Source: Floccifex porci
GTDB lineage: Bacteria; Bacillota_I; Bacilli_A; Erysipelotrichales; Erysipelotrichaceae
Direction of reading: 5' to 3'
DNA: 64,000 nucleotides
Assembly: GCF_009696175.1 (NCBI RefSeq)
Contig: NZ_VUMM01000002.1
Coordinates: 124,001-188,000, forward strand
Positions 1 to 64,000 of this stretch are shown here, in pieces; positions within the stretch are counted from its first letter, which is position 1, and the number at the start of each line of letters is the position of its first letter. The notes below the pieces were generated by a model, which was given only the letters and a program-made list of their open reading frames with translations, searched no databases and was not told the DNA's origin. The position numbers and the translations under genes are program-made.

Positions 1-122
1 GAATCAGTATTTGTACGTAACGCATTGGCCATTTCCTGTAAAGCTCTGTTTTTCTGTTCTGTTGTTAAAGTAAGCATCTGTGATACTTCTTTTGCCTGCT
101 TCATAATATCTACTGTTTTCAT
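1..122 (-). CDS. proA: Gamma-glutamyl phosphate reductase, N-terminus only (cut by window edge)
   Basis: The first 40 codons of a leftward gene are visible, beginning MKTVDIMKQAKEVSQ; the rest lies outside the window. Its ATG overlaps the proB stop codon by four bases (ATGA), which indicates translational coupling. ProA reduces gamma-glutamyl phosphate to glutamate semialdehyde, the second step of proline synthesis. The N-terminal helix and the position right after proB support the call. No catalytic residues can be seen in this fragment. Confidence 0.8.
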   Translation of the reverse strand, partial: MKTVDIMKQAKEVSQMLTLTTEQKNRALQEMANALRTNTD

Positions 123-889
123 TCTTTTACCTCTTTTTTGAATAATGTTCCAATAAACTGATTTTCCATAATATCATACAAAATATCTGGATTTTTCCCA
201 TTGGCAATTACCATATCACAATTGGCTTTTGTGACAATCTGCGCTGCCTGCAATTTTGTGATCATTCCTCCCGTTCCTACTTTTGAAGAAGAATCTCCTG
301 CCAGTTTTAATATGGAATCATCAATTGTATCCACTACCTGAATCAGTTTCGCATTTTTTTCTTTTGAAGGATCAGAAGTATATAATCCATTAATATCCGA
401 TAATATAATATATAAATTCGCATTTAAACTTTTTGAAACGACCGCTCCTAATGTATCATTGTCTCCAATTTCAATTTCACTTGTCGAAATGGTATCATTT
501 TCATTAATGATGGGAATACAGGAATACTTTAATAATTTTTCAATCGTATTGATACAGTTTTCTTTACGCTGCTCAATGTCTTCTTTTGTCAACAATACCT
601 GTCCTACTGTATGATTGTATTCACTGAATAATTTATCATACGTATACATCAGTTCACACTGTCCAATCGAAGCAACTGCCTGTTTTCCCGGTAAAGTATC
701 TGGTTTATCTTTTAATCCCAGCTTTCCCATTCCCATCGCAATGGCGCCACTGGAAACCAGAATCAGTTCATTTCCTTCATTTTTAATATCGCTTAACACT
801 CTACATAAACTTTCCATTCTTCGAATGTTCAACAATCCTGTATTTGGATGCGTCAATGTAGAAGATCCCACTTTAACTACAACTCTCAT
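119..889 (-). CDS. proB: Glutamate 5-kinase, short form without PUA domain
   Basis: This protein of 256 residues phosphorylates the gamma-carboxyl of glutamate with ATP, the first committed step of proline synthesis in the cytoplasm. The amino-acid-kinase fold is clear: VVVKVGSSTL at the N-terminus, LVSSGAIAMG near residue 45, INENDTIS near 128, and GTGGMITKLQAA near 207. Many ProB proteins carry a C-terminal PUA domain and run to about 370 residues; this one stops after the kinase domain, as some Gram-positive versions do. The ATG has a GGGAGA ribosome site four bases upstream. proA follows with a four-base overlap, so the two form an operon. Confidence 0.95.
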   Translation of the reverse strand: MRVVVKVGSSTLTHPNTGLLNIRRMESLCRVLSDIKNEGNELILVSSGAIAMGMGKLGLKDKPDTLPGKQAVASIGQCELMYTYDKLFSEYNHTVGQVLLTKEDIEQRKENCINTIEKLLKYSCIPIINENDTISTSEIEIGDNDTLGAVVSKSLNANLYIILSDINGLYTSDPSKEKNAKLIQVVDTIDDSILKLAGDSSSKVGTGGMITKLQAAQIVTKANCDMVIANGKNPDILYDIMENQFIGTLFKKEVKE

Positions 890-974
890 TTTATTCTCCC
901 TTATAAAACCTTGTGTTTATTCTATCATATTTTAAAAATTTGTTGTAAAATTCATAGAGAAACGAGGAGTGTTT

Positions 975-1730
975 ATGTATACCGATTCACATTGTCATAT
1001 AACAGACGATTCTTTATACAATCGCATTGATGAAATTATGGAAAACTGTTTTAGTCAGAATGTATCGAATTTAATGGTCATATGCTGTAAAGAAACAGAT
1101 TTTATCAGAGCTTGTTCTCTAAAAGAAAAATATCCTTTTATTCGAATTGCTTTTGGATGGTTTCCAGGGGATGCGAAAGAAATAGCAGAATCACATTTTA
1201 AAATACTGGAAAAAAATATCGATAAAATTGATTGTATTGGTGAAATTGGTCTGGATTATTACTGGGATGATTCTTTCAAAGAAGAACAGAAAAGTATTTT
1301 TATTAAACAGATTTTACTTGCCAATCAATATCAGAAACCCATTGCGATCCATATGAGAAGCGCAACAAAAGATACATTGGATATTCTAAAAGAATATGCA
1401 CAGACAAAAATTCTTTTTCACTGTTTTTCTGGAAGCAAAGAAACGATGATGGAATGTTTAAAGTTAAATTCATATATTTCTTTTGCCGGACCCATCACAT
1501 TTAAAAATGCCAGACAGGCTCCTGAATGCATAATAAATTGTCCAGTGGATCACCTTTTAACGGAAACCGATTCTCCTTATTTATCACCAGTTCCTTTTCG
1601 TGGAAAGCAGAATGAGCCTAAAAATGTACAGTATGTCGTAAAAAAAATCTGTGAATTAAAACAGATCGAAGAGACTGTTTTATGTTCACAGATTGAAAAA
1701 AACTTTTATTCATTTTTTAATAAAAACTGA
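975..1730 (+). CDS. TatD-family metal-dependent hydrolase
   Basis: TatD-family proteins are TIM-barrel metallohydrolases with DNase or exonuclease activity. The 251-residue product shows the family marks: TDSHCHI at the N-terminus (HxH metal ligands), IGEIGLDYYWD near residue 92, PIAIHMRSA near 125, LFHCFSGS near 148 and LTETDSPYLSP near 198. I chose ATG 975 because GAGGAG at 964-969 sits five bases upstream; a GTG at 969 would lie inside that ribosome site. The gene converges on the ArsC/Spx-like gene, and their 3' ends overlap by 25 bases. Confidence 0.9.
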   Translation: MYTDSHCHITDDSLYNRIDEIMENCFSQNVSNLMVICCKETDFIRACSLKEKYPFIRIAFGWFPGDAKEIAESHFKILEKNIDKIDCIGEIGLDYYWDDSFKEEQKSIFIKQILLANQYQKPIAIHMRSATKDTLDILKEYAQTKILFHCFSGSKETMMECLKLNSYISFAGPITFKNARQAPECIINCPVDHLLTETDSPYLSPVPFRGKQNEPKNVQYVVKKICELKQIEETVLCSQIEKNFYSFFNKN

Positions 1731-2056
1731 TATTCATTTCCTATATAAATATTCTCTTTATCGATCACAATTGGACGCTTTACCAGCATTCCATTTTGTG
1801 CCAGCAAAGAAATCAGCTCTTCCTGTGAACAGACTGATTTCTTTTCTTTTATATTGAGTTCTCTATACAATTTTCCATGTGTATTAAATAAAGAATCCAA
1901 TTTAATTCCTTTTGAAATCCATATTTTGATTTCTTTTTCATCTGGATTGTCTTTAACAATATCTCGATATTCCACTTCATATTTTGCCTGTAATGCCTTA
2001 TAAGCTTTAATACAGGTTGAACAGCGTGGATATCCAATAAATAATATCTTATTCAT
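1706..2056 (-). CDS. ArsC/Spx-family protein with CxxC motif
   Basis: A 116-residue thioredoxin-fold protein of the ArsC/Spx/YffB family. The N-terminus reads ILFIGYPRCSTCIKA, with the family CxxC redox pair in CSTC, and VKRPIVID near residue 91 matches the arsenate reductase and Spx core. It could be a glutaredoxin-like reductase or a transcriptional regulator like Spx; the sequence alone does not decide. The ATG overlaps the end of prs by eight bases, so it is probably cotranscribed behind prs and glmU. Its 3' end overlaps the convergent tatD-like gene. Confidence 0.8.
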   Translation of the reverse strand: MNKILFIGYPRCSTCIKAYKALQAKYEVEYRDIVKDNPDEKEIKIWISKGIKLDSLFNTHGKLYRELNIKEKKSVCSQEELISLLAQNGMLVKRPIVIDKENIYIGNEYQFLLKNE

Positions 2057-3011
2057 GCTGATGTGCCAAAGCCGTATTTAAAGCTCCAGATAAAGAACTG
2101 TTATCTTCCACTGCACGAATTAAAGCTGCCATCAATGGAGCAACCGAAATCACTTTCATTTCTGGATATAATTTTTTATTTTCACTCTGATCAATGGTAT
2201 CTGTACAGATAAATTCTGTAATTTCTGAATTTGTTAAACGTTCAATGGCTGGACCAGATAAAATACCATGAGAGCATACCGCATAAACATCTTTTGCTCC
2301 CTTTTCTTTTAACATGTGAATTCCAGATACTAACGTTCCAGCTGTATCTACCATATCATCAATAATAACGGCTATACGACCATTTACATCTCCTAACAGA
2401 CCCATTGCTTCGGCAACATTTGGTCTTGGACGTCTTTTATCAATGATTGCAATCGGAGCATCCAGTTCCAATGCCAGATTACGTGCACGAACGGTTCCTC
2501 CATGATCTGGTGAAACCACAGTAACATCTTCTAAATTTTTATGTTTTAAATAATTAGCAATCAGTTTCAATGCAGAAATGTCATCGGCAGGAATATCAAA
2601 AAATCCCTGTTCCTGTGTCGCATGCAGATCCACTGTAACCACGCGATCAGCCCCTGCTGTTTCCAATAAACTTGCCACCAGTTTTGAAGTAATTGGCTGA
2701 CGAGGTTTAGCTTTACGGTCCTGTCTTGAATATCCAAAATAAGGAATAATACAGTTAATTGTGGATGCACTGGCACGTTTGCAGGCATCGATACCAATTA
2801 AAAGCTCCATCAGATTGTCATTGACTGGATTGTTGGTACTTTGCACAAAATATACATGTTTTCCACGAACCGACTCTCCCAATTCAACTAAGATTTCCCC
2901 ATCCGCAAAGTGATTGACTTTGCATTTTCCTAATTCAATTCCCAATTCTTTACAAATTCCATGTGCCAAGCCAACGCTTGATGATAAAGCAAATACAATT
3001 GTGTCTTTCAT
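2049..3011 (-). CDS. prs: Ribose-phosphate pyrophosphokinase (PRPP synthetase)
   Basis: This enzyme makes PRPP from ribose 5-phosphate and ATP for nucleotide, histidine, tryptophan and NAD synthesis. The 320 residues match the usual length of class I enzymes. Visible motifs are FADGEILVEL near residue 36, the flexible-loop region YSRQDRKAKPRQPITSKL near 95, VTVDLHATQEQGFFDIPAD near 125, and the PRPP-binding loop VIIDDMVDTAGTL near 216. A GGAGACGG ribosome site precedes the ATG. The glmU-prs order is conserved in many Gram-positives and links two nucleotide-sugar and nucleotide precursor genes. Confidence 0.97.
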   Translation of the reverse strand: MKDTIVFALSSSVGLAHGICKELGIELGKCKVNHFADGEILVELGESVRGKHVYFVQSTNNPVNDNLMELLIGIDACKRASASTINCIIPYFGYSRQDRKAKPRQPITSKLVASLLETAGADRVVTVDLHATQEQGFFDIPADDISALKLIANYLKHKNLEDVTVVSPDHGGTVRARNLALELDAPIAIIDKRRPRPNVAEAMGLLGDVNGRIAVIIDDMVDTAGTLVSGIHMLKEKGAKDVYAVCSHGILSGPAIERLTNSEITEFICTDTIDQSENKKLYPEMKVISVAPLMAALIRAVEDNSSLSGALNTALAHQHE

Positions 3012-3034
3012 TTGTCCGTCTCCTACTCTTTTAT

Positions 3035-4045
3035 CTAAACATTTTTAATGTTTAAACCATTTTCTTTTATATATTCAAAAGGACCAATTTTCTTTCCTTC
3101 CTGAATCGTTCCATTTTCTATTTTACTATTATCAATGCATACATGTTTACCAATATATGAATCGATAATTGTCGAATTTGAACAGATTTCAACATAATCA
3201 TCAATGACTGTATTTCCTGTAATTTCTACATTTGGATGAATGATCACATCATGTCCGATTTTTACATCTTTCCCAATCACCGTTCGTTTTGGATCAATAA
3301 TCTGAACTCCTTTTTTCATCCATTCTGTATTGATACGACTGGTCATCCATTCATAAGCTTTATTTAATTCCAGACAATCATTGATTCCCATCACTTCATC
3401 CCGGTCTTCAATCACCATTCCATTTACACGTTTACCCTGTGAAGATAAAATTTTTACCATATCCGTTAAATAATACTCATTCTGAGCATTGTTTGTCTGC
3501 AGCTTATCTAAATTTTCAAACAGATCTTCATTATTGAAACAATACATTCCTGCATTGATTTCTTTAATTTCTTTCTGTTTATCTGTACAGTCTTTTGCCT
3601 CAACAATTTCCATTACATTTCCTTGTTCATTACGAACAATTCTTCCATAATGAGCCCCATCTTCTAAAACAGACGTTAATAAAGTTAAAGAAGCATTTTC
3701 ATTAGCTTTAAATAATTTTTCCAGTGTTTCTGGTGTAATACAAGGACCATCTCCATTGATGACAACGGTCTGTCCTTTGGCTTCTTTTAACTGTGTACAC
3801 TGCATTACTGCATGTCCAGTTCCCAACTGAGGCATCTGCATCGCAAATTCACATTCTGGATAGGCATCCATAATACTTTGTGCCTGATACCCAACCACAA
3901 TCACAATTCTTTCGGTATGTACCGCTCTTAAAGCATCTAAAATATATCCCAGCATAGGACGATCAATAATCGGATGCATTAATTTGCTTAATTCCGATTT
4001 CATTCTTGTTCCTTTTCCTGCTGCTAAAACAATCGCATTTCGCAT
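3035..4045 (-). CDS. glmU: GlmU-like UDP-GlcNAc pyrophosphorylase, C-terminally truncated
   Basis: The N-terminal two thirds is a clear GlmU uridylyltransferase: VLAAGKGTRM at the start, MPQLGTGHAVMQ near residue 72, VINGDGPCI near 94 and INAGMYCFNN near 166. Full GlmU proteins have about 455 residues and add a left-handed beta-helix acetyltransferase; this one has 336 and ends soon after GKKIGPFEYIKEN, which corresponds to an early turn of the helix. The acetyltransferase catalytic region is therefore missing, and the following DNA does not encode it. ATG 4045 is chosen for its AAAGGAG ribosome site about five bases upstream. It should still make UDP-GlcNAc from GlcNAc-1-phosphate. Confidence 0.9.
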   Translation of the reverse strand: MRNAIVLAAGKGTRMKSELSKLMHPIIDRPMLGYILDALRAVHTERIVIVVGYQAQSIMDAYPECEFAMQMPQLGTGHAVMQCTQLKEAKGQTVVINGDGPCITPETLEKLFKANENASLTLLTSVLEDGAHYGRIVRNEQGNVMEIVEAKDCTDKQKEIKEINAGMYCFNNEDLFENLDKLQTNNAQNEYYLTDMVKILSSQGKRVNGMVIEDRDEVMGINDCLELNKAYEWMTSRINTEWMKKGVQIIDPKRTVIGKDVKIGHDVIIHPNVEITGNTVIDDYVEICSNSTIIDSYIGKHVCIDNSKIENGTIQEGKKIGPFEYIKENGLNIKNV

Positions 4046-4101
4046 ATTGTCTCCTTTCCACAATCCCTATACATTCTATCAATTTTTATATACTTTTCAA
4101 A

Positions 4102-4130
4102 CACAAAAAAGATAGTAAAACACTATCTTT
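4102..4130 (-). terminator. Rho-independent terminator of the coiled-coil membrane protein gene
   Basis: On the minus strand a 9-bp stem (AAAGATAGT / ACTATCTTT) with a five-base loop is followed by a run of T. The stem overlaps the stop codon of the gene at 4129-5451 and lies before glmU. Confidence 0.75.
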
Positions 4131-5451
4131 AATCTAATTCATCCAGCTGTTTCTGATAAACGCTGATTTTATTGGTTAGTTCATCCACCACATTCTGGGC
4201 ATCGTCCACTTCCTGCTGTGCCTGATTCATCGCAGACTGCGCATTGCTTGCTTCATTTTTGGCAGTATCCACCTTTGTCTGAGCCGTTGAAAGATTGGAT
4301 ACAGCTGTATTGTAATCCGATTGAAGAGCATCCATACTTGCCTTTGCACTTTCCACTTCTTTCCAGATCTGTTCACGTGTTTCTGTATCTGAATAATCTG
4401 TATTTAAATATTCCGTATACTTCATATTGTATGTATTCTGGTATGACTGATACGATGCAATGGTGCTATTGTATCCGTCCAGTACACTCTGTTCACTGCT
4501 TAATGTATTGGCTGCCTTGTTATAAGTGGCTGTTGCTTTATCTAAAGCTTCCTGTGCATCTTCCAGATCGGAACGGGCTCTGGATAAATCCGTTTTCAGA
4601 TCGTTAATTTTTTCTTTTAATTCTGCTTTCTTCTGAGCAGTTTCAGTATTGTTGTTCTTGGAATTCTCTTTTTCTTTACTTTTTGCCATAGCCAAAAGTT
4701 CATCAAAAGTACTTCCTGTTTTTGCTTCTAAAGCTTCATCAATCTGATTCTTCTGTTCTTTTGTCAGTTTATTATATTTGGATTCCAATTGAATGATTTC
4801 CTGTTTTTCATCCTCACTATAGAAATCATATCCATCGATCCAATCCATAATTTCCTGATAATACGCTTCCTGCTGTTCACTGCTGATTTCATCACTTGTA
4901 AAAGTCTGAACCAGTTTCACAACACCAAAAATTAATAAAATTGCTAAAAGGATTCCTAATACCGATGCCACGATTACCGCAACGGTCTTCGCTCCATTCT
5001 GTTTTGAAGATTTCTGCTTTCCTTCTTTTGAAGTTTTCTTTAAATGGATCGAAGAATCTTCTTTACCTTCCTTTTTAGATACTTTTTTACGAGTTAATTG
5101 AGGTCCTTTCTGATCTTCTAATAAAGATTGAATTTCATTGTCATCAATTACGACTGTACCCGAAACTGTATCTTTCTTTTCTTCCACTTTATTTGGATCA
5201 AAAGCCATAGTTCCAGATAAATTTTCTGGTTCTTTATTTGTATTGACATCCTTTGCCCCTAATACAATACGTGTATCACTGTCTTTTTCTTCCCTGACAA
5301 AAGAAGGAATTTCTGCTTCTTTTGATACATGTTTATTTACTCTTCTTTTTTTTGATTGAGCAAAAGCATCCATTTTCTGATTTAAAGTTTCATCTTCATA
5401 AGAATCCAGTAATCTGGAAATTTCATCTTGTTCTGTTTCTTTTCTTACCAT
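4129..5451 (-). CDS. Membrane-anchored coiled-coil protein of unknown function
   Basis: I do not recognise this 440-residue protein. Residues 1-155 are charged and probably cytoplasmic. A single membrane segment lies near 156-182 (VAVIVASVLGILLAILLIF), followed by a helical extracytoplasmic region; from about 270 to the end it is strongly coiled coil, rich in A, Q, D, S and K. The N-terminal part repeats a threonine followed by hydrophobic residues three times: DTRIVLG, SGTMAFD and SGTVVID. ATG 5451 has an AAAGGTGAT ribosome site; a GTG three codons upstream would overlap it. A role as an envelope scaffold or signalling protein is only a guess. Confidence 0.6.
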   Translation of the reverse strand: MVRKETEQDEISRLLDSYEDETLNQKMDAFAQSKKRRVNKHVSKEAEIPSFVREEKDSDTRIVLGAKDVNTNKEPENLSGTMAFDPNKVEEKKDTVSGTVVIDDNEIQSLLEDQKGPQLTRKKVSKKEGKEDSSIHLKKTSKEGKQKSSKQNGAKTVAVIVASVLGILLAILLIFGVVKLVQTFTSDEISSEQQEAYYQEIMDWIDGYDFYSEDEKQEIIQLESKYNKLTKEQKNQIDEALEAKTGSTFDELLAMAKSKEKENSKNNNTETAQKKAELKEKINDLKTDLSRARSDLEDAQEALDKATATYNKAANTLSSEQSVLDGYNSTIASYQSYQNTYNMKYTEYLNTDYSDTETREQIWKEVESAKASMDALQSDYNTAVSNLSTAQTKVDTAKNEASNAQSAMNQAQQEVDDAQNVVDELTNKISVYQKQLDELD

Positions 5452-5479
5452 ATCTATCACCTTTGCGTATACTATTCTA

Positions 5480-6112
5480 TCAAAACCTCTTTTGTTTTTC
5501 CATAGACTTTCCCTGAATCCACAAAGGATGTGCTGATAATAAAAAGATTTTTTCTGGATTTAATAAACGAATTCCACATTGGAGCGTATTCATAGATGTA
5601 CAGACATCATCAAATAAACAGATAGAAGAAGGTATGGTATACAATTCTTTTCTACAAATGACATTCTTTATATGTTCACGATTTTTACTTTCCGATTGTT
5701 TAATATTACTATTTTTATATAAAGGAGAATAAACATTTGACTGATATAAAATTTCAATATTTGGTTCAAACCCTCTTTGATAACGACTGAAATCACTGGA
5801 AGGTATAACACAGATGGAATGATATTTTGTGATTTTCTTAAATAAAGAATAACAATCATGTAAAAAAACTTCTTTTAAGGCAATGTCTCTTTGTTCCTTA
5901 AAACGAAAAAGAAGACGCTCTAAAAATTCATTGTATTCATAAAGTACATAAATCCATATTCCATTTATTTTATAGGCTCTTCTATGAAGGATAAACTGTT
6001 CTCTGCAGGATTGGCATATGCATTCATTTTCAAAAAACAATGAAGATAGAGAATCTATTTTATCATTACAGATTCTACATCTTTGTTCATCTGTTTTAAT
6101 TGATGAATACAT
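5480..6112 (-). CDS. comFC: ComFC-like phosphoribosyltransferase-fold competence protein
   Basis: The 210-residue product has an N-terminal zinc-finger region (CRICND then CICQSCREQF, two CxxC pairs) and a divergent phosphoribosyltransferase fold ending in ICLFDDVCTSMNTLQ, the PRPP-loop equivalent. ComF proteins support natural transformation and related DNA uptake. It follows comFA directly and overlaps it: ATG 6112 lies inside the comFA 3' end, with only a weak AAAAGA site before it, so translation probably depends on coupling. The exact start is uncertain. Conserved PRT residues look degenerate, as is usual for ComFC. Confidence 0.75.
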   Translation of the reverse strand: MYSSIKTDEQRCRICNDKIDSLSSLFFENECICQSCREQFILHRRAYKINGIWIYVLYEYNEFLERLLFRFKEQRDIALKEVFLHDCYSLFKKITKYHSICVIPSSDFSRYQRGFEPNIEILYQSNVYSPLYKNSNIKQSESKNREHIKNVICRKELYTIPSSICLFDDVCTSMNTLQCGIRLLNPEKIFLLSAHPLWIQGKSMEKQKRF

Positions 6113-7206
6113 TCTTTTATAGAAGGACTGATACTTTGACACAATAAAACTCCTTTTCCATAAGGATCCGAAAAACTTCTTCCCACTCTTCCTAATATTT
6201 GAATTAAAGTGGAAACTGTATAAACGATATGATCCGTTGAAAATACAATAACTGATACATCTGGAATGGTAATTCCTCTTTCTAATAAAGTGGTTGAAAT
6301 TAAACACTGAAATTTTTTTTGATGAAACTGGTCAATGATTTCATCTTTATTTGTGATTTGAGAATGGATAAATGAATTGGATACAAAAGGAAGTAAAAAA
6401 TAATGAAGCCAGATACAATCTTTTCTTCTGGGAACAAAAATAAGACATTGTTTCTCTTTCCATTTCTTAACATAGTATAAGATACAAAACAGCTGAATAA
6501 AGACAGGAGATACGATGACTTCTGGAATCAGTAAAGGTTTTCCATGAGGTCTTTGAAATAAGGTAACCACTTTGGATTTTTCCAAAAGCGTTTTATCTGG
6601 AGTCGCACTTAAATAGAGTTTCTGACCTGTACAGGATAAAGAAGCAATGGAAGATAAAACATCGTTACCAATATAAGGAAAAGCATCCACTTCATCCATG
6701 ATCAGTAAATCAAAGGCATAGGGATAACGATACAACTGATGCATCGTACAGACAATAATATCGCCATCTGTATCCTTTGTATAACCTTGCGTTACAGCAA
6801 CGATATGTAAAGATGGAAATATTTTCTGCAGTCGTTCTCTGATTTCTAATACAACCTGTCTTCGACTGATCGCAAATCCTACTTTTTTTCCTTGTGATAA
6901 ATAATAACAGATGCTTTCTAACGTAATTTCGGTTTTCCCTGCTCCTGTACAGGCATATAAAAAGACATCGTTTCCTTCTTTTAACAATTGACACACTTTA
7001 AAAGAAACTTCTTTCTGTTTTGTTGTCAGTTCATATTTTAATTTCGGCTGAATTTGAATGATTTTGTGAGTAAGGGAAACCGGTTTTATTTTAGTATTGG
7101 CATCCAGCCTGGAAAACATAATGCATTTACGACAATAATAGACTCCCTGATCAAAATAAAAATAAGCGGGATCGGTATTGGAACAGCGATAACATTTCAT
7201 ATTCAT
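6055..7206 (-). CDS. comFA: ComFA-like DNA helicase/translocase
   Basis: A DEAD-box-like superfamily 2 helicase that drives single-stranded DNA import in competence. The N-terminus holds a four-cysteine zinc finger (CYRCSNT ... YYCRKC). It is followed by Walker A (ACTGAGKTE near residue 85), a DEVD box (IMDEVDAFPY near 168), SATPDK near 198, and the helicase C motif LGRVGRSFSDPYGKG near 340. With 383 residues it is a little shorter than the Bacillus protein. ATG 7206 or 7200 is preferred; a TTG at 7227 lies inside the terminator of the upstream gene. Other competence genes are not in the window. Confidence 0.88.
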   Translation of the reverse strand: MNMKCYRCSNTDPAYFYFDQGVYYCRKCIMFSRLDANTKIKPVSLTHKIIQIQPKLKYELTTKQKEVSFKVCQLLKEGNDVFLYACTGAGKTEITLESICYYLSQGKKVGFAISRRQVVLEIRERLQKIFPSLHIVAVTQGYTKDTDGDIIVCTMHQLYRYPYAFDLLIMDEVDAFPYIGNDVLSSIASLSCTGQKLYLSATPDKTLLEKSKVVTLFQRPHGKPLLIPEVIVSPVFIQLFCILYYVKKWKEKQCLIFVPRRKDCIWLHYFLLPFVSNSFIHSQITNKDEIIDQFHQKKFQCLISTTLLERGITIPDVSVIVFSTDHIVYTVSTLIQILGRVGRSFSDPYGKGVLLCQSISPSIKECIHQLKQMNKDVESVMIK

Positions 7207-7213
7207 ATATACG

Positions 7214-7250
7214 AAAAAAAGAAGCAAATCAGAAAATTTTTGCTTCTTTT
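7214..7250 (-). terminator. Terminator of the aminotransferase gene
   Basis: On the minus strand a 12-bp stem (AAAAGAAGCAAA / TTTGCTTCTTTT) closes a 10-base loop and runs into T residues. It spans the last codons of the aminotransferase gene and excludes the earliest possible start of comFA. Confidence 0.75.
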
Positions 7251-8392
7251 ATTTGTTGAGCGGCTTTATAGATTTCTTGTTCATCCTGAACCAGTGCAAT
7301 ACGGACATATCGCTTTCCTTCCTGTCCAAATGCCTGTCCTGGAGTCATTACTACGCCTGCTTTTTCAAGCAGATCTTCTACAAATGCCATAGAATCCGTA
7401 TAGGAATCTGGAATTTTTGCCCACATAAACATCGTAGCTGGAGTAGATGGAATATTCCATCCAATTTCTTTAAACGCTTTGACCATTGCATCTCTTCGTC
7501 TCTGGTAAGCCAGACATGTCGATTGAATGCTTTCTTTTCCATTTTTTAAAGCTTCAATGGCTGCATATTGAATGGGCTTAAAAATCCCATAATCCATATT
7601 TGACTTTAATGTATCAAATGCTTTGATCATTTCCTTATTTCCTACACACACTCCCAATCGAGCTCCTGCCATACCAAATGTTTTAGAAAAAGAATTTAAT
7701 TCCACTCCAATTTCTTTCGCTTTTGGAAACGATAAAAAGCTTTTTCCTTTTTTTCCATCAAATACCAGTTCACTGTACGCATTATCATGCAATACCAAAA
7801 TATTATATTTATGCGCAAACGCAATCAATTCTTCATAAAATGAATCCGGTGCAATGGCACAGGTTGGATTGTTTGGATACGATACCACCATTAATTTAGC
7901 CTTTTTCGCAATTTCTTCATCAATTTCATCAAATTGTATCAAATATTGATTTTCTTCTTTTAAAGGCATGTAATGAACCTTAGCTCCTGCAATCTTTGGC
8001 CCATCACTAAAAATCGGATAATACGGATCAGGTACCAGTACGATATCTTCTGGATCACATATAGCCATAGGAAGAACACTTAAAGCCTGTTGAGAACCCG
8101 AGACACAAATCATTTCCTCATAGGATAGATCTACCTGGTAACGATCCTTATACCATTGTTGAATGGCTTCTTTCATTTCATCCATATCGGTAATGGCGTA
8201 TTTCCAGTTTTCAGGATCGTTCATTTTTTCTTTCATTGTATCAATGATAAAGGAAGCAGGCGCAATATTAGGAGAACCAATTGAAAAATCAATTACTTCT
8301 TTTCCTGTTCTTTGAATAAATTCTTCTTTCATCTTTTTAATTTCTGTAAAAATAGAAGTTCCAAATGCTTCCATTCGTTTTGCCTGTATCAT
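7229..8392 (-). CDS. PLP-dependent class I/II aminotransferase
   Basis: A 387-residue fold-type I aminotransferase. Visible marks are IDFSIGSPN near residue 36, the YPNNPT motif near 167, LHDNAYSELVFDG near 199, and the PLP lysine region NSFSKTFGMAGARLG near 232. The general pattern is that of aspartate or LL-diaminopimelate aminotransferases, but substrate cannot be read from sequence. The ATG has an AAAGGAGG ribosome site. It lies behind the rpmE terminator and before comFA, as a separate unit ending in its own terminator. Confidence 0.85.
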   Translation of the reverse strand: MIQAKRMEAFGTSIFTEIKKMKEEFIQRTGKEVIDFSIGSPNIAPASFIIDTMKEKMNDPENWKYAITDMDEMKEAIQQWYKDRYQVDLSYEEMICVSGSQQALSVLPMAICDPEDIVLVPDPYYPIFSDGPKIAGAKVHYMPLKEENQYLIQFDEIDEEIAKKAKLMVVSYPNNPTCAIAPDSFYEELIAFAHKYNILVLHDNAYSELVFDGKKGKSFLSFPKAKEIGVELNSFSKTFGMAGARLGVCVGNKEMIKAFDTLKSNMDYGIFKPIQYAAIEALKNGKESIQSTCLAYQRRRDAMVKAFKEIGWNIPSTPATMFMWAKIPDSYTDSMAFVEDLLEKAGVVMTPGQAFGQEGKRYVRIALVQDEQEIYKAAQQIKEAKIF

Positions 8393-8410
8393 AAAATCCT
8401 CCTTTTATTT

Positions 8411-8433
8411 AAAAAAGGTGTCTTTCGACACCT
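8411..8433 (-). terminator. Rho-independent terminator of rpmE
   Basis: The minus strand reads AGGTGTC, GAAA, GACACCT, then six T residues: a 7-bp stem with a GNRA tetraloop. It lies seven bases beyond the rpmE stop codon. Confidence 0.9.
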
Positions 8434-8439
8434 GATTTT

Positions 8440-8655
8440 TTATTTGTTGTTGAATCCGTATTTCTTGTTAAATTTTTCAATACGTCCTTGAGCAGCTGCG
8501 AAACGTTGACGTCCAGTAAAGAATGGGTGACAGTTACTACAAGTATCTACACGCAATTCATTTCCTTTGATTGTGCTTCCTGTTTCAAATTCAGCTCCGC
8601 ATGAAGTACAGATACATTTAACAGTGTGATAATTAGGATGAATTCCTTTTTTCAT
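8440..8655 (-). CDS. rpmE: 50S ribosomal protein L31 (zinc-binding form)
   Basis: L31 bridges the large and small ribosomal subunits. The 71 residues start [13 protein letters not shown], typical for L31, and carry two cysteine pairs (CICTSC near residue 14 and CSNC near 37), so this is the zinc-binding, cysteine-positive paralogue. Paralogues lacking the cysteines are made under zinc starvation in other bacteria. An AAGGAGG site precedes the ATG and a strong terminator follows, so it is a single-gene unit. Confidence 0.97.
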
Positions 8656-8761
8656 ACTATTTTCCTCCTTCCGCCTTAAACTCTTTGAGCCTAAAGTAAG
8701 TGCTATAAAATAATAACATCCCTATTTCTTTATTTCAAGCCCATTTTAAAAAAAAGTATCA

Positions 8762-8790
8762 TTGAATTTCTTTTACATTCCTTTTATAAT
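8762..8790 (+). promoter_or_regulatory. Sigma-A promoter giving a probably leaderless mRNA
   Basis: TTGAAT at 8762-8767, a 17-base spacer, and a perfect TATAAT at 8785-8790. The expected start point about seven bases downstream falls on the A of the ATG at 8798, and there is no ribosome-binding site between. Confidence 0.8.
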
Positions 8791-8797
8791 TTTGTTT

Positions 8798-9316
8798 ATG
8801 AAATGGCTTCAACATTTAAAAACAATTACACAGCATAAAATAAAAGTAACCTGGCTATGTTTTCGCTGTCATTTGTTTAAACAGGGTTTATTACACGATT
8901 TAAGCAAATATTCTTATATTGAATTAAAAACTGGATTCAAATATTATCAGGGATACCGTTCTCCAATTGATGCCGAAAAAGAAGAAAAAGGCTATTCTTT
9001 AGGATGGCTTCATCACAAAGGAAGAAATAAACATCACTGGGAATACTGGCTTGATTTTGGTAAAGATGGCATCTATCCATGCCAGATGCCCGTCAATTAT
9101 GTTATTGAAATGTTTTGTGATCGAGTTGCTGCCAGCATGATCTATCAGAAAGAGAAATACACAGACTCTTCTGCATTAGACTATTATATACAGGGAAGAG
9201 ATAAAATTCTGATTCATCCCAATACAGATGCTTTGATTTTCTCTTTATTAACTTATTTATCCAAAAATGGTTTAGATAAGACCATTGAACATATTAAAAA
9301 AGAAGTGAAACAGTAA
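8798..9316 (+). CDS. DUF5662 family protein
   Basis: A 172-residue cytoplasmic protein resembling the DUF5662 family of Firmicutes and phages. Conserved-looking stretches are HDLSKYSYIEL near residue 34, WLHHKGRNKHHWEYW near 71 and MPVNYVIEMFCDRVAAS near 99. The His-Asp pair and the later histidines suggest a metal-binding, HD-like hydrolase fold; no function is established. I chose ATG 8798 because a longer reading would begin with a TTG that is part of the -35 element. The promoter places the mRNA start at the ATG, so translation is probably leaderless. A terminator follows. Confidence 0.75.
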   Translation: MKWLQHLKTITQHKIKVTWLCFRCHLFKQGLLHDLSKYSYIELKTGFKYYQGYRSPIDAEKEEKGYSLGWLHHKGRNKHHWEYWLDFGKDGIYPCQMPVNYVIEMFCDRVAASMIYQKEKYTDSSALDYYIQGRDKILIHPNTDALIFSLLTYLSKNGLDKTIEHIKKEVKQ

Positions 9317-9360
9317 CAATCTTATCTGAAAATATTGTATAGGATCCTTTCAAAACACAT

Positions 9361-9404
9361 AAAAACCGATTATTTGGTTATTTTGACCAGACAATCGGTT
9401 TTTT
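9361..9404 (+). terminator. Terminator of the DUF5662 gene
   Basis: A 10-bp stem, AAAACCGATT (9362-9371) and AATCGGTTTT (9393-9402), is followed by further T residues. The loop is 21 bases. It sits just outside the left end of the insertion element. Confidence 0.8.
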
Positions 9405-9447
9405 CATAAAATACAAAGGAAACAACGCCTCTTTAGAGGCGGTTTGA

Positions 9448-9864
9448 CTATCCCTGATTCTCAATGTATCTCTCGATTGTTTCTTTTGACACGTTACCTA
9501 TACTGCACGCAAAATACCCGTCCGACCAAAAGGTGTTCTCTTTCCAAAAGTACCCTCTGAGGTAAACGCCGTGCCTTTTCCATACATGATAGGTACTGTA
9601 AGACTTCAGTGTGCTCACAATCTGCGAGATATTGTCAGTGGGATTGTACTGCAGCAGTATATGTATATGATCCTTGTCTGTTTCCATTCTCCGGATATAC
9701 CAATGTTTTCGGACGCAGATATCAAATATATATTGCATAACAGCCTCCCGAATTTCTCCAAACAGCAACTCTTTTCTGTATTTCACAACAAATATCAAGT
9801 GAGCCATTAAGAGATTCTTGTTGTGTCTTCGGTATTGGTATCTGTCATCTGAAATATTATGCAT
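9448..9864 (-). CDS. tnpA: IS200/IS605 family Y1 transposase TnpA
   Basis: This 138-residue HUH-tyrosine transposase cuts and joins single-stranded element ends at hairpins. The HUH motif is HIH in DKDHIHILLQY near residue 65, and the catalytic tyrosine is probably the one in RYIENQG at the extreme C-terminus. Length is normal and no disruption is seen, so it is probably active. An AAAGGAAAG ribosome site precedes the ATG. The gene faces away from tnpB with a short shared promoter region. Confidence 0.93.
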   Translation of the reverse strand: MHNISDDRYQYRRHNKNLLMAHLIFVVKYRKELLFGEIREAVMQYIFDICVRKHWYIRRMETDKDHIHILLQYNPTDNISQIVSTLKSYSTYHVWKRHGVYLRGYFWKENTFWSDGYFACSIGNVSKETIERYIENQG

Positions 9865-9877
9865 ATAGCTTTCCTTT

Positions 9878-9909
9878 CAATAGATAGATGTAGTATAATA
9901 TATCTATTG
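9878..9909. promoter_or_regulatory. Shared tnpA/tnpB promoter region with 9-bp inverted repeat
   Basis: CAATAGATA at 9878-9886 and TATCTATTG at 9901-9909 flank a TATAAT at 9894-9899 that can serve tnpB. The same bases form the start of both ribosome-binding regions, one on each strand. Whether a protein binds the dyad is unknown. Confidence 0.5.
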
Positions 9910-9921
9910 AAGGAGGTCAAA

Positions 9922-11187
9922 ATGGCCGACACTGTTAAGACAATGAAACTGCACATTCACATGGATGACTCTGATATAAGCTCTGTTGAATATATGACAG
10001 AGCAGTATCGTCTTGCCTGCAATTTCGTGTCTCAGTATATCTTTGACCATGACTTTCCAATGAGTTCTGTGACTCTTAGTAACAGGCTGTATCAGACAAT
10101 ACGTTCTGAATTTGGGTTGAAGTCTCAGATGGCACAATCCGCAATCCGAACAGTGACAGCCAGATACGATGGGATCAGAACACAGATGAGGGAAAAGCCA
10201 TATAAATTCAAGGACATCTATACGAACAAGTGGCACTGCATCTATCGGAATCTGAACTGGTTACAGAAACCTGTTCTGTTTTCAAGACCACAGGCAGATC
10301 TTGTCCGAAACAGAGATTACAGCTTTGTAACAGATCAAAAGACGAATACAACATATCTATCCCTGAATACACTGGATGGCAGAATCAAAGTTACTTTTGA
10401 TGTACCTGCATGTTTCAGTGATTACTTTGATGGTACATGGTCATTTGGAACAGGAAAGATTGTATCCCTGAAAGATGAATGGTACTTTCACATTCCAGTG
10501 ACCAGAAAGAACGACATTGAATTTGACAAAGATCAGGTGAAGCATGTTGTCGGCATTGATCGTGGTCTTCGTTATCTGATGACAACATACAATGAGAAAG
10601 ATCAGACATCTTTCTATTCTGGTGAAGCAGTATGCAGGAAAAAAGATACCTTCAATAAAGTCAGAGCTGAACTGCAGTCTAAAGGTACAAAATCAGCAAA
10701 ACGTGCACTGAAACGTATTTCCGGACGAGAAAACCGTTGGATGAGCGATGTCAATCATTGCCTGTCAAAGACACTCGTGGATACATACGGAAGCAATACA
10801 CTGTTTGTGATGGAAGACCTTACGGATGTCAGCTTTGATGAAAACCTGAGAAGCCGTAACAGTAAACAGCGTAATGAATTACGATCATGGTCTTTTTACC
10901 AGCTGGAACAGTTTCTGACATACAAAACAGAAGAAGTCGGTTCTAAGGTTATTCAGGTATCACCGGAATACACATCACAAAGATGTCCGAAGTGTGGAAG
11001 AATCCATAAAGCCAATAGAGACCATGATTCACATCTGTATACATGTGACTGTTGTGGATATCAGGCTAATGACGATCAGGTTGGTGCCATGAATATTCAG
11101 CTGTTAGGAACATTATGGATTTCTGGTAATGAGAATCCGAAGTTCAGAATATCTGAACAGGGAAAAGCAATCAGACCAACCAGTTAA
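9922..11187 (+). CDS. tnpB: TnpB RNA-guided endonuclease of the IS605 element
   Basis: A 421-residue TnpB. The three RuvC acidic positions appear intact: D in VVGIDRGLRYL near residue 210, E in LFVMEDLTDVS near 297, and D in QANDDQVGAMNI near 385. Between the last two is a four-cysteine zinc finger (CPKCG ... CDCCG). TnpB proteins are nucleases guided by an RNA from the element's right end, and they help keep the element by cutting empty sites. ATG 9922 has an AAGGAGGT ribosome site at 9910-9917. No disruption is visible. Confidence 0.93.
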   Translation: MADTVKTMKLHIHMDDSDISSVEYMTEQYRLACNFVSQYIFDHDFPMSSVTLSNRLYQTIRSEFGLKSQMAQSAIRTVTARYDGIRTQMREKPYKFKDIYTNKWHCIYRNLNWLQKPVLFSRPQADLVRNRDYSFVTDQKTNTTYLSLNTLDGRIKVTFDVPACFSDYFDGTWSFGTGKIVSLKDEWYFHIPVTRKNDIEFDKDQVKHVVGIDRGLRYLMTTYNEKDQTSFYSGEAVCRKKDTFNKVRAELQSKGTKSAKRALKRISGRENRWMSDVNHCLSKTLVDTYGSNTLFVMEDLTDVSFDENLRSRNSKQRNELRSWSFYQLEQFLTYKTEEVGSKVIQVSPEYTSQRCPKCGRIHKANRDHDSHLYTCDCCGYQANDDQVGAMNIQLLGTLWISGNENPKFRISEQGKAIRPTS

Positions 11188-11345
11188 CAGAATATTCCAA
11201 TACGGGTGTCCGTCAATCACCCGACGATGTAGCCACAGTCCTCTGTACCGAGGGAGACACAAGCTGTCTAATATGGGAGCATTACCTTGTAATGACGTTA
11301 GGACCATATGAGTGAGTTACAAGCCTCGACTCTTTAGAGTCGGGG
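11188..11345 (+). ncRNA. Putative omega/reRNA of TnpB
   Basis: The stretch between the tnpB stop and the right-end hairpin is rich in short complementary segments and has no reading frame of its own. In characterised IS605-family elements the guide RNA scaffold spans the tnpB 3' end and the right end, and the guide is the flanking DNA. This call rests on that position and on the hairpin at 11324-11345, so the limits are approximate. Confidence 0.5.
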
Positions 11346-11353
11346 TAATTGAC

Positions 11354-13177
11354 TTATTCTACCGTTACTGATTTTGCCAGATTTCTTGGTTTATCTACAT
11401 CCAGTCCTTTTGATACACTTAAATAATAAGCTAAAAGCTGTAAAGGAATAACAGCTAAGCTTCCAATAAAGTGTTCATCAATTCTTGGAATATAAGTTGT
11501 GAAATTGGCTGTATCTTCAATCTGATAATATCCATAAGGAGCAACTGCCATTAAATAGGCTCCTCTGGATTTACATTCTACCATGTTGCTGATGGTCTTT
11601 TCATACAGTTGAGATTGTGTACAGACACCAATTAATAAAGTTCCATCTTCAATTAAAGAAATGGCTCCATGTTTTAATTCACCAGCTGCATACGCTTCTG
11701 AATGAATATAACTGATTTCTTTTAATTTTAAACTTCCTTCCAGAGAAATCGCATAATCGATTCCTCTCCCTATAAAGAATACATCTTTGGCATTGGAATA
11801 TTTAGAGGCAAACCATTGTAAACGTTCTTTATCTTCCAGTACTCTTTCTATTTTTTTAGGAAGCGTATTTAACTCAGAAAGATAATATCTGACTTTTTCC
11901 TCTTCCAGCAATCCTTTTTCTTTTCCAAAATAAATTGCCAGTACATACCCCAGTACCAGTTGTGCACTGTATGCTTTTGTGGTTGCCACTGAAATTTCAG
12001 GTCCAGCCAATGTATATAAGACATAATCTGCTTCCCTGGCAATGGAAGAACCTAATACATTGACAATTGCTAAAGTAGGAATTCCCTTTTCTTTTGCCAG
12101 TCTTAAAGCTGCTAAACTGTCAGCTGTTTCTCCGGATTGAGAAATTACGATCACTAAATCTTTTTTTGACAATAAAGGATTGCGATAACGGAATTCACTG
12201 GCCAATTCCACTCTTACAGGAATATGTGTTAAGTCTTCAAAAATATACTGACAGGCCATACTGACATGCCATGCCGATCCACATGCCACAAAATGAATCT
12301 GAGACAGATTTGAAATATCCAGACCTTCTAAATCCAGTACGATCTGATTGTCTTTTATGATGCTGTTTAAAGTATCTTCTACGGCTTTTGGCTGTTCATG
12401 AATTTCTTTCATCATGAAATGTTCATATCCACCTTTTTCAGCCGCCTGGGCATCCCATTTGATTTCCTGGCACTCTTTTTCAATTTCTTCTCCATCCAGA
12501 TTATAAAAGGAAATGCTTCCTTTTTTTAAACAGGCCATTTCTAAATTGCCAATATAATATACATTTCTTGTATATTTTAAAATGGCTGGAACATCACTGG
12601 CAATATAAGATTCCTGATTGGATACTCCTAAAATCATAGGTGAATCTTTTCGAGCCACAAATATCTGATCCGGATAATCTTTCATCATGACCGCTAATGC
12701 ATACGATCCTCGAATACGCATCATAGCTTCTGAAATAGCTTTTAAAGGATCTTTGTTTTTTAAATAATAAAATTCAATTAAATTGGTTGCGACTTCTGTA
12801 TCCGTTTGAGAATAAAAAATATATCCTTCTTTTAAAAGACGATCTTTTAATTCCTGATAATTTTCAATGATTCCATTATGAACGGTTACAATCTTTTCAT
12901 GAAAAGAAATATGAGGATGCGCATTGTCTTCACTTGGTTCTCCATGTGTTGCCCATCGAGTATGTCCAATTCCACAGGTTCCATTTACACTTTGTCCATC
13001 ATTGGTTTTTTCCATCAATGATTTCAATCGTCCTTTTGCCTTAACGATTTCCACTTCGTTTTGATTAAATACGGCAATTCCTGCTGAATCATATCCACGA
13101 TATTCCAGTTTAGATAATCCTTCCAGTAATACAGGAGCTGCCTGCTGGTTTCCATTAAAACCTACAATTCCACACAT
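11354..13177 (-). CDS. glmS: Glutamine-fructose-6-phosphate aminotransferase
   Basis: GlmS makes glucosamine 6-phosphate from fructose 6-phosphate and glutamine, the entry to peptidoglycan and teichoic-acid amino sugars. The protein has 607 residues. It begins MCGIVGFNG, whose Cys becomes the N-terminal nucleophile of the glutaminase domain, so the start at 13177 is secure; GGAGG lies upstream. Two SIS isomerase domains follow, with VISQSGETADS near residue 345 and ending in PRNLAKSVTVE. A glmS ribozyme occupies the leader. The IS605 element lies right behind the stop codon, and no separate terminator is seen. Confidence 0.98.
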   Translation of the reverse strand: MCGIVGFNGNQQAAPVLLEGLSKLEYRGYDSAGIAVFNQNEVEIVKAKGRLKSLMEKTNDGQSVNGTCGIGHTRWATHGEPSEDNAHPHISFHEKIVTVHNGIIENYQELKDRLLKEGYIFYSQTDTEVATNLIEFYYLKNKDPLKAISEAMMRIRGSYALAVMMKDYPDQIFVARKDSPMILGVSNQESYIASDVPAILKYTRNVYYIGNLEMACLKKGSISFYNLDGEEIEKECQEIKWDAQAAEKGGYEHFMMKEIHEQPKAVEDTLNSIIKDNQIVLDLEGLDISNLSQIHFVACGSAWHVSMACQYIFEDLTHIPVRVELASEFRYRNPLLSKKDLVIVISQSGETADSLAALRLAKEKGIPTLAIVNVLGSSIAREADYVLYTLAGPEISVATTKAYSAQLVLGYVLAIYFGKEKGLLEEEKVRYYLSELNTLPKKIERVLEDKERLQWFASKYSNAKDVFFIGRGIDYAISLEGSLKLKEISYIHSEAYAAGELKHGAISLIEDGTLLIGVCTQSQLYEKTISNMVECKSRGAYLMAVAPYGYYQIEDTANFTTYIPRIDEHFIGSLAVIPLQLLAYYLSVSKGLDVDKPRNLAKSVTVE

Positions 13178-13194
13178 AAAAAAATACCTCCGCT

Positions 13195-13345
13195 TTTTCT
13201 TTATTGCGAAGGATACTCTATGAATTTGTTCGATTTTCACAAATCGTTTTTGTCATATACTACAGACCGTATCCAGCCTCCAGATCATCCGCCGAATCTT
13301 TCGATCAATCTGGTCCTCGTCAACTCCAATGAGTCCTGGCGCTTA
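13195..13345 (-). ncRNA. glmS ribozyme-riboswitch
   Basis: The minus strand contains the ribozyme core in order: AGCGCCAGGAC, GTTGACGAGGA, ATCGAA, TTCGGCGGATG, CTGGAGGCTGG. A later helix pairs GGATAC (13274-13269) with GTATCC (13216-13211). The self-cleavage point is expected between A at 13343 and G at 13342. Glucosamine 6-phosphate acts as cofactor, so cleavage lowers glmS expression when the product is abundant. The core ends about 20 bases before the glmS ribosome site. Confidence 0.95.
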
Positions 13346-13374
13346 TTTTTATCTTTCTTCGCAATAATAGATAC

Positions 13375-13380
13375 ATTATA
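13375..13380 (-). promoter_or_regulatory. -10 element of the glmS promoter
   Basis: A perfect TATAAT on the minus strand, with no strong -35. It predicts an mRNA start near 13368, so the transcript would begin with about 25 bases before the ribozyme cleavage site. Confidence 0.6.
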
Positions 13381-13410
13381 GAATAAAAGAAGATAAAAAT
13401 AAAATTTTTA

Positions 13411-14253
13411 TTAGGCCCCTCTAAAGCCTTTTCCTATGATTTCCGAACTGTTGACAATCGTAATGAATGCTTTTGTATCGTTTTTATGTATAAAATTCCT
13501 TAAAAGCATGGCTTCTCTTTTTGTGAGAACCGTAATTAAAATTGTTTTTTTCTTTTGTGAATAAGCCCCTATAGCATCTTCAATGGTAGCTGAACGATTT
13601 AATTGTTCCAGTATAAAATTCTGAATAGGTTCTGGATTCTCCGTCACAACTGTACATACTTTTCTTAAATTAAAACTTTCAATAACTGTATCCACCAATG
13701 TACATTTCAGAATCATTCCTAAAATACAGTATAAACCAGTTTTTGGACCAAAAAGATAAGCCGCAAATAATACAATCAAAGAATCCGATACCATTAAGGA
13801 TTTCCCAATTTCCAAAGAAGAGTATTTATGCAGTATCATAGCCACGATATCGGTTCCTCCAGTAGAAGCACCTACATTAAATACCATTGCACTTCCTACT
13901 GCCGGTAATATGACCGCAAACCACAATTCAAGAAAAGTATCATTGGTCAAAGGAGAGGTTAATATCCATACTTTTTCAATTAGACTGACATAAAAAGATA
14001 AAGCAAATGAAGAATAAATTGTCCATCCCATTGTCTTTCTTCCTAAAAATACCAATCCCAATACAACAAGAATACCATTTACTAACCACATAAAGTTTCC
14101 TACATTGTATTTTGGAAACAAAGTAGCCAGAATGATTGAAATACCGGAAGTTCCACCAAAGGCAAAATGATTGGGTGTCTTAAAAATCGCAATTCCAATT
14201 GCGGTCAAAAACAGTCCTAAATTTAAAAACAAAAAAAAATGTAATTTTTTCAT
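13411..14253 (-). CDS. YitT family membrane protein (DUF161 plus DUF2179)
   Basis: A 280-residue integral membrane protein of the YitT/YpjC family. Several hydrophobic segments fill about residues 1-190, including the small-residue-rich VGASTGGTDIVAMIL near 130. A soluble C-terminal DUF2179-like domain follows, near 200-280 (ILITVLTKREAMLLRNFI). The molecular function of the family is unknown; some members are considered transporters. ATG 14253 follows a GAGGA site; a TTG five codons upstream would overlap it. The gene lies between parB and glmS as a probable separate unit. Confidence 0.8.
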   Translation of the reverse strand: MKKLHFFLFLNLGLFLTAIGIAIFKTPNHFAFGGTSGISIILATLFPKYNVGNFMWLVNGILVVLGLVFLGRKTMGWTIYSSFALSFYVSLIEKVWILTSPLTNDTFLELWFAVILPAVGSAMVFNVGASTGGTDIVAMILHKYSSLEIGKSLMVSDSLIVLFAAYLFGPKTGLYCILGMILKCTLVDTVIESFNLRKVCTVVTENPEPIQNFILEQLNRSATIEDAIGAYSQKKKTILITVLTKREAMLLRNFIHKNDTKAFITIVNSSEIIGKGFRGA

Positions 14254-14320
14254 AAACAAAATCCTCAATGTTTATCAATTATAGACTTATTTTATGAACA
14301 AATCAAATAAAAAGAGGATT

Positions 14321-15187
14321 TTACTCCTCAATTAAATTTAATAGTTCCAGTATACGATTTAAATCTTCTTTGTCTTCAAAATGAATAGAAATAGAATGAG
14401 AAGAAATAGAAATTCCTGTTTTAAAATATTCTTCCAGTTTTACTTTCGCTTCTTTTAAATAAATATCTTCTGGATTCTTTTCAATCACTTTTGGATGATT
14501 TATATCCTTAACCAGCTGTTCTACTTTACGAACCGATAAATTCTGATCAATGGCTTTCTGTGCTATTTTTTCGATTCTTTCTTTATCTTTTAAAGCCAAT
14601 AAAGCTCGAACATGTCCCATAGACAATTGACGATTAACTACATAATTCTGTACTTGTTCCGGTAATTTTAATAAACGTAAAGTATTGGTAATATGTTCTC
14701 TGGATTTACCCACACGATGAGCCAGCTGTTCCTGTGTATATTGAAAACGATTTATTAAATTTTCATACGCCTTAGCTTCTTCAATCACATTCAGATCTTC
14801 TCTTTGAATATTTTCTAACAATGCGATTTCCATCATCTGCTGGTCATCAAAGTCTACAATAATTGCTGGTATTTCTTCTAACCCTGCCATTTTTGATGCA
14901 CGAAGTCTTCTTTCTCCAGCAATCAGATCGTATCCACGAATTCCTTTTTTTACCAGTACAGGAGTAAAAACCCCATGCTGAGAAATAGAATTGCTTAATT
15001 CTTTTAATGCTTCTGGATCAAATACTTTTCTTGGCTGGTATGGATTGGGACGAATCTGATCAATAGAAATTTTTTTCTGTTCCTGATGTTCCGTTTCCAC
15101 TTCTCCATTCTGAATGTCATCCAGAATTTTTGATACATCCTGTCCAAATATAGATGACAAACCTTTTCCTAATTTTTTATTCTCCAT
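14321..15187 (-). CDS. parB: Chromosome-partitioning protein ParB (Spo0J)
   Basis: ParB is a CTP-dependent clamp that loads at parS sites and spreads to organise the origin region. The 288 residues hold the N-terminal ISIDQIRPNPYQPRK, the CTP-binding GERRLRASKMAG near residue 92, ENIQREDLNVIEEA near 123, and an HTH near 148-170 (QEQLAHRVGKSREHITN) that reads parS. A C-terminal dimer domain follows. ATG 15187 has a GAGG site and overlaps parA by 11 bases. A perfect parS lies in dnaX at 49293-49308. A Noc role is possible but less likely next to parA. Confidence 0.93.
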   Translation of the reverse strand: MENKKLGKGLSSIFGQDVSKILDDIQNGEVETEHQEQKKISIDQIRPNPYQPRKVFDPEALKELSNSISQHGVFTPVLVKKGIRGYDLIAGERRLRASKMAGLEEIPAIIVDFDDQQMMEIALLENIQREDLNVIEEAKAYENLINRFQYTQEQLAHRVGKSREHITNTLRLLKLPEQVQNYVVNRQLSMGHVRALLALKDKERIEKIAQKAIDQNLSVRKVEQLVKDINHPKVIEKNPEDIYLKEAKVKLEEYFKTGISISSHSISIHFEDKEDLNRILELLNLIEE

Positions 15188-15956
15188 AGAATTCCTCATT
15201 TCGTTTCACAAATTCTTTGGTTAAATCCCCATAACAGCGAGCTCCTGCACTATTCACATCGTATTCAAAAATAGATAAGCCACGACTTGGGGCCTCTGAT
15301 AATTTTATATTTCTTGGTATATTGCTCTGATAAACCAGTTTACCAAATGTCTGTCGAACATCCTGTGAAACTTCCATACTTAAATTGGTACGTGCATCAT
15401 ACATTGTCATTACCAGACCTTCAATTTTCAGATTTGGATTGCTTGTCTTTTGAACCAGACGAATGGTCATCAGTAATTGTGTAACTCCTTCCAGTGCATA
15501 ATATTCACATTGTACCGGAATCAGAACACTATCGGCTGCACTTAAAGCATTTGTATTCAGCAATCCTAGTGAAGGAGGACAATCAATGATAATGAAATCA
15601 TAATCGTTTTTAATAGGAGCTATGGCATTTTTCAACAACAATTCTTTCTGTTCAATTTTATCCATTAAAAGATCCGCTCCACTTAATGTTAAATTTGCTG
15701 GTAATACATCAATTGCAGGTGCTTTTAAATGTACAATGGCATCCTGGATGTTATATCCTTCAAATAAAACCGAATAAACAGTCGGCTGTCCTTTTTCTTT
15801 GATTGCGGATAATCCTGTTGATGCATTTCCCTGTGAATCTAAATCAATCAAAAGCACTTTCTTCTGCATATAAGAAAGTCCACTTGATAAATTAATGGCC
15901 GTTGTTGTTTTGCCAACGCCACCTTTCTGATTTGATATTGCGATAATTTTTCCCAT
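15177..15956 (-). CDS. parA: Chromosome-partitioning ATPase ParA (Soj)
   Basis: A 259-residue deviant Walker ATPase that binds DNA when ATP-bound and, with ParB, moves or organises origins. The deviant Walker A KGGVGKTT is at residues 10-17, LIDLDSQGNAS near 36 and the Walker B IIDCPPSLG near 122. Length and motifs are normal. It lies one base after rsmG and overlaps parB, so rsmG-parA-parB form one operon, the common order near Gram-positive origins. Confidence 0.96.
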   Translation of the reverse strand: MGKIIAISNQKGGVGKTTTAINLSSGLSYMQKKVLLIDLDSQGNASTGLSAIKEKGQPTVYSVLFEGYNIQDAIVHLKAPAIDVLPANLTLSGADLLMDKIEQKELLLKNAIAPIKNDYDFIIIDCPPSLGLLNTNALSAADSVLIPVQCEYYALEGVTQLLMTIRLVQKTSNPNLKIEGLVMTMYDARTNLSMEVSQDVRQTFGKLVYQSNIPRNIKLSEAPSRGLSIFEYDVNSAGARCYGDLTKEFVKRNEEFYGE

Positions 15957-15957
15957 A

Positions 15958-16659
15958 CTATTCCCCCAATGGTTTCTTCTTTATTTGCCCATACGCTCTT
16001 GGATATTTTACAGGCGTATTCTTTATTTTTCGAAAATAAAAATTCATTCGAACAGCTTCTTTTTCTAAATGAAAGACTTCTTCTTTTTCTAAATTCAGAT
16101 GTAAAATTGATATTGCCTTTTGTGCCTGTTTCAATTCCTGTTGCCCATTTTTTCCTTTTAAAGCAACCATTAATCCATTCACTTTCACAAGCGGTATACA
16201 CAATTCCAGTAAAACAGATAATTTCGCAACCGCTCTGGCACTGACAAGATCAAAAGATTCCCGATGTTCTTTCACAAAATCTTCCGCTCTTGCACAACAT
16301 ATATCAATATTTTTCAGTTCTAACTGTTTTTTAACTTCTTCCAGAAACCGGCATCGTTTCATAAGTGGTTCTACAATCGTTAAATGAATGGAATCAAATA
16401 CAATTTTCACTGGAATTCCAGGAAAACCAGCACCCGATCCAACATCACACATATTTTCAATGGAACAATGAAAAAATGGATAGATTGAATCGTAAAAATG
16501 TTTTTCCCAGATTTCTTCTTCTTCGACTATTGCCGTTAAATTCATTTTCTGATTCCATTCCAGCAATAAATCTTTATATCGTTCAAATTGTTCAATCTGT
16601 TTCTGATTTAAATGAATTCCTTCTTTTTCACAAGCCTGAATAAATTTATCTTTTGTCAT
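15958..16659 (-). CDS. rsmG: 16S rRNA (guanine-N7)-methyltransferase RsmG
   Basis: RsmG (GidB) methylates G527 of 16S rRNA using S-adenosylmethionine. The 233-residue protein has the Rossmann motif DVGSGAGFPGIP near residue 73, VEPLMKRCRFLEEV near 97, CARAEDF near 118 and VSARAVAKLSVL near 133. ATG 16659 is chosen for an AGAGGT site five bases upstream; an ATG six codons earlier lacks one. It is the first gene of the rsmG-parA-parB operon. Confidence 0.95.
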   Translation of the reverse strand: MTKDKFIQACEKEGIHLNQKQIEQFERYKDLLLEWNQKMNLTAIVEEEEIWEKHFYDSIYPFFHCSIENMCDVGSGAGFPGIPVKIVFDSIHLTIVEPLMKRCRFLEEVKKQLELKNIDICCARAEDFVKEHRESFDLVSARAVAKLSVLLELCIPLVKVNGLMVALKGKNGQQELKQAQKAISILHLNLEKEEVFHLEKEAVRMNFYFRKIKNTPVKYPRAYGQIKKKPLGE

Positions 16660-16677
16660 AATTACCTCTGCTGACAT

Positions 16678-16687
16678 ATTATAACAT
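16678..16687 (-). promoter_or_regulatory. Extended -10 promoter of the rsmG-parA-parB operon
   Basis: The minus strand reads TGTTATAAT (TGn plus TATAAT) directly before the operon. No good -35 element is seen at the usual distance. Confidence 0.6.
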
Positions 16688-16747
16688 GAACTATTTCAAT
16701 CTATACATTTATATATTATATTTTTTATTCGACATTATTTTTGTCAA

Positions 16748-16776
16748 TTTAAAAAAGAATTGATTTATGATACAAT
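16748..16776 (+). promoter_or_regulatory. Promoter of the small alarmone synthetase gene
   Basis: TTTAAA at 16748-16753, a 17-base spacer ending TGA, and TACAAT at 16771-16776, an extended -10. It faces away from the rsmG promoter. Confidence 0.55.
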
Positions 16777-16794
16777 GCATACGGTGATAGAAAA

Positions 16795-17445
16795 ATGAAT
16801 ATTGCAGAAGAATTTGCGAAACACAATCCAAATGTGACAGAAGAAGAATTGGAAATTGCCATTAAACAAAGTATGTCCTATTATCGATGTGCTTTAATGG
16901 AAGTGGAAACAAAATTTAAAGTATTAAGTGAAAATTTTTCCATTTTATCCGATCGGAATCCAATCGAATCCATTCAGACACGAATGAAAGATGAAGACAG
17001 TATCATTAATAAGTTAATTCGTAGAAATTTAGAATTATCGGTCGAATCTATGGAAAAGAATCTATTTGATATTGCCGGGGTTCGTATTATCTGTTCGTTT
17101 GAAAATGACATTTATAATTTAGCTCATTTATTTTTAAAACAGGATGATGTTCGTTTAATTGAAAAGAAAGATTACATTCAGCATGCCAAACCCAATGGAT
17201 ATCGATCTCTTCATTTGATTATTGAAATACCAATCTTTCTGGCAAATGAAAAGAAATGGGTAAAAGTTGAAGTACAATTCCGTACCATTGCGATGGATTT
17301 CTGGGCCAGTCTGGAACATAAAATCCGTTATAAAAAAGATTTACCACAGGAACGATTAAATGAAATTGATGATGAACTTTATATTTGTTCTAAAATATGT
17401 CAACAGCTGGATCATAAAATGCAGGAAATAAAAGATGGAGAATGA
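16795..17445 (+). CDS. Small alarmone synthetase (RelQ/YjbM type)
   Basis: A single-domain (p)ppGpp synthetase of 216 residues, with no hydrolase, TGS or ACT domains. Synthetase motifs are SIQTRMKDEDSIINKLIRR near residue 60, FDIAGVRIICSF near 90, HAKPNGYRSLHLII near 128 and VEVQFRTIAMDFWASLEHKIRYK near 155. Such enzymes transfer pyrophosphate from ATP to GDP or GTP and usually act as tetramers in envelope stress. The RelQ subtype is preferred on length and motifs. The last codons lie in a palindrome shared with the convergent gene. Confidence 0.9.
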   Translation: MNIAEEFAKHNPNVTEEELEIAIKQSMSYYRCALMEVETKFKVLSENFSILSDRNPIESIQTRMKDEDSIINKLIRRNLELSVESMEKNLFDIAGVRIICSFENDIYNLAHLFLKQDDVRLIEKKDYIQHAKPNGYRSLHLIIEIPIFLANEKKWVKVEVQFRTIAMDFWASLEHKIRYKKDLPQERLNEIDDELYICSKICQQLDHKMQEIKDGE

Positions 17446-17461
17446 TCATTCTCCATCTTTT
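17430..17461. terminator. Perfect 32-bp palindrome, bidirectional terminator
   Basis: AAAAGATGGAGAATGA followed by its exact complement in reverse, centred between 17445 and 17446. It gives A-rich and T-rich flanks on both strands and serves the two converging genes. Both stop codons lie inside it. Confidence 0.85.
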
Positions 17462-18522
17462 GATTTCATAATTTCACATATCAGTTCAACCACTCTTTTT
17501 GTATTGTTTCCATCTTTAAACGATACATATTTCTTTTGAAATTCAGGATGAATAGATATTGATTTATGAAGTACTTTATTTAATTCTTCTTCACTTTGAC
17601 AAACAGGACCTGGAAAATCCTGATAGAAATCTATATTGAATCCAATGGTTTGTTTATAGGTATCATAATCTGGAACAAAACCAATCATTTCTTTATTTAA
17701 AAGACAGTAATCAAAAATAACCGATGAATAATCAGATATCATACAGTCACTGACCTTCATTAATTCATATAAATCTTCATGTGACACATTTAAAACATTA
17801 TTCTGCTGAATCTGAATATCCTGTAAAAGAGGATGAAATTTACATAAAATCATTTCATTTTCTTCTAATTTCAGTGAATCAAAATGTATACATTCCATTT
17901 TAAATCCATCAATAATATTTCCTCTGAATGTAGGTGCATAAAGAATCAGTCTTTTATTTCTACATTGTGGATATTTTTCATAAAAATGAATTTCTTCTTT
18001 ATTTATTAACATATCCATTCTGGGAAGACCAGTCACAATTACCTGATCTTCTTTTACATGAAAGGCTTCACTGTAACACTTTTTCCAGTAAGGTGAATTA
18101 CAGATGACATAATCATAATTCTGAATTGGATATTGTCTTTGAATCTGATTTCCAAATTTTTTAACCGCTCCTGGTGCATGCCAGATCTGCATTACTTTTG
18201 TGTTTTCTGGTTTAAAATAAGAAACTACATAATTGTTGTCATTTAGAATAATTAATTTTGATTTTTTTAAATCAATCAATTGTTTCATACAATTAAAGAA
18301 ATAACCCAGTTTTCCTTTTATATTCTGTTCAAACACAATCAGATTGTAATGAATATCAAAAGATTTATTTCTTAACTGTTCATCAATCAATTTAAAATCA
18401 GAACTTAAATGATCCTGTGTTAACGATACAAAGGTAATGCGATTGGGATCCTGTTTTATAAAGAAAGTCAAAGCGTCTAAAATTTTAAGAACGATTCTTA
18501 AAATAATTTTACTGAGCCCCAT
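17446..18522 (-). CDS. CDP-glycerol:polyglycerophosphate glycerophosphotransferase family protein
   Basis: A 358-residue peripheral membrane transferase of the TagB/TagF family that adds glycerol phosphate from CDP-glycerol to a wall or lipid acceptor. Motifs are QIWHAPGAVKKFG near residue 112, VTGLPRMDML near 165, LYAPTFRG near 193, CKFHPLL near 228 and MISDYSSVIFDY near 260. The N-terminal helix is hydrophobic and basic. It overlaps the next upstream transferase by 14 bases. Whether it primes, extends or branches the polymer cannot be told from sequence. Confidence 0.87.
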   Translation of the reverse strand: MGLSKIILRIVLKILDALTFFIKQDPNRITFVSLTQDHLSSDFKLIDEQLRNKSFDIHYNLIVFEQNIKGKLGYFFNCMKQLIDLKKSKLIILNDNNYVVSYFKPENTKVMQIWHAPGAVKKFGNQIQRQYPIQNYDYVICNSPYWKKCYSEAFHVKEDQVIVTGLPRMDMLINKEEIHFYEKYPQCRNKRLILYAPTFRGNIIDGFKMECIHFDSLKLEENEMILCKFHPLLQDIQIQQNNVLNVSHEDLYELMKVSDCMISDYSSVIFDYCLLNKEMIGFVPDYDTYKQTIGFNIDFYQDFPGPVCQSEEELNKVLHKSISIHPEFQKKYVSFKDGNNTKRVVELICEIMKSKDGE

Positions 18523-19714
18523 GATTTATATCCTCGTATAAAATATCAACCACACGTTTTGAAGCGTATCCATCTTCTTTATTATTGAAATAAGAATTAA
18601 AAGAAGATAGTTTATTAAAATCAAAAATTGAATTGGAAATGTCTTTTAACATTTCTTCTTCTTTACGATAAATCTTACCTGGAAGTTCGTTATATATATC
18701 CAGATAGAATCCTCTTAAATCTTTTGCGTATTCTTCCAGATCGTACATATAGAAATAGATGGGACGATTTAAAATGGCATAATCAAAGAATACAGATGAA
18801 TAATCCGTGATTAAAATATCACAGCATTCATACAATTGAGCAATATCCATTGTGGCATCCACAGAATATAAAAATCCTTCCAATTCTTTATCTTCTTTAA
18901 ACGTATTGATGATCAGATAATGTGGTTTAAAGATTACTACATATTCATCGGATAATATTTCTTTCCATTTATGAAAATCCGCCTGCAGTTTAAATGTATA
19001 GCCTGCCGCTACATAAGAATTATCTCTCCAGGTAGGAGCATATAAAATTACTTTTTTATCCAGTGGAAGATTCAATTGTTTTTTCTTTTCCTTTACCCGA
19101 TTTAAATCCACATGAGATAATATATCATTTCTTGGATATCCTGTTTCAATTAATTTTGATGGATGAATATTAAAGGCATGTGGAAATATTTTAGAACAGA
19201 ACGCATTGGGTGAAATCATATAATTGTATCGACTTACATCCACATCATATGTTTTATACATACTTTGTGCATCCATTTGAGATCGATAAAATGTCGCATT
19301 TTTATCCAGTTCAATATCGTGTGCCAATTTTTTTAAAGGCGTTCCATGCCAGGTCTGTAAATAAATCTGATTTTCTTTTTTTAATACATATCCAGGTAAT
19401 TTACAATTCACGACCCAGATTTTTGAATGAGCTAAATAGTAAAAATAAGAAAAACTGAAATATTCTATGATTTTCGCATTTTCAATATATATATTTTTCT
19501 TTTTATGATTTTTAATAGCCCATACAAATTTATAATTTTTAAATCGTTCATCCTGAATCATATACTGATGAATGGCTTTTGGATTATCTGAATATCCTCT
19601 TCCATGAAAGGCAATAAATAAGATGGTATGATCATCCACTGGTATAAAACGATAGATCAGTCGATTGGCAATTACAATGCATTTATGAATAATTTTTTTG
19701 ATCCATTTCAACAT
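18509..19714 (-). CDS. CDP-glycerol glycerophosphotransferase family protein
   Basis: A 401-residue member of the TagB/TagF family. Seen in order are LFIAFHGRGYSDNPKAIHQY near residue 31, VWAIKNHKK near 65, QTWHGTPLKKLAHD near 131, ETGYPRNDIL near 196, LYAPTWRDNSY near 221, FKPHY near 252 and ILITDYSSVFFDYAI near 298. Both catalytic-type histidine motifs (WHGTP and KPH) are present. It lies three bases behind the fusion transferase and overlaps the following one, in a teichoic-acid operon. Confidence 0.9.
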   Translation of the reverse strand: MLKWIKKIIHKCIVIANRLIYRFIPVDDHTILFIAFHGRGYSDNPKAIHQYMIQDERFKNYKFVWAIKNHKKKNIYIENAKIIEYFSFSYFYYLAHSKIWVVNCKLPGYVLKKENQIYLQTWHGTPLKKLAHDIELDKNATFYRSQMDAQSMYKTYDVDVSRYNYMISPNAFCSKIFPHAFNIHPSKLIETGYPRNDILSHVDLNRVKEKKKQLNLPLDKKVILYAPTWRDNSYVAAGYTFKLQADFHKWKEILSDEYVVIFKPHYLIINTFKEDKELEGFLYSVDATMDIAQLYECCDILITDYSSVFFDYAILNRPIYFYMYDLEEYAKDLRGFYLDIYNELPGKIYRKEEEMLKDISNSIFDFNKLSSFNSYFNNKEDGYASKRVVDILYEDINHGAQ

Positions 19715-19716
19715 TT

Positions 19717-21951
19717 TTATTCATCCTTTTTATTAAAAAATACTCTTTCAACACATCGTTTAGAGGCATTTCCATCATCCAGATGACAGAAACGATTATA
19801 GAACTGATCGTATCTTTCTTTATATTCTTCTTCAATCTGATCTATATTTTTAATTGCCTCTAATACTTCTTCATTTGTGTATAATAAAGGTCCTGGAACT
19901 TCACTCATCATATCAATATAGAACCCACGTAACTGATTTTTATATTTTTCAATGTCATATGTATAGAATAAAATAGGTCGTCTTAAATTGGCATAATCAA
20001 AGAATACCGATGAATAATCGGTAATACATATATCACTGATCAGATACAGTTCTGAAATATCATCGTATTGTGATACATTATACGCAAATCCTTCCAGTCC
20101 GGTCGTATCCAGTCGATCCGATATATATTGATGAGTTCTTAATAATAGAACATATTCATCACCTATATTTTCTTTCAACATTTTACAGTCCAGCTGAAGT
20201 TCAAATTTATATTGCCCTTTTCCATAATATTCATCATCACGCCAGGTAGGAGCATATAAAATTGTTTTCTTATCCAATGGAATATTTAATTTTTTCTTGA
20301 TTTCCAATGCCAGTTCTTCTTTATTTTCCGCATACAATATATCGTTTCTTGGATATCCAACAGCTAACATTTCTCCTTCATACATAAAACAGCGAGCTAA
20401 TGTTTCCGTTGAAAAATCATTGGCACTGATCAGATAATCCCAGTCTTTTCTTTGTTTATAAAACTGCTGCTTATATTTTGGAGAAGCCGCTGTAACTTCT
20501 TCCTGATCAAATACCAGTCGTTTTAATGGTGTTCCATGCCACGTTTCCAGAAAAATCTGATCTTCTCTTTTTCGATACCATAAAGGAGGTCGAACATTAA
20601 ATACCAGATATTTTGCACGTGCTAAATAATAAGCATATTCAAAAGAAAAACGTTTTACGACCTTTCCACCATATTTTGGTTTACTTCCATTGTTTAAAGC
20701 CCATACACATTCAAACTGTCCTGGATAATGAGACTCTAAATATTCATAGATATATTTTGGAGAATCAGAATAATTTTTCGCATTAAAGGTTTCAAACAAT
20801 ACAACATTTTTTAATACCGGTTTCTTTAGATATACATGATAATACATTAATTTGTACATTGTATTCTTATTTTTTGTCATTTGTTTTAACTTCTTTTTAC
20901 CTAAGAATAAACGTACTTTCTTTAAGGTTGCATCCAGATTGTCTTCCTGAATGGATTTGATCATCTGCTGTTTTTCATATGAATATTCCTTTACGGTTTT
21001 ATCCGGAATCTGTTTCATGATCTTTGAAAAATAATGGAAATATTCATTTTTCCATTCTGGTTTTTCACTTCTTCTTAAACGACGAATAAAATGACGGAAA
21101 TAATAATTTATGATCTTACGATCGATTAAAACCGATAATACAGGATTGTCTGTTTTTTCATGTGCACGTTCATATGATTTCATTCTTTCATAAAAACGAT
21201 TTTCATCTTCTTCCTGTCTTAAAGCTGGATAATTAATTGGATCGTTATGTCTTCTTTTCACATAAATTGCTTCTAAACAAGGTTTAAAAGAAGAAGCTTT
21301 ATCTAAACATTCAATAACAAAAGGAAAATCACTATAATATTTCATAGTTTCATCAAATCGTATTTCCTGTTCCAGTAAAAACTGTCTTCTGTAGGCATGA
21401 GATAAAACAGTAATATTATTGGATCCTTTTTTCTTTTTAAACATGTGATAATAAGCCAGTAATTTTGTATCTTTCATTGGATAGGAATCTAAGAAATCCT
21501 GAATCTTCTGCATAGATTCCATCTCTTTCATTTCCTGTTCTTCTTCATCCAGATTTTCCATTTTTTTATTCTGTTTCTCTAAAAAATTGGCCATATTGTT
21601 CCAGGTATTATTCACCTGTCCATATACAATATCTTCATTGGATAATGCTTGTGACAAAATGGAAAGAGTATCTTCCAGTACATAATCATCGCTGTCCAAA
21701 AAATAAACATAATCTCCATTCGCATATTTTATCCCTAAATTTCTTGAAGAAGCCACTCCATGATTTCGATTTTCAATTACTCTGATTTTTAATTCTTTAT
21801 ATTCTTCCAGCAGATCTTCTATTTTTTCTTCATTATGATCTAAAACCAGAATGGTCTCAAAATCATGAAAAGAACTATTTAAAAGAGAATTTAAACATTC
21901 TTTTAAATAGTTTTTATATTTATAAAAGGGAATCACAACACTCAACAACAT
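19717..21951 (-). CDS. Fusion of GT2 glycosyltransferase and CDP-glycerol glycerophosphotransferase
   Basis: The 744-residue protein joins two enzymes. Residues 1 to about 330 are a GT-A family 2 glycosyltransferase: LLSVVIPFYKYKNYLKECLNS at the start, ASSRNLGIKYANGDYVYFLDSDD near 65-85, and an RRHND-type region near 230. Residues about 380-744 form a TagF-like domain with ETWHGTPLKRLVFD near 470, VGYPRNDIL near 535, LYAPTWRDDEYYGKG near 563, LRTHQY near 603 and CITDYSSVFFDYANLRRP near 640. The fusion may couple sugar addition to glycerol-phosphate transfer. It belongs to the tagD/tagGH cluster. Confidence 0.9.
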   Translation of the reverse strand: MLLSVVIPFYKYKNYLKECLNSLLNSSFHDFETILVLDHNEEKIEDLLEEYKELKIRVIENRNHGVASSRNLGIKYANGDYVYFLDSDDYVLEDTLSILSQALSNEDIVYGQVNNTWNNMANFLEKQNKKMENLDEEEQEMKEMESMQKIQDFLDSYPMKDTKLLAYYHMFKKKKGSNNITVLSHAYRRQFLLEQEIRFDETMKYYSDFPFVIECLDKASSFKPCLEAIYVKRRHNDPINYPALRQEEDENRFYERMKSYERAHEKTDNPVLSVLIDRKIINYYFRHFIRRLRRSEKPEWKNEYFHYFSKIMKQIPDKTVKEYSYEKQQMIKSIQEDNLDATLKKVRLFLGKKKLKQMTKNKNTMYKLMYYHVYLKKPVLKNVVLFETFNAKNYSDSPKYIYEYLESHYPGQFECVWALNNGSKPKYGGKVVKRFSFEYAYYLARAKYLVFNVRPPLWYRKREDQIFLETWHGTPLKRLVFDQEEVTAASPKYKQQFYKQRKDWDYLISANDFSTETLARCFMYEGEMLAVGYPRNDILYAENKEELALEIKKKLNIPLDKKTILYAPTWRDDEYYGKGQYKFELQLDCKMLKENIGDEYVLLLRTHQYISDRLDTTGLEGFAYNVSQYDDISELYLISDICITDYSSVFFDYANLRRPILFYTYDIEKYKNQLRGFYIDMMSEVPGPLLYTNEEVLEAIKNIDQIEEEYKERYDQFYNRFCHLDDGNASKRCVERVFFNKKDE

Positions 21952-21960
21952 AACATTCTC

Positions 21961-22347
21961 CTATTTTTTCAATTCTTCTTTTAATTGTGTGGTACTAATT
22001 CCTTCTGTTCTTGGTAAATATACAACTTCACAATAGTCCTTCAGAAAATCAAATTTACCTTTCCAGTCATCTCCCATCACAAAAACATCTACATTATATT
22101 TTTTCACATCTTCAATTTTCTGTTCCCAGCTGTTTTCTGGTATAACTTTATCTACATATTTTATTGCTTCTACAATAGCCATACGATCGGTATCTTTGAT
22201 TTTACATTTCTTTCCTTTTAAGGAATTAAAATCATCACTGCTTACCGCTACAATTAAGTAATCTCCCAATGCTTTTGCACGTTTTAATAAGTTTAAATGT
22301 CCAACATGAAATAAATCATACGTTCCATAAGTAATAACTGTTTTCAT
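21961..22347 (-). CDS. tagD: Glycerol-3-phosphate cytidylyltransferase
   Basis: This 128-residue enzyme makes CDP-glycerol from glycerol 3-phosphate and CTP, feeding the three transferases that follow. The cytidylyltransferase signature GTYDLFHVGHLNLLKRAKALGD, with HVGH, is at residues 8-29, VMGDDWKGKFD near 91 and LPRTEGISTT near 111. Length matches TagD enzymes. It lies six bases behind the ABC transporter ATPase in the same operon. Confidence 0.95.
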   Translation of the reverse strand: MKTVITYGTYDLFHVGHLNLLKRAKALGDYLIVAVSSDDFNSLKGKKCKIKDTDRMAIVEAIKYVDKVIPENSWEQKIEDVKKYNVDVFVMGDDWKGKFDFLKDYCEVVYLPRTEGISTTQLKEELKK

Positions 22348-22353
22348 TGTATC

Positions 22354-23163
22354 CTACCTTTCAAATAATCGATTCAGAAACGATTCTTTTTTCTTTTCTT
22401 TTATAATTCTCTGTTCAAATTTTTTATTTAATAATTTTTTCTGTTCTTTTTTAGAAAGTGCATTTAATTCTTTTACATATTCATCATAATGGGAAGCCAC
22501 TGTTTTGATTTCTCCATATTCTTTTAAAATTCCACCTTCTAACCAGATAGCCGTATCACAGAAAGACAATACCTGTGGCAGCGAATGAGAAATAAATATA
22601 ATGGTTTTCCCGCTCTTTTTTAACTCTGTCATCTTATCCAGACATTTTTTCGCAAATCCTTTATCACCTACCGATAAAGCTTCATCCACAACAATAATAT
22701 CTGGATCCAAAGCCAAATTAATGGAGAAACCTAGTCTTGATTTCATCCCCGACGAATATTTTTTTACCGGCTGGTATAAGAAATCTCCTAATTCCGCAAA
22801 TTCAATAACATCGTCTACAATTTTCTGCACCTGTTTTTTCTTTAATCCCAGTAAAGCTCCTTTTAACTGAATGTTTTCTAAACCTGTTAACTGCTGATTC
22901 AATCCAGTATTGATTGCGATCAGTGCCTGTTCTCCATTAACGGTAATCTTACCTTCTTCTGGTTCTGAAATACCAGATAAAATGACGGACATGGTTGATT
23001 TTCCCGATCCATTGGTTCCTAAAATTCCAACCACTTCCCCCACTGGAATTTTAAAACTGACATCTTTCAATGCATAAAACTGTTTTCCTTTATGTTTTTT
23101 ATCATTTGACTTTAAAGTATAGATTTTTGATACATGATCAAATATTACCGCATAATCTTCCAT
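22354..23163 (-). CDS. tagH: Teichoic acid export ATP-binding protein
   Basis: A 269-residue ABC ATPase that powers export of wall teichoic or related polymers with its membrane partner. Walker A GILGTNGSGKST is near residue 47, the signature KYSSGMKSRLGFSI near 136, Walker B DIIVVDEALSVGD near 154 and the H-loop FISHSL near 189. The last 50 residues are lysine-rich. Full TagH proteins in Bacillus have a long C-terminal extension that is absent here. It follows tagG by 12 bases. Confidence 0.92.
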   Translation of the reverse strand: MEDYAVIFDHVSKIYTLKSNDKKHKGKQFYALKDVSFKIPVGEVVGILGTNGSGKSTMSVILSGISEPEEGKITVNGEQALIAINTGLNQQLTGLENIQLKGALLGLKKKQVQKIVDDVIEFAELGDFLYQPVKKYSSGMKSRLGFSINLALDPDIIVVDEALSVGDKGFAKKCLDKMTELKKSGKTIIFISHSLPQVLSFCDTAIWLEGGILKEYGEIKTVASHYDEYVKELNALSKKEQKKLLNKKFEQRIIKEKKKESFLNRLFER

Positions 23164-23175
23164 AGCTTCACCACC

Positions 23176-23985
23176 TTAAATCAGATCCGCAAATTTTGCT
23201 TTAAACTTATGCATCAGAACACTTCCAAATGCGAACAGGAACAGTGTAATGATCCAGAAACAAATAGCTCTATATCGATAAGGCCAGAATCCTTCATGAT
23301 AGAAAAAACAGTCTCTATATCCACAGACAATATAATAAATTGGATTTGACTTCATGATAAACGCAATTTTTGGATAATGCTCAAAACGAGATAAAGGCCA
23401 TAGAATCGGTGTAAGATATAATAAAAGTCTCATAATAGAAGAGACAAATTTTCTTGTGTCTCTGGCTATCATATTAAGTACACTTAATACCATTGTGATG
23501 GAAATATTAAAGGCAATGGCACAGAAACAATAATAGATCAATCCAAGCCAGTGTATATCAGGTCTATAACCCTGTACTATAAAAATAAGAATCAGTACGA
23601 TCATTAAACAAAAATGATTAAACAGTTCTTTTAAAACCACTGTAGCTGGTAAGATACTGACTGGAAATTTCATCTTGGATATCATTTTTGAATGTGCAAA
23701 TATCGCATTGCATCCATCTACAATACATGGTCGAACAAAAAACCATACAACCATACCCGCCAACATCCAGTTAAAGAAAGGAATGCCGTCCACTGAATTT
23801 CTCTCCATGACAAATCCAAATACAAACCAATATGTCAGTAAATTGATAGCTGGACTGGCAAAATTCCAGAACAATCCTAATTTGGTATCTCTCATATCGG
23901 CTAATAATTCATATTTAGAAATACTGAAAATACGATACAGATTTGAAAAATTTTCTTTTATAACATATTGAATACTTTTAAACAT
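23176..23985 (-). CDS. tagG: Teichoic acid export permease
   Basis: A 269-residue ABC-2 type membrane protein with about six hydrophobic segments. The segment LGLFWNFASPAINLLTYWFV near residue 32 is typical of TagG and polysaccharide exporters, as is MISKMKFPVSILPATVVLKE. It pairs with TagH. I placed the start at ATG 23985 because GAGGT lies upstream; longer readings run into the rpoE terminator. It heads the operon tagG-tagH-tagD followed by three transferases. Confidence 0.92.
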   Translation of the reverse strand: MFKSIQYVIKENFSNLYRIFSISKYELLADMRDTKLGLFWNFASPAINLLTYWFVFGFVMERNSVDGIPFFNWMLAGMVVWFFVRPCIVDGCNAIFAHSKMISKMKFPVSILPATVVLKELFNHFCLMIVLILIFIVQGYRPDIHWLGLIYYCFCAIAFNISITMVLSVLNMIARDTRKFVSSIMRLLLYLTPILWPLSRFEHYPKIAFIMKSNPIYYIVCGYRDCFFYHEGFWPYRYRAICFWIITLFLFAFGSVLMHKFKAKFADLI

Positions 23986-24021
23986 AACAATACCTCGCAT
24001 ATAGTTTATCATATCGATAAA

Positions 24022-24052
24022 TAAAAAGATGCCTTTTGGCATCTTTTTTTTC
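24022..24052 (-). terminator. Rho-independent terminator of rpoE
   Basis: The minus strand has AAAGATGCC, loop AAAA, GGCATCTTT and more T residues: a stem of at least 9 bp with a tetraloop. It separates rpoE from tagG. Confidence 0.9.
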
Positions 24053-24110
24053 ACATTCCCTCTCCTTTCTTCATTTATTTTAACAATATTAAATGAAGAA
24101 AGAGTGACAA

Positions 24111-24410
24111 TTATTCATTTTCTTCTAATTCTTCAACTTCATCATCTTCATCTTCAATTGATAAAGAATCTGTATCCATTGTACTTTCTGATAAAGTATG
24201 ACGAGATTTCAGATCCCATGTATTTTGTGGCATATTGAAAAAACGCCCATCAATTGATAAATCGGTATAGAATTGTGCGATATTATCTTCAAATTGAGAT
24301 TCATTATATCCCATTTGTTTGCTTACTTCTGTCCAAAGATTAATAAAAGACATAGGTTGTTTTTGCTCTTTTAAAACACTAAGAGCTACATCGATCATTG
24401 ATTTTTTCAT
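24111..24410 (-). CDS. rpoE: RNA polymerase delta subunit
   Basis: Delta is a Firmicutes-specific RNA polymerase subunit that raises specificity and recycling. The 99 residues start with a HARE-HTH domain (SMIDVALSVLKEQKQPMSFINLW, then FYTDLSIDGRFF) and end in an acidic tail, EDEDDEVEELEENE. The tail is much shorter than in Bacillus, where the protein is about 170 residues. It lies behind argS in the same direction, with a strong terminator after it. Confidence 0.92.
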   Translation of the reverse strand: MKKSMIDVALSVLKEQKQPMSFINLWTEVSKQMGYNESQFEDNIAQFYTDLSIDGRFFNMPQNTWDLKSRHTLSESTMDTDSLSIEDEDDEVEELEENE

Positions 24411-24431
24411 AATTAAAACTCCTTAAAAAAA

Positions 24432-26066
24432 TTACATTGATTCAACTGCTTCAACTCCTATGCAATCCAATGCATTTGCTAAAACAATTTGCGTAGCTTT
24501 TACTAAAGCCAATCTTTGCGCACTTAATTCTAAATTGCTTCGGTCAACGACTTTGCAGGCGTTATAGAAACTATGGAATTTTGACGCTAAATTCTGAATA
24601 TAATGACAAACTTTATGAACCTGACGAGTCTTTGCACTGTCAATAATCACTTTTTTGAATTCCTGTAAAGTCTTCATTAATTCAATTTCTTTTTCATCCA
24701 CAAGCAAATCATAAGATGAAGCCAATTCTATATCTTGTGCCTGCTTTTGAATGGAACACATTCTGGCATGTGCATATTGAGCGTAGTAAACAGGATTTTC
24801 ATTGGATTGTTTCTTTGCCAGTTCAATATCAAAATCTAAATGAGAATCCAAAGCTCTCTGAACAAAGAAATAACGAGCTGCATCTACACCAACGGAATCA
24901 CACAATTCATTGATGGTTGTCGCATTTCCTTCTCTTTTGCTCATTTTCATTTCTACACCATTGCTTACCAGACGAACCATTTGAATAATATCCACATTTA
25001 ATTTTGTTTCATCATTTCCCAAAGCGGTCATAGATGCTTTTAAACGAGGAATATATCCATGATGATCCGCACCAAAGAAATCCACAATAATATCGTATCC
25101 TCTTTGATATTTGTCGTTGTGGTAGGCAATATCTGGAACTAAATATGTATAGGAACCATCTTGTTTCTGCAATACACGATCTTTATCGTCTTTAAAACGA
25201 GTGGTTTCAAACCATAAAGCTCCATCTTTACGATATGTATATCCTTTTTCTTCTAAAAGGTTGAGTGCTTCATCCATTTTTCCTGCATCTCGAATGGCCT
25301 GTTCACTTGACCATACATCAAAAGAAACACGATATTGAGATAGATGTTCTTTGATTTTATCCAATTCAAAGCGAATTCCTTCTTTTTTAAAGAAATCTAA
25401 ATTCTCTTTTGTTGGTTCTAAATATTGATCTGGATATTGTTTTGCCAGTTCATATCCTTTTTCTTTTACATCCTGTCCATTGTATCCATCCGGACCAATT
25501 TCAGTATCTATACCATGTGCCTGACGATAGCGTGCATTCAAAGACAATGCCAGATTGGTAATCTGATTTCCTGCATCGTTTACATAATATTCACGCGTTA
25601 CATCATAACCTGCTTTTTTCATAATACGGGCACAGCTGTCTCCCCAGGCAGCTCCACGAGCATGTCCCAGATGCAAAGAACCTGTTGGATTGGCACTTAC
25701 ATATTCCAGATTGACTTTAATTCCATTTGAAGGTTGTGTACCATAGTTTTCTTTCTTTTCCAGTATTTCTCTGATCACATTTGTAAAACTGTTTTTATTC
25801 AGTATAAAATTTAAAAACCCAGGTCCAGCAATTTCAATTTCAGATACATCTTCCATTTCAAAATGATCAATGATCTTCTGAGCAATCATTCTAGGATTCT
25901 GTTTTAACTGTCTTGTCAGCTGCATCGCAACATTTGAAGAAAAATCTCCATGATTTTTATTCTTTGGTATTTCAATCACAATATTTTTCCAATCCAATTC
26001 AATATCAAAAGCTTTCATTACCGCTTTCTGAATGGCCTGTTTTAATTGAACATCAATGCTTTCCAT
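24432..26066 (-). CDS. argS: Arginyl-tRNA synthetase
   Basis: A class I synthetase of 544 residues charging tRNA-Arg. The HIGH motif appears as HLGH in ANPTGSLHLGHARGAAWGD near residue 116, and the KMSKS loop as MKMSKREGN near 358. The C-terminal anticodon-binding domain follows. The start overlaps the upstream DUF1934 gene by 25 bases, so translation is probably coupled. The DUF1934-argS-rpoE grouping is also known from Bacillus. Confidence 0.97.
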   Translation of the reverse strand: MESIDVQLKQAIQKAVMKAFDIELDWKNIVIEIPKNKNHGDFSSNVAMQLTRQLKQNPRMIAQKIIDHFEMEDVSEIEIAGPGFLNFILNKNSFTNVIREILEKKENYGTQPSNGIKVNLEYVSANPTGSLHLGHARGAAWGDSCARIMKKAGYDVTREYYVNDAGNQITNLALSLNARYRQAHGIDTEIGPDGYNGQDVKEKGYELAKQYPDQYLEPTKENLDFFKKEGIRFELDKIKEHLSQYRVSFDVWSSEQAIRDAGKMDEALNLLEEKGYTYRKDGALWFETTRFKDDKDRVLQKQDGSYTYLVPDIAYHNDKYQRGYDIIVDFFGADHHGYIPRLKASMTALGNDETKLNVDIIQMVRLVSNGVEMKMSKREGNATTINELCDSVGVDAARYFFVQRALDSHLDFDIELAKKQSNENPVYYAQYAHARMCSIQKQAQDIELASSYDLLVDEKEIELMKTLQEFKKVIIDSAKTRQVHKVCHYIQNLASKFHSFYNACKVVDRSNLELSAQRLALVKATQIVLANALDCIGVEAVESM

Positions 26067-26431
26067 GATACATCCTCCTTATTTGTTAATACAAAATGAA
26101 ACAACTGAACATCTGTTTCCTGTATTAATTTATATTTAATTTCAATAGAATTTTTATTTATTCTATATAGACTTGTTTCACATTTCAAGCCTATTTTTCC
26201 AAACTCTGTTTCAATATGCCCTTTTGTACCTGAATTTTCTTTTAATGTCAGCACTACACGATAATCCGATTCATTTTCAATGATCATTCCTTTTGAATAG
26301 ATTTTCCATTTTAAATCTGTATTTCCATTCATATGAATACAATATCCATTATTTATAGGTACAATTTGTGCTTGTCCATTAAAAACCATTTCATTATGAA
26401 TCTGATCTGTCATACATACGTTTAAAATCAT
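26042..26431 (-). CDS. DUF1934 (YwiB-like) beta-barrel protein
   Basis: A 129-residue protein like YwiB, a small lipocalin-like barrel of unknown role that often precedes argS in Firmicutes. Its pattern of alternating polar and hydrophobic residues, such as KWKIYSKGMIIENESDYRVVLTLKE, is typical. There is no ribosome-binding site before either the ATG at 26431 or the one at 26413, and the promoter lies so close that the mRNA is nearly leaderless. The overlap with argS supports coexpression. Confidence 0.75.
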   Translation of the reverse strand: MILNVCMTDQIHNEMVFNGQAQIVPINNGYCIHMNGNTDLKWKIYSKGMIIENESDYRVVLTLKENSGTKGHIETEFGKIGLKCETSLYRINKNSIEIKYKLIQETDVQLFHFVLTNKEDVSWKALMFN

Positions 26432-26440
26432 AGCGTAGAT

Positions 26441-26468
26441 ATAATACTATATATTTTATTTTTTTCAA
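26441..26468 (-). promoter_or_regulatory. Promoter of the DUF1934-argS-rpoE operon
   Basis: The minus strand has TTGAAA (26468-26463), a 16-base spacer and TATTAT (26446-26441). Only nine bases separate the -10 from the first ATG, giving a 5' leader of a few bases at most. The -35 overlaps the end of the upstream HD-domain gene. Confidence 0.6.
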
Positions 26469-27622
26469 TTATAAAAAACTCTTTTCTTATGATTTATATC
26501 CATTCTTAGTAAAGCTCTTACAATTTCTGAACAATCAGATAAAGGAATACATTGATTTTTTGTATTTAAAATCCATATAGGATTTTCTTTTTCCTGATAA
26601 GGTAAACAATTTAAATCTTTACAGTTTTCGATTACACAATATGTACTCTTTTCAAAATGTAAAGAAGAATCTTCTTCCAGTTCGATCCAGTTTAACAAAA
26701 TTCGATTTAATATCCGATTGGCTAAATCTTTTAATGTTTCATCTTCACAATGTAATGCCTGCTGAAAACCATAAAATAAACGATTTTCATCCATTAGATA
26801 AAAATTATCACTGTTAAATGGTTCAAATAAGATTTCCAATGCTTCAATTTTTATCGATTTTCGAATTTCTTTATATCGTTTTATAAACAATTCAATACAT
26901 ATCTCATACGATCTGGCATCTGGATGAAGATATACCTGCCAGTACATATGATATCGAGCCATTATATAATCTTCAATGGTATGCATTCCACTTTCTTTTA
27001 TGCATAAAATACCATTGGAAACACGAAGTGTTCTTAAAATTCTTTCTAAATCAAATTTTCCATAACTGGTTCCTGTTTCATAAGCATCTCTTAATAAATA
27101 ATCCATACGATCGGCATCCAGTTGTGAAGAAATCATTTGACTTAACATAGAATTGGGGTGCGTATGATTTAAAATGGATGCACATAGAGAAGGTAAATCT
27201 TTATGAGCTCTTTTTAATGCCTGATGAATCTGAGTGTTTTCATCTAAAATCAAAGTCTGGGTAATTTCTTCATGATTTTTATGAAGAATATTTTCAAACA
27301 TATGAGAAAAAGGTCCGTGTCCTAAATCGTGAATAAGACCTGCACACATGACCTGTATTTTTTCAAATTCAGTCAATGAACTGGAAATATCTTCTACTTC
27401 CTCACACATTCTTCGAATAATTTCATAAACACCTAAACTATGAGAAAAACGAGAATGTTCCGCTGTATGATAAACCATATAATTACCACCCAGCTGATGA
27501 ATTCTTCTTAATCGTTGAAATTCTTTTGTATTTAGACAATCCCATATTACCTGATAGGAAATATGAATGTATCCATGGACTGGATCTCTTAATACTTTAT
27601 TTTCATTTGTTCTTTCAAACAT
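26465..27622 (-). CDS. HD-domain phosphohydrolase (YwfO-like)
   Basis: A 385-residue HD-superfamily protein related to dGTP triphosphohydrolases. The N-terminus RDPVHGYIHI is characteristic, followed by the metal ligands in HTAEHSRFSHSLGVYEI near residue 53, the HD pair in AGLIHDLGHGPFSHMFE near 94, and SSQLDADRMDYLLRDA near 166. Members degrade nucleotides or phosphorylated metabolites; substrate is not clear here. ATG 27622 is chosen because GAGGA lies six bases upstream. It overlaps the Nudix gene by 34 bases. Confidence 0.88.
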   Translation of the reverse strand: MFERTNENKVLRDPVHGYIHISYQVIWDCLNTKEFQRLRRIHQLGGNYMVYHTAEHSRFSHSLGVYEIIRRMCEEVEDISSSLTEFEKIQVMCAGLIHDLGHGPFSHMFENILHKNHEEITQTLILDENTQIHQALKRAHKDLPSLCASILNHTHPNSMLSQMISSQLDADRMDYLLRDAYETGTSYGKFDLERILRTLRVSNGILCIKESGMHTIEDYIMARYHMYWQVYLHPDARSYEICIELFIKRYKEIRKSIKIEALEILFEPFNSDNFYLMDENRLFYGFQQALHCEDETLKDLANRILNRILLNWIELEEDSSLHFEKSTYCVIENCKDLNCLPYQEKENPIWILNTKNQCIPLSDCSEIVRALLRMDINHKKRVFYN

Positions 27623-27993
27623 GGCCATTCCTCAATTAATTTTTCTACAATACAACGATCCGATTCAAAGAAAGGATAATCATATATTTTATCAGGTGTT
27701 GTCCATATGAAATTCGTATGAACCGATAAAACAGGTTCCTGTGTGGTAGTGCAAACAAAACAGCTTAAATCAATTTCTTCTTCCTGAAAATCTTTATTTT
27801 TCATAAAAAACTGAATGTTTTCAATTTCTATTCCACACTCTTCTTTTATTTCTCTTTTAAGAGCTTCTATTTCTGTTTCATTGTCTTCTACTTTACCACC
27901 TGGAAATTCATAGATTCCATTGCTGATTTTACTCTTTCTCTTTGCGATTCCTATTTTTTCATTCCGAATGATTGCTGCACAAACCACTTTCAT
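27589..27993 (-). CDS. Nudix hydrolase (MutT-like)
   Basis: A 134-residue Nudix protein that probably cleaves oxidised or surplus nucleoside diphosphates. The Nudix box is complete: GGKVEDNETEIEALKREI followed by KEECGI, near residues 32-55. The start MKVVCAAIIRNEKIGIAKR resembles MutT and CTP pyrophosphohydrolases. It overlaps rqcP by 35 bases at its start and the HD gene at its end, so the pth to HD group is one tightly packed operon. Confidence 0.88.
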   Translation of the reverse strand: MKVVCAAIIRNEKIGIAKRKSKISNGIYEFPGGKVEDNETEIEALKREIKEECGIEIENIQFFMKNKDFQEEEIDLSCFVCTTTQEPVLSVHTNFIWTTPDKIYDYPFFESDRCIVEKLIEEWPCLKEQMKIKY

Positions 27994-28246
27994 CTACTTT
28001 TTCCTCTTTTAAAATTTCAAACAGAAACTGTGCATTCTGTTTTGATACCTGTTTTTGAATATCCAGTACACGAATCCATAAAATACGTGTACCAAATTGA
28101 AGTTCAATTTCATCGTTTATATCAATTTCAGTACTGGGTTTTGCGATTCTTCCATTTACTTTGATACGCTTTTGTAAAGCCAGTTCTTTGGCTGCTTCTC
28201 TTCGCTTTAATATACGAGCGGTCTTTAAATATTTATCTAGTCTCAT
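27959..28246 (-). CDS. rqcP: S4-domain ribosome quality control protein RqcP
   Basis: RqcP (YabO, Hsp15-like) binds stalled 50S subunits with RqcH and helps C-terminal alanine tailing. The 95-residue protein begins with an S4 RNA-binding domain: MRLDKYLKTARILKRREAAK, then RIKVNGRIAKPSTEI. The tail FLFEILKEEK resembles Bacillus YabO. It lies right behind mfd, as yabO is near mfd in Bacillus. rqcH is not in this window. Confidence 0.88.
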   Translation of the reverse strand: MRLDKYLKTARILKRREAAKELALQKRIKVNGRIAKPSTEIDINDEIELQFGTRILWIRVLDIQKQVSKQNAQFLFEILKEEKVDESGLCSNHSE

Positions 28247-28247
28247 A

Positions 28248-31200
28248 TCATTCCTCTATACTTTTTATGACTTTATGCAACATACTTTTTTGTCGATTGG
28301 GAATCTGAATTTCTATTTTACGATTCACAAGCCGTAAATTGATTTTATTACTGATTTCATTCATCTTTTCAAAGAATTTTACACCATCACAATGATTTGT
28401 CCACTCTTCACTCATTTTAATGACATAATATTTATCTTTTTCTTCTAAAGAAGAAACACCATCTATGTTCACAAACAGATCCAATTCTTTCTGCTCAAAC
28501 AGATTTTGAACCTGAACAGGTATGTTTCCATATAAATCATTGATTCTTTCTTTATATTTCAGTAATTCATCAAGAGATTGAATTTTTTGTATATCCTGAT
28601 AAATAGACAATTTATCCCCATCATTATCCGTAAAACTTTCTGGAATATAACCATTAAAAGAAATATTTGCTTTCTTCATTTCTTTTGTTTCTACCTGTTT
28701 TCCCTGTTTTTTCGCAATAGCCTGTCCTAACAGTTCCAGATACAAATCCAAACCAATCTGGTCAATAAATCCAGCTTGCTGTGGACCTAATAAATCTCCC
28801 GCTCCACGAATTGTCAGATCACGCATAGCCACTTTATATCCACTTCCCAATTGCGTAAATTCTTTGATGGCTTTTAAGCGTTTTCCTGCCTTTTCATTTA
28901 ATTCTTTATCTGGGTTAATCATCAGGTAACAATAAGCAATTTTTTCTCTTCGTCCTACTCTGCCACGTATCTGATACAATTGGGATAAACCAAATCGATC
29001 GGCCTGTTCAATAATAATTGTATTGGCATTGGCAATATCCAGCCCGGTTTCAATAATGGTTGTACAAACCAGAATCTGGTAGCGATTTTCTGAAAAATCA
29101 ATCATGATATTTTCAATTTCATCACGGCTCATTTTTCCATGAATCACTGCAATTTTCACATCTGGAAAATCATTCTGAATTTTTTTAGTCGTTTCATAAA
29201 TGGAAGAAACACGATTATGCAGATAAAATATCTGTCCTTGTCGTGACAATTCTCTTTGAATAATTTCACGGATGGCACTTTGTTTCTTTTCAATGACATA
29301 CGTTTGAATGGGATGCCTTTGTGCAGGTGGTGTATTTAATTGAGAAATTGTACGTACACCAATCAATGACATCTGCATTGTTCTGGGAATCGGTGTGGCA
29401 CTCAAAGATAAAACATCAATGGAATTTTTCATTTCTTTGATTTTTTCTTTGTGTTCAACACCAAATCTCTGTTCTTCATCAATAATTAAAAATCCTAAAT
29501 CTTTATATTGAAAAGTTTTATTCAACAGTTTATGCGTTCCAATCACAATATCAATGTTTCCATTCAGTAATCCTTTTTTTATTTCTTTAATTTTAGAACT
29601 TTCCACAAAACGATTCACTAACGCAACATTTACACCAAAATCAGACATTCTTTTCTTTACGGTCTGATAATGCTGCAAAGATAAAATGGTTGTAGGACAC
29701 AGAAAAACAACCTGTTTTCCATTTGTAATGGCTTTAAAAGCACAGCGCATTGCCACTTCTGTTTTACCAAAACCAACATCTCCACATAAAAGATGATCCA
29801 TTGGTTTCGGTTTTTCCATTTCTCTTTTAATTTCTAAAGTTGCCTGCAGCTGATCTGGTGTGGATTCATATTCAAAAGCATCATCAAATTCTCTTTGTAG
29901 AGCATCATCTTGTGCAAAGGCATATCCTATATTCTCATTACGGGAAGCATACAATTCCACAAGTCTTTGGGCAATTTCTTCAATTTTCTGATTAACTTTT
30001 TCTTTTGTCTTCTGCCACTGGTTGCTTCCCAATTTACTTAATTTAATTCCTACACCTTCACTTGAAATATATTTACGAACCAGATTAAACTTTGATAAAG
30101 GAATATACAATTCTCCGTTGTCTCTATAAATAATGTGTAAATAATCTATATTTTTACCATTCTGATTTCTTGTAACGATTCCCATATACTGTCCAATCCC
30201 ATATTGTTCATGAACAACATAATCATTTTTTTCAAGTTCCAGTACATTTTCTAATATTTTTCCTTCTTTAAATGTTTTCTGGTATAAATTTTTCTTATGA
30301 TATTCTTTAAATAATTCTTTTTGTGTATATACAGAAATATCTTTATACTGAAAACCTTCAAAAAATACAGGTTCTATAAACTGAAAAGTCAAATTTGGAA
30401 AGTGTTGAATCAGTTTATCTTTATCTTCTTTATTTAATGAAAAATAAGTATGTTCTAAATCAATCTTTTCTACTATCTGTTCTACAGCTGAATTGGCTTT
30501 TTCAATTGGATAAATATTGGATACAACCGGATTTTTAAAATCCAGAAATTCATGAAAATACATACATTTCATCGTATATAAATCATGAAATAAAATATAT
30601 TCTGGCAGATATTTTCGATCTTGTACCATTTCCTGAATAAATGTAATATTTTCTGTATTTATTTTTTTATAGTTTCTTTCTACTTCTTCTTTTGGACTTA
30701 AAATTGATATCGCATTTTCAATATAATCATTTAAAGTAAAATGAGAAGTATAAGCGTAATATATATATAAATGAGGTTCTATACTATAGTTTTCCAGAAG
30801 AAGCATATCTTTTTCTATAGAATCCGTTAATAGCTGTTTCTCTTCATCAAAACATTTTTTTGATTCTGTTTCTAATTTTTTATATACTTTTTCCTTTATT
30901 TCTTCAATCTGATCATCACTGAACAAAATATCTGTTGCAGGAGATATCACAATGGATTCAATGGATTGAATGGTTCTTTGCGTATTTTCATCAAAAAATC
31001 GAATCGATTCAATTTCATTATCAAAAAATTCTATTCGAATCGGATTTTCATATTCCAGACTGAAAATATCAACAATTCCTCCACGTGAGGCAAAAGTACA
31101 GGGACGATCAACATAATTGAGTTTTGTATATCCCATTCGATTTAATTTTTCTTTTAATGTGGACATGTCCATTTCCTGATCAATATCACATTTAATGAAA

Positions 31201-31595
31201 TTTTCTTTATAAAAATCAGGATTGGGTAAATATCTTACATACGCTGCCACATTGCAGACAATGAGTTTAGGCTGTGGATTCACAATTAATTGAGTCAATG
31301 AATCGATAAAATGATTTTTATCTTCTGGAGAAGAAGCAATCGCCTGTACTCTTATACTTTCTTCCACGACAAAAAGCAGCACATTTTCATCGAGCATAGA
31401 AAGTCGATTGTAAAGTTGCTGCGCCTGATAGCGATTTGGTTTTACTATAATTCTAGTCTGATGATCCTGCGTAAATGCATTGTATAACACAAGAGCTTCT
31501 TCCATTTCATAAAGATTTCCTATATTATTTTCTTTTTTGAGAATCTGCTTTACTACTTCATTATCATCAAAATATCTAATAATCTGATTTTTCAT
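28248..31595 (-). CDS. mfd: Transcription-repair coupling factor Mfd
   Basis: Mfd releases stalled RNA polymerase and recruits UvrA. The 1115 residues cover a UvrB-like N-terminal module, a CarD-like polymerase-interacting domain near 455-530 (DYVVHEQYGIGQYMGI), the RecG-like motor with Walker A LLCGDVGFGKTEVAMR near 600, IIDEEQRFGVEHKE near 700 and RGRVGRREKIAYCYL near 890, and a TRCF C-terminal domain. Length is near the usual 1150. It lies one base after pth, in the classical pth-mfd order. Confidence 0.97.
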   Translation of the reverse strand: MKNQIIRYFDDNEVVKQILKKENNIGNLYEMEEALVLYNAFTQDHQTRIIVKPNRYQAQQLYNRLSMLDENVLLFVVEESIRVQAIASSPEDKNHFIDSLTQLIVNPQPKLIVCNVAAYVRYLPNPDFYKENFIKCDIDQEMDMSTLKEKLNRMGYTKLNYVDRPCTFASRGGIVDIFSLEYENPIRIEFFDNEIESIRFFDENTQRTIQSIESIVISPATDILFSDDQIEEIKEKVYKKLETESKKCFDEEKQLLTDSIEKDMLLLENYSIEPHLYIYYAYTSHFTLNDYIENAISILSPKEEVERNYKKINTENITFIQEMVQDRKYLPEYILFHDLYTMKCMYFHEFLDFKNPVVSNIYPIEKANSAVEQIVEKIDLEHTYFSLNKEDKDKLIQHFPNLTFQFIEPVFFEGFQYKDISVYTQKELFKEYHKKNLYQKTFKEGKILENVLELEKNDYVVHEQYGIGQYMGIVTRNQNGKNIDYLHIIYRDNGELYIPLSKFNLVRKYISSEGVGIKLSKLGSNQWQKTKEKVNQKIEEIAQRLVELYASRNENIGYAFAQDDALQREFDDAFEYESTPDQLQATLEIKREMEKPKPMDHLLCGDVGFGKTEVAMRCAFKAITNGKQVVFLCPTTILSLQHYQTVKKRMSDFGVNVALVNRFVESSKIKEIKKGLLNGNIDIVIGTHKLLNKTFQYKDLGFLIIDEEQRFGVEHKEKIKEMKNSIDVLSLSATPIPRTMQMSLIGVRTISQLNTPPAQRHPIQTYVIEKKQSAIREIIQRELSRQGQIFYLHNRVSSIYETTKKIQNDFPDVKIAVIHGKMSRDEIENIMIDFSENRYQILVCTTIIETGLDIANANTIIIEQADRFGLSQLYQIRGRVGRREKIAYCYLMINPDKELNEKAGKRLKAIKEFTQLGSGYKVAMRDLTIRGAGDLLGPQQAGFIDQIGLDLYLELLGQAIAKKQGKQVETKEMKKANISFNGYIPESFTDNDGDKLSIYQDIQKIQSLDELLKYKERINDLYGNIPVQVQNLFEQKELDLFVNIDGVSSLEEKDKYYVIKMSEEWTNHCDGVKFFEKMNEISNKINLRLVNRKIEIQIPNRQKSMLHKVIKSIEE

Positions 31596-31596
31596 A

Positions 31597-32157
31597 TTAT
31601 TTTTTATTATACCGATTCATTACCCAATCAAAAGAATGATCAATGGCATTGTATGCAGCCATACTTGCCTGTTCAATTGCCTGATTCAGATCATCCATTT
31701 CTTCCTGTCTAAATTTAGATAATACCCATTGAATAATTGGAATTCTTTCATCTTTTCCAATACCCACACGAATACGATTGAAATCCTGATTAAAAGTACA
31801 TTCCATTATACTTTTGATTCCTTTATGTCCACCAGCACTTCCTTGTTGACGAAGACGAATTTTACCAACCGGTAAATCTTTATCATCATATATAACCAAT
31901 ACATTTTCCATTGTTTCTTTATAAAAATCAAGACACTGACGAAGAGAAAAACCACTATTATTCATAAAAGTAACTGGTTTTAATAAAATTACATCTTCCC
32001 CTTTTACTTTTCCTTTCGCAAAATAAGCCGAAAACTTTTCTTTATTGAATTCCAGATTACATTTCTTAGCCAGTGCATCCATTACCATAAATCCTGCATT
32101 ATGACGTGTATTTTCATAATCTTTTCCTGGATTTCCTAAACCAATGATAATTTTCAT
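31597..32157 (-). CDS. pth: Peptidyl-tRNA hydrolase
   Basis: Pth recycles peptidyl-tRNA that has dropped off ribosomes. The 186 residues show IIGLGNPGKDYENTRHNAGFM (catalytic His in TRHNAG) at the N-terminus, KPVTFMNNSG near residue 60, VIYDDKDLPVGKIRLR near 88 with the key Asp, and GSAGGHKGIKSI near 106. An AGGAGGAAGG ribosome site precedes the ATG. It begins the pth-mfd-rqcP-Nudix-HD operon after the jag terminator. Confidence 0.97.
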   Translation of the reverse strand: MKIIIGLGNPGKDYENTRHNAGFMVMDALAKKCNLEFNKEKFSAYFAKGKVKGEDVILLKPVTFMNNSGFSLRQCLDFYKETMENVLVIYDDKDLPVGKIRLRQQGSAGGHKGIKSIMECTFNQDFNRIRVGIGKDERIPIIQWVLSKFRQEEMDDLNQAIEQASMAAYNAIDHSFDWVMNRYNKK

Positions 32158-32168
32158 ACCTTCCTCCT

Positions 32169-32191
32169 AAAAAAAACGGGATGAACCCGTT
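32169..32191 (-). terminator. Rho-independent terminator of the rnpA-yidC-jag operon
   Basis: The minus strand shows AACGGG, loop TTCAT, CCCGTT and a run of T. The stem overlaps the jag stop codon and lies just before the pth ribosome site. Confidence 0.85.
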
Positions 32192-32816
32192 ATTCTTCAT
32201 TTTTTTGTGGTGTGTATAATATTTTCAGACGACGACCTTCTCCTTCACCTTCAGATTGTGTCGAAATATTTTTCATACCAGATAAAGCATTGTGAATGGC
32301 TTTTCTTTCATCAGCTGGCATTGGATCTAAAATCGCATTTACTTTTGTACGACGAACATCTTTTGCGACACGAATAGCCATCTTACAAATCTTTTCATAA
32401 CGATCTTCTTTATATCCATTGACATCAATCAAAAGTCCAACACGTTTTTTAAATTCTGCACTGGCAGCAGCTTTTACCAGTCGATTGAAGGCCTGAAGTG
32501 TTTTTCCACCTTTTCCAATTAAAATCGCATTATTGGAAGTATTCACTGTTATTTTATAGAAACCATTTTCATTAATAATTTCTACGCTTCCATCCATCTG
32601 TGCATTTTTAAAATATGTTTCAATGTATTTTTGAATAAAAGCTTCTACATCTTTTTCACAATACACTTCAATTTCTACACTTTTACCAATTCCTAAAAAG
32701 CCTGATTTTTCTTCTGTTATATTATAAGTTAATTCATCACTGGAAACACCTTTATCTAAAGAAGCATTGGTTAAAGCCTCTTCTAAAGTCTTCCCGCTAT
32801 ATTTCTGGAAACTCAT
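32190..32816 (-). CDS. jag: Jag/KhpB RNA-binding protein
   Basis: A 208-residue protein with three domains: the Jag N-terminal domain (FQKYSGKTLEEALTNASLD, residues 2-50), a KH domain with NAILIGKGGKTLQAFNRL near 98-115, and an R3H domain near 150-205 (ADERKAIHNAL holds the RxxxH). KhpB/EloR-type proteins bind RNA with KhpA and affect elongation and division in streptococci. Its ATG shares one base with the yidC stop codon, and it ends the rnpA operon. Confidence 0.93.
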   Translation of the reverse strand: MSFQKYSGKTLEEALTNASLDKGVSSDELTYNITEEKSGFLGIGKSVEIEVYCEKDVEAFIQKYIETYFKNAQMDGSVEIINENGFYKITVNTSNNAILIGKGGKTLQAFNRLVKAAASAEFKKRVGLLIDVNGYKEDRYEKICKMAIRVAKDVRRTKVNAILDPMPADERKAIHNALSGMKNISTQSEGEGEGRRLKILYTPQKNEE

Positions 32817-33805
32817 TATTTTTTATCCCCTTTTTTCATGATTAAATTTAATACAACACTTTGGCAAATACGATATAAAGATGAAATCATCCAGTAGAAT
32901 GACATCGCAATTGGCCATGAAATATACAATACCGCAATCATAATAATAGACATATACATAGTCATCTGAGTTGGATCCTGTGCCTTTTTCTCAGGTTCTG
33001 CATATTTTTTAACCTTAACATGATTCTGTTTGTCTTCGTATTTTTTGATCCATACCGGCATTTTCATTGATACAAACTGGAATACGATCATCAATACATA
33101 AATGATAATATATCCAATCTGTAAGTTTTTTAATCCATACATAACAGTACCAGACAGATCCAATCCTAAGAAAGATCCATTAACGACTGAAATAGCTCTC
33201 ATTGTTGCGTAATACATTCCAATCATAACTGGAAATTGCATAAAAGTAACCAGCATGGATCCAAATGGATGAATGTCATATTTTGTATAGATTTCCTGTG
33301 TTTCCTGGTACATCTTCATTTTTGAAGCATCATCCGTTTTATCTGCATATTTATTCTGAATACGTGCAATTTCAGGTTGAATTGCCTGCATTCTTTGTGT
33401 AGACATCTGTGATTTACGAGTGAATACAAACAATATCAATTGAATTAAAATTGTTGTACAGATAATACCAATACCTGCATCCGTTTTAGAAGAAATTATA
33501 TTTAATAATTGTGCAATTGGCCATACAATGATTCCTTCAAACCATCCATTATCCAATGCATCTTTAAATTCTGTTTTTTCGATTGTGATCAGATCAGAAT
33601 CTTTTAATTTTTTGTACTCTTTTTCTTTTTTGTGTCCTTCCAGAGAAACTTTTCCTTTTTCTACCTGTGTTTCTTCAATGGCAATAATCTGATCCAATCT
33701 CGTTTTTCCATCACTTCCACGAGGATTTGAACATGCCGTACATGTTAAAATCACAAATAGACAGACCATTAAAATTTTTGCCTTGTTTTGTAAAAATTTT
33801 TTCAT
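32816..33805 (-). CDS. yidC: YidC/OxaA membrane protein insertase, lipoprotein form
   Basis: YidC inserts and folds membrane proteins, alone or with Sec. The 329-residue precursor starts with a lipoprotein signal peptide (ILMVCLFVILTCTACSNPRG); Cys 25 would be lipidated. The 60KD insertase domain follows, with about five membrane segments: GWFEGIIVWPIAQLLNIIS near 88, then TILIQLILFVFTRKSQMS near 115, and a hydrophilic loop near 245-270 before the last pair. It overlaps rnpA by four bases and jag by one. Confidence 0.95.
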   Translation of the reverse strand: MKKFLQNKAKILMVCLFVILTCTACSNPRGSDGKTRLDQIIAIEETQVEKGKVSLEGHKKEKEYKKLKDSDLITIEKTEFKDALDNGWFEGIIVWPIAQLLNIISSKTDAGIGIICTTILIQLILFVFTRKSQMSTQRMQAIQPEIARIQNKYADKTDDASKMKMYQETQEIYTKYDIHPFGSMLVTFMQFPVMIGMYYATMRAISVVNGSFLGLDLSGTVMYGLKNLQIGYIIIYVLMIVFQFVSMKMPVWIKKYEDKQNHVKVKKYAEPEKKAQDPTQMTMYMSIIMIAVLYISWPIAMSFYWMISSLYRICQSVVLNLIMKKGDKK

Positions 33806-34155
33806 CTCTTACCTCTTTTTTCCTTGCCTTTTCGCATACATTTTTCTCGATTCTCTTTTAATTCATTTAAATTTTCATCAAAACTTTTCTTTAAGTATAC
33901 AGGTCTGACAATGATCACAACATCAATATCTTCTTTAAAATCAAAAACCTGATCTACCATCGAACGAACCTGTCTTTTTATTTTATTACGGCAGACTGCA
34001 TTTCCTAATTTTTTACTTACACTGATACCGATTCGATTATGTTCTTCTTTTTTTGATTCAATATAACAAACAAAAGAGGACGATTTCACAAAATTCTGTT
34101 TATGTATAATAGAAGAAAATTCATAATTTTTACAAATACGATATTCTTTTTTCAT
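33802..34155 (-). CDS. rnpA: Ribonuclease P protein component
   Basis: RnpA binds the P RNA and helps mature tRNA 5' ends. The basic 117-residue protein has the family motif RNKIKRQVRSMVDQVFDF near residue 55 and an N-terminus MKKEYRICKNYEFSSII typical of RnpA. An AGGAGG ribosome site precedes the ATG. It follows rpmH in the universal rpmH-rnpA-yidC order, but a terminator lies between it and rpmH. Confidence 0.95.
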   Translation of the reverse strand: MKKEYRICKNYEFSSIIHKQNFVKSSSFVCYIESKKEEHNRIGISVSKKLGNAVCRNKIKRQVRSMVDQVFDFKEDIDVVIIVRPVYLKKSFDENLNELKENREKCMRKGKEKRGKR

Positions 34156-34175
34156 GAAAATCCTCCTATCACTAC

Positions 34176-34199
34176 AAAAAAATCACCATCAGGTGATTT
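34176..34199 (-). terminator. Terminator or attenuator between rpmH and rnpA
   Basis: The minus strand has AAATCACC, loop TGAT, GGTGATTT and four more T residues. It begins one base beyond the rpmH stop codon and probably reduces read-through into rnpA, giving more L34 than RnpA. Confidence 0.85.
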
Positions 34200-34334
34200 C
34201 TATGCGGATAAAACCTTTCTACCTTTAGCTCTTCTTCTAGAAAGCACTTTACGTCCACCAACAGTTGCCATACGAGCACGGAAACCATGAGTTCTCTGGT
34301 GTTTTCTCTTACTTGGCTGATATGTTCTCTTCAT
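34200..34334 (-). CDS. rpmH: 50S ribosomal protein L34
   Basis: A 44-residue basic ribosomal protein beginning [19 protein letters not shown] and ending in [12 protein letters not shown], a nearly invariant L34 pattern. It begins the leftward operon at the origin. It has its own strong promoter and a hairpin behind it. Confidence 0.97.
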
Positions 34335-34386
34335 TTTTATTACACCCCTCAGTCTTTTCTAAATTTTCAAATAAGATTGCTTGTAC

Positions 34387-34416
34387 ATTATAACAACATG
34401 TACTTTTTAATGTCAA
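34387..34416 (-). promoter_or_regulatory. Strong promoter of rpmH
   Basis: On the minus strand TTGACA (34416-34411), an 18-base spacer ending TGT, and TATAAT (34392-34387). Both hexamers are perfect and the -10 is extended. A short inverted repeat, GTACAT and ATGTAC, lies across the -10 at 34383-34403. Confidence 0.9.
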
Positions 34417-34427
34417 TAAGAAATATA

Positions 34428-35654
34428 TCAACTTTTTATTCTTTTTTTCATTTTTTCATAAGCTTTTAAACTGATCTTAAATAACAGTTTATTCACTGGT
34501 AAATCAAACTCTCCAATAAATTCATTAATAGTTGGATTAAAATTATCTTTAAATTTCGTTAGGCCATCATCCAGCGTTCCTTCTACACCACCCATATTGC
34601 TGTAAATACATCCTCTATCAAAAGCCCATTTAAAGTTTTCTACATATTCTTTATATTGCGGCATAAATTTTTTAAATCTTTCATCCATTCCCGCATACAA
34701 CATTTCACATGTATTTCCAAACTGGATGCTCAATATTCCTGCAATGGACACATCCTGATCTTTATCTGAAAATTCTGCCAGCATCTCATCAAATTCTTTT
34801 ATATCTTTTTCTATAGATTGAATCTGTTCATTTAATCTTCTTAATTTCTTTTTCGCATTTTCAGGAGTATTTTCAATTTCTTTTTTTGTTTCATCGTATT
34901 TTCTATGTGCTTCTTTAGATAACTGATATAAATTACATTGTGCTAAAAAGATAACACCACCTTCAGGATATTCATCCATCAGTAATGTAAAATAATCTTT
35001 ATTTCGTAAAGAAACCTGTTTTCTTTCTTCAGTTAAAGAGACCAGTCTGGAAAATTCATCCAGACATTCTTTTTTTCCTTCAATGATCTTCACATTTCTT
35101 TTATCTGCATCTTTAATCAGTCGTCTGGTGTGTTTAGGAAGCATCTGTTCTATATCCTGGCAGGCATATACATTAGATTGAAATCTTGGCTGAATCGTAT
35201 CTTCAATTTTCATGGTAAAGCCATGATGTTTCGCTCCCAGTCTTTTAAATTCTTCCAGATAAAACGAACAGTCTTCATAACGACTGGTATTGTATTCACT
35301 TGATTTATAGTCATTGACATGAATTGCAGGATCAAATTTTATGAATAAACAATGTCTTTTTTTTGCGACTTTCTTTAATTCTTTAAAATAAAACTGTAAA
35401 AGTTCTTCATTTTTATAATCCATGATAGGACCTCTTGGAAGATAAAACATTGTGAAATTCATTGGTAAAACTTTTATTAATACCAGACCTGTAGCTACAA
35501 GTGTTCCATTTTCATAAACCCCTGTATGATAATGATCCCAGTTCTGTTTCACATTTGCCCATTGATAACTTTGAAGCAGATTACAGTATTCATGATTTTC
35601 TACAAATTGATTAAATTCATCTTTTTCCACATTTAATTCAAATCGATAACTCAT
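34428..35654 (-). CDS. FemABX-family peptidoglycan bridge aminoacyltransferase
   Basis: FemABX enzymes add amino acids from aminoacyl-tRNA to the peptidoglycan or lipid II side chain. The 408-residue protein has two GNAT-like halves (LLQSYQWANVKQNWDHY near residue 25, FYLPRGPIMDY near 64, LPKHTRRLIKDADKRNV near 160) and a helical hairpin arm near 255-300. The C-terminal GCIYSNMGGVEGTLDDGLTKFKDNF region near 345 is characteristic. ATG 35654 has a GGGGGA ribosome site. Which residue it adds is unknown. It faces away from oriC. Confidence 0.9.
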   Translation of the reverse strand: MSYRFELNVEKDEFNQFVENHEYCNLLQSYQWANVKQNWDHYHTGVYENGTLVATGLVLIKVLPMNFTMFYLPRGPIMDYKNEELLQFYFKELKKVAKKRHCLFIKFDPAIHVNDYKSSEYNTSRYEDCSFYLEEFKRLGAKHHGFTMKIEDTIQPRFQSNVYACQDIEQMLPKHTRRLIKDADKRNVKIIEGKKECLDEFSRLVSLTEERKQVSLRNKDYFTLLMDEYPEGGVIFLAQCNLYQLSKEAHRKYDETKKEIENTPENAKKKLRRLNEQIQSIEKDIKEFDEMLAEFSDKDQDVSIAGILSIQFGNTCEMLYAGMDERFKKFMPQYKEYVENFKWAFDRGCIYSNMGGVEGTLDDGLTKFKDNFNPTINEFIGEFDLPVNKLLFKISLKAYEKMKKRIKS

Positions 35655-35719
35655 AGTTTTCCCCCATTTCAGGCTTGATTTATTGTACAACGAATCCATA
35701 AAAACACAAGAAAAAGTTC

Positions 35720-35943
35720 TTTTCCACATCTATTTTATAATTTTCAACATTTAAAACCTATAGTTTTTCCTCTTTTTTTGATTTACTGTGTAAAACTCTT
35801 ATTTTTGGCTAATATTAAACCAAAAACGATTGTATAAGTTGGTGGAAAAAGGGTAGTTTTCCACATAAGTTTTCCACAGTAATTTAACTTTTCCACATTG
35901 GGGATATCTTTTTCCACAATTCAAAATGTGGAAAAGTGGAAAA
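35720..35943. other. oriC, upstream DnaA-box cluster
   Basis: TTTTCCACA 9-mers lie at 35720, 35857, 35870, 35889 and 35910 on the plus strand and at 35927-35935 on the minus strand; 35935-35943 is a near match. The stretch between 35655 and 36020 has no gene and is very AT-rich. Its place before dnaA is typical of the first half of a bipartite origin. Bound DnaA probably also represses the dnaA promoter. Confidence 0.9.
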
Positions 35944-35988
35944 CTCGGTTGAAAAATAATTTTTCTCCCTTTATTTTATAGTTTCGTG

Positions 35989-35994
35989 TATAAT
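35989..35994 (+). promoter_or_regulatory. -10 element of the dnaA promoter
   Basis: TATAAT at 35989-35994 lies 26 bases before the dnaA ATG and just after the DnaA-box cluster. I see no good -35 element at the usual distance. Confidence 0.6.
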
Positions 35995-36020
35995 AAGTAA
36001 CACAGAAAAGAAGGGTTAAA

Positions 36021-37379
36021 ATGACATCTTACAATGAATTATGGAATCAGGTATTGCATGCGATTCAGGAATCTCACTATTTTAAAGATGATATATTTCA
36101 TACATGGATTGAAAATAAAACAAGTTTATTTAATATAGACAATCAGACAGCTTATGTGAGCTTTAAAACAATGATCACTCATCAGCTGTTAAGTCAGGAA
36201 AATAATAAACAGTTATTTGAATCCACTTTATCCGAATTATATGGAGAAGATCTGTCCATTCAATATTTTGATTACAAAGAAGCCAATCAGCTTATGCCAT
36301 CTATTCAGGTTCAGAAAAAGACAGAAGAGATTGCACAAAGTTCTTTAAATCCAGATTATACATTTGAAAATTTTGTTCAGGGTTACTGTAACCAGGAAGC
36401 TTATGCGGCCTGTTTATCGTGCTGTACTCAAATCAAACATACTTTTAATCCTATTATGATTTATGGAAATTCCGGTTTAGGAAAAACTCACCTGCTTCAT
36501 GCGATTGGAAATTATTTAAAAAAGGAAAGACCTGAAGTTAAAGTATTCTATGCTTATTCAGGACAACTGGTAACCATTTTACTGGATGCCATGAAAACAA
36601 AAAATGTTTATGGGAATACGGTTGAACAGGTAAAAGAACAATTGTCAAACTATGATTATTTTTTGATTGATGATGTACAGAATTTAAAACAGTCCTCTTC
36701 ACAGGAAGTCTTTTTTACCGTATACAATCAGTTAATTGCTCGTAATGCACAAATTGTTATGACCAGTGATATGCATCCCAATGAATTAAGTGGCTTGCAG
36801 AATCGTTTGATTTCCCGGTTTTCTTCAGGGCTGATTACCAATATTTCAAAGCCTGAATTTGATACCAGTAAAGCCATTTTAAGAAAAAAACTGGAAGGAA
36901 ATGAAGAATCGATTCTGATTCAGGATAATGTACTAGATTATCTGGCCAGTAAATTTTCGGATGATGTAAGAAATCTGGAAGGAAGCCTGAATAAACTGAT
37001 TTTTAATGCGACCATCGAAAATCCAGAAGTAATCGATCTGGATTTTGCACAAAGAATCCTGATGAAAGAACCAGTCATTATTAATCAGGATGAATTAACA
37101 ATGAAACAGATCAAAAAAGCGGTTGTGAATTTCTATGGATTCACATATAAAGATCTGGAAGGAAAATCCAGACAGAAAAATATTATGAATGCTCGACAGG
37201 TATTTGTATATCTATCCAGAGAACTGTTGCATAAGGCCTATGTGGCCATTGGACAGGAACTTGGAAATCGGGATCATACAACCATTCTTTCTTCTTATGA
37301 AAGAGCCCGTCAGAAAATGGAAAACGACAAAGCCTTCAGCATGGCTGTGGATAAAGTAAAAGCTACTTTAAAACAATAA
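36021..37379 (+). CDS. dnaA: Chromosomal replication initiator protein DnaA
   Basis: DnaA binds boxes at oriC and unwinds DNA to load the helicase. The 452-residue protein has an N-terminal interaction domain, an AAA+ core with Walker A MIYGNSGLGKTHLLHAIGN near residue 148 and Walker B FLIDDVQNL near 215, and a C-terminal DNA-binding domain with the signature ELGNRDHTTILSSYERA near 415. An AAGGG site precedes the ATG. DnaA boxes on both sides define the origin. Confidence 0.98.
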   Translation: MTSYNELWNQVLHAIQESHYFKDDIFHTWIENKTSLFNIDNQTAYVSFKTMITHQLLSQENNKQLFESTLSELYGEDLSIQYFDYKEANQLMPSIQVQKKTEEIAQSSLNPDYTFENFVQGYCNQEAYAACLSCCTQIKHTFNPIMIYGNSGLGKTHLLHAIGNYLKKERPEVKVFYAYSGQLVTILLDAMKTKNVYGNTVEQVKEQLSNYDYFLIDDVQNLKQSSSQEVFFTVYNQLIARNAQIVMTSDMHPNELSGLQNRLISRFSSGLITNISKPEFDTSKAILRKKLEGNEESILIQDNVLDYLASKFSDDVRNLEGSLNKLIFNATIENPEVIDLDFAQRILMKEPVIINQDELTMKQIKKAVVNFYGFTYKDLEGKSRQKNIMNARQVFVYLSRELLHKAYVAIGQELGNRDHTTILSSYERARQKMENDKAFSMAVDKVKATLKQ

Positions 37380-37380
37380 G

Positions 37381-37500
37381 ATTTCCACAGTATTCCACAT
37401 TGTTTCCACAATGAAATTTTAAGGAAATTCTGTTTAATATTAGCCATTATTTGAACGGTTTTCCACATTTTCCACATACTTATTATTGTTACTTAATATA
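37381..37500. other. oriC, dnaA-dnaN intergenic unwinding region
   Basis: Three box-like 9-mers (ATTTCCACA at 37381, TATTCCACA at 37391, GTTTCCACA at 37402) and two abutting perfect TTTTCCACA at 37459-37467 and 37468-37476 are followed by TACTTATTATTGTTACTTA. That tail resembles the DnaA-trio of the Bacillus basal unwinding system, where trinucleotides with a central T or A guide DnaA onto one strand. The position and order match the Bacillus incC region. Confidence 0.8.
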
Positions 37501-37510
37501 GGAGGTTACT

Positions 37511-38629
37511 ATGAAATTTACAATTTCAAGAAAAGATTTTTTAGAAAAATTAAATATTGTATCCAGAGCTATCAGTGTATTTTCTCCTTTACCTGCTTTA
37601 TCAGGAATTTATATTAAAGTAGATAACACTCAGATTGAATTAACAGGAAGTGATTCTAATTTATCCATTAAATCTCATATTAAAAAAGATAAATACAATC
37701 TGATCATTGAATCTTCTGGTTCAATAATTATTGAATCCAAATATTTACTGGAAATCATTCGTAAAATGGACAGTGAATACATACAGTTTGATTTAATTGA
37801 TACTTCAAAAATCTGTATATCCAATGAAAAAGGAAAATTCATTTTAAATGGAATTGAATCAAACGAATATCCAAATCTTGATTTTTCTGCTCCTGCAACC
37901 ATAATTCAGTTAAAAAATGAACAATTGAAACAGATTTATTCACAAACTGCATTCGCATGTAGTGACAAAGACACAAGACCTGTTTTAAATGGAGTCAATT
38001 TTAAGGCAAATGGAGATATGCTGTTCTGTTCTGGAACGGATTCTTATCGTCTGGCAAGAAAGAAAATTCAATTGAACAAAGCTTATGAATTTAATATTAC
38101 CATTCCTTATAAATCTTTATCTGAAGTTGTGAAATCTTTAAATGAGAACGATGAAATTATAGATATTTATATAGATTCAAAGAAAGCTCAGTTTGTATTT
38201 AATGACACGATTATTCAATCACGTTTAATTGATGGAATTTTCCCAGATATCGATCGTATCATTCCGAATAATGAAATTTCTTCGATGACAGTTTCTTCTC
38301 ATGAAATGGCAAGTGTAATCGATCGTACTAATTTTATTCGTAATGATAAGATTCATCTGATTAAACTGGAATGCAGTGAAAGTCAGACACATATAAAAAC
38401 CAATTCCAATGAAATTGGAAATTCAGATGAAGTTCTGACAACATGTCAATACAATGGAGAAAATATTCAGTTATCCTGTAATGGAACTTATATGTTAGAG
38501 GCTATACGAGCCATCAACAGTAAAAATGTAAAACTGGTATTTGCGGGATTGATGAAACCTATTAAAATCAGTGACCCGGATGATGATTCTGTCTTAATGA
38601 TTGTTGTACCGGTTCGAAGTTATGATTAA
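37511..38629 (+). CDS. dnaN: DNA polymerase III beta subunit (sliding clamp)
   Basis: The clamp encircles DNA and tethers the polymerase. Its 372 residues match the family length and three-fold domain layout. It begins MKFTISRKDFLEKLNIVSRAIS, holds ACSDKDTRPVLNGVNF near residue 153 and ends PIKISDPDDDSVLMIVVPVRSYD. An AGGAGG ribosome site precedes it, and a terminator follows, so dnaN is separated from yaaA transcription. Confidence 0.98.
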   Translation: MKFTISRKDFLEKLNIVSRAISVFSPLPALSGIYIKVDNTQIELTGSDSNLSIKSHIKKDKYNLIIESSGSIIIESKYLLEIIRKMDSEYIQFDLIDTSKICISNEKGKFILNGIESNEYPNLDFSAPATIIQLKNEQLKQIYSQTAFACSDKDTRPVLNGVNFKANGDMLFCSGTDSYRLARKKIQLNKAYEFNITIPYKSLSEVVKSLNENDEIIDIYIDSKKAQFVFNDTIIQSRLIDGIFPDIDRIIPNNEISSMTVSSHEMASVIDRTNFIRNDKIHLIKLECSESQTHIKTNSNEIGNSDEVLTTCQYNGENIQLSCNGTYMLEAIRAINSKNVKLVFAGLMKPIKISDPDDDSVLMIVVPVRSYD

Positions 38630-38650
38630 GGAGCGTTTGCTCCTTTTTAT
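38626..38650 (+). terminator. Terminator of dnaN
   Basis: AAGGAGC (38628-38634), loop GTTT, GCTCCTT (38639-38645), then T residues. The stem starts in the dnaN stop codon. Confidence 0.88.
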
Positions 38651-38675
38651 GTTTATGGAAAAAAAGTTTGATTTA

Positions 38676-38684
38676 TGGTACAAT
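38676..38684 (+). promoter_or_regulatory. Extended -10 promoter for yaaA-recF-gyrB
   Basis: TGGTACAAT forms an extended -10 element. A weak TGGAAA lies 17 bases upstream of the hexamer. It follows the dnaN terminator and leads into the yaaA-recF-gyrB-gyrA operon. Confidence 0.6.
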
Positions 38685-38709
38685 ATACGAGTGGAAAGAG
38701 GGTTATTTT

Positions 38710-38912
38710 ATGCGTTTTAAATTAGAAACAGAATATATTACCTTAGCTCAATTATTGAAAGTATGTGATGTGATTTCCAGTGGTGGACAGGCAAAAGAAT
38801 ATTTAAATACGAACATTCTTTATGTCAATGGCATTGAAGAAAATCGCAGAGGTCGTAAAATTCGAAAAGACGATGTTATCACAAACGATGAGGGGTTGAG
38901 GATCGAAGTTGA

Positions 38913-38916
<4 letters not shown>
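38710..38916 (+). CDS. yaaA: S4-domain protein YaaA
   Basis: A 68-residue S4-like RNA-binding protein always found between dnaN and recF in Firmicutes: ITLAQLLKVCDVISSGGQAKEYL then VNGIEENRRGRKIRKDD. ATG 38710 follows a GAGGG site; longer readings start in the promoter. Its stop codon overlaps the recF ATG by four bases. Its exact role is unknown, possibly ribosomal. Confidence 0.9.
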
Positions 38917-41962
<3,046 letters not shown>

Positions 41963-41971
41963 GAGGATGTC

Positions 41972-44425
41972 ATGGATCAGGAAAAGAAATACGATTATAT
42001 AGAAGAAGTTGAAATTTCCAAAGAGATGCGTGAATCTTTCTTGGATTATTCAATGTCTGTAATTGTGCAGCGTGCCCTTCCCGATGTCAGAGATGGAATG
42101 AAGCCAGTACATAGACGAATTCTTCATGCGATGAATTCATTGAATATCACTGCTGGTGTAGCTCATAAGAAAAGTGCTCGTATTGTTGGGGATGTCATTG
42201 GTAAATACCATCCTCATGGAGATACAGCGGTGTACGATGCGATGGTGCGTATGGCTCAGGATTTTAACTATCGATATCCTTTAGTCGATGGACATGGAAA
42301 TTTTGGTTCTTTAGATGGAGATGGTGCAGCTGCCATGCGATATACGGAAGCTCGTATGTCAAAAATTTCTATGGATATGATGAGAGACATCAATAAAGAT
42401 ACTGTTGATTTTGTAGAAAACTATGATGGTGAAGAAACGGAGCCAACTGTTTTACCAAGTCGTATTCCCAATTTACTGATCAATGGATCGATGGGAATTG
42501 CGGTTGGTATGGCGACCAATATTCCTCCTCACAATTTATCTGAAACGATTCAGGCAATTTTTGCGGTTATGGATAATCCGGACATTACTGTTGTTGAATT
42601 AATGGAATATATAAAAGGACCTGACTTCCCAACAGGTGGGATGATATTAGGTCGAAAAGGAATTCGACAGGCATATGAAACAGGAAGAGGTTCTATTTTA
42701 ATTCGTTCTAAATATAAAGTGGAAACAGAACCCAATGGAAAGAAACGAATTATTTTTTATGAAATTCCCTATCAGGTAAATAAAGCTAATTTAATCACAA
42801 AAATGGCTTCTTTAATACGAGATAAAGAAATTCAGGGTGTTACGTATTTAAATGACGAAAGCAACCGTGAAGGAATTCGTATCGTTATGGAATTAAAGAA
42901 AGATGTTCAGGAAGATGTCATCTTAAATCAGTTATTCCGTATGACTCCTTTACAGTCTTCTTATGGAATCAATATACTGGCACTGGAAAATGGAGCGCCC
43001 AAACAATTGTCATTAAAACAGGTTATTAATGACTATATAGATTTTCAGGTTCAGGTTGTTAAAAGAAAAACAAAATTTGAATTAAAGAAAGCTTTAGATC
43101 GAGCTCATATTTTAGAAGGATTTAGAATTGCCATTGATCACATTGATGAAGTCATTCATTTGATTCGTCATTCACATAGCGATGAAGCAGGTCTTGTTCT
43201 TGAACTTCAGGAAGCATTTGGTCTTTCAGAAGTTCAGGCAAAAGCTATCTTAGCTATGCAGATTCGTCGTTTATCTGGTCTGGAAAGAGATAAAATTGAA
43301 AATGAATACAATGATCTGTTAATTAAAATAGACGATTATAAAGATATTCTTGCCAATCATTGGCGAATTCTGGAAATCATACGTAAAGATTTAACGGAAA
43401 TGAATCAGAAATATGGGGATGAAAGAAGAACAGAAATATCAGATAGTTTTGTAGATATGGATGATGAAGATTTAATTCCAGTTGAAGATATTGTCATCAT
43501 GCTGACAGAAAATGGTTATATAAAAAGCCAGCTGGTTGATACTTATAAAACTCAGAATCGTGGTGGAAGAGGTATTAAATCGGTAACATTAAATGAAGAA
43601 GATTCAATTGATACAATGATCACAATGAATAATCACGATCCATTGATGTTATTCTCTAACCAGGGACGTGTATATCGTATAAAAGGATATAAAATTCCAA
43701 ATGGTTCAAGAAATGCGAAAGGACTTCCTATCGTAAATCTGATTGAACTTTCAAAAGATGAAAAGATACAGACGATGTTACCGGTTCGTCAGGATATGGA
43801 ATTCAAATCCATTCTGTTTGTGACAAAAAATGGACTGGTAAAACGTACTCCGCTGGAGGAATTTAATCGCATCAATCGATCTGGAAAAATTGCAATCAGT
43901 CTGAAAGAAGGAGATTCGCTGGCATTTGTGAAGATGACAACAGGAAACGATGAAGTCATCATTGCTGGATCCAATGGAAAAGCAGTACGCTTCAAAGAAA
44001 CAGATGTGCGTTTAATGGGAAGAACTGCAGCAGGAGTGGCTGGATTTAATTGTGATGGTTCTCAGGTTGTCGGTGTTGCCTTAAGTTCAGAAGGAGATAC
44101 AATCTTATCCATTTCTGAAAACGGATATGGTAAACGAAGCAATATTGAAGATTATCGTTTAACTGCACGTGGTAAAAAAGGAGTTACTACAATTAACATA
44201 ACGGAAAAAACAGGAAAACTAGTCAGTGTAAAAGCCGTAAAAGGAGATGAAGATGCGATGATCGTTTCCAGTACAGGAATTATGATCCGTATTGATTTAT
44301 CAAAAATTGGTATTTATGGCCGTAATACCCAAGGTGTTCGTCTAATTAATTTAACCGAAGACGCCAAAGTAAATAAAGTAACTTTGATTTACCATCAGGA
44401 ACAGGAAGAAAATGAAAATGAATAA
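41972..44425 (+). CDS. gyrA: DNA gyrase subunit A
   Basis: The DNA-cleaving subunit of gyrase, 817 residues. The active tyrosine is in [11 protein letters not shown] (Tyr 124). The quinolone-determining stretch reads [12 protein letters not shown], so the position equal to E. coli Ser83 is Thr 85. C-terminal beta-pinwheel repeats run from about 500, including a GyrA-box-like [10 protein letters not shown]. It lies nine bases after gyrB and ends with a hairpin. Confidence 0.98.
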
Positions 44426-44450
44426 GTCCTTCAATGAAGGACTTATTCTT
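44421..44450 (+). terminator. Terminator of gyrA
   Basis: AATAAGTCCTT (44421-44431) pairs perfectly with AAGGACTTATT (44437-44447) across a five-base loop. The T tail is short, so it may be a weak terminator. Confidence 0.75.
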
Positions 44451-44495
44451 ATGATAAATCATATGAATAGAAAAACAGGATTCACTTATTTATAA

Positions 44496-44524
44496 TTGAA
44501 ATATTTGAAAATTAATGGTATAAA
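44496..44524 (+). promoter_or_regulatory. Promoter of the serS T-box transcript
   Basis: TTGAAA at 44496-44501, a 17-base spacer ending TGG, and TATAAA at 44519-44524, an extended -10. It predicts an mRNA start near 44531. Confidence 0.85.
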
Positions 44525-44530
44525 AGATAA

Positions 44531-44752
44531 GTAAAACGTTGAAAAGGAAAAGTAATTGAATTCTAAATTGTAGAGAGAATATGTATGGTGAAAATATTTA
44601 TTAGATTTTAATGAAAAGCCCCTTTGAGTAATTTAATGAAATCAGTAGTTAAATTCGGTACATACCGTTATCATGTCAAGTGACTTTAGAAATAAAGTAA
44701 AAAGGGTGGCAACGCGAGATATCGTCCCTTTGTGGATGGTATCTCTTTTTTT
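44531..44752 (+). promoter_or_regulatory. T-box riboswitch controlling serS
   Basis: The leader ends with the T-box AGGGTGGCAACGCG (44703-44716), followed by a 12-bp terminator stem, GAGATATCGTCC (44716-44727) and GGATGGTATCTC (44734-44745), and T residues. Upstream, GAAAAGCCCCTTTGAG resembles a specifier loop; AGC at 44617-44619 is a serine codon that fits the gene. Uncharged tRNA-Ser would favour the antiterminator and serS expression. Confidence 0.92.
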
Positions 44753-44771
44753 ATTTATTAAGGAGGAGAAT

Positions 44772-46058
44772 ATGTTAGACATTAAATTTGTAAGAGAAAA
44801 TCCAGATCTTGTAAAGGAAAATATAAAAAAGAAATTTCAGGATCATAAATTACATCTTGTAGATGAAGTATTAGAAGAAGATAAAGAAATGCGTGCTTCT
44901 CAACAAAAAGGTGATGAATTAAGAGCTGAAAGAAAAAAGATTTCTAAAGAAATTGGGCTTTTAATGAAACAAGGCAAAAAAGAAGAAGCAGAAAAAGTAA
45001 AAGAAAAAGTTGCACAAATCGCAAAAGAATTGGTAGATCTGGAAGAAAAAGAAAATCAGTTGAGAGAATCTGTAAGAGATAAAATGCTTCAGATTCCAAA
45101 TATTATCGATCCAAGTGTTCCTATTGGAAAAGATGATTCAGAAAATGTGGAAGTTCAAAGATTTGGTGAACCAATTGTTCCAGATTATGAAATTCCTTAC
45201 CATGCAGATATTATTAAATCTGTAAATGGAATGGATAAAGAAGCAGCTGGTAGAACAAGTGGTGAAGGTTTCTATTTCCTATTAGGTGATATTGCTCGTC
45301 TTCATGAAGCGATGATTTCATGTGCCAGAGATTTTATGATTGATCATGGATTTACTTATGCAATTCCACCATTTATGATTCATTCAGATGTTGTAACAGG
45401 TGTTATGTCCTTCCCTGAAATGCAGGCCATGATGTACAAAATTGAAGGAGAAGACTTATATTTAATAGGAACTTCTGAACACTCTATGATTGGTAAATTT
45501 AAAGGACAGATCCTGACAAAAGAAGAATTACCAGTTCATATGACATCATATTCCCCTTGTTTTAGAAAAGAAGGTGGATCTCATGGTTTGGAAGAAAGAG
45601 GATTGTATCGTGTTCACCAGTTTGAAAAACAGGAAATGATTGTGATTTGTGAACCAGAAGAATCTATGGAATGGTATGAAAAAATGTGGAAATTGACTGT
45701 AGATTTATTCAGAAGCTGGGATGTTCCTGTTCGTCAGCTGGAATGTTGTTCTGGAGATTTAGCGGATCTGAAAGTTAAATCATGCGATATTGAAGCCTGG
45801 TCACCTAGACAGAAAAAATATTTTGAAGTAGGATCTTGTTCCAATTTAGGAGATGCACAAGCAAGACGTCTGCAGATTCGTACAAAAGGTGAAAAAGGTA
45901 CTTATTTCCTTCATACATTAAACAATACAGTTGTAGCTTCTCCAAGAGGGCTAATTGCTTTAATAGAAAACAATTATCAGGAAGATGGTTCTATTTTAAT
46001 ACCTAAAGTACTGCAGACTTATATGGGTGGAAAAGAAAAAATCACGAAAGTCAAATAG
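44772..46058 (+). CDS. serS: Seryl-tRNA synthetase
   Basis: A class II synthetase of 428 residues. The N-terminal long coiled-coil arm is near residues 25-105 (KKISKEIGLLMKQGKKEEAEKV), class II motif 2 is FRKEGGSHGLEERGLYRVHQFEK near 265, and motif 3 is NTVVASPRGLIALIENN near 385. ATG 44772 follows an AGGAGGAG site; a longer reading would start inside the T-box. Expression is governed by the T-box. Confidence 0.98.
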   Translation: MLDIKFVRENPDLVKENIKKKFQDHKLHLVDEVLEEDKEMRASQQKGDELRAERKKISKEIGLLMKQGKKEEAEKVKEKVAQIAKELVDLEEKENQLRESVRDKMLQIPNIIDPSVPIGKDDSENVEVQRFGEPIVPDYEIPYHADIIKSVNGMDKEAAGRTSGEGFYFLLGDIARLHEAMISCARDFMIDHGFTYAIPPFMIHSDVVTGVMSFPEMQAMMYKIEGEDLYLIGTSEHSMIGKFKGQILTKEELPVHMTSYSPCFRKEGGSHGLEERGLYRVHQFEKQEMIVICEPEESMEWYEKMWKLTVDLFRSWDVPVRQLECCSGDLADLKVKSCDIEAWSPRQKKYFEVGSCSNLGDAQARRLQIRTKGEKGTYFLHTLNNTVVASPRGLIALIENNYQEDGSILIPKVLQTYMGGKEKITKVK

Positions 46059-46087
46059 TTGATTTACATCATACAAACTGATATAAT
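46059..46087 (+). promoter_or_regulatory. Promoter of the SRP RNA
   Basis: TTGATT at 46059-46064, a 17-base spacer and perfect TATAAT at 46082-46087, seven bases before the RNA start. It begins directly behind the serS stop codon. Confidence 0.88.
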
Positions 46088-46093
46088 ACCAAT

Positions 46094-46178
46094 GCTACTA
46101 CAATGATATCTTATGAATCAGGTCAGGTCGGGAACGAAGCAGCCTTAAGTAAGCTCTACCATGTGTGGTAGCTTTTTT
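46094..46178 (+). ncRNA. ffs: Small signal recognition particle RNA (4.5S type)
   Basis: The conserved Ffh-binding core reads CAGGTCAGGTCGGGAACGAAGCAGCC. The ends GCTACTACA (46094-46102) and TGTGGTAGC (46164-46172) pair over nine positions, followed by a run of T as terminator. It is the short form lacking an Alu domain, about 80 bases. The position between serS and tadA-dnaX matches the scr gene of Bacillus. Confidence 0.93.
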
Positions 46179-46277
46179 TGTGGAATAGCGAGGAAACACG
46201 GTCCTTTAGGGACGAGATAAATCGCTTTTTTGCTTGCGTACGGTAGTGTATAAACCAATACATGCTATAATATACCT

Positions 46278-46721
46278 ATGAAATACATGATGAGAAACTT
46301 ACATACGGTAGAACCTGTGTTTATAATCTGAATTACCATATAGTATGGGGAACAAAGTACAGAAACAAAGTTCTTACTGAGCAGATTAAGAAAGATTTGA
46401 AGTCTTTACTGTACCAGATTGCGGAAGAAAAAGGTTTCTCGATTGAGCATCTCGAGATTGGTATGGACGACATGTGCATCTGCTTGTGTCCGCCCTGCCG
46501 AAGTTGTCGGTGACAATGATCGTCTCCTGCCAGAAAGGAACATTGGCTTTCAGACTTATTCGTATGCACCTGGAATTCAAATCTTTTTATTGGAAAAAGA
46601 AGACAGACACTTATGGTCTTCGCCTTACTATGTGGAAAGTATCGGTGTTTCAAACCAACAGGCGGTTGCTAATTACATTGACGACCAGAGAAAGAAGGAG
46701 GCATCCCATGACAAAGATTAA
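46278..46721 (+). pseudogene. Broken Y1 transposase gene (tnpA)
   Basis: Pieces of a TnpA are readable in different frames. The first, VYNLNYHIVWGTKYRNK to IEHLEIGMDD, breaks exactly at the HUH motif: one base is missing in GACGACATGTGCAT, where DDHVH is expected. The middle continues as HLLVSALPKLSVTMIVS in a second frame, and the end, RHLWSSPYYVESIGVSNQQAV followed by ANYIDDQRKK, returns in a third. No good start codon remains. Confidence 0.85.
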
Positions 46722-47454
46722 GAGAGGTTTCCGAATCCGCCTGTATCCCAACGATGCTCAGAAACAGCAGATTGCTGTTTCGTTTGGCTGTTCAAGATGG
46801 CTTTGGAACAACATGCTGGCGATGTAGAAAGAACGGCACGACAATGAGCCTTCTGCTCCATATCTGAGTGCATTTTCCATGAACTACCTTATCAAACAGC
46901 TCAAGAGAGAATATCCATGGCTAAAAGATGCGGATTCAACCGCCCTGACTGGAACAACTGAGAATCTGCATGATGCATATACACGTTTCTTTAAGGGACA
47001 GACCCGTTTTCCAAAGTTCAAGTCAAAGAAACATGAGCAAAGTTACATTTCCAAATGCGTCAACAATAACATTGTTATCATCGACGATCATCACATCCGC
47101 ATTCCAAAGCTGAGTAACGTATACTTCAAATGTGATTGAAGACCTGAAAGCCAAGGGAATGATGCACAATCATCATCTGTCAAGAGCCGTTGCGAATGTT
47201 ACTGGAACATGTTTGCAAACATGTTCGCCTACAAATGCCTGTCTTATGGTAAGAAACTGATTCGTGTTAATCCGAAATACACAAGCCAGACATGCAATGT
47301 ATGTGGCAGCGTCAACAATCGCATGGGTTACAACGTTTATGGATAGTTGAAGGTCAGAGAATGGAACTGTCCTGAGTGTGGCACTCACCTTGATCGAGAC
47401 GTCAACGCTGCAATCAATATCAAAGAAACAGGTTTGGCTGTAGGCTTAGCCTGA
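46708..47454 (+). pseudogene. Broken TnpB gene with internal deletion
   Basis: Starts MTKIKRGFRIRLYPNDAQKQ, meets a stop after NNMLAM, continues to RIPKLSNVYFKCD and a second stop, and then jumps to the C-terminal zinc finger ([33 protein letters not shown]). The RuvC regions with the first two catalytic acids are lost. A third stop interrupts the finger. It cannot make a nuclease. Confidence 0.88.
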
Positions 47455-47590
47455 ATGGATACAAGAAAAGGCTTTGAACGAGCCATGGTAAACAGTTGAG
47501 CCTCTGGCTGTGAAGTATGCAGCTAAGTTTGACGTTCCCAGAAGCTCTGTCCCTTTAGGGACGGGTAGTTCACATAAAAGAGAGGATCAT

Positions 47591-48055
47591 ATGAATACAC
47601 AGGAAAAATGGATGAAAGAAGCAATTAAACAGGCAAAAAAGGCATATGAAAAAGATGAAGTGCCTATTGGTTGTGTGATTGTAAAAGATAATAAAATCAT
47701 CGCCAGAGGATACAATAAAAGAGAAATGCTTCAACAAAGCTATGCACATGCAGAAATGATTGCCATTCAGAAAGCCTGTAAAAAATTAAACACCTGGCGT
47801 TTAGAAGAATGTGATCTATACGTTACGTTAGAACCCTGTCCAATGTGTGCAGGTGCCATTATACAATCACGAATTCGTAATGTGTATTATGGTGCAAGTG
47901 ATTTTAAAGGCGGAAGTGTAAAAACCTGTATACAATTATTTGATATAAAACAATACAATCATCATCCTTCATATGTTTCAGGAATATGTGAACAGGAATG
48001 CGCACAATTATTAAAAACATTTTTTAAAAATAAAAGGAATAAAAACAAATCATAG
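47591..48055 (+). CDS. tadA: tRNA-specific adenosine deaminase TadA
   Basis: TadA converts A34 to inosine in the tRNA-Arg anticodon. The 154 residues have the zinc-deaminase motifs YAHAEMIAIQKAC near residue 56 (HAE) and LEPCPMCAGAI near 84 (PCxxC). ATG 47591 follows AGAGGA; longer readings start inside the IS remnant. The IS end is about 25 bases upstream, so the gene's old promoter may have been replaced. Confidence 0.95.
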   Translation: MNTQEKWMKEAIKQAKKAYEKDEVPIGCVIVKDNKIIARGYNKREMLQQSYAHAEMIAIQKACKKLNTWRLEECDLYVTLEPCPMCAGAIIQSRIRNVYYGASDFKGGSVKTCIQLFDIKQYNHHPSYVSGICEQECAQLLKTFFKNKRNKNKS

Positions 48056-48093
48056 TTTTTGTTGATATAATAATTACGTTAGGAAGTGAAAAT

Positions 48094-49800
48094 ATGGCAT
48101 ATCAGGCTTTGTATAGAAAATACAGACCAAAAAATTTCGATGAAGTTGTAGGTCAGGAACATATCATTCAAACACTAAAAAATGCAATCTATCAGAATAA
48201 AATTGCTCATGCTTATTTATTTTGTGGTCCAAGAGGAACCGGAAAAACAACAACCGCAAAAATATTTGCGAAAATGTTAAATTGTGAAAATGAAAATAAA
48301 CCATGTGAAGAATGTGAAAACTGTAAAATGGCTTCTCAATCCTCTCATCCAGATATAATTGAAATTGATGCAGCCAGTAACAATGGTGTAGAAGAAGTTA
48401 GAAATCTGATTGATAAAGTAAAATATGCTCCTTTATCAGGAAAATATAAAATATATATTATTGATGAAGTTCATATGATGAGTACAAGTGCATTTAATGC
48501 TCTTCTTAAAACAATTGAAGAACCACCAGCACACGTAATTTTTATATTCGCAACTACAGAGCCAAATAAAGTTTTATCAACAATTATTTCAAGATGTCAA
48601 AGATTTGATTTTTCAAAAGTATCACAAAAAGATATAGAAAAAAGACTTAAAATTGTATGTAAAAAAGAAAATATTGAAATTGAAGAAGAAGCAATTTCTT
48701 TGATTGCTCAATTATCTGATGGTGGTATGAGAGATTCATTATCTATACTGGATCAGTGTACAGCTTACTGTATTACAAACATTACAGCAGATTCGGTACG
48801 TAAGATATATGGTGTATTAAATATTAAAGATATTGGTACACTCTATTCTTATTTATATAAGAAGGATGTAGATTCTTTATTAAAGACACTGGAGTCTTAT
48901 TCAAATATGGGAATTGATCTTCAAATGTTTGTTCGTGATTTTATTTCATTAATTAAAGAAAGCATCATTGTAGATTATTCTCCAGAAAGCACATTGGTTT
49001 CTGATACTCATAAAAGTATAATCGAAGAGTATTTTTCAAATACAACTGTTTCATATAAATTAAATGTTTTAAATCATTTAATGGATACATATTCTAAATT
49101 TGTATATGCATCAAACATATTGGACTACATTGAAACCTGTTTACTGACAATTATTTCTGAATCATATGATTTCAAAACAAAAGAATCAAAAGATAACCTG
49201 ATTCAGATTAAAAAAGAAGAAAATAATATTGAAAAAAAGGATAATCCTATTCCAGTCATAACCAATGAAATTAAAAAAGATGAGAATATCAATGTTTCAC
49301 GTGAAACATTGATACCGGAATCAGATAAAAAATTTATTTTAAATGACGATTACATTATACAATTACTGGTTGGAGCCAATAAAAAAATAAAATTGGAAGA
49401 TATAGAAAAAATGAAACAGCTAAGTATGTATATTTCAGATTTAAATTATGGAAAATATGCCAACAGTTTAAAAAATATGAAAGTACTAGCTAGTTCAGAT
49501 ACATATATGATTGTGGTGTTAAAATCAGATTTAGAAGTTAAAAATGTAAATAATATTCAGAATGAAGAAGGATATGAAAAATTTACGAATGTCATATTAG
49601 GTAAACCAAAAAAGATATTCGCAATGGATTTCAATCAGTACAGTCAGACAATGGATACATTCAGAAGACTATCTGCCTCAAAATCTTTACCAGAACCAGC
49701 AATTGTTCATGTGAATTATGATGAAAATCATATGAATATAGATAAAACAGAAGAAAATTTAATGAAAGTATTTAATGATTTAGAAATTATAGATGATTAA
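48094..49800 (+). CDS. dnaX: DNA polymerase III gamma/tau subunit
   Basis: The clamp-loader ATPase. The 568 residues show Walker A CGPRGTGKTTTAKIFAK near residue 44, a zinc module CENENKPCEECENC near 65-78, Walker B IYIIDEVHMMS near 124, and TTEPNKVLSTIISRCQRFDF near 153. Residues 360-415 form a lysine-rich linker before the C-terminal domain. That linker holds an A AAA AAG site at 49233-49239 and the parS palindrome at 49287-49314. recR follows after 12 bases without the ybaB gene usually found between. Confidence 0.97.
   Translation: MAYQALYRKYRPKNFDEVVGQEHIIQTLKNAIYQNKIAHAYLFCGPRGTGKTTTAKIFAKMLNCENENKPCEECENCKMASQSSHPDIIEIDAASNNGVEEVRNLIDKVKYAPLSGKYKIYIIDEVHMMSTSAFNALLKTIEEPPAHVIFIFATTEPNKVLSTIISRCQRFDFSKVSQKDIEKRLKIVCKKENIEIEEEAISLIAQLSDGGMRDSLSILDQCTAYCITNITADSVRKIYGVLNIKDIGTLYSYLYKKDVDSLLKTLESYSNMGIDLQMFVRDFISLIKESIIVDYSPESTLVSDTHKSIIEEYFSNTTVSYKLNVLNHLMDTYSKFVYASNILDYIETCLLTIISESYDFKTKESKDNLIQIKKEENNIEKKDNPIPVITNEIKKDENINVSRETLIPESDKKFILNDDYIIQLLVGANKKIKLEDIEKMKQLSMYISDLNYGKYANSLKNMKVLASSDTYMIVVLKSDLEVKNVNNIQNEEGYEKFTNVILGKPKKIFAMDFNQYSQTMDTFRRLSASKSLPEPAIVHVNYDENHMNIDKTEENLMKVFNDLEIIDD
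49233..49239 (+). other. Possible -1 frameshift site in dnaX
   Basis: The heptamer A AAA AAG is in the reading frame GAA AAA AAG GAT. A -1 slip gives AAA AAA GGA TAA, a stop one codon later, producing a 383-residue gamma-like protein. The E. coli dnaX site uses the same heptamer and also stops after one codon. I see no strong upstream Shine-Dalgarno stimulator. Confidence 0.5.
49287..49314. other. parS site (ParB-binding) inside dnaX
   Basis: The 16-mer TGTTTCACGTGAAACA at 49293-49308 matches the parS consensus TGTTNCACGTGAAACA completely. The palindrome extends perfectly to 28 bp from 49287 to 49314. In the protein it encodes part of the linker (NVSRET). ParA and ParB genes are in the same window. 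Confidence 0.93.
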
Positions 49801-49812
49801 CGGAGGAAATAA

Positions 49813-50400
49813 ATGTATCCAAAGAAATTTCAGAACATGATCGACTCCTATCAGAAATTACCAGGAGTCGGTAAGAAAACTGCAGAAAGATATGCGTTTA
49901 AAACGCTTGACTGGGATGAAGAAACTCTAGATCAGTTTATTCAGTCTTTAACAGATCTAAAAAAAGGAATCACCTATTGCCATATATGTGGTAATTTAAG
50001 TGAAGAAGATATATGTGATATCTGCAAAAATGAAAATCGCAATCACAATTGTATATGTGTGGTTCAAAATCCAAAAAACATTGATTCTATTGAAGCTATG
50101 CAAGAATTTAATGGTGTATACCATGTACTAAATGGAACAATTAATGTATCTAAAGGTGTTTTACCAGAACAATTAAATATACAATCTTTGATCAATCGAA
50201 TCAATGAGGATACAGAGGAAGTCATCTTAGCACTGGATCCAACTGCAGATGGAGAAACCACTTCAATGTATATATCAAAACTTTTGAACAACAAGTGTAA
50301 GGTCACTAAACTTGCCAATGGCATTCCTCTAGGATCTCATTTGGACTACACAGACCCTCTTACTCTGTTAAAGGCATTTCAAAAGCGTTCTAATAACTGA
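49813..50400 (+). CDS. recR: Recombination protein RecR
   Basis: RecR works with RecF and RecO in gap repair. The 195 residues begin with a helix-hairpin-helix (YQKLPGVGKKTAERYAFKTL), then a four-cysteine zinc finger (CHICGNLSEEDICDIC near 56-71) and a TOPRIM domain (ICVVQNPKNIDSIEAM near 81, LALDPTADGETTSMYIS near 140). An ACGGAGG site precedes the ATG, and a long hairpin follows. Confidence 0.97.
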   Translation: MYPKKFQNMIDSYQKLPGVGKKTAERYAFKTLDWDEETLDQFIQSLTDLKKGITYCHICGNLSEEDICDICKNENRNHNCICVVQNPKNIDSIEAMQEFNGVYHVLNGTINVSKGVLPEQLNIQSLINRINEDTEEVILALDPTADGETTSMYISKLLNNKCKVTKLANGIPLGSHLDYTDPLTLLKAFQKRSNN

Positions 50401-50404
50401 TTTT

Positions 50405-50874
50405 TCATATTTTAGCCATATGATTGCTCAGATTTAAGATAAAAGGCATTTATTTTTATATGATTTATATATGAAATATCATATAACTTAATAAATGCCT
50501 TTTTATATGAAATTTTATAAAAAAAATAGGAATTATTTATATTTTTCACATGGAGGATAAAATTAAGTTAAAACAAATATTTTAATAAAATTTAATATGA
50601 AATTTAAAAATAAAATCATATGATTGAAATATTTTAAAATCAGTATTAAAAATATTAAATTTAAAAAAACATATTAGAAATAACTTATTCATATGACTGC
50701 TCATATTTTATTTTTAAATATATGAAAATAATTTATGAATTCATATATTTTATTATCTATAAAAATTTAATGAATCAATAAATAAATTTAAAATATATGA
50801 AAATCCGATAAAGAATCATATACAATTAAATCATATTTATGATTTATATATGAAAAGATTAAATAAATTCATAT
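50405..50874. repeat. Array of five ATATGA-N15-TCATAT dyads with extra half-sites
   Basis: This gene-free stretch between recR and 50962 is extremely AT-rich. Five dyads with identical 15-base spacing begin at 50458, 50595, 50720, 50795 and 50848. Half-sites (TCATAT or ATATGA) not in the dyad frame lie at 50405, 50418, 50469, 50505, 50618, 50689, 50691, 50701 and 50831. Several dyads extend to TATATGA and TCATATA. Spacers differ in sequence, so the arms are conserved, not the whole unit. The last dyad ends 12 bases before the promoter of the next gene. Confidence 0.8.
50441..50507 (+). terminator. Long hairpin behind recR
   Basis: AAAAGGCATTTAT (50441-50453) and ATAAATGCCTTTT (50491-50503) pair perfectly over 13 bp. 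Inside, TATATGAT and ATCATATA form a second stem. T-rich sequence follows, so this probably ends the dnaX-recR transcript. The inner stem coincides with the first ATATGA-N15-TCATAT dyad. Confidence 0.65.
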
Positions 50875-50885
50875 TAGAATGATTG

Positions 50886-50914
50886 TTGTGATGAAAAAAA
50901 TATTTTGCTATAAT
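50886..50914 (+). promoter_or_regulatory. Promoter of the HTH/coiled-coil gene
   Basis: TTGTGA at 50886-50891, a 17-base spacer ending TGC, and perfect TATAAT at 50909-50914, an extended -10. The dyad array ends directly upstream, which suggests autoregulation. Confidence 0.8.
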
Positions 50915-50961
50915 TGTAAAAGATTTTTATATAGGAAAATCATGCGAAAAAGGGGTTTAAT

Positions 50962-51528
50962 ATGGATGAGAATCAGACAATAGATGTTTATTATGATATG
51001 GACATTGCACAAATATGTCAGCATTTTAATAAAACAAGAAATACAGTGGATAAGGCAGTCGCAAAACTGGTAAAAGATTATCCGGATAAAGATTATAAAT
51101 ATAAGAATCCAGATACAAAAAGAATTACAATCAAAGCAGAAGGTGTTGAAAAATTATCGACTTATTTTAGAAAAGAAAAGAATGAAATTTCAACCGTTGA
51201 AATGGAACTTCGATATGAAAATGAAAAATTAAAGGCGGTGATTGAGGAAAAAGATCGTTCTCAAAAATTGCTGGAACAGTTATATCAGGAAAAATTAAAA
51301 TTGGAACTTGAAAAATCAAAACAGACTTTTTTAATTGAACAACAGACAAAAGAAGAACAGATTCAGAAACTGGAAACAGAAAAATCGGAACTGATCAAAG
51401 AAAATCAGAATCTTCAACAAAAGATTGAAGATGTATCTGAATTACAGAAAGAATTAGAAGAACATAAAAAGAAAGAATCAGAATACAATTCCAAATCTTT
51501 CTTCTATCGTTTACTGCATAAGATATAG
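50962..51528 (+). CDS. HTH/coiled-coil protein, possible DNA-membrane tether (RocS-like layout)
   Basis: I do not recognise the family with certainty. Residues 8-60 look like a winged HTH (DIAQICQHFNKTRNTVDKAVAKL, then a wing and ITIKAEGVEKLSTYF), as in plasmid RepB-associated and RocS-type proteins. Residues 75-172 are a continuous coiled coil rich in E, K and Q. The last residues, SKSFFYRLLHKI, can form a short amphipathic helix able to touch the membrane. ATG 50962 has an AAAGGGG site. The gene overlaps the convergent CYTH gene by 25 bases. Function as a nucleoid tether is inference. Confidence 0.65.
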   Translation: MDENQTIDVYYDMDIAQICQHFNKTRNTVDKAVAKLVKDYPDKDYKYKNPDTKRITIKAEGVEKLSTYFRKEKNEISTVEMELRYENEKLKAVIEEKDRSQKLLEQLYQEKLKLELEKSKQTFLIEQQTKEEQIQKLETEKSELIKENQNLQQKIEDVSELQKELEEHKKKESEYNSKSFFYRLLHKI

Positions 51529-52067
51529 TCAAATGCTCTGGCAATTTTGCTAGGGCAATTTTTTTCATATTTCATATGAAAAGGATGAAGGATTTCATTA
51601 AAAGTCTTAATTCCATCATGTTCTTTTAAATATTCATATTCAATTTCATAATCATGTATATCATTAAAAATATTATAATCCGCACATAATTCGGCTTCTT
51701 CTGTTCTATAGATCCTTCTTTCTGTCTGTATCACAACAGTTTTCTTTAGTGGTTCACTCAAATTTAATTTCTGTAACCAGGATAATACTTCTGGATCGTT
51801 AATATTATCTATCTTATCCGTACTTATTTCTTTTTCATATTCAAAATGTGTTAATTTATCTTTTCTGATTTTTAAAGTAAATATTTTCTTTGAATCAATT
51901 GTTCGAATGCGTACTGCTGCATTCTGTTTTTTTACCTGTTTACTGGTCGTATCATAATAAGTATTGATCTGTATCCATGATTTTGAAAAATCATATGATT
52001 TTATAATCTGATCATATTGTTCTTTTGAAACAAGACATTTCAATTCTCTTTCCATCTGATTATACAT
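51504..52067 (-). CDS. CYTH-domain protein (YjbK-like)
   Basis: A 187-residue triphosphate-tunnel protein. The N-terminal ExExK-type signature appears as EREL KCLV near residues 6-13 (E, E, K alternate), with charged strands later: NAAVRIRTID, FTLKIRKD, EYEKEIS and DYEIEYEYL. Such proteins bind or hydrolyse triphosphates with metal. In Bacillus, yjbK lies near the NAD kinase and alarmone synthetase genes; here it is divergent from nadK. ATG 52067 follows AAAGGAGGG. Confidence 0.85.
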   Translation of the reverse strand: MYNQMERELKCLVSKEQYDQIIKSYDFSKSWIQINTYYDTTSKQVKKQNAAVRIRTIDSKKIFTLKIRKDKLTHFEYEKEISTDKIDNINDPEVLSWLQKLNLSEPLKKTVVIQTERRIYRTEEAELCADYNIFNDIHDYEIEYEYLKEHDGIKTFNEILHPFHMKYEKNCPSKIARAFDYILCSKR

Positions 52068-52120
52068 ATTAAAAATCCCTCCTTTATGATACAATAAAAC
52101 CTGTATAAAGGAAGGTCAAC

Positions 52121-52894
52121 ATGAAATTTTCAATAATTGATCGTATGGATCCCAATTCTATAATACAAAGAAATGAAATTCGTAATAAACTGATTCAGAA
52201 AAACTGGATATATGATGAAGAAAATCCAGGACTGGTGATATGTGTAGGTGGAGATGGTACTTTTTTAAGAGCTATTCATCAGTATTTACATATATTAGAT
52301 CATACAATGTTTGTAGGAATTCATACTGGAACTTTAGGTTTTTTAACTGATTTTACACAGGATGAAATTGATATTTTAATTGATTTAATTACAACAACGA
52401 CTCCAGTTATTGAAAATCGTCCAATGCTGGAAATTGAATTTCCACAAAATAACCAGATATATTATGCTTTAAATGAAATACGTATTTCTTGTATGGAACA
52501 TACTTTAAATTTAAATATATATATTGATGATGAAATTTTTGAAAAAACTTCAGGTTCAGGTATTTGTATCAGTACACAGGTAGGTTCCAGTGCTTTAAAT
52601 CGCGCTTTAAATGGTGCGGTTGTGGATTCAGGTTTGAATGTTTTGCAGTTATGTGAAATTATGCCAATATCAAATAAAAATCATCATTCGCTTCAGAATC
52701 CATATATTATGAAAGAAACAAGAAAAATTAAAATTACCGGGGATTCCATTCAGTACGCAAAGATCAATTATGATCATCTGAAAATCAATCCTGATCAATT
52801 AAATGAAATTCGCATTCAAAGTTCAGAAAAAAAAGTGCGATTTGCTCGATATCGCACCTATTCTTATTTAGAAAGATTAAAGAATTTATATTAG
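52121..52894 (+). CDS. nadK: NAD kinase
   Basis: The enzyme phosphorylates NAD to NADP. The 257 residues contain the GGDGT motif in ICVGGDGTFLRAIH near residue 43, HTGTLGFLTDF near 70, ALNEIRI near 125, and SGSGICISTQVGSSALNRALNGAV near 145, the counterpart of the TPTGSTAY region. AAAGGAAGGT precedes the ATG and an extended -10 (TGATACAAT) lies at 52087-52095. It ends in a terminator shared with the convergent SEDS gene. Confidence 0.93.
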   Translation: MKFSIIDRMDPNSIIQRNEIRNKLIQKNWIYDEENPGLVICVGGDGTFLRAIHQYLHILDHTMFVGIHTGTLGFLTDFTQDEIDILIDLITTTTPVIENRPMLEIEFPQNNQIYYALNEIRISCMEHTLNLNIYIDDEIFEKTSGSGICISTQVGSSALNRALNGAVVDSGLNVLQLCEIMPISNKNHHSLQNPYIMKETRKIKITGDSIQYAKINYDHLKINPDQLNEIRIQSSEKKVRFARYRTYSYLERLKNLY

Positions 52895-54129
52895 GAATAC
52901 GACAAAGTTGTATTCTTTTTTTGTTTCTTTCTTCCAATGGTAAATGTTTTCTTTGATACTGGAGAAGAATTCATCACAAAAGAGAAAGCGATAAAGTAGG
53001 ATAAGATACTGCTTCCTCCATAGGAAATTAAAGGAAGGGTAATACCAGTAATTGGAAGTAATCCAACAATCATACCAATATTCTGAAGCTGCTGATACAA
53101 TAACATTCCAATGACACCTAATACAACAAATCGATCTCTTTTCTGAACTATATTATAGGCAATTTTACAAAGATATAAGTCCAGAATTAAACACAATAAG
53201 ACAATATAAATGGTTCCCAAAAAACCAAAACATTGTCCAAATGCCGCAAAGATGAAATCTGTCTGGGCTTCAGGAATAGAAATAATGTTTGCCTGAGAAC
53301 CAAATCCAAATAAACCTGCAGATCCCAGTGACAGTAAAGAGGTATACAGCTGATTTGAACTTCCTAAGATATTGCTTTCTGGATCCAGCCAGGCATCAAT
53401 TCTCTGTACACGATAAGAGGAAATTAAAGATGCCAGCAGATCAGGTTCTTTATAGTAAAGGAATAAAAACGAAATAATCACAATGCCTAGAAGTGTAAAG
53501 ATTCCAATAATATAACCTCTTCGAATTCCACTGCATACAAGCATGATAAAGATATTGAAACAAATAATGATACACAATCCTGTATCAGGCTGTAAAACGA
53601 TCAGAATCAGTGGAGGTATTAAAACTTTGGCAATTTCAATCAACAATTGTAAATCTGTTTTAAAATTGGCATCTGGATATGTATCCTGATGTTTTGCGAT
53701 GATTTGAGCTATCATTACAATCAATACAATTTTGATAAATTCACTAGGCTGAAAGCTGGCAAAAGGAATGGTAAACCAGCTTATAGCTCCATTTATAACA
53801 GGAGCTAAAGGCAATGTATGATGAATTGTCAGATATAAAATACGAGAAAATAACAGGTAAACAAGAGTCACCAGTAGAAAATAATAGGCTTTCTTTATAT
53901 ATTTATAGATAAAATCGTTACTGAAAGAACAGAAAAACATCATCGCAAAAAAGCCAATGATATACCACATAGCCTGACGGATCATATAGCTGGTTCCTGT
54001 ACCGGTCTTAATTAAATTAGAAGCGTTATAAATCGCAAAAAGGCTTGTCAAACCCATAATCACAAGTATAATAATAAATCCAATATCAATTTTATAAATT
54101 TTATTTTTAAATAGAATTGTCTGTTTCAA
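52891..54129 (-). CDS. SEDS-family peptidoglycan polymerase (RodA/FtsW-like)
   Basis: A 412-residue protein with about ten membrane segments. SEDS proteins polymerise lipid II into glycan strands together with a class B penicillin-binding protein. Family marks are FASFQPSEFIKIVLIV near residue 125, LQPDTGLCIII near 180, and the C-terminal GLLPITGITLPLISYGGSSIL near 358. RodA and FtsW cannot be separated with confidence; no pbp partner lies next to it. The extracytoplasmic loop contains AQTDFIFAAFGQCFGFLG, also typical. Confidence 0.92.
   Translation of the reverse strand: MKQTILFKNKIYKIDIGFIIILVIMGLTSLFAIYNASNLIKTGTGTSYMIRQAMWYIIGFFAMMFFCSFSNDFIYKYIKKAYYFLLVTLVYLLFSRILYLTIHHTLPLAPVINGAISWFTIPFASFQPSEFIKIVLIVMIAQIIAKHQDTYPDANFKTDLQLLIEIAKVLIPPLILIVLQPDTGLCIIICFNIFIMLVCSGIRRGYIIGIFTLLGIVIISFLFLYYKEPDLLASLISSYRVQRIDAWLDPESNILGSSNQLYTSLLSLGSAGLFGFGSQANIISIPEAQTDFIFAAFGQCFGFLGTIYIVLLCLILDLYLCKIAYNIVQKRDRFVVLGVIGMLLYQQLQNIGMIVGLLPITGITLPLISYGGSSILSYFIAFSFVMNSSPVSKKTFTIGRKKQKKNTTLSYS
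52895..52922 (+). terminator. Terminator of nadK
   Basis: GAATAC (52895-52900) and GTATTC (52910-52915) form the stem, with CAA/TTG pairing inside the loop, followed by seven T residues. It overlaps the end of the convergent gene. Confidence 0.75.
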
Positions 54130-54186
54130 AATATATACCTCTTATAATTTTATAGTATAACACAAGTGAAAAGAATTAAAAAATAA

Positions 54187-54195
54187 TGATATAAT
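54187..54195 (+). promoter_or_regulatory. Extended -10 promoter of the mutS-mutL-miaA operon
   Basis: TGATATAAT lies 21 bases before the mutS ATG and drives the rightward operon. No clear -35 is visible. Confidence 0.6.
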
Positions 54196-54215
54196 ATGTG
54201 CATTGGAGATTGTTT

Positions 54216-56753
54216 ATGAAAGAAAAAAAATTATCACCTATGATGGAACATTATATAAAAGTAAAAGAAGAAAATCCGGATAAAATTTTATTTTATCGTG
54301 TAGGTGATTTCTATGAGATGTTTATGGATGATGCCAGACTGGCTTCTCAGGAACTGGATCTTGTTTTAACAGGAAAAAGTGCAGGAGTCGAAGAGAAAAT
54401 TCCAATGTGTGGAATTCCTTATCATGCTGCCAATTCATACATTCAAAGACTGGTAAAAAAAGGTTATAAAGTTGCCATTTGTGAACAGTTAAGTGATCCA
54501 GCCACTTCAAAAGGACTGGTTGAAAGAGGAATTATCAAAGTAATAACACCTGGAACATATATGGATGAAGTAATGGATGCCAAATCAAATAATTATATGG
54601 CTTCTATTTCAATATCAAGCTGGAATGTATGTGCTTTATTTTGTGAATTAAGCACAGGAGAATTAAAATATCAGATTCTGGACCGTTCTTTGATTTCACT
54701 GGAAAAAGCGTTATTGACAATGGATACCAGTGAAATAGTAGTTCCTGTTACATTAGATAAAAGATGGTTAGCAGCACTGGAAGAAATGGATACAATAACG
54801 GTATCTCTGCAGAAAAAAGAAAATCTGGAAAATGAAGATGTTAAATTATTACATGAAAACGATCCTGAAATTGTAAAAAATGCTTTGGCCCAATTAATGG
54901 CTTATTTAAAAGAAACACAGAAACAGCATATTGATCATTTTATGCCAGTGACTTCAATGGACGCACAAAGTACACTGGTACTGGATTATGAAACGAAAAA
55001 TCATCTGGATCTGATTACTTCTCATTCTTCCAGTACAAAATCAGAAAGTTTATGGACTTTTATGGATCGATGTCAAAGTGCAATGGGATCTCGTACTTTA
55101 AAACAATGGATTGAAATGCCTTTGATCAATGCTCCTAAAATTGAAAAAAGACAAAGAGCTATCTTAACTTTAAAAAATGATTTTATATTAAGAGAAAATT
55201 TAAAAGAACATTTAGCTTATATATATGATATGGAACGACTGGCTTCTCGTATGGCTTATGGAAATGCCAGTCCAAGAGATGTCCTTCAGCTGGTGACAAC
55301 TTTAGAACACGCAAAACCAATATTAGAACTGGCACAAAAGATTGAATCGTATCCAGAATTTAAAGAAACTCCGGATTGTCATAGTTTATATATAGAAATC
55401 CAAAATGCTATTGTGGAGAATCCTCCTTTAACTTTAAAAGAAGGGGGAGTATTTAAAGAAGGATACAATGTTCAATTGGATGAATTAAGAAATATTTCAA
55501 GTAAAGGAAAAAATACCATTTTAGAAATTGAAAATAAAGAAAAAGAAAGAACAGGAATCAAATCTTTAAAAATAGGATACAATCGAGTATTTGGATATTA
55601 TATTGAAGTTCGCAATGGATATTTAAATGATATAAAAGAAGAATATGGATATTATCCAAAGCAGACACTGGCCAATGCCACTCGTTTTGTGACTTCTGAA
55701 TTGAAAGAAAAAGAAGATCAGATTGTTCATGCACAGGAAGAAAAGAATAGACTGGAACAGGAACTATTCACAAAACTGCTGCTTAGAATTAAAGAAGATT
55801 TATTTGATCTGCATAGTTGTGCTAAAGCTCTGGCAAGTATTGATGTACTGGTTTCTTTAACACAGTTGGCAATTGATAAAGGATATGTCTGTCCTGTATT
55901 TCATCCGGAAATGTCTGTAAAAGTGATAGAAGGAAAACATCCAATTTTAGAAGATCGAATGAAAAAGAAAAAGTTTGTATCCAATAATTGGATCATGGAT
56001 GAAAACAATTCAATTGAATTGATTACGGGACCAAATATGGGTGGAAAATCTACTTATATGAGACAGAATGCTTTGATTGTGATTATGGCACAAATGGGAA
56101 GTTTTGTACCTTGTAAATCGTGTGAACTGCCTATTTTTGATCGTATATTTACGCGAATTGGAGCCAGTGACGATATATTAACTGGGAAATCTACATTTAT
56201 GGTGGAAATGATGGAAGCCAATGTAGCTCTTCGTTATGCGACAAAACACTCTTTAATTTTATTTGATGAAATTGGAAGAGGAACAGCAACTTATGATGGA
56301 ATGGCTCTAGCTCAGGCGATGTTAGAATATATAGAAGAAGTGATTCAGGCAAAAACGTTATTCTCTACGCATTATCATGAATTAACAGAAATGGAAAATA
56401 CACATGCAAGAGTTAAAAATGTACATGTAGATGTAAAAGAGAAAAAAGGAGAAATTGAATTCCGTTATCGTATGATTGAAGGAAAAGCGGATAAATCTTA
56501 TGGTATTCATGTCGCAAAATTAGCGCATTTACCAAAAGTGGTATTGGAAAGAGCCACTCAATTATTAAAAGATTATGAAAATATAGACAATACATCTTCT
56601 TATCAGCCAAGTTTGTTTGTGATGGATCCCATTCAGCCAGAAAAATCAAAATTAATGGATCGTCTTCATGAACTGGACATTGATTCGATGTCACCAAGAG
56701 AAGCTATGGAATGTTTATATGAATTGAAACAGTTAGCCGATGAAATAGAATAG
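54216..56753 (+). CDS. mutS: DNA mismatch repair protein MutS
   Basis: MutS recognises mismatches and small loops. The 845 residues carry the mismatch-binding N-terminal domain with ILFYRVGDFYEMFMDDA near residue 24 (the F-x-E motif), a Walker A LITGPNMGGKSTYMRQ near 604, ILFDEIGRGTATYDGMA near 680, and FSTHYHELTEME near 714. ATG 54216 follows GGAGA; a GTG six codons earlier lacks one. It leads the mutS-mutL-miaA operon. Confidence 0.98.
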   Translation: MKEKKLSPMMEHYIKVKEENPDKILFYRVGDFYEMFMDDARLASQELDLVLTGKSAGVEEKIPMCGIPYHAANSYIQRLVKKGYKVAICEQLSDPATSKGLVERGIIKVITPGTYMDEVMDAKSNNYMASISISSWNVCALFCELSTGELKYQILDRSLISLEKALLTMDTSEIVVPVTLDKRWLAALEEMDTITVSLQKKENLENEDVKLLHENDPEIVKNALAQLMAYLKETQKQHIDHFMPVTSMDAQSTLVLDYETKNHLDLITSHSSSTKSESLWTFMDRCQSAMGSRTLKQWIEMPLINAPKIEKRQRAILTLKNDFILRENLKEHLAYIYDMERLASRMAYGNASPRDVLQLVTTLEHAKPILELAQKIESYPEFKETPDCHSLYIEIQNAIVENPPLTLKEGGVFKEGYNVQLDELRNISSKGKNTILEIENKEKERTGIKSLKIGYNRVFGYYIEVRNGYLNDIKEEYGYYPKQTLANATRFVTSELKEKEDQIVHAQEEKNRLEQELFTKLLLRIKEDLFDLHSCAKALASIDVLVSLTQLAIDKGYVCPVFHPEMSVKVIEGKHPILEDRMKKKKFVSNNWIMDENNSIELITGPNMGGKSTYMRQNALIVIMAQMGSFVPCKSCELPIFDRIFTRIGASDDILTGKSTFMVEMMEANVALRYATKHSLILFDEIGRGTATYDGMALAQAMLEYIEEVIQAKTLFSTHYHELTEMENTHARVKNVHVDVKEKKGEIEFRYRMIEGKADKSYGIHVAKLAHLPKVVLERATQLLKDYENIDNTSSYQPSLFVMDPIQPEKSKLMDRLHELDIDSMSPREAMECLYELKQLADEIE

Positions 56754-56763
56754 AGGTAAAAAA

Positions 56764-58524
56764 GTGTCAAAGATACATATACTGAGTGAACATTTGACAA
56801 ATATGATTGCAGCAGGAGAAGTGGTTGAAAGACCAGCTGGAATTGTAAAAGAATGTGTAGAAAACAGCATAGATGCTCATGCGAAAACCATTGAAATTGA
56901 AGCCTTTCAGGGTGGAATTGAAAGGCTTGTGATTACGGATGATGGTTGTGGTATGGATCATGAAGATGCCCAGATGGCTTTTAATCGCCATGCGACCAGT
57001 AAAATGCATAGTGAAGAAGAACTCTTTAATATAGGTACAATGGGATTTCGAGGAGAAGCTTTACCAAGTATTGCTGCAGTATCAAAAGTGAATCTGGAAA
57101 CTAATGATGGAAATCAGGGAAGCATCATTGAATATGAATATGGTCAATTAAAACGAAAAGAAATTTATGATTGTCCCAAAGGAACCAGAATTGAAATTGA
57201 AGGTCTGTTTCTGAAAACACCAGCTCGATTCAAACATTTAAAAAGTGCAGCCTATGAATTTTCAGTGATTGCGGATCTGATCAATAAAATGGCATTGTCT
57301 TTTCCAGATATTCGGTTTGTACTGTCTCATGACGGAAGAGTGGTTTTTCAGACCAGTGGAAATGGCAACATTCAGGAAATATTATATTTGATGTATGGAA
57401 AAGAAGTGGCTGAAAATGCGATTCCTTTTGAATCCAGTGATGAAGATTTTCATATCAAAGGATATGCGATTCAACCAAAAATAAATCGAGCAACCAAATA
57501 TTTTATGTTTATTTCTTTAAATAAAAGACTGATCAGATCTAAATATATACAGAATGCGATATTAGATGCCTACAGTGATTATTTACCAGTGAATCGATTT
57601 CCCATTGTAGTAATCAATATTGATATTGATACACAGCTGGTAGATGTCAATGTACACCCTAATAAATGGGAAGTTCGATTATCGAAACAGAATCAATGTC
57701 TATCTTTGATTCGTTCCACTTTAAAAAATACTTTAAAAAAATCATTACAGACAGTTGAAAAAGTAAAAAAGAAAGAACCAGAAAAAATTATGATTCAGGA
57801 AGAAATTCCTTTTTCATATGAAATAGAAGAAAAACCAATAATAGTCAATGAATCTTCTTTTGGCTTTGACACTTATGAAAAAGTTCAGGAAGTACCATTG
57901 ATCATTGAAGAAAAAGAAGAAATAAAAGAAAATAAAGGACATGAATTTTTTTATCATTTACAGGTACTGGCACAATTTCATGAATCCTACATTTTATGTT
58001 CCAACCAGCAGGGACTGGTGATTATCGATCAGCATGCAGCTCAGGAAAGATATCATTATGAACAGATAAAAAAATCACTGGAAAAGCCATGTACACAATT
58101 ACAGCCATTAATGGTACCCATTCAGATCAATGTCACAACCAGTATTATGACAATGATTTCAAAAATAAATGAACAGGTACAATTTTTTGGTCTACATTTT
58201 GAACCTTTTGGAAACGATCAGGTTATCATACGTGAAATTCCAATCTGGTTTCAGGACGTACATGAAGATGAATTTTTTCAGGATCTGATGGATTTCTTTA
58301 TGCAGAACGAAAATGTAGATATGGAAAAATTAAGAAAACACGTTTTATCAACAATGGCCTGTCATTCTTCCATTCGCTTTCATCGTTCCTTGACAATGGA
58401 AGAAATGAAACAGGTTATTGTAGATCTTCAAAAATGTGAACAGCCTTATCATTGTCCACATGGAAGACCAACCGTTATTACTATCAGTGATCAGGAATTA
58501 TTAAAGGAGTTTGAACGTGGATAA
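56764..58524 (+). CDS. mutL: DNA mismatch repair protein MutL
   Basis: MutL links MutS to strand removal. The 586-residue protein starts at GTG 56764 behind AGAGGT. GHKL ATPase motifs are ECVENSIDAHAK near residue 30, ITDDGCGMDHEDA near 58 and TMGFRGEALPSIAAVSK near 91. The C-terminal part holds the endonuclease motif DQHAAQERYHYE near 420 and CPHGRPT near 567, so this is the nicking type found where MutH is absent. Confidence 0.97.
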   Translation: MSKIHILSEHLTNMIAAGEVVERPAGIVKECVENSIDAHAKTIEIEAFQGGIERLVITDDGCGMDHEDAQMAFNRHATSKMHSEEELFNIGTMGFRGEALPSIAAVSKVNLETNDGNQGSIIEYEYGQLKRKEIYDCPKGTRIEIEGLFLKTPARFKHLKSAAYEFSVIADLINKMALSFPDIRFVLSHDGRVVFQTSGNGNIQEILYLMYGKEVAENAIPFESSDEDFHIKGYAIQPKINRATKYFMFISLNKRLIRSKYIQNAILDAYSDYLPVNRFPIVVINIDIDTQLVDVNVHPNKWEVRLSKQNQCLSLIRSTLKNTLKKSLQTVEKVKKKEPEKIMIQEEIPFSYEIEEKPIIVNESSFGFDTYEKVQEVPLIIEEKEEIKENKGHEFFYHLQVLAQFHESYILCSNQQGLVIIDQHAAQERYHYEQIKKSLEKPCTQLQPLMVPIQINVTTSIMTMISKINEQVQFFGLHFEPFGNDQVIIREIPIWFQDVHEDEFFQDLMDFFMQNENVDMEKLRKHVLSTMACHSSIRFHRSLTMEEMKQVIVDLQKCEQPYHCPHGRPTVITISDQELLKEFERG

Positions 58525-59425
58525 AAAAATTATCGCAATTGTTGGACCTACAGGAATTGGAAAAACATCTTTATCCATTGAACTAGCCAAAGCACTAAAT
58601 GGAGAAGTGATTTCCTGTGACAGTATGCAGGTCTATAAAAAAATGGATATAGGAACCGCTAAAGTTACTAAAGAAGAAATGGATGGAATCTTTCATTATT
58701 TAATTGACATTCAGGAATACGATCAGCCATATAATGTGATGATTTTTCAGGATGTCTGTCGTAAATCCATTCAAAAAATTCAAAATAAAAATAAACAGGT
58801 GATTTTATGTGGAGGAACAGGTCTTTATTTAAAAGCTGCTTTATACGATTATACATTTGAAGAAGAAACACAGGATGAAGACTATTTAAAGGAATTAAAC
58901 CAGAAATCCAATGAAGAACTGTATGAATTATTAAAAGAAATCGATGAAAAATCTTTAGAAAAAATTCATAAAAACAATCGTAAACGAATTCTTCGTGCAT
59001 TGATGATGGCTCATAGTGGAATGAGCAAGAGTCAAAGAGAACAGCAGCAGAAACATATTCCTTTGTATGATATATATTATATTGGTTTAGATGTGGATCG
59101 TAATATTCTTCATCAAAGAATCAATGATCGGGTGGATAAAATGTTTGAACAAGGCCTGGTAGAAGAAGTGACTTCTTTATTTAAAGATGAAAAAACATGG
59201 GAATATACGAGTTTTCAGGGGATTGGATATAAAGAATTTAAAGATTATTTTTTAGATCAGATCACTTTAGAAGAAACAAAAGAAAGAATCAAAACGCATT
59301 CACGTCAATATGCTAAACGACAATATACATGGTTTAAGAATCAGATGCCGGTTCACTGGTATTCCATTGATCAGAAAGAACAGATTCTAAAAGATGTGAA
59401 ACAATGGCTGAAGGGAGAAATATGA
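58517..59425 (+). CDS. miaA: tRNA dimethylallyltransferase MiaA
   Basis: MiaA adds an isopentenyl group to A37 of tRNAs reading UNN codons. The 302 residues have the P-loop AIVGPTGIGKTSLSIELAK at the start, ISCDSMQVYKKMDIGTAK near residue 33, LCGGTGLYLKAAL near 97, and RQYAKRQYTWFKNQ near 255. I prefer GTG 58517, seven bases after AAAGGAG; a TTG at 58511 would lie too close to it. The start overlaps the mutL end. Confidence 0.95.
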   Translation: MDKKIIAIVGPTGIGKTSLSIELAKALNGEVISCDSMQVYKKMDIGTAKVTKEEMDGIFHYLIDIQEYDQPYNVMIFQDVCRKSIQKIQNKNKQVILCGGTGLYLKAALYDYTFEEETQDEDYLKELNQKSNEELYELLKEIDEKSLEKIHKNNRKRILRALMMAHSGMSKSQREQQQKHIPLYDIYYIGLDVDRNILHQRINDRVDKMFEQGLVEEVTSLFKDEKTWEYTSFQGIGYKEFKDYFLDQITLEETKERIKTHSRQYAKRQYTWFKNQMPVHWYSIDQKEQILKDVKQWLKGEI

Positions 59426-60330
59426 AATACGTATTTATAGTCAATCCAAATTCCAGAAAAGAAGGATTGTATACATTAATGAATCAGATCAAATCGCATT
59501 TTCCAAATGAAAAAGTGATCATTGAAAAAACACAATCTATGAATCATGCCTGTCATATTGCCAGAAAATATGCTTTTAAAGAGGAAGAACCCATTCATAT
59601 GTTTGCCTGTGGAGGAGATGGAACTTTACATGAAATTGTGAATGGAATTGCAGGATGTAAACATATCACATTATCCATTGTTCCAATTGGAACCGGAAAT
59701 GATTTTGTGAAATATTTTGATCATTTAAGTCGTGAAGATTTTTTGAATTTTGATTTATTAAAAAAAGGAGAAATCGTTCGTTGTGATTTATTAAAAGTAA
59801 ATGGAGAATATGCCATAAATACGATTTCTTTTGGATTTGATGTACATGTGGCAATGCATGTAAATGAATATCGAAAAAAATTACCAGTAAGAGGAATTTT
59901 ACCTTATTATTTAGGAATGCTTTCCAGTTTAAGAAAACCTATCTCTTCTTCTTTTGATATTCAGATAGACGATCATAAACTGGAAGAAAAAATATTTTCT
60001 TTTGTGGTAATCACAAATGGAAGATATTATGGAGGAGGATATAAACCTTGTCCACAAGCTTTAATTAATGATAGTAAATTAGATATCTGTTTAATTAGAG
60101 ATGTAAAAAGAACAGAAATATTAAAACTGGCAAAAGTATACGAAAAAGGAGATCATTTAAATTATCCAGATCTAGCTTATGTCACAAAAGGAAATGTTGT
60201 CTCTTTACATACAAACAATCAGGAAATTTATACGAATTTAGATGGAGAAATTCGTTTATTAAAAAATCCAACCATTGAAATTGTAGAAAATCAGATTCAA
60301 TTGTTGATTCCATCAAAAAATAAGGAGTAG
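59422..60330 (+). CDS. Diacylglycerol/lipid kinase (YegS/DgkB family)
   Basis: A 302-residue DAGK-catalytic-fold kinase that probably phosphorylates diacylglycerol or another lipid. The motif FACGGDGTLHEIVNGIAG is near residue 60 and IVPIGTGNDFVKYF near 83. The C-terminal half includes TNGRYYGGGYKPCPQA. It may recycle lipid from envelope polymer synthesis, but this is not shown here. ATG 59422 has an AAGGGAGA site and overlaps the miaA stop by four bases. Confidence 0.9.
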   Translation: MKYVFIVNPNSRKEGLYTLMNQIKSHFPNEKVIIEKTQSMNHACHIARKYAFKEEEPIHMFACGGDGTLHEIVNGIAGCKHITLSIVPIGTGNDFVKYFDHLSREDFLNFDLLKKGEIVRCDLLKVNGEYAINTISFGFDVHVAMHVNEYRKKLPVRGILPYYLGMLSSLRKPISSSFDIQIDDHKLEEKIFSFVVITNGRYYGGGYKPCPQALINDSKLDICLIRDVKRTEILKLAKVYEKGDHLNYPDLAYVTKGNVVSLHTNNQEIYTNLDGEIRLLKNPTIEIVENQIQLLIPSKNKE

Positions 60331-60332
60331 AA

Positions 60333-61595
60333 ATGGAACCGGAATTAGAAATACAGATTATTACATTGATTATATTATTATTTTTATCTTCTTTCTTTTC
60401 CTCTGCTGAAACCGCTCTGGTATCGGTGAATCGAATTAAGATTCGAACTTTAGAAGAAGAAGGAAATAAAAAAGCCAAAACATTAATGAAGATTTATGAA
60501 AATGAAGCTAAAATGCTGAGTGCTATTTTAATTGGAAATAACTTAGTCAATACATATGCAGCTTCTATTGCAGCCACTATTGCCTATGCTTTTGGTGGAG
60601 CAGCTGTTGGACTTGCGACCTTTCTGATTACTTTGTTCATACTGATTTTTGGAGAGATTACACCAAAAACTCTGGCTACCCAAAATGCGGAAAAAATAGC
60701 TTTGGCCTATGCACCGGTTATTTTATTTCTGATGAAAATTTTAACGCCATTTATTTTCTTTATTAATGGATTCAGCAATATCGTATTAAAAATATTAGGA
60801 GTCAATAAAGATCAGAACAATCCATCTATGACAGAAAATGAATTAAGAACGATGATGGATGTATCTCATGAAGAAGGTGTCATTGAAGAAGATGAAAAGA
60901 ATCTGATCAATAATGTATTTGATTTTACCGATTCAAAAGCCAGAGATGTAATGGTTCCTCGAGTTCATGTGGTTATGGCAGATATTGAAAGTTCCTATAA
61001 AGATTTAATTGAAATCTTTAGAGAAGAACACTTTACCCGTATTCCTATCTATAAAGAATCCATTGATAATATTGTGGGACTGGTTAATATGAAAGATTTA
61101 CTTTTATATGAAGATATTGATGATTTTGATATCAATAAAGTATTAAGAAAACCATATTTTACCTATGAAACAAAGAAAATATCTGAATTATTAGTGGAAA
61201 TGAAAGAATCTACTTTCAATTTAGCCATTGTAGTGGATGAATATGGAGAGCTGGCAGGAATTATTACATTGGAAGATATCATTGAAGAAATTGTTGGAGA
61301 TGTTCATGATGAATATGATGAAGAAGAACAGGAAAACATTAAGAAAATCAATGATACAACATATGATGTAAAAGGATATATCAATTTACATGATTTAAAT
61401 GATGTTTTAGGATTGGATCTGGATAATGAAGATTTTGATTCTATAGGTGGTTTAGTGATTGATGCTTTAGGATGTTTTCCTAAAAAATACGATACCGTTA
61501 CTTTAGAAGATGGAATTAAAATTAAAGTCACTAATCTTGAAAAAAATCGTATAGAAGAAGTACGATTGTATTTACCTGAAAAAGTAGAAGAATAA
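60333..61595 (+). CDS. CNNM/CorB-family membrane protein with CBS domains
   Basis: A 420-residue protein: an N-terminal DUF21 membrane domain (residues 1-180, with SSFFSSAETALVSVNRIKI near 20 and FGEITPKTLATQNAEKIAL near 107), two CBS repeats near 200-330 (ARDVMVPR and LVEMKESTFNLAIVVDEYG) and a C-terminal CorC/HlyC domain (DFDSIGGLVIDALGCFPK). Relatives move or sense magnesium or cobalt. Older annotation calls such proteins hemolysins, which is not supported. AAGGAG precedes it. Confidence 0.9.
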   Translation: MEPELEIQIITLIILLFLSSFFSSAETALVSVNRIKIRTLEEEGNKKAKTLMKIYENEAKMLSAILIGNNLVNTYAASIAATIAYAFGGAAVGLATFLITLFILIFGEITPKTLATQNAEKIALAYAPVILFLMKILTPFIFFINGFSNIVLKILGVNKDQNNPSMTENELRTMMDVSHEEGVIEEDEKNLINNVFDFTDSKARDVMVPRVHVVMADIESSYKDLIEIFREEHFTRIPIYKESIDNIVGLVNMKDLLLYEDIDDFDINKVLRKPYFTYETKKISELLVEMKESTFNLAIVVDEYGELAGIITLEDIIEEIVGDVHDEYDEEEQENIKKINDTTYDVKGYINLHDLNDVLGLDLDNEDFDSIGGLVIDALGCFPKKYDTVTLEDGIKIKVTNLEKNRIEEVRLYLPEKVEE

Positions 61596-61602
61596 TGAAA
61601 AT

Positions 61603-61640
61603 GTCTAATTGTTAAGAAATTAATGATTAGACTTTTTATT
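61603..61640 (+). terminator. Terminator of the mutS to CNNM operon
   Basis: GTCTAAT (61603-61609) and ATTAGAC (61626-61632) pair, with an inner TTAA-GAAA-TTAA hairpin, and are followed by five T residues. Confidence 0.8.
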
Positions 61641-61704
61641 ATATAAAATTTTAGAATAGAAAAATGTAACAAATCACAAAAATCTATTTCAGGGAGGTTC
61701 TAAT

Positions 61705-62208
61705 ATGGAGATTCAAAGAGATTTTTATTTGGATAAATTGATAAAAAGGAAAAGCGTATATTGAAACTCCAAAGAAATATTACTTTTCCAATCTTGGACT
61801 ACGCAATGCCAGAATTAATTTTCGTCAGTTAAAACAGACCCATTCCATGGAGAATGTAGTTTATAACGAACATGGTATGCTTGGATATAGCGTGGATGCA
61901 GGTGTAATACCAATTACAGAAAGAAATCAGGAAGGTAAAAATATCTTAAAAAACTTGAAGTTGATTTTGTGTGTAATCTTGGTTCATCCAGATACTATAT
62001 TCAGTCTGTATACTTACTGCCAGATGAAGCAAAGCGTACTCAGGAAATTAGATCATTTAGAAAGATTGATGATTCTTTTAAGAAAATCGTTGTTACCAAA
62101 GACATCGTTATACCACATTACGATGAATATGGTATCTTGACTGTGAATATTTATGATTTCCTTCTTGATCCACATATACTGGAAAAAAATGTAAACTCAT
62201 GTCAGTAA
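61705..62208 (+). pseudogene. Remnant of a DUF4143-type AAA ATPase gene
   Basis: An intact ribosome site (AGGGAGGT) and start, MEIQRDFYLDKLIKRK, are followed within codons by a frame change into KAYIETPKKYYFSNLGLRNARI, which is the C-terminal DUF4143 region. A second frame change leads to KLEVDFVCNLGSSRYYIQS and the end at 62208. Family members of about 400 residues have a P-loop ATPase domain between these parts; it has been deleted. The gene is dead. Confidence 0.85.
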
Positions 62209-62328
62209 GATGTTTGGAGTCATCATAGATTACTGACTTTTTATAGTATTTTCAAAAAAACAGTGTTAATCTTATATATAGAAAATATATATATGAATCA
62301 TAAATAATAATATTAAAAATGAGAGTCT

Positions 62329-62697
62329 ATGAAACCATTAACAAAAAAAGAATCTGAAGTTATGAACATTTTATGGAAAGAACATCCATTATCTGCCTCA
62401 CAAATTCAAAAAAGATACAGTGAATTAAGCATTTATTCCATTCAGCAGCTGATTCAAAGACTGATGGATACAGGATTTATTAAAGTGGAATGCATTGATT
62501 ATTCAGGTAAGAAATTATCCCGTTTTTTTGCACCTAATGTATCTTTACCTGAATATATTGAATATATAATAGGAAAAGAAACAAAGAATTATAAAGATAC
62601 AGCCTTTTTCTTAGTCGAAAAAATGGAAAGTAAAGAAACATTGGAAGAATTAGAAAAACTTGTTCAGAAACGTAAGAAGGAGCTGGAGGAAAAATGA
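62329..62697 (+). CDS. BlaI/MecI-family transcriptional repressor
   Basis: A 122-residue winged-helix repressor: LTKKESEVMNILWKEHPLSASQIQ at the start, then SIYSIQQLIQRLMDTGFIKVE, followed by a helical dimer domain. BlaI-type repressors are cleaved when their BlaR1 partner senses a signal. The gene overlaps the M56 peptidase gene by four bases. A symmetrical TATATATA-GAAA-ATATATATA lies in the leader near 62272-62292 and may be an operator. Confidence 0.88.
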   Translation: MKPLTKKESEVMNILWKEHPLSASQIQKRYSELSIYSIQQLIQRLMDTGFIKVECIDYSGKKLSRFFAPNVSLPEYIEYIIGKETKNYKDTAFFLVEKMESKETLEELEKLVQKRKKELEEK

Positions 62698-63797
62698 TCT
62701 TATCTTTTTCGTCCATTTTTATCACTCTGGTTGTCAGTACTTTATTAATTTTGTTTTCAGAATATATTTTCATTCATAAACAGAAATTCTACTTTTTTAG
62801 AGTGGATTTTTTAATCATTCTGATGGCAGTGATTTTTATACGTCTGTTATTACCTTTTGAGTATCCATCTTTTACCATCACAATTGAATTGCATCAGTTA
62901 ATGAATCCGATTAATGATTTCTTTTTACATGAATATTTTTCTATTCCATTTTATAAGATTTTTATATTTGTATGGATTACTGTCGCAATCTTGTTAATTG
63001 GTAAATATATATATGATATTTATAAAGAAAATAAACGGATTCAACAGCTTGAATTATTGTGCATCCATAAAAATGTTTCTGATTTTTTTGATGTTAAAAA
63101 GAATGAAGATTATAAAGTATGGATCATGGATTATACTGGATCTCCTATGGTAATTGGTTCAAAAAAAATTATTTTTTTACCAGAAAACATAATAGAAATG
63201 GATCAAATAGAGGACATTATAAGACATGAAATGTCACATATAAATTCAAAAGATTTTTATATGAATGTTTTTGTTCAGCTTATCACAAAAATATACTGGT
63301 GGTTTCTTCCGGTTTATTTATTAAAGAAACAAATGAAATTATTATTAGAAGTACGAGCGGATACGAAAGCAGTAAAGGAGAAAAATGGAAAAGAATTATA
63401 TCAGTATTCTTTGGCATTGATTCAGATTGAAAAACTAATAAAGGAAAATGAGGAATTAAAATTTGAAAATAAAGGAAATACTTTAATATTAGAAAATAAA
63501 GAAACATTAAAATATAGAATACATTATTTAATCAATTCAAAATTCAATAAAAAATCAAATATTGTACTTATTCTAAGTATTGTTCTTCTTCCTTTTCTAT
63601 CAAATTGTATAATTTTTGAAGCGTCTTATGAAGCACCTGAGGAAGATGGACCTTATGTTGAAATATCTGATATTGAAAATGGATACATAGTTCATCATAA
63701 AGATGGAACTTATACATTACATATGAATGATATGGAAGTATCCATATCAAGTATAAGTGAACCACCTTTTTCAGAATTACCAGTTATAGTGGAATAA
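62694..63797 (+). CDS. BlaR1-like M56 membrane metallopeptidase
   Basis: A 367-residue polytopic protein with an M56 peptidase domain: the zinc motif IIRHEMSHINSKDF (HExxH-like HEMSH) is near residue 178, and four membrane segments lie near 3-22, 35-52, 84-105 and 290-310. The outside C-terminal tail of about 60 residues is not a penicillin-binding domain, so it is not a classic beta-lactam sensor. Together with the BlaI-like repressor it forms a two-gene sensor switch of unknown signal. Confidence 0.85.
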   Translation: MILSFSSIFITLVVSTLLILFSEYIFIHKQKFYFFRVDFLIILMAVIFIRLLLPFEYPSFTITIELHQLMNPINDFFLHEYFSIPFYKIFIFVWITVAILLIGKYIYDIYKENKRIQQLELLCIHKNVSDFFDVKKNEDYKVWIMDYTGSPMVIGSKKIIFLPENIIEMDQIEDIIRHEMSHINSKDFYMNVFVQLITKIYWWFLPVYLLKKQMKLLLEVRADTKAVKEKNGKELYQYSLALIQIEKLIKENEELKFENKGNTLILENKETLKYRIHYLINSKFNKKSNIVLILSIVLLPFLSNCIIFEASYEAPEEDGPYVEISDIENGYIVHHKDGTYTLHMNDMEVSISSISEPPFSELPVIVE

Positions 63798-63900
63798 CTA
63801 TAAATGTTTTTATTTCTTTATAACAATAATATTGATAAATATATTAATAGATATTATAATTATAATAAAGATATAAATATTTATAAAGGAGACTATGATT

Positions 63901-64000
63901 ATGAATGACAAACAAAGAAAGATGATTGAAAAGCTGAATAAAGATAATGAACATCTAAATGAAGCACATAAATCCTGGGTGGAATATTCCAAGGGAAGAA
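63901..64000 (+). CDS. Unknown protein, N-terminus only (cut by window edge)
   Basis: Thirty-three codons are visible, MNDKQRKMIEKLNKDNEHLNEA in part, a charged helical start with no family I recognise. AAAGGAG at 63885-63891 is nine bases before ATG 63901; an ATG at 63895 is in the same frame but closer. The gap 63798-63900 is very AT-rich and shows nothing else. Confidence 0.45.
   Translation, partial: MNDKQRKMIEKLNKDNEHLNEAHKSWVEYSKGR

Follow-up and report, generated by a model that had tools for sequence, protein, structure and literature searches.

In the origin region of the chromosome of a gut bacterium of the Erysipelotrichaceae, the gap between recR and a gene encoding a 188-aa protein carries a dense array of an 8-bp palindrome, TCATATGA, whose copies keep helical register, are better conserved than the DNA between them and occur in relatives together with the gene; these properties, like the position of the array, are shown here. 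We consider it very likely, in the absence of binding data, that the neighbouring protein has the array as its specific DNA target. By analogy with Par of plasmid pSK1, RocS and RacA, gene and array are likely (probability about 0.66) to form a chromosomal one-protein partition or membrane-anchoring module, whose main role, beyond autoregulation, would be to anchor or partition the origin region in the manner of a centromere. In this reading both binding and segregation are inferred.

The window, by which we mean the whole 64-kb stretch of DNA analysed, contains parB and parA at 14.3-16.0 kb, dnaA at 36.0 kb and a cluster of DnaA-box-like sequences just upstream of dnaA (35720-35935). From dnaA the genes run dnaN, recF, gyrB, gyrA, serS, tadA, dnaX and recR, followed by the array and the 188-aa gene, and then by a convergent CYTH-type gene, nadK, mutS and mutL (names assigned by reading translations). 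Measured from the array, dnaA is 14.5 kb and the genome's only parS (Table 1) 1.1 kb away; an earlier note, made from the sequence alone, had made no use of this position. In all 23 loci covering that stretch, parS is found 1.4-3.3 kb upstream of the 188-aa gene. The array sites, being TCATATGA, are distinct from the ParB-bound parS sequence TGTTTCACGTGAAACA, and the array does not qualify as a ParABS centromere. Transposon-related sequences were also seen in the window: an IS200/IS605-like pair at 9448-11187, judged from translations, with a TnpA-like protein on the minus and a TnpB-like protein on the plus strand, and, between serS and tadA (46474-47139), fragments of a transposon protein of TnpB type that look degraded.

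Table 1. Features of the recR/188-aa gene locus, in window coordinates.
Feature	Position	Strand	Remarks
Wider cluster	44459..51998	.	10 of the genome's 68 exact TCATATGA in 7.5 kb
Perfect parS	49293..49308	.	TGTTTCACGTGAAACA; inside dnaX; the genome's only one, even allowing one mismatch
recR	49813..50400	+	conserved upstream neighbour
Array-bearing recR-to-gene gap	50401..50961	.	TCATATGA-like sites; core 50405-50874, 86% A+T
Terminator-like hairpin after recR	50442..50503	+	AAAGGCATTTATT ... AATAAATGCCTTTTT; -25.6 kcal/mol, z -2.7
Dyad 1	50458..50484	.	two phased sites, 23 bp centre to centre; inside the recR terminator-like hairpin
Dyad 2	50595..50621	.	23-bp step
Dyad 3	50720..50746	.	23-bp step
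Dyad 4	50795..50821	.	23-bp step
Dyad 5	50848..50874	.	23-bp step
Promoter-like site	50886..50914	+	TTGTGA-N17-TATAAT; TG before the -10; consensus scan, function unproven
Degenerate site	50940..50947	+	TCATGCGA; between promoter and start codon; possible autoregulatory operator
188-aa protein gene	50962..51528	+	predicted winged HTH ~13-57, long coiled coil 59-175, conserved C-terminal tail EYNSKSFFYRLLHKI
Tail codons	51493..51525	+	KSFFYRLLHKI; net charge +3, hydrophobic moment 0.564; putative membrane-targeting amphipathic helix

The earlier note had described five dyads of the form ATATGA-N15-TCATAT, about nine half-sites outside them, a large enrichment of the constituent hexamers and an end of the array just before the promoter of the neighbouring gene, and all of these observations held (for the last, with a promoter-like site whose function is unproven). 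An exact pattern search of the window returned the five dyads (Table 1) and no others; pattern searches, on which all genome-wide site counts rest, found one further exact copy in the 2.02-Mb genome, outside the window. The core of the array contains 19 ATATGA/TCATAT hexamers, 10 within dyads and 9 outside, as compared with a mean of 2.08 (maximum 9 in 5000) in its dinucleotide shuffles and with an average of 1.5 (maximum 6) in the window's other 470-bp stretches of 75% A+T or more. The pairing was similarly far from expectation: dinucleotide shuffles gave 0.003 N15 dyads, and random placement of the same hexamer counts gave 0.19 N15 pairs, with five never reached in 20,000 trials. A chance product of AT-rich composition was rejected on these counts and on the phasing of control hexamers given below. 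The ATATGA/TCATAT arms contribute to the stem of the hairpin that follows recR in at least one relative (L012).

What did not hold was the interpretation of the dyad as the two contacts of a dimeric protein, two hexamers 15 bp apart. Relatives show a single palindrome with many phased spacings: in 24 Erysipelotrichaceae recR-to-gene gaps TCATATGA was observed 81 times (2.4 expected) and was present in 22, and the next most enriched words include its variants TCATAGGA, TCATACGA and TCACATGA. Two carrier gaps (L031 and L039) hold no exact copy, only half-sites and sites with one mismatch. Across these gaps, site-to-site distances peak at 11, 23, 31, 42, 53, 63, 74 and 84 bp and onwards, with a best period of 10.5 bp (mean cosine 0.55, versus 0.09 for random placement); the value was 0.44 when one locus per lineage was taken (null maximum 0.13), and at most 0.21 for control hexamers in the same gaps. 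Spaced at multiples of 10.5 bp, the sites therefore all lie on one face of the helix. What repeats is the 8-bp palindrome with its half-sites, in helical register, and ATATGA-N15-TCATAT is two sites at a 23-bp step, one of several allowed spacings; the N15 dyad was rejected as the functional unit. The periodicity of the window's array alone is only moderate: a period of 10.5 bp is supported at p ~0.001, but the best period is 12.6 bp, a slightly better fit. Between close relatives, conservation was higher in sites than in spacers (0.93 versus 0.61; 0.98 versus 0.79; 0.69-0.76 versus 0.35-0.39).

The concentration of TCATATGA is not confined to the gap. Ten exact copies occur within 7.5 kb where 0.25 would be expected (scan estimate ~6e-11 after correction), at positions 44459, 45536, 47587, 48471, 49162, 49728, 50616, 50689, 51572 and 51991, with 50616 and 50689 falling inside the array gap. 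In relatives the excess extends 4 kb upstream and 1-2 kb downstream before reaching background, and in Absicoccus and Allobaculum mucilyticum the site cluster likewise occurs at the recR/188-aa gene locus. Compared with synonymous shuffles, the coding sequences of dnaX (37 versus 15.2) and of the CYTH gene (18 versus 5.6) are enriched in the palindrome, with 5 versus 2.9 in the control gene mutS. Amino-acid conservation explains part of this coding excess, and because the loci are related we regard the coding sites as suggestive only. The genes in which exact copies fall are serS, dnaX and the CYTH gene, and the positions of some of these copies are conserved in relatives. A candidate second array, the only other tight exact cluster in the genome (C14:17645-17694), was rejected, since it is a 21-bp repeat (encoding NDSHMIS) within the coding sequence of an unrelated gene.

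The 188-aa protein is predicted to begin with a MerR-type winged HTH, with helices at residues 15-22 and 26-39 and strands at 46-48 and 55-57, followed by one long helix spanning 59-187 (single-sequence fold prediction, pLDDT 88, pTM 0.45). Among its best fold matches is the DNA-binding domain of pSK1 Par on centromere DNA (8csh_A; Z 7.2, rmsd 1.5, 53/53 residues), together with the winged HTH of ParA2 and related partition proteins (Z 6.3-7.1) and RacA (Z 5.9); MerR-fold proteins such as BldC are also among the matches. Because the IF2 N-domain also scores 7.4, the Z values alone are indecisive, and we take Z ~7 as middling support for the predicted likeness to partition proteins. A sequence-profile search of the PDB returned coiled-coil matches only, so that the tie to Par and RacA rests on the fold comparison. 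At the other end of the protein, the last residues (EYNSKSFFYRLxHK) are nearly invariant, and the tail pattern K-S/G-F/L-F-Y-R-L-x-x-K recurs across relatives with a net charge of +3 and a hydrophobic moment of 0.49-0.62. On composition and conservation only, the tail is consistent with a MinD-like membrane-targeting helix, membrane binding itself being inferred. No Pfam match to DUF536, a domain with three conserved glutamines, was obtained for the protein at E<=1, and PF04394 was not found in its genome or in 60 relatives, under conditions in which a Lactococcus lactis control was positive. Membership of the DUF536 family was consequently rejected, and because this domain is absent we do not file the protein as a RocS/Par family member, only as one that may work like them.

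In 14 of the 24 loci the variant TCATAGGA occurs in the leader at -18 to -42, the place taken in the window by TCATGCGA. Given this site, the protein probably also represses its own gene; such autoregulation, inferred without expression data, is likely to exist besides the anchoring role.

Orthologues of the gene occur in 24/196 genomes of the family and in 11/60 genera, the 23 named loci belonging to Holdemanella, Faecalicoccus, Faecalitalea, Ileibacterium, Allobaculum, Catenisphaera, Absicoccus and MAGs. In each of the 23 carriers that could be assessed (window included), recR precedes the gene, with a gap of 240-1470 bp between them, and none of 21 relatives without the gene has TCATATGA in the kilobase after recR. 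In a recR tree a single branch (support 100/99) separates all carriers from the rest. As the carriers form one clade and the array is missing from non-carriers, gene and array were probably gained once and then kept together; for the same reason, their co-occurrence is evidence from a single gain only. The earlier note had suggested an operator array or a centromere-like site for the neighbouring HTH/coiled-coil protein, a suggestion that would have been refuted by an equal motif density in unrelated AT-rich stretches or by relatives keeping the gene without the dyads. The genome scan and the comparison of recR downstream regions that it named as checks were both run, and we judge that neither refutation was met, with 19 hexamers against a maximum of 6 in the first case and 22/24 carrier gaps holding TCATATGA in the second. 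The comparative evidence (gene and array present together in carriers and both missing in non-carriers, sites outconserving spacers) thus supports the suggestion, with binding and function inferred.

Carriers also differ from non-carriers in their parS and Spo0A content. Each of the 16 other carriers tested has one parS (plus, in Allobaculum mucilyticum, a second that carries one mismatch), versus two or more, mostly two to four, in 20/21 non-carriers. Spo0A was absent or below the cut-off in every carrier checked, with Spo0A_C absent from the genome studied here, and was present in 5/5 nearest non-carriers; its lack in carriers speaks against a RacA-like role in sporulation. This pattern fits a changed segregation strategy; as the carriers are one clade, it represents a single event, and coincidence is possible. 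A tblastn search of 72,556 plasmid records found no plasmid relative of the protein. A candidate viral relative was rejected: a metagenomic viral contig (L094:67-1008) carries only the first ~43 residues, which run in frame into unrelated phage-like sequence, and is probably a chimera. In Allobaculum sp. Allo2 (L040:4994-5183; G181:C1:408455-409115) the gene has internal stops or frame breaks, reflecting error or decay.

In the mechanism we propose, protein dimers would bind TCATATGA-like palindromes via the winged HTH, and the whole-helical-repeat spacing would place the bound dimers on one face of the DNA, where their coiled coils could let them pack next to one another. This packing would cluster the C-terminal tails, providing avidity enough to hold the membrane or a membrane/polar partner, so that the origin-proximal region with the sole parS would be tethered and its segregation or positioning aided alongside ParABS. 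From the site in the 5' UTR, the protein would repress its own gene. Binding, clustering, membrane contact, segregation and autoregulation are all inferred, with no binding, localisation or knock-out data at hand, and in a genome that has ParA, ParB and parS there is no obvious need for the module.

The leading rival explanation, which we consider unlikely, is that the array is an autoregulatory operator only, its many sites cooperatively tuning repression of the gene and perhaps of recR/dnaX. The array does lie upstream of the gene's promoter, many loci have TCATAGGA or TCATGCGA between promoter and start codon, and 10.5-bp phasing suits cooperative or looping repressors. However, ~10-20 sites over 0.4-1.5 kb are far above the need of one promoter, exact sites persist over kilobases, reaching into dnaX and the CYTH gene in numbers above those of synonymous shuffles, the placement beside parS and oriC is invariant, and a long coiled coil with a membrane-type tail is unusual in a simple repressor. 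A second rival, for which we see very little room, is that protein and array control initiation at the nearby oriC, or act in the manner of a nucleoid-associated protein by bridging the origin domain, without a membrane anchor. In its favour, the array is AT-rich and lies within ~15 kb of dnaA and its DnaA-box cluster, and BldC-type proteins are among the fold matches; against it, no DnaA box within one mismatch was found in the array, partition proteins rank high among the fold matches, and the conserved basic hydrophobic tail is left unexplained. That the sites serve another DNA-binding protein or are composition or terminator features, the neighbouring gene being incidental, draws on the overlap of dyad 1 with the hairpin after recR and on the lack of binding data, and is made very unlikely by the contrast between 22/24 carrier gaps and 0/21 non-carriers, by enrichment and phasing well above composition controls, and by dyads 2-5, which have neither a GC stem nor a T-run.

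The partition or membrane-anchoring reading can be extended into a bolder one, in which a Spo0A-less Erysipelotrichaceae clade acquired a second chromosomal centromere, single-protein and membrane-tethered, with its own sequence-defined phased array beside the last remaining parS, at about the time the lineage fell to one parS and lost Spo0A; on balance, we would lean slightly against this extension. If the anchoring reading is true, the array would be a second chromosome 'handle', not described before, by which freshly replicated DNA is moved or anchored, and the lineage would offer a natural chromosome with two different centromere-like systems side by side, the appearance of the second being placed on a definite branch of the phylogeny. 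RocS established that a single membrane-bound DNA-binding protein can drive chromosome segregation, its choice of DNA being unexplained; a RocS/Par/RacA-like protein with a conserved origin-proximal array would make that question directly testable.

We found no description of such a module in the literature searched, outside which most subscription papers fall. Its parts resemble pSK1 Par, RocS and RacA, and the combination (chromosomal, by parS, with a dense phased array, no DUF536 and a Spo0A-less clade) was not found elsewhere within that literature. Noc is a ParB-fold CTPase whose NBS sites are scattered over the chromosome, whereas the 188-aa protein has no ParB domain, carrying a winged HTH and coiled coil instead, and its sites cluster in one 7.5-kb region. 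The ParR/parC and TubR/tubC plasmid segrosomes likewise have repeat arrays upstream of the gene, with a spacing near one helical turn that lets the protein stack on DNA (PMC5016525), but here no actin- or tubulin-like motor gene is adjacent and the sites stand at irregular multiples of 10.5 bp rather than in tandem repeats. RacA of Bacillus subtilis, which anchors DNA to the cell envelope and whose ram sites are concentrated near the origin (PMC6593407), shares the predicted MerR-type winged HTH and coiled coil as well as the origin-proximal concentration of sites. It differs in acting in sporulation through DivIVA, the checked carriers having no Spo0A above the cut-off, and in that ram sites are dispersed over the chromosome, in contrast to one compact array adjoining the gene.

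Likenesses are also found in Par and RocS. The single-protein partition system of the Staphylococcus aureus plasmid pSK1 relies on a small protein with a MerR-type winged HTH, a coiled coil and a C-terminal helix (PMC11500499), an architecture predicted for the 188-aa protein too. The pSK1 centromere consists of repeats upstream of par, and in the present case too, centromere-like repeats lie upstream of the gene, the phased TCATATGA array being present in 22/24 loci (without binding data). Unlike par, the 188-aa gene is chromosomal, sits beside the sole parS, lacks DUF536 and has no match in the plasmid records searched. RocS of Streptococcus pneumoniae, the reported relatives of whose domain are Par and RacA (PMC11500499), resembles the 188-aa protein in being chromosomal, in combining a winged HTH and coiled coil (predicted in the 188-aa protein) with a C-terminal basic amphipathic tail (putative there), and in working, as is proposed here, beside ParB and parS (PMC11500499, PMC7022226). 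It differs in that DUF536, present in Par, is a required part of RocS, in that pneumococcus lacks the ParA present here, and in that RocS has been described as binding DNA non-specifically (PMC7022226), whereas the 188-aa gene adjoins a dense, conserved and sequence-defined array. Both RocS and Par have a winged HTH, a coiled coil and a C-terminal amphipathic helix, and RocS oligomerises before its helix binds the membrane (PMC11500499); by packing dimers side by side, the phased array would supply oligomerisation like that which the RocS helix needs.
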